Source: a virus
Virus record (IMG/VR): IMGVR_UViG_3300030109_000565
Location: 1 to 33,103 of that record
DNA length: 33,103 bases
Strand: one strand, 5' to 3'
Positions 1 to 33,103 of this stretch are shown here, piece after piece. The notes beneath the pieces are model-generated. The model was not told the origin of the DNA. It did not search any database and saw only the letters and a program-made list of their open reading frames with translations. The first letter of the stretch is position 1; the number at the start of each line of letters is the position of its first letter. Made by a program: the position numbers and the translations under genes.

Positions 1-1209
1 AACTTTAGTCAGGAAATACATGAGTCCTTTATGGACTTGGCTGTGGGTACAGGAATACTAGGAGTTGAAGAAGGTAATGCTTTACATCCTATTAATTTCT
101 CTGCAATTCCATTAACAGATGTTGTTCTTGATACTGGCCCTGATGATAAGATAGATCATGTTTTTCGTGAAAGAGAAGTTCGTTTTTCTGAAATAATGGT
201 TTTATATCCTAAAGCTAAATTAAGTAAAGAACTTACTGACGCTATATCAAGAAGTCCTGATTCTAAAACAAAAGTTCTTGAGATTGTATGCAGAGATTAT
301 TCAAAGAAAAATGAAGAAGCTTTTTATCAAACAACTGTGCATGAGCAAACTAAAAGTGTTATTGATCATAAAGAGTTTTCTGGTGTTGGTTCTAATCCGT
401 TTATTTGTTTTCGCTGGTCTAAATGTGCAGGTGAGATATATGGTAGAGGGCCACTTATGAACGCTCTCTCTGCAATTAAAACTTCTAACTTAACAATACA
501 ATTAATACTTGAAAATGCACAGATGGCTATCTCTGGTATTTATCAAATGGATGATGATGGTGTTGTTAACCCAGATACAATATCATTAATGCCAGGAACT
601 ATTATACCTAAAGCTCCTAATAGTGCAGGGCTTCAGCCTATAAGAGCCGCAGGCTCTTTTGATGTAGCCCAGCTTATTCTTTCAGATATGCGTTTAAATA
701 TTAAGAGAGCTTTGTATAATGATATGCTTGGTAATCCAGATAGAACACCAGCATCTGCAACTGAAATAGCAGAGCGTATGGCTGATTTATCCAGACGTAT
801 TGGATCTGCATTTGGCAGATTGCAAGCAGAACTTGTACAGCCTGTATTGCAAAGAGTTGTTTATATATTAAAGAAGCAAGGACGTATTGACTTGCCTACA
901 ATTAATGGCAGAGAAATAAAAGTAAGATCTGTTTCTCCACTTGCACAAGCTCAATCACAAGCAGACATTACTTCTATTGCACGTTGGATGGAACTTATTC
1001 AAGCAAACTTTGGCCCACAATTATTAAATCTTCTTATAGATAGTGAAGAGGTTGCTACAGTTTTAGCTAAGAAGTTTGGTGTTCCAGATACATTAATAAG
1101 AGATGAAGAACAAAGAAAGCAACTTATTGAAATGGCACAGCAGATGGCTCAAAGATCAAATCCAGAAATGCAAGGAGAAGATTTAGTAAGAGAGGTAGCA
1201 GGTGTCTAA
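1..1209 (+). CDS. Portal (head-to-tail connector) protein, C-terminal part
   Basis: This is the continuation of the portal gene that starts at 32635. Reading frame 1 is open from the first base and joins in frame with codon 123 at the other window end, giving a whole protein of about 525 residues, normal for T7-like portals. The portal forms the dodecameric ring at the capsid vertex through which DNA is packaged and ejected. Recognisable family features are the segment around FICFRWSKCAGEIYGRGP and the long C-terminal helical region after LYNDMLGNPDRTPASATEI. The first internal Met (base 31) is not the true start. The end overlaps the next gene's GTG start. Confidence 0.9.
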   Translation, partial: NFSQEIHESFMDLAVGTGILGVEEGNALHPINFSAIPLTDVVLDTGPDDKIDHVFREREVRFSEIMVLYPKAKLSKELTDAISRSPDSKTKVLEIVCRDYSKKNEEAFYQTTVHEQTKSVIDHKEFSGVGSNPFICFRWSKCAGEIYGRGPLMNALSAIKTSNLTIQLILENAQMAISGIYQMDDDGVVNPDTISLMPGTIIPKAPNSAGLQPIRAAGSFDVAQLILSDMRLNIKRALYNDMLGNPDRTPASATEIAERMADLSRRIGSAFGRLQAELVQPVLQRVVYILKKQGRIDLPTINGREIKVRSVSPLAQAQSQADITSIARWMELIQANFGPQLLNLLIDSEEVATVLAKKFGVPDTLIRDEEQRKQLIEMAQQMAQRSNPEMQGEDLVREVAGV

Positions 1210-1483
1210 TAACTTTATTGGTATTGATGGCTTTCAAAGAAATAGAGCAGATGATGCTCGCATGTCTGTTAACATGGCTTCTTTATTTAGAACAGAACTA
1301 GGACAGGAAGTATTTAAATATTTAAAAAGTATAACAATAGATGCCGTTAATGGCCCTAATGTTACTGATGCAGAGTTACGTCATTTAGAAGGTCAGCGTT
1401 ATCTTGTCGGTCTTATTGATAGAAGAATCCAACACGCTGATACAATTAAACTAAGGGGAGTAAAAAATGAACGAGCAAGTTGA
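1202..1483 (+). CDS. Small conserved head-region protein, function unknown
   Basis: A 93-residue protein that starts with GTG at 1202, overlapping the portal stop codon, behind a purine-rich AGAGAGGTAG stretch. The C-terminal half (LRHLEGQRYLVGLIDRRIQHAD) resembles short proteins I associate with the position between portal and scaffold in marine podoviruses. No catalytic motif, signal peptide or membrane segment is visible. Its position suggests a role in head assembly, but this is inference from context only. It overlaps the scaffold gene by 17 bases. Confidence 0.75.
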   Translation: MSNNFIGIDGFQRNRADDARMSVNMASLFRTELGQEVFKYLKSITIDAVNGPNVTDAELRHLEGQRYLVGLIDRRIQHADTIKLRGVKNERAS

Positions 1484-2255
1484 ACAGAATACAGTAGCAA
1501 GTGTAATGGAAAAGAATGAAGCACCTGCAACAGAAGAAAATGTTTCACATGAAACAATTGAAGAGCAAGCAACAGATACTGCTGTACAGGCAGAAAGACC
1601 TGAATGGTTGCCTGAAAAATTTACTAAAGCAGAAGATTTAGCTAAATCCTATAGTGAATTAGAAAGTATGGTGGGTAAGAAAGAAGAAGAGTACAAAGAA
1701 AAGTTTATGAAAGAACAAGAAGAAATTGCTTATGCCGATAGGCCAGAAAGCAAAGGAGATTATATTATTAGTAACGAAGCTCAGTCTTTATTAGATATGG
1801 GTGCTGTTTCAGATAATAAACTTCTTGAATGGTGGTCAACTCATTCATATGAAAATGGTTTTGGTCAAGATGAATTTAATGATGGCATTATGATGTACCT
1901 TAATCAAATAAGTGAAACTCTTCCTAACCCAGAAGAAGAAATGAAAAAGCTAGGAGATAATGCTAAGATAAGAGTTGACTCTGCATCTCTCTTTGCTAAT
2001 CAGTATTTTCCAAAAGATCTTCATACTGCAATAGAACAGATTGCCTCTACTGCTGATGGAATAAAAGTTCTTGAACATATACAAGAACAAAGCAAAGGTG
2101 TAAATGTAAGCACACAATCAGGAACAATTAATCAAACAAATGAAGATCAACTTAGAGAATTAATGAAAACAGAAGAGTATTGGAATACTGCAAAACGTAA
2201 TCCTGATGTAGTAAGGCAGGTTGAAGATGGATTTAAACAATTATATAAATCGTGA
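1467..2255 (+). CDS. Capsid assembly scaffolding protein (T7 gp9-like)
   Basis: A 262-residue, strongly acidic protein, preceded by a good AGGGGAG ribosome site. The N-terminus is disordered and Glu/Thr/Ala-rich. It is followed by the typical RPEWLPEKFTKAEDLAKSYS segment seen in T7-like scaffolds, then a Glu/Lys-rich helix. The position between portal and capsid, acidity and length all fit a scaffold that templates procapsid assembly and leaves before or during DNA packaging. The C-terminus (EEYWNTAKRNPDVVRQVEDGF) probably contacts the capsid protein. This assignment rests on family knowledge and gene order. Confidence 0.88.
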   Translation: MNEQVEQNTVASVMEKNEAPATEENVSHETIEEQATDTAVQAERPEWLPEKFTKAEDLAKSYSELESMVGKKEEEYKEKFMKEQEEIAYADRPESKGDYIISNEAQSLLDMGAVSDNKLLEWWSTHSYENGFGQDEFNDGIMMYLNQISETLPNPEEEMKKLGDNAKIRVDSASLFANQYFPKDLHTAIEQIASTADGIKVLEHIQEQSKGVNVSTQSGTINQTNEDQLRELMKTEEYWNTAKRNPDVVRQVEDGFKQLYKS

Positions 2256-2775
2256 TATTATAGCATCACTAAGAAATATATCTTTAGCTAGATCTAAAAT
2301 TGCAGATGTAATGCCTATCTCTCAGAGAATGAGGCTACCAGATATAAGGGAGTGTGCTATATTTGGACATGATCCTTTTTCTTCTTTGATGGAAGCTGTT
2401 ATTCAAAATCCTAATGAAACATATACAATCTTAATTAATAATAAACCAGTAGCTATGTGTGGTACTAATCCTTATCCAGAAGATGAAACAACTGCTTCTG
2501 TATGGATGTTAGGTACTAAAGAGATTGATAGAAACTATATTGTTTTTTTAAGAGGGGCTAAAGAATGCATTAATATTCTTCAAGGAGAGTATAGATATAT
2601 AGAAAATGTTGTACCTGTAGATCACGAAAAGACTATTCATTGGTTAAAATGGTGTGGCTTTAACTTTGAAGAAAAGATAGAAAATTATTATGGATACGAT
2701 TTTTTTAGATTTAATCGTTGCAATTTATTTAAATCTAGTATTTATAATGAAACATCAAGGCCTGTAATACACTAA
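2227..2775 (+). CDS. T7 gp13-like virion assembly protein (DUF2833, GNAT-like fold)
   Basis: About 182 residues, starting at ATG 2227 inside the end of the scaffold gene (29-base overlap); a TTG two codons earlier is also open. The pattern of NNKPVAMCG, then ASVWMLGTKEI, FLRGAKECI and HWLKWCGFNFEE matches the DUF2833/T7 gene 13 family. That family looks like an acetyltransferase fold without a proven enzymatic role and is needed for internal virion assembly. In T7 this gene lies elsewhere; here it sits between scaffold and capsid, an order seen in marine podoviruses. The family call is fairly secure, the biochemical role is not. Confidence 0.8.
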   Translation: MDLNNYINRDIIASLRNISLARSKIADVMPISQRMRLPDIRECAIFGHDPFSSLMEAVIQNPNETYTILINNKPVAMCGTNPYPEDETTASVWMLGTKEIDRNYIVFLRGAKECINILQGEYRYIENVVPVDHEKTIHWLKWCGFNFEEKIENYYGYDFFRFNRCNLFKSSIYNETSRPVIH

Positions 2776-2856
2776 GCGACCCATTAGGATAATCGTGTTA
2801 AGGTGAGTAGCAGATAACCAGAGATACCACGCAACTTAATAAAAGGGGATTTGCTC

Positions 2857-3672
2857 ATGGCAAATACAATAGACACAGCCTTTATTAAGCAGTTTGAATC
2901 TGAGGTTCATATGGCTTACCAGAGAATGGGATCAAAGCTACGGAACACAGTTCGTACAGTAAGCAATGTTGCAGGAAGCGTTGTTCGTTTCCAAAAGATT
3001 GGTACTGGTTCTGCTTCAACAAAGTCTAGGAATGGTATGATAACTCCAATGGAATTAGCTCATACTACAGTAGAAGCCACTATGTCTGACTTCTATGCCG
3101 CAGAGTACATTGATAAGTTAGATGAACTCAAAACAAATATAGATGAACGTCAAGCTGTAGCTAAGTCTTCAGCCGCTGCTTTAGGCCGTAAGACTGACGA
3201 GATTCTTGTAACTGCAATGGATGCAGGTGCTAACTCTACTCAAATACATGATACAGGTTCAGCTGTTGGAAAAGCTGATTTGCTTTCTGTCTTTGAAACA
3301 TTTGGCACTGCGAATCTACCAGAAGATGGTGGACGATACATTGCTATGCATCCGAAAGGTTTCGCTGATTTATTTCTTATTACTGAATTTGCTTCTAGTG
3401 ATTTTGTCGGTGAACAAAACCTACCATATGCAGGTGGAATGACAATGAAACAATTTTTAGGTTTCAATATATTCTCAACCTCTGCGATAGCCGCAGGTAA
3501 GAGTTTATGTTACCACACTTCTGCTGTTGGCTTAGGAGTTGGTGCAGATGTTAGTACGGAACTTAATTATGTTCCTGAGAAAGTTTCTCACCTCGCAACC
3601 TCAATGATGAGCATGGGTTCTGTTGTTATAGATGACAATGGTATCTATGAGCTTCTTGATAATAATTCATAG
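2857..3672 (+). CDS. Major capsid protein
   Basis: A 271-residue protein starting at ATG 2857 behind an AAAAGGGGA ribosome site; an in-frame TTG at 2851 is not needed. It follows the scaffold and has the shape of short HK97-fold capsid proteins of marine T7-like phages: an N-terminal extended region, DELKTNIDERQAVAKSSAAA near residues 90-110, then ALGRKTDEILVTAMDAG, and a mixed beta C-terminus. It builds the icosahedral head. Codons are somewhat better optimised than in neighbours, as expected for the most abundant protein. An 80-base gap lies upstream, the longest in this part of the late module. Confidence 0.88.
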   Translation: MANTIDTAFIKQFESEVHMAYQRMGSKLRNTVRTVSNVAGSVVRFQKIGTGSASTKSRNGMITPMELAHTTVEATMSDFYAAEYIDKLDELKTNIDERQAVAKSSAAALGRKTDEILVTAMDAGANSTQIHDTGSAVGKADLLSVFETFGTANLPEDGGRYIAMHPKGFADLFLITEFASSDFVGEQNLPYAGGMTMKQFLGFNIFSTSAIAAGKSLCYHTSAVGLGVGADVSTELNYVPEKVSHLATSMMSMGSVVIDDNGIYELLDNNS

Positions 3673-3683
3673 GAGGATTAAAT

Positions 3684-3947
3684 ATGGCTTATTCAGCAAG
3701 TGGTTTATCAAGACTGCAAGGAGATTCTCTTGGTAACTTTTGGCAATATTCAACAACTGATGCTATTGCCGCTGTAAATAGTGCTGGTTACTTTAATGAT
3801 GCCGCAAATATGTTAAAGGTTCGTGATGTCATTATGGTTAAAGATACTAACACACCAACCACTAGTTTTGTAAATGTATTGTCAAATACTGGTACTGTTG
3901 TAGACGTATCAGATGGTACTGCAATTGCAGAAACAGATGGTGATTAA
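3684..3947 (+). CDS. Small head protein, possibly capsid decoration or head fibre
   Basis: An 87-residue protein 11 bases after the capsid stop, with an AGGAGG ribosome site. The sequence is rich in Ala, Asn, Ser and Thr with beta-type patterning (NMLKVRDVIMVKD, VNVLSNTGTVVDVSDG). Such small proteins often follow the capsid gene in marine podoviruses, where they are thought to decorate the capsid; I know no experimental proof for this one. It shares the transcript with the capsid gene and ends just before the hairpin at 3953-3973. Confidence 0.7.
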   Translation: MAYSASGLSRLQGDSLGNFWQYSTTDAIAAVNSAGYFNDAANMLKVRDVIMVKDTNTPTTSFVNVLSNTGTVVDVSDGTAIAETDGD

Positions 3948-3985
3948 AGGAGTGGGGGGTTAATAGCCCCCCATTTAATAATATG
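3946..3985 (+). promoter_or_regulatory. Shine-Dalgarno separated from AUG by a GC hairpin; possible weak terminator
   Basis: AAAGGAG (3946-3952) is followed at once by a 7-bp stem, TGGGGGG (3953-3959) with CCCCCCA (3967-3973), a 7-base loop, then 9 bases to the ATG at 3983. Folding would bring the Shine-Dalgarno to normal spacing. Only TTT follows the stem, so it is a poor intrinsic terminator. Its position after the capsid genes is nonetheless like that of the T7 T-phi terminator. Confidence 0.6.
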
Positions 3986-4573
3986 GTTACAAGTACAGTA
4001 TCAAATAGTGCAGTAGACATTGCGGCAAAAGCATTAATACTAGTTGGTGCTGAACCCATTACTTCTTTTGGTGATGGAACTACTGAGTCACTTATAACAT
4101 CAAATCTTTATGAAGATGTTGCACAAACTGCTTTAGTAAATGCACGCTGGAGATTTTCAACAAACCAAGCTGTTTTAAATTTATTAACAGATGCACCTAC
4201 TGGACGATACGATAAAGCTTATCAACTACCATCAGATACATTAATGGTTCACGCTGTTACAGTAAATGATAATGTTATTGATTACCAAATTTATGGTGAT
4301 AAAATTTATGCAGATACAACAGATGCAGATTCAGTTGTAGCTGATTTTACATATAGAGCTAGTGAAGTAGATTGGCCTGCTTATTTTTGTATTGCTGTTC
4401 AATATGCATTAGCTGTTCCTCTTGCATTTTCATTAGTAAGAGATGCTACTCTTGGTGGATTAATGCAACAGCAAGCTACAGCATTAATGGCAAAGGCAAG
4501 AAGTATAGATTCCCAGCAACAAACATCACGCAAACTCATTACTTCTAGGTTTATTACAAATAGGAGAAGTTAA
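3983..4573 (+). CDS. Tail tubular protein A (gp11-like adaptor)
   Basis: A 196-residue protein with the typical start of the family (a Ser/Ala-rich first turn, then IAAKALILVGAEPITSFGD) and the segment LVNARWRFSTNQAVL followed by YQLPSDTLMVHAV. This gatekeeper/adaptor ring connects the portal to the tail nozzle. Length equals T7 gp11 (196). There is no Shine-Dalgarno in normal range before the ATG; see the hairpin at 3946-3985. Its TAA overlaps the next ATG (TAATG), so expression of the two tail proteins is probably coupled. Confidence 0.88.
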   Translation: MVTSTVSNSAVDIAAKALILVGAEPITSFGDGTTESLITSNLYEDVAQTALVNARWRFSTNQAVLNLLTDAPTGRYDKAYQLPSDTLMVHAVTVNDNVIDYQIYGDKIYADTTDADSVVADFTYRASEVDWPAYFCIAVQYALAVPLAFSLVRDATLGGLMQQQATALMAKARSIDSQQQTSRKLITSRFITNRRS

Positions 4574-7149
4574 TGCAAAGAGCAAAAGTTGCTTTACAGA
4601 ACTTTCAATTTGGAGAGATAAGCCCATTAGCAATTGCTAGAACTGACAGTGAAGTTTATAATAACTCTGCACAAAGATTAGAGAATTTATTTTTACTTGC
4701 TGAAGGTGGTGTTCTTAAAAGATCTGGAACAAAACATATCTACACATATGATACAACTTTAAATAAAACTGCTTGTACAATTACAGTTACTGACTATGCT
4801 AATATAGCTGTAGGTTCTCAAGTTGTTTTAACAACTTCATCTGGAACAGAAGTTAGGTTTACATCTGAAACAGCAGGTAGCAGTTCTGCTTCTGATGCAC
4901 AAGGATGGAGGCCTAATACAAATAACAATACAACAGCAGATAATCTTTATACAGCAATAAACAATCACAGTTTATTTACTGTATCTAATCCGTCAGCCAA
5001 TGTAATTACAGTAACAGAAACATCACCAGATCCATCAGGATTATTAACAATTACAAGTACAGATGCAACTCGTTTAGCTGTTGTAAGTGAAGCTAGGAAT
5101 AGAACGCAACACGTAAGAATAATTCCTTTCATCTTCTCAGATGACGAGAGATACATAGTGTCGTTAGAAAATGCAAAGATAAGAGTCTTTTCAATAAGTA
5201 CAACAGATGCTGTTAGTTTAGTTCAGACAATAACAGCCGATACAAGTGGTGATGCTGTTCCTTTTGCAGATTCTATTATTCATCAAATATCATATGCAAA
5301 CTCTGGTGATACAATGTTTCTTGCTCATCAGTCTTTTATGATAAGAAAAATAGTAAGAACAAGTCTTACTGCATTTCAATTAGAAACATTTACGTTTGCT
5401 ACTAATGAAGATTCATCATTAACATTCCAACCTTATGGACAATTTAATCCATCAGGAATAACTATTGATCCAAATGAATCAGATGCTGGTTCAGCAAATA
5501 TTACAGCAAGTGCAGATTACTTTACATCAGATCATGTAGGTACAAGACTACGTTATCATTTAAGCGAAATACTTATTACATCATTTACAAATGCACAGCT
5601 TGTTGGTGGAACAATAGCAACAGGAGGATTAAAACAACAGTTAGATATTAATGCTCTAAGAACTATTGAAGGTTCTGCTTCTATTGAAATAACTCATGCA
5701 CAACATGGAATGAGAGTTGGCGATAACATTGCTATTACAGAAGCAGCGGCAATAGCAGGTATAGCATCAGGTAATATAAATGGCACACGTACAATAACAG
5801 CTATTATAGATTCAAATAGATATAGATTTAATGCGGCAAGTGGTACTGCTAATGCATCTATTGATGGAGGTGGGGCGCCTAAGATTACAACTCATGGAGC
5901 AACAACAGAATTTTTTGAACAGTCTTATTCACCAGTTAGAGGTTATCCAGCCTGTGTTGCTTTCCATGAAGGTCGTTTGTGGTTTGGTGGAACAACATCA
6001 CAGCCAGATACAATATGGGGAAGTAAGTCAAATGACTTTTTTAATTTTGATGTAGGTACAGCAGGTGATGATGACTCAATAGAATTAACTGCAAGTATAG
6101 GTGAAATTAATACTATTCGTCATATTGTTTCTAATCGTGACTTGCAAATCTTTACATCAACATCTGAGTTTTATATTCCTGCATTTTCTAATGCACCTAT
6201 TACACCAACAAATGCACAGATAAGAAGACAAACACCTTATGGTGCAAACTTTGTTCGTCCACATATTTTAAATGGTGCAACTGTTTATTGTCAGGCATCT
6301 GGTAAAGCAATATCTCAATATGTATTTACTGATCGTCAAGCGGCATATGTTTCTCAAAATATTTCTACATTATCTTCTCATCTTATAAAAACTCCACATC
6401 AAATGGCAATCTTGCAAGGTGCATTAGATAGACCAGAAACATATTTGTTTTTAGTAAATAGTGATGGAACTATTGGGGTTTATAATTCTAATCCTTCAGA
6501 GCAAAAAGCTGGATGGACTGAGTTTACAACTAATGGTATTTTTGAATCTATCTGTGTTGTTGATACAAGTGTTTATGTTACTGCTTGGTATGATACTGGA
6601 GCAGGTACAAGAACATTATATTTAATGAGATTTGATTCTTCTAAGAATTTAGATTTAAGTCGTGACTATGTTACAAGCTCTGCATCAACAGTTACTGGTG
6701 TTTCATCTGATTATGTTAATGGAGCAAAGCTTGATGTAATATCTGAATCAGCTTATGTAGGTAATTTTACAATGGCAAGTAGTAAGATTGTAACTTCAAC
6801 AATACAAGCTTTAGATATAAATAGAAAAGTAGAAGTTGGATTTTCTTTTCCCGTAGAATTAAAAACAAATCCAATAGATATTCAGTTATCAAATGGACCA
6901 CTTACAGGTGAACCTAGATCTTTAAGCAGAGTTATTGTTGACATGAATACAACAGGATCTATGTCTGTAAATGGATCTACGTTTATTATTCGTAATACAA
7001 CAGATGATTTTAGTACTGGTAATAAAACTTTTACAGGTAAAAAAGAATTTAGATTGTTAGGGTATTCTACAAATCCTCAGGTAACTGTAACTCAAGATGC
7101 CCCACTTTCTATGCAATTAAATGGTTTAATAGCGGAGGTATCTTTCTAA
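4573..7149 (+). CDS. Tail tubular protein B (gp12-like nozzle/stabilisation protein)
   Basis: An 858-residue protein with an AGGAGA ribosome site, overlapping the previous stop. The N-terminus (FQFGEISPLAIARTDSEVY, then RLENLFLLAEGGVLKRSGT) and the central block around residues 465-600 (EGRLWFGGTTSQPDTIWGS, LQIFTSTSEFYIP) are typical of the gp12/stabilisation family that forms the tail nozzle. Around residues 370-430 (HAQHGMRVGDNIAI, then NGTRTITAIID) lies an insert like the FCCH-type beta domain found in several phage tail proteins. It acts with tail tubular protein A and anchors the fibres. Length is a little above T7 gp12 (794). Confidence 0.87.
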   Translation: MQRAKVALQNFQFGEISPLAIARTDSEVYNNSAQRLENLFLLAEGGVLKRSGTKHIYTYDTTLNKTACTITVTDYANIAVGSQVVLTTSSGTEVRFTSETAGSSSASDAQGWRPNTNNNTTADNLYTAINNHSLFTVSNPSANVITVTETSPDPSGLLTITSTDATRLAVVSEARNRTQHVRIIPFIFSDDERYIVSLENAKIRVFSISTTDAVSLVQTITADTSGDAVPFADSIIHQISYANSGDTMFLAHQSFMIRKIVRTSLTAFQLETFTFATNEDSSLTFQPYGQFNPSGITIDPNESDAGSANITASADYFTSDHVGTRLRYHLSEILITSFTNAQLVGGTIATGGLKQQLDINALRTIEGSASIEITHAQHGMRVGDNIAITEAAAIAGIASGNINGTRTITAIIDSNRYRFNAASGTANASIDGGGAPKITTHGATTEFFEQSYSPVRGYPACVAFHEGRLWFGGTTSQPDTIWGSKSNDFFNFDVGTAGDDDSIELTASIGEINTIRHIVSNRDLQIFTSTSEFYIPAFSNAPITPTNAQIRRQTPYGANFVRPHILNGATVYCQASGKAISQYVFTDRQAAYVSQNISTLSSHLIKTPHQMAILQGALDRPETYLFLVNSDGTIGVYNSNPSEQKAGWTEFTTNGIFESICVVDTSVYVTAWYDTGAGTRTLYLMRFDSSKNLDLSRDYVTSSASTVTGVSSDYVNGAKLDVISESAYVGNFTMASSKIVTSTIQALDINRKVEVGFSFPVELKTNPIDIQLSNGPLTGEPRSLSRVIVDMNTTGSMSVNGSTFIIRNTTDDFSTGNKTFTGKKEFRLLGYSTNPQVTVTQDAPLSMQLNGLIAEVSF

Positions 7150-7652
7150 TGTGTGGCCCAGAAATAGCGGCTTTAGCTACAGTAGCTGGAACAGCAGTTC
7201 AAGTAAAAGCAACAAAAGATCAAGCTTCTGCTTCAGCAGAGGCGGCAAAACAAAATGCTAAACAAGCATATATAGATTACGAACAAAGCAAAGTTGCGGC
7301 AAGACAATATGCAAATGCAAGATTAGAAAAACTAGATAAAGCTATGGAAGTTAATAACTCTTTATTTGCATTTGGTAATAGAAGTACAGACGCTTCAATA
7401 AAAGCATTTCAAGAAGCAGAAGAAACTATTGCTTATAAAGATGTTGATCGTGGTTTTTCTGATCAACTTATAGCAGGTGGTCAATCTATGGGAAGTACTT
7501 TGCAAGAAATTGCAAGAGGGAAATCTGCTATAAGAGCAGGTAAAATTCAAACAGCTTCTTTGCTTACATCAGGTGTTTATCAACTTTCTCAAATACAATA
7601 TGTAGATGCTGATGTTCCTGTAGTAACATCAACATCAGTTAAAGGCTCATAA
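7149..7652 (+). CDS. Internal virion (ejection) protein, gp14-like
   Basis: A 167-residue protein starting in a TAATG overlap behind GCGGAGG. It begins MCGPEIAALATVAGTAVQ, then has a long Ala/Lys/Gln-rich amphipathic helix (about residues 18-75), and ends in a Ser/Val-rich tail. Length, composition and position directly before two very large proteins match T7 gp14, the ejection protein thought to form the outer-membrane part of the DNA-ejection channel. The short hydrophobic N-terminus could insert in membrane. The call relies on context as much as on sequence. Confidence 0.78.
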   Translation: MCGPEIAALATVAGTAVQVKATKDQASASAEAAKQNAKQAYIDYEQSKVAARQYANARLEKLDKAMEVNNSLFAFGNRSTDASIKAFQEAEETIAYKDVDRGFSDQLIAGGQSMGSTLQEIARGKSAIRAGKIQTASLLTSGVYQLSQIQYVDADVPVVTSTSVKGS

Positions 7653-7653
7653 A

Positions 7654-10476
7654 ATGGTTGGAGTTATAAGACAAAAAACAGAAAGAATGAATCAAGGTAT
7701 TCGTACTTTTAGATTTCAAAATGTTAAGTCTGAAGAGAATCAGCAAATTATAAATGCAGTTGATAATGCTAATAAAATTCTTGTTAGAGAAGTTGACAAG
7801 GATATGAAAAAAGAAACTGCAAAGATGGTAATGAAATCTAAAGAAGAATATCTTGCATATGAAAATGGTATTCCAAAACTTCTTTCACCTGAGCTTCTTG
7901 CAAGAATGGGAGCTAATCAAAAAGCTCTATATGTTGAAACTATAAAGAAAAACCATGCCGCTTTAATTGAAAAAGATATTCAAAATTTAGTTAATAAAAT
8001 AAGAGTTGATAATCTATTTGTTAAAGATGGCAATGTTAAATTTAGAGATCAAGCTTCCAATGCTATTGATGCTTATATTTCTGAGATGGGTGCAGAAGGA
8101 GAGTATAAAACATTTGCATTAGAATCTGCAAAGCAACAGGTAGCTGATTCAGCTTTGCATTTAAGAGAGCAAAGAGCGAACAGAGAATTTGCAGAACAAG
8201 ACTTTCAAAGAGAACAATTTATTAATAGTGAATTAGAGAAGTTTACAAACTTAATAAGTGAAACAGGTAATTTATCTCCAGAGCATATTAATTATATTAA
8301 AAATGATTTATTAGATAGTAATTTAACACCAGCAAGTAACGCAAGAAGTAATAAAAAAATAGATGAATTTTTTCATAATTATTCATTAAGAGAGTTTATA
8401 AGAGGTAGTCTTAGATTACCAACAGATGAAAGATTATTGGTTCAAAAAGCTGGAAGAGATTGGGGTATAGGATTACTTACTGATAAAGAATTATTAGAAG
8501 AATTAAAAGATCACTCTTCATTAGCACAAACTCTTTTATTAGGGAATAGACCACCTTCTTTTAGGGCTGACTTTGATACTTTAGATGCAACAGTTCAATC
8601 CAAAAATTCTTTTAACCGAAATAAAGATAACAATGCACAATTACAAAATACAATAGACAATATAGATCTAGAATTTAACAAAAGTGAAACTGTTGAACAA
8701 TTTTTACAAGCAATTAAATATAATGAAATAGAAGATGACAGTGTTAAGTCTTATGTTGATTCTAAAATTCAAGTATTTGAAGCAAGACAAGATCTTAAAA
8801 AAGTACGTGATAATCCAGAAAAGTTTAGCTTAATAACAAAAGCTTTAGCAACACAAGATCCAGATATATTAAAAAATGTTGAAGGTGTTGAAGCAATCAA
8901 GGAAGCAATTGAAGGTGGTTATGGTGGTGAAGTTCAAACTTTACCACTCTTTCGTGGTTTAACAAGTTCTTTTTCAGCTACAGAAACATCTGAAAACTAT
9001 TCTAAAATGGCAGATTTTGTAAGTAATGCTTATTTAAGAGGAAATGTAACATCAGCACAAAATGTGGCTGGACAAGTTGGAGAAGGAGGCAACTTTAAGA
9101 AAGCATTTAATCAAATACAAAAATCTTTTACTGAGGAATATACAGATGATGATTTTGAATTGTTTGTTAAAAATTTTGTAATAAGTTCTTCAAATGTAGA
9201 ATTATTGGAACAGGCAATTAATGGTAAATTAAATCCTCAACAAACTCTTACACTTTTTAATAATCTAAAAGGTTTTGATAAAACACCTGTAGTTGATAGA
9301 GATGGAAAATATATTCGTACTAATTTTTTTATAGATAGTAGATTGAATTTAAATGCTGAAAATAGAAAAAAGCTAGAATCATTTATGGAAATAATGAGTT
9401 TAGAAACATTTACAAGTGAATCAGACGGTTTAGATGTTAATCAAGTTGAACGTAAACTAATCTATCTTAGTCAACCTCCAAAACCTGCGGATAAAAAATC
9501 TTTAAAATTAATATTAGGTGGAGGCAATAAAGAAGAAAAAAATCCAGAAGAATTTATAAGAGAAATTATTATTGATGTATTTTCAACAGAAACTGAAAAC
9601 AATCCTTTTTTAGTAAATGAAATGGTTGAAGAAATTAATGATATTACTGAATATTATGGCATGATGGTTTTAAGAGAAGATAAAGATGATAGTGAAAAAT
9701 TAAAAAATATGAAAGGTTTTGTAGAAAATGCTCTTCGTAGAAGGTATCAAGAACCACATCCATATCAAATAGATTTTTTAAGTGAAGACTCTAAGTTAAT
9801 GTTAGGTAGTTTAAATTATTTAACCTCTGAAGAGTTAGATAATGCTACTAGTAAAATGGAACAAGAATTAAGTATGGCTAATACTGATGGTGATTTTACT
9901 TATACATTAGATAAAGAAAAAGTTGAGAAAGAAGAAGGATATAAACTTGTTAAGTTATTAACAATAGCAAGTACAGGGGATAACCCAATGTTCTTAGCTT
10001 TAGATGTTGAATCAAGAGAAGTTTTGAAATGGGTTAATCCAGATGCTGGCCCAGAAATAGTCGCAGGTATTCCAGAATATTTAGCTTGGTCATTGGAAGA
10101 GTTTATGGTGAAAGAAAAATCATCAGATCTAGATGCTACGCCAATGTCTATTAAGGTTAATGAAGATTCAGATTTTTTAGAACTTGGAGAAGCAGATACA
10201 AAAGCAACTTTAAATAGAAAAGAAAAAATAAATGAATTAATGTTTGAAGAGTTTGGCACACGCCCTTTTCGTATTAAAGAAGAATCAGTACAAGATCTAG
10301 ATGAATCTGAATCTACTTATGTAAGTACTATACCTAATCCAATTGGAGCATTTAGAGAGTTTTTAAAGCAAGGAGGTATAAGGAAAATGATAGAAGATTA
10401 TATAAATAATAAAAATAATTCAGATGAAATTCCTAATGAATTAAAAGAAAAAATTTCAGAGTTTCAAAATAGATAG
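7654..10476 (+). CDS. Internal virion (ejection) protein, gp15-like
   Basis: A 940-residue, largely helical, charged protein starting one base after the previous stop with a weak AAAGG site. No enzyme motif, signal peptide or clear membrane segment is seen. Glu/Lys/Asn-rich helical stretches dominate (for example residues 30-110 and 150-190). Size and position between the gp14-like and the 1471-residue protein agree with T7 gp15 (747 residues), which forms the periplasmic tube of the ejection machine. The gene is very AT-rich. I am confident that it is an ejectosome protein, less so of a detailed gp15 homology. Confidence 0.72.
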   Translation: MVGVIRQKTERMNQGIRTFRFQNVKSEENQQIINAVDNANKILVREVDKDMKKETAKMVMKSKEEYLAYENGIPKLLSPELLARMGANQKALYVETIKKNHAALIEKDIQNLVNKIRVDNLFVKDGNVKFRDQASNAIDAYISEMGAEGEYKTFALESAKQQVADSALHLREQRANREFAEQDFQREQFINSELEKFTNLISETGNLSPEHINYIKNDLLDSNLTPASNARSNKKIDEFFHNYSLREFIRGSLRLPTDERLLVQKAGRDWGIGLLTDKELLEELKDHSSLAQTLLLGNRPPSFRADFDTLDATVQSKNSFNRNKDNNAQLQNTIDNIDLEFNKSETVEQFLQAIKYNEIEDDSVKSYVDSKIQVFEARQDLKKVRDNPEKFSLITKALATQDPDILKNVEGVEAIKEAIEGGYGGEVQTLPLFRGLTSSFSATETSENYSKMADFVSNAYLRGNVTSAQNVAGQVGEGGNFKKAFNQIQKSFTEEYTDDDFELFVKNFVISSSNVELLEQAINGKLNPQQTLTLFNNLKGFDKTPVVDRDGKYIRTNFFIDSRLNLNAENRKKLESFMEIMSLETFTSESDGLDVNQVERKLIYLSQPPKPADKKSLKLILGGGNKEEKNPEEFIREIIIDVFSTETENNPFLVNEMVEEINDITEYYGMMVLREDKDDSEKLKNMKGFVENALRRRYQEPHPYQIDFLSEDSKLMLGSLNYLTSEELDNATSKMEQELSMANTDGDFTYTLDKEKVEKEEGYKLVKLLTIASTGDNPMFLALDVESREVLKWVNPDAGPEIVAGIPEYLAWSLEEFMVKEKSSDLDATPMSIKVNEDSDFLELGEADTKATLNRKEKINELMFEEFGTRPFRIKEESVQDLDESESTYVSTIPNPIGAFREFLKQGGIRKMIEDYINNKNNSDEIPNELKEKISEFQNR

Positions 10477-10484
10477 ATAATAAT

Positions 10485-13400
10485 ATGGCAACAAGTTTAT
10501 ACTCACCTCAAAGTCCATTAACATTACCAAGTGATTCATTTCCAGCTAGCCCTTCTTTGCTTAATACTTGGAAAGCTCAGATGACTTACTCATATCTGCC
10601 AATTATAAATCATTTAAAAAATAATCATAAGGCTAGTTTTCAATTTAGAGATCCAGAGTTTAATCCTTTTGAAGAAGACTTTACTGGTTATGAAGAACAT
10701 AAAAAATTCTTAATTGAAAACTCTGCAAATCCTAGTCATATGTTTATACTTAAAGATCAGATAGATCGTTCTAATAAAGCAAGAGAAGTATTACATAGAT
10801 CTTCTATAACAAAACAACTTATTACTGGTATATTTGATCCTGTTAATTTAATTCCTATTCCTTTAGGTGGCCCATCTATTGGTTTTTTTAGATCAGCTTT
10901 AAGAGTTTCAGCAGGTGTTGGTGCTTTGTCTGCCGCTTCTGAAGCTATAAGGGCACCTCTTGATCCTACATATCAAGAAGGTGAAGCTTCATTTAATATT
11001 GGTATGGGCCTTGCTTCTGGTTTTGTTTTAGGTGGAGCATTGTCTTTTGTTAAGTACACACCTAAAGAAAGAAAGGCTATAGAAGATTTAAAGCGTGATG
11101 CTGAAACACAGATGGCTGATAAAGGTATTTTAAGTAAACCAGAATATGATAGTAGACTTCCAAGAGAAGAAAGAATGTTTGCTGATATGAAAGATGAAAC
11201 TGTTTTTGATACACTTAAAAAAGAACAGGCACAATTAAAAAAACAAATTGGTTATTTAGATAATGCAAAAGCAAAATTAGAAAACGAAAGATCTATCTTT
11301 AATAATATACCAGAATTAAAACCATTAGAACAAGAAATAAATTTAAAAGCACAAAAGATTCAACAAATTGAAGATATAATTAATGATCTTCTACCACCTA
11401 AACGTGTGGTAAAAGCAGATTTAGAAAATAATATTAACTTAATATTATCTACTACAAAAATTTCTAAATTAAAAAATGAAATAAATCCTGAGCTTTATAA
11501 TGCTTTGATAAAACTTCAAAGAGAAGGTATGGCAGATGGTAAGTTATCAAGAGGTATGACAAGTAGTGGTTTAGCTAAGTCTAAAATAAGAAACTTTAAT
11601 AAACAAATTTCAGCATTAAAAAACATAAAAATAAAAACAGTACAAAATTTTAAAGATTTAGAAATGTTACAAATTTCAAAAGATGTTTACAGCAATGCTG
11701 TTAAAGCTCAAAAGAAAGTAAAGATTGCTGATACTGAATTAAAAAATTTAAGTAAGGAAGTTGATGTAGATGAGTTAAAAAATAGAGTTGGTGTATTTAA
11801 AAGAAAGTCAGCAGGAGGTATGAGTAAAGAAGATTTTGAAGATTTAAATAATTTATTTAGACTTATTGAAGTTGAGAAATTTAAATTAAAACAATTAAGA
11901 AGAAATGTAAGTAAAAGACATGGATCAAATATATCAAGGCTTGAAGAAGAAGTAAGAAAATTTGAAAGACAACTTGATAACAAACAAGACATTGTTAATA
12001 CTGTTAAGCATGAAAAAGATCTAAGGCTAATGGAAGCTTCAGAGTTTGGTATTCAAATCAAACAAGATGAAAACTGGTGGAATGATTCTGCATTTAATAG
12101 GGCTGTTTCAACTCCGTTAAAAAGAATTGTAAATAGTAAACTGCCTAATATTTTTAAAGTAAATGTTATGAATCTTGCGGCAGATGGTGGCATGATTCTT
12201 AATACTCATAAGCTTGGATTTAGTATGGGTCAGTCTGTTCATATGTCTTTACCTGTTTACAAAGGAGAAGTTCATAAAGCTATAAAAGGATTAAGAGAAC
12301 TATGGGCTGAAGAAGGAAAGAAAAGTGCGACTACTTTATTACAGTATGATTTTTCTAATGCTGTAGCTAAGAATAATAATAGATTAGCTTATCTACCTAA
12401 TAAATTTTTAGGTACAAAGTTTAAAAAAGATATAACTTTTGAAGAATTTACAACACGCATAAATGAATATCGTATTAAAAATATAAAACCTGAAACAGAT
12501 GTTGAAGCAAGGGCTGTAAAAATTATAGATGAGTTCTATGACAAATGGGAAGTTAGATTAAAAGAAACTGGTATGATTGGAAGCCAAAAATACTTTGAAG
12601 GTTTACAAGTTGTAAGAGCAAATCAACTTAAAGAGTTTCAAGAAAAACTTTCTAAGCTAAGAGAAACACAAAATAAACAACTAAAAAGAAGAGAAGATAT
12701 AGAAAGAACTTTAAGGAATAAACAAAAAGAATTTGATAGATTACAAAATCAATACAAAGGTTCTGGTAGATTTGCAGGTCTTAATCAAAGAGAAATGGAA
12801 AAGTTTATAGAAGTTAAATCTAAAATTAAAAAAATTAAAGAAGATTTGCAAGACAGAAATAAAATGTTACCTTTCTTTGATCTTACATCAGCAGACTATA
12901 AGTATTTAAGATTATTGACAGAAGATATTATTCCTAAGATACAAAAAGAATTTAGATTTATTGAAAAACAATTAAAAAGTTTTGAGTCTACAAAAATTCT
13001 ACCAACGAATGAAGCTAAGATGCATCCTCGTTATTGGAATAAAACTGCTATTAAAAAGAATATGCCTAAGTTTAAAAATATATTAAAAGAATATTATAGT
13101 AAGCCAAACAATAGACTTGTTGTGGATAGAAAATTAGATGGTTCTTACACAGAAAAAACATTATCTCCAAATGAAATTGATAAATGGGTAGATGATTTAG
13201 TAGATGATCTAATGACTCAAGAAGATATTCTTGATCCATCAAATGCTTATTATGGTATGGGCCGTTCTAAGCATCTTCAGCATAGAAGAATAGATATACC
13301 AAATGAATTGGTTTATGATTTTATTCAACAGAATCCAATACAAGTAATGGCGGCTTACATTGCAAGAACAGCACCAGCTTATGAGTTTAATATTAAGTTT

Positions 13401-14900
13401 GGTGGAAGAACTTTTGATACTTTACTAGGAGAAATGGAAGAGGCTTCAATTTTAGCAGGTAGAAGTACAGATGAAATCAATGCAGGTAAAAGAGATTTTA
13501 CTGCTTTATATGATCAGATTGTTGGTGCTATGGCAAAGGAACCATCACGAATAAGTTTTAAAGTTGCAAATTTTTTAAGAACTGTCGCTCAATTAAATTA
13601 TCTTGGAAGTGCTGGTTTGTCTGCAATTTCTGAACCCTTTAAAATTATTTTTGAAAATGGTGCTGGTAATACTTTTAGAGGTTTGCTCACTGGTTTGGAT
13701 GCTATTATAAAAAGAAAAGATATTTCAAAAAAAGCAGCAGGTGAAACCATGCTTTCTGGTGAAGCTTTGGAACCTGTGTTTGGCTCAGTGCAAATGAGAT
13801 TAGTAGATGAATTAACTTTAAATCCTTTTACTGATAATGCATGGGATAGAATTGGTGGTAAATTAAAAGATTCTTTTTATATATTGAATGGTCTTGGCCC
13901 TATAACCAATGCTTTTAAACAATGGACAGGTATTACAAATCAACATACTCTTATAGAAACTATGTTAAAGGTTTCTAAAGGTAAGGCTGATGCAGATGAA
14001 CTTACTTATTTAGCTCGTTATGGTTTAGAAAAAAGAGATGCAGATAAAATATCTGAGTTATTTAATGATGGTGTTATTCAAAAGAATGACAGAGGAATGT
14101 ATTATGCTAATACAGAAGAGTGGACAGATCCTGTTATAACAAAACGCTTTCGTGTTGCATTAGCTAATAATGTTATGAACACTATTATGATGGGAACACC
14201 TGCTGATAAACCTATACTTGTTAGTGGTGTTGCTTATCTTCCTCAAAAGTTTAGAATGTTTTTTCCAAAGAAAGCTATTATGGATGATCCAAGAGTGCCA
14301 GGGTATATTCGTATTGAGAATGGTTTTCTTGGATTGCCTTTTCAATTCTATAGTTATTCTTTAGCTGCAGTTAGTAAAGTTAATAGTGCGGCGGCTTCTG
14401 GTCAAGCTAAAAGCAAAGCAACTGCTGTTATTACAGCTATGAGTTTAGCTTATCTTGGTCAAAAAATTAGAACTCCAGATTATATTTGGGATGATATGAA
14501 TCCTCAAGATAAAATGATGAGAGCTTTTGATTATTCAGGATTAGCTTCTTTATATTCAGGATTGTTTTATGAAGCTATGCATACATCTTTAGCTGTAGGT
14601 GGGCCTGATATTACTGGTGGTTTTTTACAACCTAAGTATGATACTAAAGATAAAGGCTTAGAAAGCGTTGTTGGTTTGTCTGGAGCAGGGCCAAGTTATT
14701 TCTATGATTTTGCTTCAAATTCTTTTGAACTTGCTTTTGACCATAAATTAGATTATTCAGATGGTGTTGCAGAATTTATAAATGGTGACAGAGGAAATGC
14801 GGCTAAAGGTTTAATAAGACAATTACCATTTGCCAGAATACCATGGTGGAAACAACAGGTTTATGAATTTACAAACGCAATAGATAGGAATGTGGATTAA
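10485..14900 (+). CDS. Internal virion (ejection) protein, gp16-like, 1471 residues
   Basis: The largest gene of the genome. After about 110 polar residues there is a hydrophobic Gly/Ala-rich section (residues about 115-185, with ITGIFDPVNLIPIPLGGP and ASGFVLGGALSFV). Long Lys/Glu coiled-coil regions (about 215-530 and 700-850) and a mixed C-terminal domain follow. The position after the other two ejection proteins and the size (T7 gp16 is 1318) point to the inner-membrane-spanning ejection protein. I do not see the N-terminal lytic transglycosylase domain of T7 gp16, so wall opening may need another enzyme. Only four bases separate it from the tail-fibre gene. Confidence 0.75.
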   Translation: MATSLYSPQSPLTLPSDSFPASPSLLNTWKAQMTYSYLPIINHLKNNHKASFQFRDPEFNPFEEDFTGYEEHKKFLIENSANPSHMFILKDQIDRSNKAREVLHRSSITKQLITGIFDPVNLIPIPLGGPSIGFFRSALRVSAGVGALSAASEAIRAPLDPTYQEGEASFNIGMGLASGFVLGGALSFVKYTPKERKAIEDLKRDAETQMADKGILSKPEYDSRLPREERMFADMKDETVFDTLKKEQAQLKKQIGYLDNAKAKLENERSIFNNIPELKPLEQEINLKAQKIQQIEDIINDLLPPKRVVKADLENNINLILSTTKISKLKNEINPELYNALIKLQREGMADGKLSRGMTSSGLAKSKIRNFNKQISALKNIKIKTVQNFKDLEMLQISKDVYSNAVKAQKKVKIADTELKNLSKEVDVDELKNRVGVFKRKSAGGMSKEDFEDLNNLFRLIEVEKFKLKQLRRNVSKRHGSNISRLEEEVRKFERQLDNKQDIVNTVKHEKDLRLMEASEFGIQIKQDENWWNDSAFNRAVSTPLKRIVNSKLPNIFKVNVMNLAADGGMILNTHKLGFSMGQSVHMSLPVYKGEVHKAIKGLRELWAEEGKKSATTLLQYDFSNAVAKNNNRLAYLPNKFLGTKFKKDITFEEFTTRINEYRIKNIKPETDVEARAVKIIDEFYDKWEVRLKETGMIGSQKYFEGLQVVRANQLKEFQEKLSKLRETQNKQLKRREDIERTLRNKQKEFDRLQNQYKGSGRFAGLNQREMEKFIEVKSKIKKIKEDLQDRNKMLPFFDLTSADYKYLRLLTEDIIPKIQKEFRFIEKQLKSFESTKILPTNEAKMHPRYWNKTAIKKNMPKFKNILKEYYSKPNNRLVVDRKLDGSYTEKTLSPNEIDKWVDDLVDDLMTQEDILDPSNAYYGMGRSKHLQHRRIDIPNELVYDFIQQNPIQVMAAYIARTAPAYEFNIKFGGRTFDTLLGEMEEASILAGRSTDEINAGKRDFTALYDQIVGAMAKEPSRISFKVANFLRTVAQLNYLGSAGLSAISEPFKIIFENGAGNTFRGLLTGLDAIIKRKDISKKAAGETMLSGEALEPVFGSVQMRLVDELTLNPFTDNAWDRIGGKLKDSFYILNGLGPITNAFKQWTGITNQHTLIETMLKVSKGKADADELTYLARYGLEKRDADKISELFNDGVIQKNDRGMYYANTEEWTDPVITKRFRVALANNVMNTIMMGTPADKPILVSGVAYLPQKFRMFFPKKAIMDDPRVPGYIRIENGFLGLPFQFYSYSLAAVSKVNSAAASGQAKSKATAVITAMSLAYLGQKIRTPDYIWDDMNPQDKMMRAFDYSGLASLYSGLFYEAMHTSLAVGGPDITGGFLQPKYDTKDKGLESVVGLSGAGPSYFYDFASNSFELAFDHKLDYSDGVAEFINGDRGNAAKGLIRQLPFARIPWWKQQVYEFTNAIDRNVD

Positions 14901-14903
14901 GCT

Positions 14904-16262
14904 ATGACAATAAGCACATCAGATAATACACCAAGAGTTTCATATTCTGTTTCAGAAGGTGCAACTCAAACATCATTTACAGTTTCATTTCAATTTTTTT
15001 CTGAGTCAGATTTAAATGTATATGTAGACGGTACGAAGAAGACAATCACCACTCATTACACCGTGTCAGGTGGATCTGGTTCTACAGGTACAGTTTCAAT
15101 ATCAGTTACTGGTGCAAGTGGTGGATCAACTGTTCTTATTACTAGAGAGATAGCATTAGATAGAACTACAGATTTTCCAACATCAGGTGCATTTACAGTA
15201 TCAACTCTAAATACTGAGCTTGATAGATTTGTAGCTATACAAGCAGATCTTGATGACAATGTAACACGATCAATTCATTTAGCAGACGCTGATACTGCTG
15301 TTAGTATGGAGTTGCCATTAAAAGCAAGTAGACTTGGAACAGTATTAGGTTTTAATGCCAGCACTGGTGCAGTGGAAGCAGGCCCAACTATTGCAAATGT
15401 TAATTCCCTCTCAGCCATCACAGCAAATATTAATACAGTTGCAGGAATATCTGGTAATGTTACTACAGTTGCTGGTATGTCTTCAAATTTGTCTACTGTA
15501 GCAGGGATATCTTCAAATGTAAGTAGTGTAGCTGGAGTAGCAAGTTTAATTACGAGTGATTTTGTTAGTGATTTAAACACATTAGCAACTTCTGCCATTG
15601 TAGAAGACTTAAATATCTTAGCAACGAGCGACATTGTGAGTGATTTAAATACGCTTGCTACATCTGATATAGTCTCTGACATAAATGTTTTAGCAACGAG
15701 TGATATAGTTTCTGATATAAATACTTTAGCTACGAGCGATATCGTAAGCGACTTAAATACGTTAGCTACTAGCGATATTGTAAGTGACTTAAATACATTA
15801 GCTACATCTGCAATCGTTGAAGATTTAAATTTACTTGCTACTTCTTCTGTTATTGCTGATATGGCTTCATTAGCAGGGTCAGGTGGAAGTCCAAATATAA
15901 CTTCAGTAACAACAAGTGGTGACATAGTAATTGGTGGTTTGTTAAAAATGCCAGATGTTACCAGTGGCAAAATACTTGTAGGTGATGGAACAAGTTATCA
16001 AGAAGTAGCTGTTAGTGGTGATGTAACAATAGCAAGTAGTGGTGCTGTTACTATAGGCAGTGATGCTGTTGAAAGTGGTATGTTAAATGACAACGTAATT
16101 AGTGGACAAACAGAATTAGCAAGTGGGATTGCTGATACAGATGAAATATTAATTAGTGACGAAGGTACAATTAAACGAACCGATATGTCTGTTGTTAAAA
16201 CTTATGTAGGTGGTTCATCAGCAAGCAAAGGTTTCGCAGTAGCAATGGCAATAGCACTTTAG
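14904..16262 (+). CDS. Tail fibre with T7-fibre-like N-terminal anchor and 12-residue repeats
   Basis: A 452-residue protein. The first ~140 residues (PRVSYSVSEGATQTSFTV, LNVYVDGTKK, VLITREIALDRTTDF, LNTELDRFVAIQADL) match the N-terminal domain of T7 gp17-type fibres that docks on the tail. Then come TVAGIS-type heptad-like repeats (about 170-215), eight 12-residue repeats centred on LATSDIVSD (about 224-319), and a beta-rich Gly/Ser section. The end (KGFAVAMAIAL) is short, with no obvious receptor-binding head, so the following proteins may supply the tip. Trimeric rod formation is inferred from the repeat pattern. Confidence 0.87.
   Translation: MTISTSDNTPRVSYSVSEGATQTSFTVSFQFFSESDLNVYVDGTKKTITTHYTVSGGSGSTGTVSISVTGASGGSTVLITREIALDRTTDFPTSGAFTVSTLNTELDRFVAIQADLDDNVTRSIHLADADTAVSMELPLKASRLGTVLGFNASTGAVEAGPTIANVNSLSAITANINTVAGISGNVTTVAGMSSNLSTVAGISSNVSSVAGVASLITSDFVSDLNTLATSAIVEDLNILATSDIVSDLNTLATSDIVSDINVLATSDIVSDINTLATSDIVSDLNTLATSDIVSDLNTLATSAIVEDLNLLATSSVIADMASLAGSGGSPNITSVTTSGDIVIGGLLKMPDVTSGKILVGDGTSYQEVAVSGDVTIASSGAVTIGSDAVESGMLNDNVISGQTELASGIADTDEILISDEGTIKRTDMSVVKTYVGGSSASKGFAVAMAIAL
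15573..15860 (+). repeat. Eight tandem 36-bp units in the tail-fibre gene
   Basis: Eight in-frame units of 36 bases encode LNTLATSDIVSD-like 12-mers. The protein units are nearly identical while the codons differ widely, including Ser written as AGY in some units and TCT in others. The repeats probably build a regular shaft. A partial unit (ITSDFVSD) precedes them. Confidence 0.9.
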
Positions 16263-16271
16263 GAGATAAAA

Positions 16272-16598
16272 ATGGCACAAGATTTTGAACGAAATACAGC
16301 AAACGCAGTTGGTACAGGTGCAACAACCTTACGAACAGCAAACAGTGATGATGCTATAGTTGGTATTACGATTGCTAATGTACACACTGCACAAATTACA
16401 GTTGAGGTATATATTAATGATGGATCAAATGACATTCATATTGTTAAAGATGCGTCTATACCTGTAGGCAGTTCTCTTCAAGTACTAGATGGTGGAGCAA
16501 AAATTGTGATGGTAAGTGGTGATGCTCTTAAAGTTAAAAGTAATACAGCAAGTTCAGCAGATGTTTGGGTTTCTGTTGTAGATACCATAAGCGAATAG
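16272..16598 (+). CDS. Small tail/virion-associated protein, function unknown
   Basis: A 108-residue beta-rich protein with a clear TAGGAGATAAAA ribosome site. The segments DDAIVGITIANVHTAQITVE, VYINDGSNDIHIVKDASIP and LQVLDGGAKIVMVSGDALKV have the alternating pattern of a small beta-sandwich. Proteins of this type occur in fibre clusters of marine phages. It sits between two fibre-like genes, so a structural tail role is likely but not shown by the sequence. Confidence 0.65.
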   Translation: MAQDFERNTANAVGTGATTLRTANSDDAIVGITIANVHTAQITVEVYINDGSNDIHIVKDASIPVGSSLQVLDGGAKIVMVSGDALKVKSNTASSADVWVSVVDTISE

Positions 16599-16608
16599 GA
16601 GTAAGGCT

Positions 16609-17427
16609 ATGCCATATATTGGTAAATCACCAAACGAAGTTCAGAGGACACGATACTACTACACTGTGTCTGCAGGTGCTACGTCTGTATCTGGCTCAGA
16701 TGACAATAGCAAATCGTTAACATTTTCAAGCGGAGAGCTTGTAGATGTATCACTTAACGGTGTATCTCTTGTAGCAGGTACGGATTACAACACAACAACT
16801 TCTAACACAATTGCAGGTCTATCGGCTATGTCTGCGAATGATGTTGTTGAAGTAATTGTCTATGATACATTTAGTACTTTTAGTGGTAGTATATCAGGTG
16901 ACTTTGCAATAGGTGGTGATTTGACAGTAACTGGTGTGGCTTTAGCTAGAGGTGCTGTTGTACAAAGACAATATGTTAATTTAACTAGTACCACACAATT
17001 AGGTATTTCAGGAAATTTAACTGAAATGTCTACAAGTTTAAGAATAGCTTTTACTCCTAAACATGCTTCAAGCGTTTTATATGCTGAATTATCTGCTTGG
17101 TTTTGTAGTCCTAATAATAACGCATTAATGTATTCTCGTATATTTGATGTAACTAATAGTGCAATAGCATCAGAACCACCTTCAGATGGTAGCCGTCTTA
17201 GAGTTCATTGGTCAGCAAGAAAAACAAAATTTGATAGTAATGATTTTGATTACATGCATTATATAATTCCTATTTCTGCAAGCAATACAAATGCCAGAAC
17301 TTATACTCCTTATTTTGGAAGTGAAGCAGGTGGAGGAACAGTAGAGTTTTTATCATCAACACTATCGTCAACTAGTGGTGTTAATTCGCCTATTACATTT
17401 TCTATAACAGAAATATATAATCCGTAA
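16609..17427 (+). CDS. Tail fibre-like / receptor-binding protein
   Basis: A 272-residue protein with a TAGGAGTAAG ribosome site. The N-terminal ~90 residues (MPYIGKSPNEVQRTRYYYTV, FSSGELVDVSLNGVSLVAGT, ANDVVEVIVYDTFST) form a module I know from many marine phage fibre genes. A short linker with ISGDFAIGGDLTVTG leads to a C-terminal beta domain (residues about 115-272) that ends in FSITEIYNP. This layout, a conserved attachment module plus a variable C-terminal domain, is typical of proteins that bind the host surface. The target is unknown. Confidence 0.75.
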   Translation: MPYIGKSPNEVQRTRYYYTVSAGATSVSGSDDNSKSLTFSSGELVDVSLNGVSLVAGTDYNTTTSNTIAGLSAMSANDVVEVIVYDTFSTFSGSISGDFAIGGDLTVTGVALARGAVVQRQYVNLTSTTQLGISGNLTEMSTSLRIAFTPKHASSVLYAELSAWFCSPNNNALMYSRIFDVTNSAIASEPPSDGSRLRVHWSARKTKFDSNDFDYMHYIIPISASNTNARTYTPYFGSEAGGGTVEFLSSTLSSTSGVNSPITFSITEIYNP

Positions 17428-17439
17428 AGAGAGATTTAA

Positions 17440-17790
17440 ATGTCTAAATATAATGGAAAAGTTTTTTTAACAGATGCAGCTATATCATTAAGACCTAATG
17501 GTGGTGTTTCTTTACTAGGCACAGATGCAAAAGATTTACTTTGGGATGCTGTTACTTTAGCTAGTAGTGAAGGTGCCCCTACAGTAGCTGAAGTTAAAGC
17601 TGAACAAAAAAGACTTCAAGCTATTGAAGATGCTACTGCGTATCAACGAACAAGAGCATCAGCTTATCCAGAAATTGCAGAACAATTAGACCTTTTGTAT
17701 CACGACATGGTAGCAGGTAAAGGTGATAAAACAGGAACTTGGTTTTCTACAATTAAAAAAGTAAAAGATGACAATGCTAAACCAAGTTAA
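17440..17790 (+). CDS. Small fibre-associated protein, possible assembly factor
   Basis: A 116-residue protein with an AGAGAGATTT ribosome site. The C-terminal part (RASAYPEIAEQLDLLYHDM, then KTGTWFSTIKKVKDDNAKP) is a motif found at the end of many small phage proteins next to tail fibres. A Lys/Glu-rich helix precedes it (TVAEVKAEQKRLQAIEDATA). No enzymatic residues are evident. A role as a fibre chaperone or accessory is plausible from its position between two fibre-like genes but is inference. Confidence 0.68.
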   Translation: MSKYNGKVFLTDAAISLRPNGGVSLLGTDAKDLLWDAVTLASSEGAPTVAEVKAEQKRLQAIEDATAYQRTRASAYPEIAEQLDLLYHDMVAGKGDKTGTWFSTIKKVKDDNAKPS

Positions 17791-17800
17791 GGAGAAGTAA

Positions 17801-18868
17801 ATGAGCAAAGCACGACAACTCGCAGACAATGGTGCTTCAACAGGACATAAAAACCTTGTTAGAAATGGTGGAATGCAGGTACATCAAAGAGGAGGTACAA
17901 TAACAGCAGCTAATGGTGCTGTTACTTATACTCTTGATAGAATGGCTTTTTATAAAGCTCATGCAGGAACTAACACAATTGAACAAAGCACTGTTGCTCC
18001 TGTAGGTTTTTCACATTCTTTAAAATTTGTAACAACTGTAGCTGATGCTTCTGTTGCATCAGGAGACAGAGTTGCTATGATATATAGAATGGAAGGATTG
18101 GATGCGGCTAAATTAGAGTTTGGAAGTGGAAATGCAAAAACAATTACTATATCTTTTTATGTAAGAAGTAGTATTACTGGAACTCATGGTGGTGCTGTAG
18201 GCAATGGATCTGATAATAGAGCTTATCCTTTTACATATACAATTTCAAGTGCCGACACTTGGGAAAGAAAATCTATAACTATACCAGGTGATACTACAGG
18301 AACATGGGCTACAACTAATGCTAGAAGTTTACAGGTTGCTTTCGGATTAGGTGTAGGAAGTACTTATTCTGGTAGTGCAGGAGCGTGGGAAGCAGCTGAT
18401 AGAAACTCTGCAACTGGAGCAACTACTGGTATTTTAACCACTGCAAACGCTAATTGGTATATGACTGGTTTTCAAATAGAAATAGGAAGCTACTCTACAC
18501 CTTTTGAGCATAAAAGTTATGCACAGGATTTAATTGATTGCCAACGATATTATTTTAAGTTTCTTGAAGGGAATAACAAAGAAATTGGTGTCGCTTGGTA
18601 CTACTCAAGCTCGCACGCAAGTTTTATGTTTCGTTATCCTACCACAATGAGAGCCACACCCACTGGTACTGACTCAACAGGAACTGGCTATTATACTATT
18701 TATGCAAATGGTGGTAGTGATGCTTTTAACTCTGTGGCTTTTGAGAATGGTAGTACGGAATCTTATAGTGCCCTCAACAATAGTGAAGTATCAGGAACAG
18801 CAGGTCAGGCAGGAATTGTCCGTGGTACAAATGCTTCAGCTAAAATAGAATTTGATGCGGAGTTATAA
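17801..18868 (+). CDS. Putative receptor-binding tail protein with carbohydrate-binding-like domain
   Basis: A 355-residue protein with a strong AAGGAGAAGTAA site. After a short leader it has the marine-phage motif KNLVRNGGMQVHQRGG and TYTLDRMAFYKAHAG. A jelly-roll-like region follows (SLKFVTTVADASVASGDR, AKTITISFYVRSSITG, ADTWERKSITIPGDTTGTW) and then MTGFQIEIGSYSTPFEHKSYAQD. This arrangement is known from phage proteins with a carbohydrate-binding fold near the fibre tip. The last ~110 residues are Ser/Thr/Gly-rich and look variable. It probably binds a surface glycan of the host; no depolymerase residues can be identified. Confidence 0.72.
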   Translation: MSKARQLADNGASTGHKNLVRNGGMQVHQRGGTITAANGAVTYTLDRMAFYKAHAGTNTIEQSTVAPVGFSHSLKFVTTVADASVASGDRVAMIYRMEGLDAAKLEFGSGNAKTITISFYVRSSITGTHGGAVGNGSDNRAYPFTYTISSADTWERKSITIPGDTTGTWATTNARSLQVAFGLGVGSTYSGSAGAWEAADRNSATGATTGILTTANANWYMTGFQIEIGSYSTPFEHKSYAQDLIDCQRYYFKFLEGNNKEIGVAWYYSSSHASFMFRYPTTMRATPTGTDSTGTGYYTIYANGGSDAFNSVAFENGSTESYSALNNSEVSGTAGQAGIVRGTNASAKIEFDAEL

Positions 18869-18870
18869 AT

Positions 18871-19044
18871 ATGAATAAAATGACAATTACAAATGCTCAA
18901 TATACTACAACTGCTAACGCTACTATTAAATGTGAGATTGATGGTACTCGTATGCAAGTGCCTACAGATTTAGATAACAGACATTACGCTGAAATTAAAA
19001 AACAAGTAGATGCAGGCACATTAACTATAGCTGATGCTGACTAA
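18871..19044 (+). CDS. Small conserved phage protein, 57 residues
   Basis: A 57-residue reading frame starting with ATG 18871 behind GCGGAGTT. Its pattern, ATIKCEIDGTRMQVPTDLDN followed by RHYAEIKKQVDAG and LTIADAD, is the common arrangement of short phage proteins near fibre genes (GT..VP.D..NRHY..I). The stop codon directly abuts the next ATG. Function is unknown; it may be a small virion component. Confidence 0.75.
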   Translation: MNKMTITNAQYTTTANATIKCEIDGTRMQVPTDLDNRHYAEIKKQVDAGTLTIADAD

Positions 19045-19482
19045 ATGGATCCTATAACAATAGCAATTGGCAGTTTTACAGCAATTAAGACAGCTGTAAA
19101 AGCAGGGAAAGATATCCATGCTCTTGGCAAAGACTTGGGTAAGATGTGGTCTGCTATTGATGATGCTAAAAATACCCATGAAGCAGCAGCAAGAGGTAAA
19201 GGAAGTGCTGAAGAAAAAGCATTGACTACCTATATTAATGCAGTTCGGGCTAGAGATATGGAGCAAGAATTGCGAAAACTGATTATTGAATGTAGGGGGT
19301 TCAAGGGTTGGAATGAGCTTCAAGCTATTAGACAATCTGTAATGAAAGAAGAACGTGAAGGAAGATATAAAGCTTTACAAAAAAAGAATCAGCTATTAAA
19401 TTTTGCAGGTATATTTTTAGCTGTACTTATTACTGGGGTTGGAGCTTATCTTATGCTACAATTTGCCATTAAATATAAATAG
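19045..19482 (+). CDS. C-terminally membrane-anchored protein of the lysis region
   Basis: A 145-residue protein whose ATG follows the previous TAA without a gap. Residues 1-115 are charged and helical (TAIKTAVKAGKDIHALGKDL; MKEEREGRYKALQKKNQ). One hydrophobic segment, FAGIFLAVLITGVGAYLML (about residues 119-140), ends the protein. It lies directly before two holin-like genes and the lysozyme, so a role in lysis, perhaps as a spanin-like or holin-regulating factor, is possible. No lipobox or proline-rich spanin feature is seen. Function is therefore open. Confidence 0.65.
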   Translation: MDPITIAIGSFTAIKTAVKAGKDIHALGKDLGKMWSAIDDAKNTHEAAARGKGSAEEKALTTYINAVRARDMEQELRKLIIECRGFKGWNELQAIRQSVMKEEREGRYKALQKKNQLLNFAGIFLAVLITGVGAYLMLQFAIKYK

Positions 19483-19570
19483 TTTATTAATTGTTTTAAC
19501 AATTTTATTTTTTTTATTAACATATGTAGATGTAAATATAACACAACCAATTTGGCTATTAATAAAATGA
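19463..19570 (+). CDS. Possible tiny hydrophobic protein, 35 codons
   Basis: A reading frame open from a TTG at 19463 to a TGA that overlaps the next gene's ATG as ATGA. It encodes a single hydrophobic stretch (LLIVLTILFFLLTYVDV) with a short polar end. It would fill the only gap in the lysis cassette. Against it: no ATG, no clear ribosome site, and T-rich DNA gives hydrophobic codons by chance. Confidence 0.25.
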   Translation: MPLNINSLLIVLTILFFLLTYVDVNITQPIWLLIK

Positions 19571-19767
19571 ATCCAGAACGATTAGATAAGTGGAGAATAA
19601 TACCAAGACTTATAATGTTGTCATTAATAGTAATGACATTCAGAGTTATTGAATGGTTTATTTCTTTGCCTGATCCAAGCTTAGAGCAAGCGGCATTGCC
19701 AAGTGTAATGACAGGTGCATTGACAGGTGCGTTCGCAGTTTTCTTAGGGAGTGGAAAAAAAGAATGA
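19567..19767 (+). CDS. Holin-like protein with two membrane segments
   Basis: A 66-residue protein; ATG 19567 is chosen over a TTG at 19552 because family members begin MNPERLDKWR. It has two hydrophobic segments, IIPRLIMLSLIVMTFRVIEW (about 11-30) and SVMTGALTGAFAVFLG (about 46-62), joined by SLPDPSLEQAA. The short charged ends fit a small pore-forming holin that lets the lysozyme cross the inner membrane. Similar proteins occur before lysozyme in marine podoviruses. The TGA overlaps the next start (ATGA). Confidence 0.7.
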   Translation: MNPERLDKWRIIPRLIMLSLIVMTFRVIEWFISLPDPSLEQAALPSVMTGALTGAFAVFLGSGKKE

Positions 19768-20165
19768 GTATTATAAATAATTTAATAGGGCCTGTTACTG
19801 GTCTGCTTGATAAGTTTGTAGAAGACAAAGATCAGAAGGCAAAGCTTGCACATGAGTTAGCAACAATGGCTGACAATCATGCACAGCAATTAGCGTTGGC
19901 ACAAGTGCAGGTGAATAAGGCTGAGGCACAATCTGGTTCTTTATTTAAAGGTGGCTGGCGTCCATTTGTTGGATGGGTTTGTGGAATTGCTTTGCTTTAT
20001 CATTTTATTTTAACTCCTTGTATCTTGTTTAGTGTAGCTTTGTTCGGTATATCTATACCACCAATACCTGAGTTTGACATGACAAGTTTAATGACTGTTC
20101 TTATGGGTATGCTTGGGTTGGGGGGCTTACGTACATTTGAAAAAACTAAGGGAGTAACAAAGTGA
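19764..20165 (+). CDS. Holin of the 3-TM superfamily (GTA holin-like)
   Basis: A 133-residue protein with an amphipathic N-terminus (residues 1-55) and the hallmark GGWRPFVGWVCGIALLYHF, followed by two further hydrophobic stretches (LTPCILFSVALFG and MTSLMTVLMGMLGLGGLRTF). This matches the three-transmembrane holin family first defined in gene transfer agents. It would form the membrane lesion for lysozyme release, together with or antagonised by the smaller holin-like protein upstream. It overlaps both neighbours by a few bases, which indicates translational coupling through the lysis cassette. Confidence 0.83.
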   Translation: MSIINNLIGPVTGLLDKFVEDKDQKAKLAHELATMADNHAQQLALAQVQVNKAEAQSGSLFKGGWRPFVGWVCGIALLYHFILTPCILFSVALFGISIPPIPEFDMTSLMTVLMGMLGLGGLRTFEKTKGVTK

Positions 20166-20605
20166 ATGTAGATAAACTTAGAAAACAATTAGAAATTGAT
20201 GAAGGTGTTAAGTATGAAGTGTACCTAGATCACCTTGGTAAAAAAACTTTTGGAATTGGGCATCTTACAATTGCAGGTGATCCTGAAAATGATATGGAAG
20301 TTGGTACACCTGTATCTGAGAAAAGAGTGCAGGAAGTTTTTGATAAAGATGTTCAGTCTGTAATTGATGACTGTAAAAGATTGCATAATGATTTTAATTC
20401 TTTACCTGAAGAGTGTAAACAAATCATAGGGAACATGATGTTTAATATGGGCTTGCCAAAAATGAAAGCTTTTAAAAAAATGAATAAAGCTATTGAAGAA
20501 AGAAATTGGGAAGAAGCATCAAGACAAATGATTGACAGCAAATGGTATAAGACTGTAACTAATAGAGCAGATCGTCTTGTTCAAAGAATGAAGATGGTAA
20601 GCTAG
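20162..20605 (+). CDS. Endolysin, phage lysozyme GH24
   Basis: A 147-residue T4-type lysozyme with GTG start at 20162, overlapping the previous stop as GTGA, behind GGGAG. The catalytic triad spacing is conserved: Glu14 (in DEG), Asp23 (in LDHLGKK) and Thr29, followed by FGIGH. It cleaves the N-acetylmuramic acid to N-acetylglucosamine bond of peptidoglycan. No signal peptide is present, so it depends on the holins. It is the last gene of the late module, followed by a strong terminator. Confidence 0.92.
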   Translation: MNVDKLRKQLEIDEGVKYEVYLDHLGKKTFGIGHLTIAGDPENDMEVGTPVSEKRVQEVFDKDVQSVIDDCKRLHNDFNSLPEECKQIIGNMMFNMGLPKMKAFKKMNKAIEERNWEEASRQMIDSKWYKTVTNRADRLVQRMKMVS

Positions 20606-20631
20606 AGATATCCTCCCTATCTCTACTAACT

Positions 20632-20678
20632 GCCTCCGACTTGAGCTTTTTGGGTAGCTCCGTCGGAGGCTTTTTTTT
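20632..20678 (+). terminator. Intrinsic terminator of the late module
   Basis: GCCTCCGAC (20632-20640) pairs with GTCGGAGGC (20662-20670), and an inner GAGCT/AGCTC stem extends the hairpin. Eight T residues follow (20671-20678). This is a textbook Rho-independent terminator for plus-strand transcripts. Confidence 0.92.
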
Positions 20679-20680
20679 AT

Positions 20681-20717
20681 AAAAAAGAGCAAGAGTTGGC
20701 TAGTACAACTCTTGCTC
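20681..20717 (-). terminator. Intrinsic terminator of the early module
   Basis: A perfect 12-bp stem, GAGCAAGAGTTG (20687-20698) with CAACTCTTGCTC (20706-20717), and a 7-base loop. Read on the minus strand, the stem is followed by six U residues. It lies just behind the last early gene and back to back with the late terminator. Confidence 0.88.
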
Positions 20718-20760
20718 AGTGAGGCAGATTGAGATTAGTTTTGGAGAACACTCTCAGCCT

Positions 20761-21171
20761 CTAAAACGGAATATCATCCCCATCCCCCAAGGGGTCTGAT
20801 TTATTATTAGACTGTAATGGATCAGAATTATTTTGTCCAGATTCTAATTTTTCTGAGAGAGAAATATTTAAATAATTATTACCAGTATTTTCTTGAACAC
20901 GTTTCCAAGCGGCAACTTTCATTTCTTCTCCTAAATGATCTTGCAATGTACCTGTATAGTTTGGTGCTTTTTCATTGTCACTTTGATTGTCAAACATAAC
21001 ACCAATCTCTTGATATATTTTAATAATTTTTTTATTATTTTTTGTTTGGCCTGCAATATAAACACATCTTTTTTCTATACCTTGTACATCTAGGTTTCCT
21101 GATAAAATAAATTTTTGATCTGAGAAGGGTGCGAAAGCCGCACCCTTGTTTTTATTGTCGTAATCACTCAT
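20761..21171 (-). CDS. Putative single-stranded DNA-binding protein with DDIPF tail
   Basis: A 136-residue protein starting in a TAATG overlap behind AAGGAG. The last ~30 residues are disordered and acidic and end in GDGDDIPF, the protein-interaction tip typical of bacterial SSB proteins. The core (FILSGNLDVQGIEKRCVYIA, then MKVAAWKRVQENTGNNYLNI) does not look like a classical SSB OB fold to me; it faintly recalls DUF736 proteins. Position at the end of an exonuclease-annealase operon supports ssDNA binding. It may act in recombination-dependent replication and contact host repair proteins by its tail. Confidence 0.72.
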   Translation of the reverse strand: MSDYDNKNKGAAFAPFSDQKFILSGNLDVQGIEKRCVYIAGQTKNNKKIIKIYQEIGVMFDNQSDNEKAPNYTGTLQDHLGEEMKVAAWKRVQENTGNNYLNISLSEKLESGQNNSDPLQSNNKSDPLGDGDDIPF

Positions 21172-21623
21172 TAAAAATCTCCTTCTTTTGATTGAGTTTG
21201 TTCTCTATTTGGTATTGGTAAATTTTTGCGTGGTGTCTTTGATGCTTCATTACCATCATCATCTTCTGGTGCTATGCCAGCCATTTGCAATGCACCATAC
21301 CTACGAGCGTAAGTAATAGCTGAACCTAAACCTTGCATGGTTTGTTTCTCTATGCATAGATGTACTCTTGATGAAAATGATTCACCTGTTACATGGGTAA
21401 GTATTGTATCTACATACTCACCACCTTCATCACGACCAGATGGTTGTGTAAGTATAAACCCATTGTCATTAAATGGTTTTAAACAAGCTTCAAGTACATT
21501 ACCTAAGTCTGCATATTGACTTCTGTAATGTGGGTTAGTTGCATTCTTTAATGCTTTACCCATTTCTGTTTGTGCTTTGACATAACAGTCAAGTGCTGAT
21601 TGTTTTTCTGCTTTAGTTGCCAT
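21171..21623 (-). CDS. erf: Erf-family single-strand annealing protein
   Basis: A 150-residue protein with a GGAG ribosome site inside the end of the preceding gene. The family signature is clear: KALKNATNPHYRSQYADLGN, DTILTHVTGESFSS and QGLGSAITYARRYGALQMAG followed by IAPEDDDGNEA. Erf proteins anneal complementary single strands, as in P22 genome circularisation. The C-terminal tail is short and polar, which makes the protein compact. Together with the YqaJ nuclease upstream and the SSB-like protein downstream it forms a complete recombination set. Confidence 0.92.
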   Translation of the reverse strand: MATKAEKQSALDCYVKAQTEMGKALKNATNPHYRSQYADLGNVLEACLKPFNDNGFILTQPSGRDEGGEYVDTILTHVTGESFSSRVHLCIEKQTMQGLGSAITYARRYGALQMAGIAPEDDDGNEASKTPRKNLPIPNREQTQSKEGDF

Positions 21624-21624
21624 C

Positions 21625-22422
21625 TTAGTTCTCCTTTTTTAATGGTGTGATTCTTAAAGAGCCTCGCTTATCTCTTTTGATAGTAAGTATATCTGAGTAA
21701 ACTTCGCTCTCGTTTGTTGCTACCAAGTCTTTAAGCATCTTTCCATATGCTTGATGTGACTTAGCATCTTCCATAGTATTGATAAAGTCATGTGCAATAC
21801 TAATGAAATGGTTGTCGGCATTGGCATCTCTGCGTACCATATCGTCTATTAATATTTTGTCTGTCATATGAGTCGTATCAATCACGGCCTGATCTGTAGG
21901 TGCAGTATCATCTTCTACACAATTCCAGAACGCTCTGATTGTTGCGTTCATGTGGTGTACATACTCTTCATCATAAGATACTTTTCTGTAATCCCATTGG
22001 CTGTTACCAAAGATACAAGATAAGTAACATTCTTTTAAGTTAGATATGTGCATATAGAATTGTAGCTGTGGCATATAACGAACAAGCTGTTCTTTCATAT
22101 TGGTAAAAGCATTGGTGTGTTTGCATTCAAGTAAAGCATTTTCCAATCCATCAATTTCTATTTCAGCATCAACTGTACCTTTATATGGAACACCATTTTC
22201 AGTAGCATAATATATATTTTGTAGTGAATACTGTTCAGCATGAGTTTGTTTACAAAACCATTCAATGTGAAATGATTCTGTATGTGTACCTATCTGTACT
22301 GCTAGATTGTTAGACAAATCTTCTGGTTCTTTACGGCCTGTTTTCTCAGCCCAAAGATCGTACCAATTACCTGTCATGATTCTTGTGGCATCACTGCCAC
22401 CTATAAAGCCTAATCTATTCAT
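21625..22422 (-). CDS. YqaJ-family (lambda exonuclease-like) recombination nuclease
   Basis: A 265-residue protein starting at ATG 22422 behind GGAGAACACT; the frame is open further upstream, but that part lies in the preceding gene. It shows LGFIGGSDATRIM, IGTHTESFHIEWF and the PDDEXK core Asp85 (GTVDAEI), Glu99 and Lys101 (LECKH). Such enzymes degrade one strand of duplex DNA from the 5' end and hand the single strand to an annealing protein, here the adjacent Erf. The last codons overlap the ribosome site of erf. The start codon lies in a small hairpin (22415-22447). Confidence 0.9.
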   Translation of the reverse strand: MNRLGFIGGSDATRIMTGNWYDLWAEKTGRKEPEDLSNNLAVQIGTHTESFHIEWFCKQTHAEQYSLQNIYYATENGVPYKGTVDAEIEIDGLENALLECKHTNAFTNMKEQLVRYMPQLQFYMHISNLKECYLSCIFGNSQWDYRKVSYDEEYVHHMNATIRAFWNCVEDDTAPTDQAVIDTTHMTDKILIDDMVRRDANADNHFISIAHDFINTMEDAKSHQAYGKMLKDLVATNESEVYSDILTIKRDKRGSLRITPLKKEN

Positions 22423-22447
22423 AGTGTTCTCCTTCTCCATAGAATAG
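22415..22447 (-). promoter_or_regulatory. Start-codon hairpin of the YqaJ gene
   Basis: On the minus strand CUAUUC (22447-22442) pairs with GAAUAG (22420-22415). The pair encloses two GGAG sequences and the AUG at 22422-22420. It has the same layout as the hairpins at 25467-25489 and 26744-26769, though with a longer loop. Confidence 0.45.
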
Positions 22448-22870
22448 TGGAATTTGTGGTCGGGGTAAAGGTTTAATTTCAATATTTTTATAAAAAATAT
22501 GTTTCCCTACCTGTGTAATAGTTGAGTAATCATCTTTCCAATATGGATTGATGTCTTCTGTGTGGTAGTGCGTTGCCTCCTTTCCAACTACCGATATATA
22601 TTCTCCTTCTTCAATCATTAATTTTGCTAAAGCTTTAGCTGTTTGGAAAGAGTTTGATTCTTTAGGTTGATCACTCTTTCCATCACACCACCAAGAGAAT
22701 TGACATCCAGTTTTATTTTCCTGGAGTACAACTTCGCAGATAGTATCTGGAAATTTATTTGAAGCAACTCTGTTAAGAGTAACTTCAGCTACAGCAATCT
22801 GACCTTGTATTGGTTCAGACCTTGCTTCAAAATAAATATTTAAACTAAGGCAAAGCAAAGCTTCTAACAT
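22415..22870 (-). CDS. SleB/CwlJ-type cell wall hydrolase
   Basis: A 151-residue protein with a perfect AGGAGG ribosome site. The first residues give a weak hydrophobic leader that runs into the family motif LSLNIYFEARSEPIQGQIAV with the presumed catalytic Glu16. VTLNRVASNKFPDTICEVV, GCQFSWWCDG and EATHYHTEDINPYW follow. This is the Hydrolase_2 domain of spore-cortex and phage wall hydrolases. Its place in the early replication-recombination operon, far from the lysis cassette, is unusual. It might loosen the wall at a stage other than final lysis. It overlaps the YqaJ start by eight bases. Confidence 0.87.
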   Translation of the reverse strand: MLEALLCLSLNIYFEARSEPIQGQIAVAEVTLNRVASNKFPDTICEVVLQENKTGCQFSWWCDGKSDQPKESNSFQTAKALAKLMIEEGEYISVVGKEATHYHTEDINPYWKDDYSTITQVGKHIFYKNIEIKPLPRPQIPLFYGEGEHYE

Positions 22871-23025
22871 TTCTTTGCCTCCTCAAGTAATCTAAAAGCA
22901 AGATTAATCATATCATCTTTGCTCATAGGTCTTGTGTAATAGCCAGTGCTTCTGTGCCATACACAAAGTTTTTTTTCTTTTGGATACACAATAAGATCTC
23001 CCTTTCTTATTTGTTGTTCAATCAT
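22864..23025 (-). CDS. Small early protein, 53 residues
   Basis: Starts with ATG 23025 in the overlap with the upstream gene's TGA (ATGATTGA) and ends over the ATG of the hydrolase (ATGTTAG). The sequence contains QIRKGDLIVYPKEKK, VWHRSTGYYTRPMSKDD and a C-terminal amphipathic helix (MINLAFRLLEEAKKC). It fits the tight operon exactly, which supports its reality. No function is recognised. Confidence 0.7.
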   Translation of the reverse strand: MIEQQIRKGDLIVYPKEKKLCVWHRSTGYYTRPMSKDDMINLAFRLLEEAKKC

Positions 23026-23446
23026 TTGAAAGTCTTTCTGCTTCTTTATCCAATGCTACTAGGATTTGTTTACGTGATTCATATCTCCATTTAATATGTT
23101 TGTAGAATACAGAATAAGATGGAAAATATCTTTCTGTATTCTTGACCTCATCAATAGCTTTCAACACAATATCAGCAGGATATTTGTTTAGTTGTTCAGC
23201 TGTACTATTAATTCTTACCTCTAAGTCTTCAGGGGTATCTCCAAATTGCCTCTGTATGAGCGTAGAAAGCATCAGCAGGCGTTGCTTTAGGTCTTGGATA
23301 GGCAACCCTACCATACACATAAAAACTTTAGTGTATGCCTGATTTAATTTATCTTCATTTTCAAAAGATAAATTAACTTTAGCTATACTTCCGATTGTAC
23401 CAAGCTTTGGTTTAACTTCAATGTCGTATTCGGTCAGCGATCTCAT
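23018..23446 (-). CDS. Helicase-loader-like replication protein
   Basis: The C-terminal part, LNKYPADIVLKAIDEVKNTE then RYFPSYSVFYKHI and RKQILVAL, matches a pattern I know from phage proteins in replication clusters of alphaproteobacterial phages (YPADVV..AL.......FP.W.EL....R...L.AL). Such proteins are thought to load host helicase. ATG 23446 gives 142 residues and a small overlap with the upstream gene, but it has no good ribosome site. The frame stays open to ATG 23626 or 23647 and looks protein-like there too. The true start is therefore uncertain. Confidence 0.65.
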   Translation of the reverse strand: MRSLTEYDIEVKPKLGTIGSIAKVNLSFENEDKLNQAYTKVFMCMVGLPIQDLKQRLLMLSTLIQRQFGDTPEDLEVRINSTAEQLNKYPADIVLKAIDEVKNTERYFPSYSVFYKHIKWRYESRKQILVALDKEAERLSND

Positions 23447-23735
23447 GGAAGTAAGAAGATCTTTTTCCGTTTGGTAAGGATCGGTTCTTTTGATTAAGTA
23501 GTTTCTTGCCTTGCTGATTTGCTTCCCATCTAACTTTGTTTTGAATCCAAGTTCGGTAGGCTGCGTCAACAATGGCAAGGAGTGAGCCGTTGGCTTGGTG
23601 GTAATTAATGAATTTATCTGTTTCATCTTGGTGATCCATCTCTCCATATTTTTCTGTTAATTTTTGAATTGTTTCCTGCTTTGGTTGGTAGTTATCGGGT
23701 ACAGGAAAGCGTGGCATTTCTTTACGTTTTGCCAT
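23418..23735 (-). CDS. Replication initiator-like protein (O/DnaT-type C-terminal motif)
   Basis: About 105 residues from ATG 23735 behind GGAGAACACAC; upstream Met codons in the frame lie within the previous gene. The central motif, KFINYHQANGSLLAIVDAAY followed by RTWIQNKVRWE, corresponds to the F..Y......W..aW..W element at the C-terminus of phage replication proteins and DnaT-like primosomal proteins. No separate origin-binding domain is seen, but two winged-helix proteins are encoded just upstream. The Lys/Arg-rich tail may be partly overlapped by the next gene's longer form. Confidence 0.68.
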   Translation of the reverse strand: MAKRKEMPRFPVPDNYQPKQETIQKLTEKYGEMDHQDETDKFINYHQANGSLLAIVDAAYRTWIQNKVRWEANQQGKKLLNQKNRSLPNGKRSSYFHEIADRIRH

Positions 23736-24060
23736 GTGTGTTCTCCATAAATTTTTCAAAAGATTCCTGTGTAAAAATTACAAGAACCTGTGATTCATTT
23801 TCTACTTTATGTCTACGTTTAAATAATACTATGTCTTTGTTTTTAAACAAAGAAAAAGGGCTAGGGAATGTAGACTTATCCCTATACTTTACTTCACAAA
23901 TAAATTTTTGATCGTTGTGATCTATTAAAAGATCACCTATATATTCTCCTCCTAATGCACCTGACATGGGTTGTCGCTTTACTTTTATTCCTATTTTTTT
24001 GAGCCAAGTTTCAAACCATTTTTCGTGGTAGATTCCCTTGTTGCGATTTTTATTTGCCAT
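23722..24060 (-). CDS. Hjc-like Holliday junction resolvase / PDDEXK nuclease
   Basis: A 112-residue protein starting at ATG 24060 (MANKNRNKGIYHEKWFETWL). The nuclease core is complete: Glu13 in the first helix, Asp43 (EYIGDLLI), Glu56 and Lys58 (FICEVKYRDK), spaced as in archaeal-type Hjc resolvases and related phage enzymes. It likely cuts branched DNA made during recombination and before packaging. Length is normal for the family. Its start region overlaps the end of the upstream CxxC protein by 70 bases, a rather long overlap. Confidence 0.85.
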   Translation of the reverse strand: MANKNRNKGIYHEKWFETWLKKIGIKVKRQPMSGALGGEYIGDLLIDHNDQKFICEVKYRDKSTFPSPFSLFKNKDIVLFKRRHKVENESQVLVIFTQESFEKFMENTHGKT

Positions 24061-24176
24061 GTATCTTTCTCCCAGCAATCCAGACAGATGGTTTGATATA
24101 CAGGTGGCATCATATCCACCTGCATTTCAATCCAAAAAGATGTGCGTGATCCACACGCATAGCATTCTTTAATCAT
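23991..24176 (-). CDS. Small zinc-ribbon-like protein (two CxxC)
   Basis: A 61-residue protein with CYACG near the N-terminus and CLDCW about 24 residues later, a likely zinc-binding pair. It starts in an ATGATTAA overlap with the previous gene. The C-terminal 23 residues are Lys-rich and overlap the resolvase start by 70 bases. It could bind DNA or a protein partner; no specific family is recognised. The coupling at its start and the Cys pattern support a real gene. Confidence 0.62.
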   Translation of the reverse strand: MIKECYACGSRTSFWIEMQVDMMPPVYQTICLDCWEKDTWQIKIATRESTTKNGLKLGSKK

Positions 24177-24453
24177 CTTTTTCTTCTGGCACTAAATAAT
24201 ATTCGTAGATACCATTCTTTACATACCTACGATCTACAGTTCTACCACCGAATCTTTCTTTTCTAAGATTTCTAAGGCAAGCTGAAACACTAGGTGGATA
24301 CATATCTAAAGCTTCTGAGATTTGCATTATGGTTTTCCATCCTGTGTTTTCCATATACATTCTTACTTTATGTTGACCAGTAGTAAGTCTTTGCTTATCT
24401 CTATCTGGCTGATAGTCTGCTCCATCAAAGTCTGGTTCTTTATTTAAGTCCAT
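24169..24453 (-). CDS. Winged helix-turn-helix DNA-binding protein
   Basis: A 94-residue protein with an AAGGAG site and TAATG overlap. Residues about 25-90 form a winged helix: GWKTIMQISEALDMYPPSVS as helix-turn-helix, then ACLRNLRKERFGGRTVDRRY and a wing ending IYEYYLV. This matches small phage proteins with SVSA.LR.LRK..FGG. Such proteins lie in replication or regulatory clusters. It may recognise the replication origin or repress early genes; the sequence does not decide between these. Confidence 0.78.
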   Translation of the reverse strand: MDLNKEPDFDGADYQPDRDKQRLTTGQHKVRMYMENTGWKTIMQISEALDMYPPSVSACLRNLRKERFGGRTVDRRYVKNGIYEYYLVPEEKDD

Positions 24454-24731
24454 TATTTCTCTCCTTGTTTTTTATATTCTATTGTATAGAATGCTGTTAT
24501 CATTCCGTCTAATCTATTGATTATACTTAATAATTTACTCTCTTCAAGATTAGCCATGCCTGCCATTGTTGCATCATACTTTTCTTGAGCTTCACGTTTT
24601 AAATCTTTTAATAAATCTATATAAATATTATCAACTATATCCCAGTATTCTTCTTGGCTATAATTTTTAATATTAATTTTTCTAATAGATCTACGATATT
24701 CTAATAATATATTTAACAATCTAAATCTCAT
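24453..24731 (-). CDS. Small helical early protein, unknown function
   Basis: A 92-residue protein beginning MRFRLLNILLEYRRSIRKIN. It is mainly helical and charged, with a central acidic part (YSQEEYWDIVDNIYIDLLKD) and a second helix around LEESKLLSIINRLDGMITAF. No Cys pairs, catalytic signature or membrane segment. It overlaps both neighbours by a few bases and is clearly part of the early operon. I do not recognise a family. Confidence 0.65.
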   Translation of the reverse strand: MRFRLLNILLEYRRSIRKINIKNYSQEEYWDIVDNIYIDLLKDLKREAQEKYDATMAGMANLEESKLLSIINRLDGMITAFYTIEYKKQGEK

Positions 24732-25189
24732 AAGCTTCTCCCATAAAATTTATTTTGTGGAATGTAATATATTTTTACATCTGTTCTTTGACCTTTTACA
24801 GTTTTAGATTTTCTTAATTCTTCGCTAATAATTTCTCCTCTTCTTACTGCATGAAATAAATAAGAGCGTACCTGCATTGGATCTTCTTTTAATAGCTCTG
24901 CGATTTCAATTGATGTTAAGTATTTATATTCTTTAAGAAGTCTATTTAGTCTAGGGTATCTTAAAGTTGTAGGGTCTGATCGATCATATGGTATTTGATC
25001 TACTGTATAAGTTCTATCGCAAGGTAAAGGAAATTTTCTTTTACCTTTGGTATAAAGTTTTCTTTCTTGATCAGTCCACCATTCTTTAAATCTTAATGAT
25101 AAATTAATAATCATATGCTTTGGAAGTCTATTGATTATGTTTTGAGTTTCATTTGCATAATAAGTTTTAAAGTAATGCTCAATATTCAT
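24728..25189 (-). CDS. Helix-turn-helix early protein, possible replication factor
   Basis: A 153-residue protein starting in an ATGA overlap behind GGAGAAACAC. The middle contains NRLLKEYKYLTSIEIAELLK followed by EDPMQVRSYLFHAVRRGEII, a helix-turn-helix or winged-helix segment (about residues 83-125). The end is basic (ELRKSKTVKGQRTDVKIYYI). The N-terminal 80 residues are unrelated to anything I know. DNA binding is likely; whether it is an origin-binding initiator or a regulator is open. Confidence 0.65.
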   Translation of the reverse strand: MNIEHYFKTYYANETQNIINRLPKHMIINLSLRFKEWWTDQERKLYTKGKRKFPLPCDRTYTVDQIPYDRSDPTTLRYPRLNRLLKEYKYLTSIEIAELLKEDPMQVRSYLFHAVRRGEIISEELRKSKTVKGQRTDVKIYYIPQNKFYGRSL

Positions 25190-25470
25190 GGGTGTGTTTC
25201 TCCTTTTACAAACCTATCAATTTGGTATTGATATTCTACCTCTTCTATATTTTTGGAATGTATAAGCTCCCATTTATCTGAAGCCAGTGCAACTATTTTT
25301 TCCCTTGAATATTCTTTAGGGAAACAATCTTCATCAAAAGAAAAAATAAATCCTTTGATTTCAGTTGGACTGCTTAGTTCTGAACAAGCATTAATAAATA
25401 CAGTCATGTTTAAACGAACTGTAGGTACAAACAATTGATCTATAATATCTTTACTGAATGGTATTGGCAT
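25186..25470 (-). CDS. Early protein of unknown function, 94 residues
   Basis: Starts at ATG 25470 (MPIPFSKDIIDQLFVPTVRL) directly behind GGAGAACACT; seven codons further upstream are open but include the ribosome site. The protein is acidic, with alternating strands and helices (KGFIFSFDEDCFPKEYSREK, IVALASDKWELIH). No motif is recognised. Its start codon is in the 3' arm of a hairpin at 25467-25489, so its translation may be regulated. Confidence 0.68.
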   Translation of the reverse strand: MPIPFSKDIIDQLFVPTVRLNMTVFINACSELSSPTEIKGFIFSFDEDCFPKEYSREKIVALASDKWELIHSKNIEEVEYQYQIDRFVKGETHP

Positions 25471-25489
25471 AGTGTTCTCCTTTCTATGC
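25467..25489 (-). promoter_or_regulatory. Start-codon hairpin with Shine-Dalgarno in the loop
   Basis: On the minus strand GCAUAG pairs with CUAUGC (6 bp). The 11-base loop is AAAGGAGAACA, so the Shine-Dalgarno is in the loop and the AUG (25470-25468) is in the stem. It is nearly the same as the element at 26744-26769. Confidence 0.6.
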
Positions 25490-25498
25490 ATTTTATTT

Positions 25499-25529
25499 TA
25501 GTGCCACAATAGGGGGGTATGTGGCACTA
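25499..25529. repeat. 10-bp perfect inverted repeat between early genes
   Basis: TAGTGCCACA (25499-25508) and TGTGGCACTA (25520-25529) enclose an 11-base loop with six G (six C on the transcript strand). On the minus strand no U run follows, so it is not a standard terminator. On the plus strand a T-rich stretch comes a few bases later. Confidence 0.8.
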
Positions 25530-25533
25530 TGAT

Positions 25534-25740
25534 TTAATTTTTTAATAAATGTGTTTGACCAAAACCCATAGTGTTTCGTATATCTGCATCTCGTCTAACA
25601 GGATTTGCTTCCTTTATTATATTAGCTACACAAAATCCACATAGAACATTCCCATTAATGGAAAGCTCATCGTTATATCCTTGTTGAAAAGATCCCTCAG
25701 CATCCGAACAACTAAAACATGGGTTATTAAATCTACTCAT
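25534..25740 (-). CDS. Small Cys-rich (zinc-binding) early protein
   Basis: A 68-residue protein with an AGGAAG ribosome site. It has CFSCSD near the N-terminus and CGFC about 23 residues later, a plausible zinc site, followed by a basic stretch (NPVRRDADIRNTMGFG). It lies 15 bases after the DUF932-like gene and just before the inverted repeat at 25499-25529. No further family is recognised. Confidence 0.65.
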   Translation of the reverse strand: MSRFNNPCFSCSDAEGSFQQGYNDELSINGNVLCGFCVANIIKEANPVRRDADIRNTMGFGQTHLLKN

Positions 25741-25755
25741 TTTTCTTCCTTTTTT

Positions 25756-26748
25756 TTATAGTCTTTCTTGACTGAATATTATTGATCCGTTTTTATTTGA
25801 ATCATAACCTACAAGTTCTAAGTTGTTGGTTTTATTTAGTACAGATCTTATTTCTCCTTCCCTTTTTGTACGCTGATCAATTAGTTTAGCTGTACTATTT
25901 AAAGTTGACTGCCGTGTATCATTTGTTTTATCTGGATGTGAGGCCCAGAAAGTAAGAGCATTGTACAATGCCCATTTTGTGTTGCCTAAATTAGCAGTAT
26001 TGTCAGAGTAAATACGCATTAAGTTTTCTAACTTAGCTTTGTTAGTATCATCTTTGTATTTATTTGTATAAGTGTGTTTGTTTTTACAAAGATACTTATC
26101 AAAAAATTCTTCAACAACTTGGCGTGTTACTGATTCTGATGCCATGTTATTATAAAGATCTCTGTTTTGTAGGTATACTTCAGAACCTTTTTGGATTGGA
26201 GTAACACTGCGTTCAGCACTAATTAAACCTTTATGTTTTTGTACTGATATTGCTACTTTTAAATCTCCAAGCATACCATTTAAACATAAGATTCTTTTAG
26301 TCATTAGCATTGTTGATAAAGACCATGTCATATCAATTGAATTTGTATGTCTTCCAAACAAACCAATAGTGTCATCAACTGCTGGTGAATCATATAATTC
26401 ATATTCATATTTAGGAAAGTAAGCAGACAAAGATACTTTAGCTAAAGATGCATGTTCAACTTTTACTTTAAAACCTGCATCAATTTTATAACAGTTATCA
26501 AAAAACTGAGGGATCATTTGTCCATGATTTGTATCACCAATGGTATGACTTTGTGATGTTGTGCATACAACTTCATTGGTATTTCTTTCAATATAAACCT
26601 GACTCTCAGGTATAGGTTCATTTGTATAAGGATGCAATGCAGGCACCTTTATTATCTCAGCTTTAAGTATATCTTTAAGCTGATCTTCTGCTGTATATGG
26701 TTCTACAAAACCATTGGTTAATTTATTAATAGAAGTCTGAATGTTCAT
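25756..26748 (-). CDS. DUF932-like early protein
   Basis: A 330-residue protein starting at ATG 26748 behind AAAGGAGAACACT. Landmarks are TSQSHTIGDTNHGQMIPQFF, VSLSAYFPKYEYEL, DDTIGLFGRHTNSIDMTWSL and, near the end, GNTKWALYNALTFWASHPDK, the pattern I associate with DUF932 proteins of phages and plasmids. These proteins are abundant early products of unknown biochemical role, possibly DNA-related. It is among the larger early genes and its start codon lies in the best of the start-codon hairpins. Confidence 0.72.
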   Translation of the reverse strand: MNIQTSINKLTNGFVEPYTAEDQLKDILKAEIIKVPALHPYTNEPIPESQVYIERNTNEVVCTTSQSHTIGDTNHGQMIPQFFDNCYKIDAGFKVKVEHASLAKVSLSAYFPKYEYELYDSPAVDDTIGLFGRHTNSIDMTWSLSTMLMTKRILCLNGMLGDLKVAISVQKHKGLISAERSVTPIQKGSEVYLQNRDLYNNMASESVTRQVVEEFFDKYLCKNKHTYTNKYKDDTNKAKLENLMRIYSDNTANLGNTKWALYNALTFWASHPDKTNDTRQSTLNSTAKLIDQRTKREGEIRSVLNKTNNLELVGYDSNKNGSIIFSQERL

Positions 26749-26884
26749 AGTGTTCTCCTTTGCTATGAATGGTTGCGTTAAAACATTTTACTAGTAACTC
26801 AAAAAAAATCAAGAGGATTAATAGCCAATTTAATGCAGATAAAAATCCTAAATTAAAATATACTGTATGAAAAAATTCTCCCAT
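26726..26884 (-). CDS. Small membrane protein, 52 residues
   Basis: Starts with ATG 26884, seven bases behind a perfect AGGAGG. The protein begins MGEFFHTVYFNLGFLSALNW and has one strong hydrophobic segment (LLILLIFFELLV, about residues 21-32), then a polar end. It overlaps the DUF932-like gene by 23 bases. A small inner-membrane protein in the early module could alter the host membrane or block superinfection, but nothing in the sequence proves that. Confidence 0.7.
   Translation of the reverse strand: MGEFFHTVYFNLGFLSALNWLLILLIFFELLVKCFNATIHSKGEHYEHSDFY
26744..26769 (-). promoter_or_regulatory. Start-codon hairpin with Shine-Dalgarno in the loop
   Basis: UUCAUAG (26769-26763) pairs with CUAUGAA (26750-26744), 7 bp. 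The 12-base loop CAAAGGAGAACA shows the Shine-Dalgarno, and the AUG (26748-26746) is base-paired. It is likely a translational control element of the DUF932-like gene. Confidence 0.62.
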
Positions 26885-27049
26885 GATTGCCTCCTATCTG
26901 GGTTTGGTTTGCGTCGCTATCATGCTCTGCTTTGTCACTACGTTTTGTTTTCCTTTTTCTTTTGTTTGTTACAGGGTGTTGTTTTACTATAGTTTAATGA
27001 GGTTGTTTCTTCCCAGTATCTATAGTGTGAACGTAGTGAACTCATTTCT

Positions 27050-27095
27050 TTCTTACTTGGAGTGTGGGTGGGTGGGTGGAACGAACAAGTAAGAA
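27050..27095. repeat. 10-bp inverted repeat enclosing a G-tract
   Basis: TTCTTACTTG (27050-27059) and CAAGTAAGAA (27086-27095) flank a 26-base loop with GGGTGGGTGGGTGG (27066-27079). Three GGG runs plus a GG could form a two-tetrad or imperfect quadruplex on the plus strand. Confidence 0.8.
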
Positions 27096-27139
27096 GGAAA
27101 CAACACAGGGTGAGCGGAGCGATTCCTGTGTTGTTTCCT
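27095..27139. repeat. 15-bp perfect inverted repeat
   Basis: AGGAAACAACACAGG (27095-27109) pairs with CCTGTGTTGTTTCCT (27125-27139) around a 15-base loop containing GAGCGGAGCGA. No U run follows on either strand. It adjoins the previous repeat directly. Confidence 0.85.
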
Positions 27140-27180
27140 AATAATTTATTTATCTTGATTGGTTTCCTCCATTTGCTTTG

Positions 27181-27489
27181 TCATATTATCATTGAAGATA
27201 AAGATTCAATAGGCATTGCGTGGTTTGGGTTTGGATCGTTTATCATCATTACTATTCGTTGTGGTGTGGCTGGTGTGTCATAATAGATTGTATACCTGTC
27301 GTATGGTTGATATAGATAACCCCAGCCTTCCTCGTGGTATCTTGATATTGCACCTACATAATATCCATTATTGCTATGCATTACGAGTGGTTCAGATACT
27401 TTTTCATCCCATTCTGGATTGTGTGTTATGTGATATGGTTCTCTGTTGAATTTTACTTGTGACATTATTTTATTGTATAATATATCCAT
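27181..27489 (-). CDS. Early protein of unknown function, 102 residues
   Basis: Starts with ATG 27489 behind AAGGAGATAAC. It is rich in aromatic residues: PYHITHNPEWDEKVSEPLVM, GYYVGAISRYHEEGWGYLYQ, PYDRYTIYYDTPATPQRIV. The pattern suggests a compact beta-fold. It is followed by the non-coding stretch 26885-27180, which separates it from the next early genes. I do not recognise a family. Confidence 0.68.
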   Translation of the reverse strand: MDILYNKIMSQVKFNREPYHITHNPEWDEKVSEPLVMHSNNGYYVGAISRYHEEGWGYLYQPYDRYTIYYDTPATPQRIVMMINDPNPNHAMPIESLSSMII

Positions 27490-27514
27490 TGTTATCTCCT
27501 TGATTGGGTTATGT

Positions 27515-27536
27515 GGACAGGCCGTGAAGCCTGTCC
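27515..27536. repeat. 8-bp GC-rich hairpin between early genes
   Basis: GGACAGGC (27515-27522) and GCCTGTCC (27529-27536) with a 6-base loop lie between two early genes. The minus-strand RNA has no U run after it; the plus strand has TTTGTTTG. It may be a processing or stability hairpin, or a terminator against plus-strand read-through. Confidence 0.7.
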
Positions 27537-27546
27537 TTTGTTTGTA

Positions 27547-28326
27547 TTAGGATGCTGTACTGCATGCCTGTGTGAATCTGTTGTTGATTCCTTTTGCTAT
27601 GATGGCATCCATTTCTTCTTTTGTTTTGTTAGCATATTTGTCAGCTTCTGTTTTCCCTTGATAATTTTTTATACGCTGTTCTTCTAGTGTAACTAAAGGA
27701 TGTACATATTCTGTTGGTAGTATATTGTGTTTGTTTTCCTCATTATATGCTACAGAGTTTACTGTATATAATGCCATTAGTGTGTTCATTATTGTGAAGT
27801 TATTCTTTAGTGAGTAGTCGGCATCATTATATGCTTGTGATCTTTTCATGTACTTAGTTTGAGCAATTACTAGGTCACCTAGTTTTGGATGCTGTTGGTC
27901 TGTTACAAGTATTGGTTTGCCAAAGTCATCCACATCTTCTCTTGTTTCTGTTCTATCCTCATCTACTTCTGCTTGTAGTTCCATGTAAGGCCCTTCGGCA
28001 TTTTCGTATGAACGTTTCATTTCGGCATGATATTGTACGTTACCTTTGTATTTCTTGTTGTAGAATATCATTGATGGGTCGTTATCTTGAGAGTAGAAGT
28101 TCTTTACAAGATTGAATAGCATATCTGAACACATCTTTCTTCTATCATAAGGTGTTAGTTGTGTATTTATTAGCTGTGTTACAGTGTTTTGAGTTTTACC
28201 AAGTACACTTGCTTTGAAGTCTTTTAATGCTTCAAATGATTTCCAGATTTTATCTTGGTCTTTGTATGTGATTGGCGTTGCAAAGTTTTCTATATTATTT
28301 TTTGGTAATGTAGTTTTCTTAGTCAT
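27547..28326 (-). CDS. First early gene, unknown function, 259 residues
   Basis: Starts with ATG 28326 (MTKKTTLPKNNIENFATPIT) behind GGAGAACACA; the four codons upstream include the ribosome site. The protein is polar and helical, with an acidic middle (MELQAEVDEDRTETREDVDD) and a segment of short helices (MKRSQAYNDADYSLKNNFTI). No domain is recognised. As first gene of the early operon, next to the promoter region, it is a candidate for host takeover or gene regulation. It ends 10 bases before the hairpin at 27515-27536. Confidence 0.7.
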   Translation of the reverse strand: MTKKTTLPKNNIENFATPITYKDQDKIWKSFEALKDFKASVLGKTQNTVTQLINTQLTPYDRRKMCSDMLFNLVKNFYSQDNDPSMIFYNKKYKGNVQYHAEMKRSYENAEGPYMELQAEVDEDRTETREDVDDFGKPILVTDQQHPKLGDLVIAQTKYMKRSQAYNDADYSLKNNFTIMNTLMALYTVNSVAYNEENKHNILPTEYVHPLVTLEEQRIKNYQGKTEADKYANKTKEEMDAIIAKGINNRFTQACSTAS

Positions 28327-28350
28327 TGTGTTCTCCATATTAATTGTTTT

Positions 28351-28374
28351 ATTATAATGTAATCTTCTTTGACT
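28351..28374. promoter_or_regulatory. Possible divergent promoter elements
   Basis: ATTATAAT (28351-28358) reads TATAAT on both strands. On the minus strand it is 25 bases before the early start codon and could be its -10 box, although no good -35 is seen. On the plus strand TTGACT (28369-28374) could be a -35 with CATAAC (28390-28395) as a weak -10 at 15-base spacing, giving a start near the beginning of the structured RNA. Confidence 0.35.
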
Positions 28375-28395
28375 ACCCTTTCAGAAGAGCATAAC

Positions 28396-28976
28396 TGGTC
28401 TTGAAATGAAAGAAGAAGCTATCATAAAGTTCTTTGTCGCAGAGGCTTTATATATCGTAGCTCGCACTCTTTGCGAGCTTCTACACACAACCAGCAAGGC
28501 TGGTTGTGAAGCCTCAAGGTACTTTATGATCGGTTGTTCTTTCATAACCACAAAAGAATACGCAGGTGCGTAAGCACCTGCAAACATAAGTGTGGTGGTT
28601 CATAGGCAGGTATGGTCTGGTGTTTAAAGTGACCTGCACCTTCTCTCTCTTCCATTGAATGTTTACGCACACGCAATCATGCGTGTCGCATTTAGTAAAC
28701 TATTGATGTAATTGAACGCAAGTCAATTACAGCAACGAGAGAGAAGGTGTGGGGCAGGGGGGATAATTAATAACGCTCAACGTCATCCCTGCGAACTCCT
28801 TTTAGCTTGTCCTGTGAGCGTTCTAAGTATGGTCGCTCTTGCGAATAGGTCATTGACCTATAATACTTGGGCTTGTGTCTACAAGCTTATAATGTAGACT
28901 TGTACCAATCTCGCAGAGATTGTAGATAATGTACAAGTCTACTGGTGCAATTCTGTAACTACTGTGATGAAGTTAC
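28396..28976 (+). ncRNA. Large structured non-coding RNA candidate
   Basis: The region has no credible gene and folds nearly throughout. Domain A (28396-28550): 28406-28414/28537-28545, 28421-28430/28521-28530 and 28442-28448/28509-28515, leading to a three-way junction with hairpins 28460-28478 and 28486-28508. A hairpin at 28562-28581 has 8 bp and a GTAA (GNRA) loop. Domain B (28637-28749): a 13-bp closing stem with inner hairpins 28661-28700 and 28707-28731. Pseudoknot candidate: 28754-28759/28787-28792 with 28772-28779/28815-28822. Domain C: 28825-28830/28863-28868 around two hairpins. Domain D: a 12+7-bp stem at 28894-28942. A last hairpin lies at 28955-28976. The GNRA loop and G-U extensions of domains A and C favour the plus strand. 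Confidence 0.7.
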
Positions 28977-29035
28977 GTCTTGACATGGGTTTTGAGGAGT
29001 TGCTAAAAGGGGGGAACACAAGGGGGGTTTCATAT

Positions 29036-29407
29036 ATGAATAAGATAGCTGTTCTAACTGAAAAGCAAAGAAGGTTGGTTGATACACTTGTAGCAACAGG
29101 ATGTTCTATAACTGAAGCGTCACAAGTAGCAGGATATGCAAGAGGTGATGCAGGTAGAGTGACTGCCAGTAAGGCTTTGAAGGTGCCTCATGTGCAAGAG
29201 TATATGATGCAGGCAGTGGCTAATAGTATTGGTGTTAATGCTACGTTAGCTTCCAGTAAGTTACTCAAACTAGCTAAAGGTGCTAAGAGTGAGTATGTAC
29301 AGTTAGAAGCAAGTAAGGACATACTTGATCGTGCAGGATTTAAGGCACCAGATAAGCATCTACATTTACACAAGGGTGATATCAAGGTTTCTATAGATCT
29401 AGGTTGA
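29036..29407 (+). CDS. terS: Terminase small subunit
   Basis: A 123-residue protein from ATG 29036 behind AAGGGGGG; the frame is open to 28964 but those codons lie in a structured region. The N-terminal helix-turn-helix, AVLTEKQRRLVDTLVATGCS then ITEASQVAGYARGD and ASKALKVPHVQEYM, is typical of Terminase_2-type small subunits, which recognise viral DNA and feed it to the large subunit. A second helical part (LLKLAKGAKSEYVQLEASKD) would form the oligomerisation domain, and the end is His-rich (HLHLHKGDIKVS). The large terminase is 1.3 kb downstream. Confidence 0.83.
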   Translation: MNKIAVLTEKQRRLVDTLVATGCSITEASQVAGYARGDAGRVTASKALKVPHVQEYMMQAVANSIGVNATLASSKLLKLAKGAKSEYVQLEASKDILDRAGFKAPDKHLHLHKGDIKVSIDLG

Positions 29408-29613
29408 TGTGATTGATCTCAGGGAAAAACTAATTGTTTTGTATGTACTAGAGTGGGTGGCCTCCAAAAGTTGTGCTGTTACAAATACTAGGTAGTCCAT
29501 TCCTCACATTATTTTTAAAAAAAGCTTTTCAAAAATATTTTTTTACTGTAAAGGTAAAAACATGATCTTGTGTAGTAGATTGTAACTACAACGTGTAGTG
29601 GGGTGTAACCAAA
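29408..29613. other. Non-coding AT-rich gap after the small terminase
   Basis: No gene is seen. It has long A and T runs (29512-29552) and a weak 6-bp repeat, TGTAGT/ACTACA (29571-29576/29585-29590), close to the next start. It could hold a late promoter or a packaging site; nothing in it is decisive. Confidence 0.5.
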
Positions 29614-29904
29614 ATGGTTTTAAAAAAACATCAAAATCCTAAAGGTGGTTTAAATCCAGAAGGTAGAAAGTTTTTAAATAGAACAACTGGTTCTAATTTA
29701 AAACCTCCAGTTAAGCGTGGTGATAGTCCACGTCGTGCTTCCTTCTTAGCTCGCATGGCTGGTAATTCTGGGCCAGAGAGAAATGCAAAGGGAGAACCAA
29801 CCAGACTCCTTCTCAGCCTTCAAGCTTGGGGTGCAAGTAGTAAGGCAGATGCAAAGAGGAAAGCAAGAGCTATTAGTAAGAGAAACAAATCAAAGAAGGC
29901 TTAG
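29614..29904 (+). CDS. Basic conserved phage protein (DUF6321-like)
   Basis: A 96-residue basic protein. It contains KGGLNPEGRKFLNRTTGSNL, then PPVKRGDSPRRASFLARMAG, GPERNAKGEPTRLLLSLQAW and a Lys/Arg-rich end. The same order of motifs is found in small proteins near terminase genes of many marine phages; I think the Pfam name is DUF6321. Its charge suggests nucleic-acid contact. No good ribosome site lies in front of the ATG. Confidence 0.72.
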   Translation: MVLKKHQNPKGGLNPEGRKFLNRTTGSNLKPPVKRGDSPRRASFLARMAGNSGPERNAKGEPTRLLLSLQAWGASSKADAKRKARAISKRNKSKKA

Positions 29905-29941
29905 AGTGTGGAAGGTGTGGAACTTGTGGAGGGTATAAGGA

Positions 29942-30118
29942 ATGGCAGTAAATGAAGCAGGAAATTACACAAATCCTGAAATGAGGAAGAGAATGTTTCA
30001 AGCTATTAAGAGAGGTACTAAGGGTGGACGAGCAGGTCAATGGTCTGCAAGAAAAGCTCAGTTATTGGCATTACGTTATAAGAAGGCTGGTGGTGGTTAC
30101 ACTACTAAGAAAGCATGA
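29942..30118 (+). CDS. Small basic protein, 58 residues
   Basis: Starts with ATG 29942 behind GGAGGGTATAAGG. It has NEAGNYTNPEMRKRMFQAIK, RGTKGGRAGQWSARKAQLLA and a basic end (YKKAGGGYTTKKA). The middle part is shared by short phage proteins near terminases. It overlaps the next gene as ATGA. A nucleic-acid role is suggested only by charge. Confidence 0.72.
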   Translation: MAVNEAGNYTNPEMRKRMFQAIKRGTKGGRAGQWSARKAQLLALRYKKAGGGYTTKKA

Positions 30119-30357
30119 AGAAGTCGCAAAGAAGTTTAAAGGCGTGGACTGACCAGAAATGGAGAACCAAGTCTGGCAAGCCATCTTTAAAAACTGGGGA
30201 AAGGTATTTACCAGAGAAAGCTATTAAGGCTTTAAGTGATGAGGAGTATCGCAGAACAACAAGGAAGAAAAGGGCGGCAATGAAAAAAGGTAAGCAGGTA
30301 TCTAAACAACCTGCTTCTATAGCGAAGAAGACTGCAAAACATAGATCATTTACATAA
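30115..30357 (+). CDS. Small basic protein, DUF5872-like
   Basis: An 80-residue, very basic protein starting in an ATGA overlap. It shows KAWTDQKWRTKSGKPSLKTG, ERYLPEKAIKALSDEEYRRT and a Lys-rich C-terminus. The motif W..Q.WRT.SGK.S...GERYLP is common to small phage and algal-virus proteins (I recall DUF5872). Function is unknown; with its neighbours it forms a set of small cationic proteins upstream of the large terminase. Confidence 0.7.
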   Translation: MKKSQRSLKAWTDQKWRTKSGKPSLKTGERYLPEKAIKALSDEEYRRTTRKKRAAMKKGKQVSKQPASIAKKTAKHRSFT

Positions 30358-30368
30358 AGGAGATTACT

Positions 30369-30503
30369 ATGCCTATGGGAAAAGGAACTTACGGAAGTAA
30401 AAAAGGAAGACCACCAGCAAAAAATGGTGCTAAGAAACTAACAGCAAGTCAGAAGAAGTTACCTGCTTCTTTGCAAAAAAAGATTATGGCAAGTAAAAAG
30501 TAA
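30369..30503 (+). CDS. Tiny basic protein, 44 residues
   Basis: Starts with ATG 30369 behind AAAGGAGATT. It is Lys/Gly/Pro-rich (MPMGKGTYGSKKGRPPAKNG, then KLPASLQKKIMASKK). The GTYGSKKGRP start is known from small marine phage proteins. Its TAA overlaps the following ATG (TAATG). Function is unknown; the charge would allow DNA binding. Confidence 0.68.
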   Translation: MPMGKGTYGSKKGRPPAKNGAKKLTASQKKLPASLQKKIMASKK

Positions 30504-30697
30504 TGGCTTGGCTTCATAAGTTATCTAAAGAAGATAGAAATATATTAAGAATTGTTGTAAAGAATGTTCACATGAAACACTTTCCAAAAGATTTTATTAC
30601 TGACTATGAAGCCGATAAGTTAATCTCTTCTCTAGCCCCTTCTACTTTAGAGAGGCTAGAGAAAATAGGTAAGGACTATAAGGTTGATAGAATTTAA
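30503..30697 (+). CDS. Small protein before the large terminase, 64 residues
   Basis: Starts in a TAATG overlap. It is helical and amphipathic: MAWLHKLSKEDRNILRIVVK, FPKDFITDYEADKLISSL and APSTLERLEKIGKDYKVDRI. It overlaps the large terminase start by 14 bases and may therefore control terminase translation. Homologous small proteins precede terL in related phages as far as I recall. No known domain. Confidence 0.7.
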   Translation: MAWLHKLSKEDRNILRIVVKNVHMKHFPKDFITDYEADKLISSLAPSTLERLEKIGKDYKVDRI

Positions 30698-32201
30698 GTA
30701 CAAGCCTGATGGTCAGGTACTTAAAGACTTTATGAAAGACAATACATTCTTTCGTGGCATAAGAGGGCCAGTTGGTAGTGGTAAGTCTGTTGGATGTTGT
30801 GTAGAAATATTTAGAAGAGCATTAGAGCAAGCTCCTAATAAAGAAGGAATACGCAAAAGCAGATGGGCTATTATCCGTAATACTAATCCTCAGTTAAGAA
30901 CAACTACTATTAAAACTTGGCTTGATTGGTTTCCCGAAGAAGATTGGGGAAAGTTCATGTGGTCTGTGCCATTTACGCATCACATAAAAAAAGGGGATTT
31001 AGATATTGAGGTTCTCTTCTTAGCCCTTGATAGGCCAGAGGATGTAAAGAAACTTTTGTCTTTAGAGCTAACAGGCATATGGGTTAATGAAGCAAGGGAA
31101 ATACCTAAGAGTATTATTGATGCGTGTACTATGCGTGTTGGAAGATTCCCTTCTATGAGAGAAGGTGGGCCTACTTGGTCTGGTCTTATCTGTGATACAA
31201 ATGCACCAGAGGAAGATCACTGGTGGCCTATTATGTCTGGTGAAGTTCCTATACCAGATCATATTCCTGTAGACCAAGCAAGGATGTTAGTGAAGCCTGA
31301 CAACTGGAGCTTTTATTCTCAGCCCCCAGCAATGGAAGAAAAGCTAACTGATGAAGGTGCAGTAGATAAATATGTTGAAAGTAAAAAGGCAGAGAACAAA
31401 AAGAATATGCTTGTAACTTACTATCCTAATTTAATAAGGGGTAAAACTAAAAGCTGGATAGATGTTTATGTAATGAATAGGCTTGGAACTATACAAGAAG
31501 GTAAACCTGTTTACCCACATTTTGTAACTGAAACTCATGTGGCTACAGAAGAAATACCTATTGCTGTAGGTATTCCATTGTACATTGGTGTTGACTTTGG
31601 ATTAACACCTGCCGCTGTATTTGGTCAAAAGGTTAGAGGAAGATGGTTAATACAATCAGAGATTGTTGCTATTGATATGGGTATAGTTCGGTTTTCAGAA
31701 TTACTACGACAAGAGATTGCAACTCGCTTTGGTAACTTGGATGTTTATATTTATGGTGATCCTGCTGGTGACTTTAGGGCACAAACAGATGAAAGCACAC
31801 CATTTCAAATATTAAGAGGTGCAGGACTGAAAGCAATGCCAGCACCAAGTAACAGTGTTGATCTAAGATTAGAGTCTGTTACTTCTCAGCTTAATAAAAT
31901 GTCTGACGGCAAGCCAGCTTTTTTAGTTGACCGAAGGTGTCCAAGTCTGATAAAGGGTTTTGAAGGTGGCTATGCTTATAAAAGAATACAAGCATCTGGA
32001 GAAAGATATGACGATAAACCAGAAAAGAATATGTATTCACACATACATGATGCTTTGCAGTATCTTCTTATTGGTGCAGGTGAAGGTAGGAGTCTTATGA
32101 ATAATCAAAAAATGGCTATGCCTTTTCAAGCTCGTACTGGATTTGATGTTTTTAAAAGAAGGTCAAACCCAGAGCGTAAATCTTTTTGGTCAAGGATGTA
32201 G
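30684..32201 (+). CDS. terL: Terminase large subunit (ATPase and nuclease)
   Basis: A 505-residue protein starting with TTG 30684, eight bases after AAGGA; the N-terminal residues (IEFKYKPDGQVLKDFMKDN) match family starts. The Walker A motif is GPVGSGKS (28-35), and the Walker B region is GIWVNEARE (about 131-139) with the catalytic Glu. The RNase H-like nuclease has Asp304 (GVDFGLTP), Asp359 (YGDPAGDF) and Asp456 (HIHDALQ). It pumps DNA into the procapsid through the portal and cuts the concatemer. The protein is of normal size and complete. Confidence 0.94.
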   Translation: MIEFKYKPDGQVLKDFMKDNTFFRGIRGPVGSGKSVGCCVEIFRRALEQAPNKEGIRKSRWAIIRNTNPQLRTTTIKTWLDWFPEEDWGKFMWSVPFTHHIKKGDLDIEVLFLALDRPEDVKKLLSLELTGIWVNEAREIPKSIIDACTMRVGRFPSMREGGPTWSGLICDTNAPEEDHWWPIMSGEVPIPDHIPVDQARMLVKPDNWSFYSQPPAMEEKLTDEGAVDKYVESKKAENKKNMLVTYYPNLIRGKTKSWIDVYVMNRLGTIQEGKPVYPHFVTETHVATEEIPIAVGIPLYIGVDFGLTPAAVFGQKVRGRWLIQSEIVAIDMGIVRFSELLRQEIATRFGNLDVYIYGDPAGDFRAQTDESTPFQILRGAGLKAMPAPSNSVDLRLESVTSQLNKMSDGKPAFLVDRRCPSLIKGFEGGYAYKRIQASGERYDDKPEKNMYSHIHDALQYLLIGAGEGRSLMNNQKMAMPFQARTGFDVFKRRSNPERKSFWSRM

Positions 32202-32203
32202 CA

Positions 32204-32635
32204 ATGTGTAAAAGAAGAAAAAATAAATCATCAACACCTGAGCAAAAAAGATTACAAGATCAAATAGCTCTTTTAAAACTGCAAATAGATGATGCAAAGT
32301 TTAGACAAGCTACAGCAGAAGCGGCAAGAGATGCAAGAATTGAAGATGCAATGGAAGGGGATCTTGGTGTAGTTAAAGATACAGAAACTGCTGCTATGTC
32401 TGGTATGACTTTAGATCAAAAGATTGAAGCATTAGGTGGAGGATCAAAAGCAATTTCTAAAGTACAGCAAGATGTTTTTTCAGAAGTTGAAGAACAGGCT
32501 GGAAAAGCAAAAGCTGAAATGAGAATAAGAAAAAGAGAACAATTAAATAAAAGAGTAATGCAAAGAAAAAGATCTGGTATGACAGGTAGGGCTTCACTTC
32601 TTACTGGCATGACAGGTGGAAAGGGTTATAGATAA
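32204..32635 (+). CDS. Small coiled-coil head protein before the portal
   Basis: A 143-residue protein from ATG 32204 behind AAGGATG. Residues about 15-45 form a coiled coil (KRLQDQIALLKLQIDDAKFR), the middle is Met/Gly-rich, and the C-terminus has RKREQLNKRVMQRKRSGMTG then RASLLTGMTGGKGYR. That ending is shared by small structural proteins of many podoviruses. Its TAA overlaps the portal ATG. It is probably a minor virion or assembly protein. Confidence 0.72.
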   Translation: MCKRRKNKSSTPEQKRLQDQIALLKLQIDDAKFRQATAEAARDARIEDAMEGDLGVVKDTETAAMSGMTLDQKIEALGGGSKAISKVQQDVFSEVEEQAGKAKAEMRIRKREQLNKRVMQRKRSGMTGRASLLTGMTGGKGYR

Positions 32636-33103
32636 TGGATATGATAAACCCTAATGTTGCTGATAGTAATTTAAAGTCTTTATTAAATCGTTATGAAAGA
32701 GCAACAGGAATTAAAGATCAGTTTAAAGATTTGTTTGAAGAATGTTATGAAGTTGCTTTTCCTCAACGCAGAGGGTTCTTTAGCCAAACAGTAGGAGAAA
32801 GAAGAGATGAAAAAATATTTGATGAAACTTGTGTCGTGGGTGTTCAGGAGTTCGCCTCCAGACTCCAGCAAGGACTCGTCCCCAATTTCGCAAGGTGGGC
32901 AGACTTCCAAGCAGGATCGGAAACCCCGAAAGAAGAAAAAGAAAGTATCAACAACGAGCTTGACGAAGTAACAGAATATGTTTTTGAAGTTCTGCAAAAT
33001 TCAAACTTTAGTCAGGAAATACATGAGTCCTTTATGGACTTGGCTGTGGGTACAGGAATACTAGGAGTTGAAGAAGGTAATGCTTTACATCCTATTAATT
33101 TTT
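32635..33103 (+). CDS. Portal (head-to-tail connector) protein, N-terminal part
   Basis: The first part of the portal gene that continues at base 1 of the window. ATG 32635 overlaps the previous stop (TAATG). The N-terminus (NLKSLLNRYERATGIKDQFK, then EVAFPQRRGFFSQTVGERRD, FDETCVVGVQEFASRLQQGL) is the classical start of the head-tail connector family, with the conserved region up to LVPNFARWADFQAG. Bases 33004-33103 duplicate the window start. From about 32831 to 32960 the codons are strikingly GC-rich and C-ending, unlike the rest of the gene. Confidence 0.92.
   Translation, partial: MDMINPNVADSNLKSLLNRYERATGIKDQFKDLFEECYEVAFPQRRGFFSQTVGERRDEKIFDETCVVGVQEFASRLQQGLVPNFARWADFQAGSETPKEEKESINNELDEVTEYVFEVLQNSNFSQEIHESFMDLAVGTGILGVEEGNALHPINF
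33004..33103. repeat. Terminal overlap with bases 1-100 (circular contig)
   Basis: These 100 bases equal window bases 1-100 except that base 33102 is T where base 99 is C. Joining at this overlap restores an unbroken portal gene. It is best read as the closing overlap of a circular assembly; a true terminal repeat inside a coding frame would be unlikely. Confidence 0.93.

Follow-up and report, generated by a model that had tools for sequence, protein, structure and literature searches.

What is the function of the gap between the divergent early and late genes of a small marine phage, a gap that appears to hold no gene and is filled with inverted repeats? Does it encode an RNA, and if so, from which strand would that RNA be read? 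We asked this of IMGVR_UViG_3300030109_000565, a 33.1-kb podovirus-like phage with portal (Head-tail_con) and Phage_capsid_2 proteins; its whole record of 33,103 nucleotides is hereafter called the window. The terL of the window has a 64% match to that of Pelagibacter phage Hodr. Its late genes run rightward from terS, and its early genes run leftward from the same junction. The early genes that could be recognised encode an SSB-like protein, an Erf-like annealing protein, a RecE-like exonuclease, a RusA-like resolvase, an endolysin and a DUF932 protein; no polymerase, primase or helicase was recognised among them. A search for DnaA-box clusters and iterons as marks of an origin found none, and ARAGORN found no tRNA genes in the window. 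The first early gene probably starts at CAT 28324-28326, with the complement of a Shine-Dalgarno sequence at about 28333-28336, and terS probably starts at ATG 29036 and not at the in-frame GTG 28964 upstream of it. Two other features of the window lie away from this junction. Tandem repeats with a 36-base unit occupy 15551-15830, inside a late gene encoding a 452-aa tail-related protein. A second strong fold is present on both strands at 20601-20800 (z about -5.8), where the late and early operons converge, and is probably a bidirectional terminator.

The initial annotation, made from the letters alone, had described nested inverted repeats without a credible gene at 28396-28976 and had proposed that they form a structured plus-strand RNA. 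The repeats are real: the plus strand of 28360-29040 folds to -267.5 kcal/mol, compared to -180.9 in shuffled sequences (z -10.1), and when both strands of the whole 33 kb were scanned, the strongest folding in 200-base segments was found within 28401-29000. The predicted fold can be divided into domains I to V and a last hairpin (Table 1), and the part 28767-28866 reaches only z -2.0 when folded alone. The small reading frames in the gap have no Pfam match, in keeping with the absence of a credible gene; this includes a 55-aa frame at 28406-28573, which is not preserved in the related loci L002 or L006. Regarding the strand, the G-U pair 28433/28518, which had been offered in favour of the plus strand, is present in the predicted fold. 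The minus strand of 28360-29040 is equally foldable (z -10.7), and folding alone can therefore neither tell the strand nor prove that an RNA is involved. The GTAA loop, also offered as evidence for the strand, fails in this respect, since GNRA loops make up 2 of 68 four-base loops in the relatives, which is near chance and not an enrichment. Thus the plus-strand conclusion stands on the comparisons described below, and the arguments from the fold and from the GNRA loop do not.

Table 1. Features of the early/late junction, in positions of the window.
Feature	Position	Strand	Basis or remark
First early gene, ~259 aa, function unknown	27547..28326	-	Divergent from the RNA; ORF list
Non-coding stretch holding the RNA	28327..28976	+	Early-gene start codon to last hairpin; ORFs, sequence
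Folded part of the RNA	about 28406-28976 (~570 bases)	+	z -10.1; strongest folding of the window
Domain I: long stem enclosing two inner hairpins	28406..28545	+	z -8.8 alone; covariation
Internal motif, 5' strand AGAAGYU	28414..28420	+	Comparison of window, L002, L006
Internal motif, 3' strand CRGUUGU	28531..28537	+	Comparison of window, L002, L006
Domain II: 8-bp hairpin with GUAA loop, within 6-bp outer stem	28547..28596	+	z -6.7 (28546-28597)
Linker GUUUAAAGUGRCNUGCA before domain III	28622..28638	+	Common to window and L002/L007
Domain III: three-way junction with long closing stem	28630..28756	+	z -6.1 (28620-28760)
Domain IV: weaker, branched; 8-bp helix around AAGTAT/ATACTT and two hairpins	28823..28870	+	Full-length fold
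Domain V: perfect 12-bp stem, inner hairpin	28894..28942	+	z -4.2 (28868-28975)
Last hairpin GTAACT/AGTTAC, just 5' of promoter-like element	28955..28976	+	Sequence
Promoter-like element TTGACA-18-TAAAAG	28980..29009	+	TTGACA 28980-28985; TAAAAG 29004-29009; kept in relatives
Paired G runs GGGGGGAACACAAGGGGGG	29009..29027	+	Runs at 29009-29014, 29022-29027
terS, small terminase subunit	29036..29407	+	phrog_2538, E 6.7e-11

To place the gap among its relatives, a terS search was used to collect 80 loci from viral contigs, which are metagenomic and of uneven quality. Comparing the 600 bases before terS with shuffles, dense folding was found at the same place in most of the 69 loci tested, and nearly all loci with enough upstream sequence folded better than shuffled, mostly by far. 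The same was observed in 12 of 12 tested loci found independently via the promoter and G-run element discussed below (z between -5 and -18), and in the gap of the cultured phage Hodr (z -5.0). In length and topology the RNA of the family varies, from a rod of about 180 bases in Hodr to over 800 bases. Judged from these genomes, the predicted feature is common to a clade of marine podoviruses of about 33 kb, Hodr included. Not every divergent layout has it: Cronobacter phage Ss1, a terL relative with the same layout, has a 540-base gap that is unstructured (z +0.63). The Hodr record OQ414635 (L082, EXVC031P), in which the gap spans about 12037-12373 and the terS direction is the minus strand, bears locus tags that name a different phage, EXVC032PBaldr, and lists both terS and terL as hypothetical proteins.

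At the level of letters, the gaps have diverged widely. BLASTN of the window gap against phages and the 80 relatives gave nothing significant at normal stringency, and at low stringency it matched only L007, L002 and L006, with 55% identity over 376 bases to L007/L002 (E 0.002). Searches for closer relatives via a 263-aa early protein, an exact 21-base seed and a 96-aa late protein gave none with an alignable gap. Some groups of relatives have gaps that are alignable among themselves, and no universal sequence motif was found across the gaps of the family. At the tip of the first domain, the motif CC-CAACNCGG ... GGTGCGGGCAG-GG occurs in L026, L029, L054, L058, L059, L065, L074 and Hodr; common to distant lineages, this tip is possibly a conserved contact for a protein or an RNA. 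The initial annotation had claimed no homology to a known class, and a check against Rfam, GOLLD and ROOL included, agrees with it: no family matched the window or 18 relatives at gathering score, nor did any match 28300-29100 up to E = 10.

Covariation was one of the points on which the initial annotation had made its proposal depend, and the homologous loci do covary. In domain I, 98.5% of the cells of the alignment are paired, and none of 500 shuffles was comparable. Comparing the window with L002/L007 and L006, 17 of 22 pairs in this domain have changed on both sides. Both of its stems have been almost wholly relettered among the window, L002 and L006, and the AGAAGYU/CRGUUGU motif has been kept. 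The pairing of this motif is A-U, G.G, A-U, A-U, G.G, Y-R (covarying) and U.C, with all positions either invariant or covarying as R/Y in these three loci. Domain III has a layout common to the window and L002/L007, in which the closing stem has been replaced (CCTTCTCTC/GAGAGAAGG vs GGTCAGGGC/GCCCTGACC); in the window and L007 this stem encloses a junction with two hairpins. The covariation support for the RNA of the window itself draws on three lineages in domain I and on two in domain III, and no clear homologue of its domains II, IV and V was found among the relatives. Across clusters, pairs in which both partners changed were Watson-Crick in 196 cases, G-U in 15 and unpaired in 40, compared to a chance expectation of about 84, 28 and 140 by our own arithmetic with equal substitution, all counts being made without a phylogenetic null. 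L020, L022 and L047 alone have 31 pairs with both sides changed. The comparison shows that selection preserves the predicted plus-strand fold while the letters turn over fast.

The mismatches that remain in the stems carry a record of the strand. The stem search admitted no pairs but Watson-Crick ones and applied an equal penalty to all mismatches, so G-U pairs could not be favoured by the search itself. Stems with a score of at least 10 occur at 4.1 per kb in 54 non-redundant gaps, as opposed to 0.28 per kb in shuffled gaps and 0.5-1.1 per kb in neighbouring coding DNA. The mismatches left in the stems of the 54 gaps were counted in couples, each couple being one mismatch as read on either strand: GT 59/AC 9, TT 36/AA 13, GG 26/CC 0 and AG 56/CT 28. 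All four couples lean to the plus strand and to pairs that RNA tolerates. In the controls, GT and AC were even (11/10 and 6/5). The bias of GT over AC has a binomial p of 1e-8 for all 54 loci, and it was also observed in the independent set of loci found by the promoter and G-run element (GT 20/AC 1) and in the loci without an inverted gene copy, the class of the window (GT 15/AC 1). Since the leftover mismatches are G·U in 59 cases and A·C in 9, the selected molecule would be a plus-strand RNA, and the bias argues strongly against both a DNA cruciform and a minus-strand RNA as the predicted structure. Together, the mismatch spectrum and the covariation in homologous loci back the claim of a plus-strand structured RNA, and we regard the existence, the strand and the family of this RNA, held jointly, as very probable on comparative grounds. 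The window shows the marks of the family: dense folding between the divergent early gene and the TTGACA element, covariation in its domain I, and, through its copy-less class of loci, the wobble bias.

If such an RNA exists, to what does it relate? In at least 14 relatives including Hodr, the outer arm of the fold is antisense to the leader, the ribosome site and the start of the divergent early gene. The partner of this arm is a sense-like inverted copy of the early-gene start, located 120 to 290 bases further right. The copy-bearing loci are L009, L020, L047, L045, L023, L031, L026, L029, L042, L050, L055, L057, L075, L003, L004 and Hodr. The similarity between gene and copy typically covers 20-75 leader bases and 20-80 coding bases at 68-77% identity. 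In L020, L047 and L045, the copy spans the whole 137-138-codon early gene (605 bases in L020, E 2e-87); it lies in the gap 179-760 right of the early-gene start, contains insertions, and has kept its complementarity with wobble drift. The changes from gene to copy comprise 163 of the types A to G and C to T and 18 of the types G to A and T to C, an excess in the direction that keeps G-U pairing with the gene antisense in a plus-strand RNA, as opposed to a minus-strand one. Within a genome, gene and copy are 77-81% identical, and between L045 and L020/L047 the genes are 56-58% and the copies 46-49% identical. Gene and copy are therefore closer to each other than to their counterparts in other genomes, which means that the two arms change together or are copied anew. 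Gene conversion may contribute to this concerted change; it leaves the wobble bias unexplained. It is thus the divergent early gene that the RNA physically overlaps in the relatives, and not terS. The inverted copy is absent from the window, L002, L034, L051, L067, L069, L061 and L070, and antisense pairing to the early-gene start is therefore not a universal function of the family; the arms of the window have no homology to other genes of its own genome. At the left edge of the gap, the early (minus-strand) leader contains a short GC-rich hairpin (e.g. CCGAGGGCAGTTCCTCGG) in L009, L031, L023, L026, L029, L055 and L075, preceded in several loci by CATAAG or a similar hexamer. This hexamer and hairpin look like the -10 of an early promoter and a leader hairpin; in the copy of L009, the -10-like hexamer has been lost.

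The other flank of the RNA is marked by a promoter-like element. TTGAC was found near terS in 77 of 77 relatives, followed in nearly all of them by a spacer of 18 and an A-rich hexamer. The version in Hodr, TTGACA-17-TATACT, is a near-perfect sigma-70 match, and from its sequence the element reads as a late promoter. As terS is the first gene after it, the RNA adjoins terS, and as the element lies between the fold and terS, the folded RNA is probably outside the terS message. A sigma-70 promoter for the RNA was not found on its 5' side in most loci, and no terminator was found on its 3' side in the window. Paired G runs, each of 5-8 G and set a short distance apart, were found in 62 of 77 relatives, some of the others being incomplete within the search frame, and nearly always 28-32 bases past TTGACA, against a background of 0.005 per kb. 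They are missing in Hodr and in the L066/L067/L080 lineage. In bacterial genomes, a search for the G-run element gave a single match, in a Nocardia contig. The paired runs, of the type G7-AACACAA-G7, may belong to the late promoter, or serve as a quadruplex or R-loop site or as a terminase site.

The best explanation of the whole, to which we assign a probability of about 0.6, is a plus-strand non-coding junction RNA of some 570 bases that belongs to a family and may exert control in cis; its existence, strand and family carry most of this figure. More specifically, we tentatively propose a cis-acting RNA that may control early expression and the early/late switch, a role that is favoured because the antisense relation to the early-gene start is the most specific relation of the RNA to anything else. 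The RNA would be transcribed from the plus strand, and in copy-bearing relatives its start would lie inside the early gene. In many relatives, its 5' arm would be antisense to the first early gene, from the leader through the ribosome site to the first codons, and would be masked by the imperfect inverted copy of that start which lies downstream in the RNA itself. Between this arm and the genuine early message the pairing is perfect, and such a message could oust the imperfect copy, so that the RNA could bind or sense the early message and help to end early expression. In the window, which has no antisense arm, the RNA would act via its own domains or via overlap with an early leader. Counting against a control role is the fact that the antisense arm already has a pairing partner within the RNA. 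In a more elaborate form of this proposal, which we consider fairly unlikely, the RNA would rebuild its fold by capturing the early gene in reverse, with the antisense of the gene start or of the whole gene as one arm and a wobble-drifted inverted copy as the other. It would then serve as a metastable sensor, open to invasion by the early message, that times the switch from early to late expression or to replication and diversifies so fast that nothing but its structure is conserved.

The main rival to a control RNA, in our estimation fairly unlikely, is a preprimer RNA of a host-dependent origin in the style of ColE1 RNA II or the mitochondrial LSP. Its transcript would enter the G runs, stay hybridised to the DNA and prime replication. 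The recognisable early genes are recombination genes, without a recognised polymerase, primase or helicase, and there is no DnaA-box cluster or iteron; a preprimer would suit a phage lacking replication proteins. Fast letter turnover with a kept fold, which is typical of RNA-controlled replicons, also counts in its favour. The candidate transcript is followed at a fixed distance by paired G runs, comparable to human mitochondrial CSBII, whose G-quadruplex holds the R-loop primer in place (PMC6317783). However, a promoter-like element separates the RNA from the G runs, which may belong to the late promoter, and Hodr and the L066/L067/L080 lineage have no such runs. Moreover, replication genes may be present yet unrecognised.

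A fold kept without a universal sequence motif could also be that of a decoy, a dsRNA-like rod that titrates a host RNA-binding protein such as RNase III, RNA polymerase or a defence sensor, and in which only bulk structure matters. Rods of this kind can arise from reverse copying of an adjacent gene. We consider a decoy improbable: lineage-specific motifs have been kept (the AGAAGYU/CRGUUGU loop and the GUUUAAAGUG linker), and the RNA keeps its place at the early/late junction, a constancy for which a trans-acting decoy has no need. The fold might instead be no separate RNA but part of the late mRNA, as a long structured leader acting in stability, antitermination or as a packaging signal: it has the same direction as terS and lies directly upstream of it, and neither a consistent sigma-70 promoter nor, in the window, a terminator of its own was found for the RNA. 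Nevertheless, transcripts starting at the promoter-like element between the fold and terS would be without the fold, and a late leader is in our view not a likely reading either.

An element acting at the level of DNA without any RNA, whether through cruciforms or as a duplex origin, pac or cos site, would be consistent with the equal foldability of both strands, with a site between divergent operons and beside terS, a usual location of packaging sites and origins, and with the conserved pair of G runs that follows. It predicts symmetric mismatches, and the observed spectrum (GT 59/AC 9, GG 26/CC 0) is that of a plus-strand RNA, which makes a DNA element quite improbable. Finally, the packaging or virion role suggested by the initial annotation, similar to phi29 pRNA, has nothing in its favour beyond adjacency to terS and is highly improbable, given that there is no match to the packaging-RNA model of Rfam in the window or the 18 relatives, that Ss1 combines a related terL and the same layout with an unstructured gap, that length and topology vary as widely as they do, and that the overlap in relatives is with the early gene.

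How does this family compare with known RNAs? Like GOLLD and ROOL, it comprises large, elaborate phage RNAs of similar length and of unknown function. Unlike them, it has no match to their Rfam models in the window or 18 relatives and no fixed conserved core, and it is found at the early/late junction; GOLLD and ROOL are often near tRNA islands, and the window has no tRNA genes. The antisense RNAs of P4, P1/P7 and N15 are short. The control RNAs of these phages (P4 CI, c4 of P1/P7, and that of N15) and the PLE IIR transcript, which is located between inverted repeats, resemble the present RNA in being non-coding and antisense to gene leaders (PMC7567579). In contrast to the P4 CI/c4 kind, the antisense arm of the copy-bearing loci has its partner within the same RNA, namely a degenerate inverted copy of the gene start or, in three loci, of the whole gene. 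Complementarity to a leader and ribosome site, which defines the P4 CI/c4 kind, is found in at least 14 relatives but not in the window, and the window has no match to the Rfam model of that type. The lytic phage ICP1 produces an abundant non-coding transcript of ~800 bases from a gene-free gap beside its lysis cluster (PMC7567579), and, compared by description, the two are alike as long phage non-coding RNAs in gene-free gaps.

Large structured phage RNAs are thus already known (GOLLD, ROOL and the ICP1 transcript), and the part of the open literature that was covered contains no description of such an RNA in these phages. What is new is a family that keeps its fold without keeping its sequence, and that builds arms from an inverted copy of a neighbouring gene. 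Marine podoviruses, including a phage of SAR11, which is one of the most abundant bacterial groups, would possess a family of large structured RNAs. Sequence turnover with kept structure means that ordinary homology searches and covariance libraries miss the family. The cultured relative Hodr, which grows on Pelagibacter HTCC1062, makes its expression and function directly testable. Finally, the inverted gene copies illustrate a way in which a coding gene can give rise to a large structured RNA and co-evolve with it.
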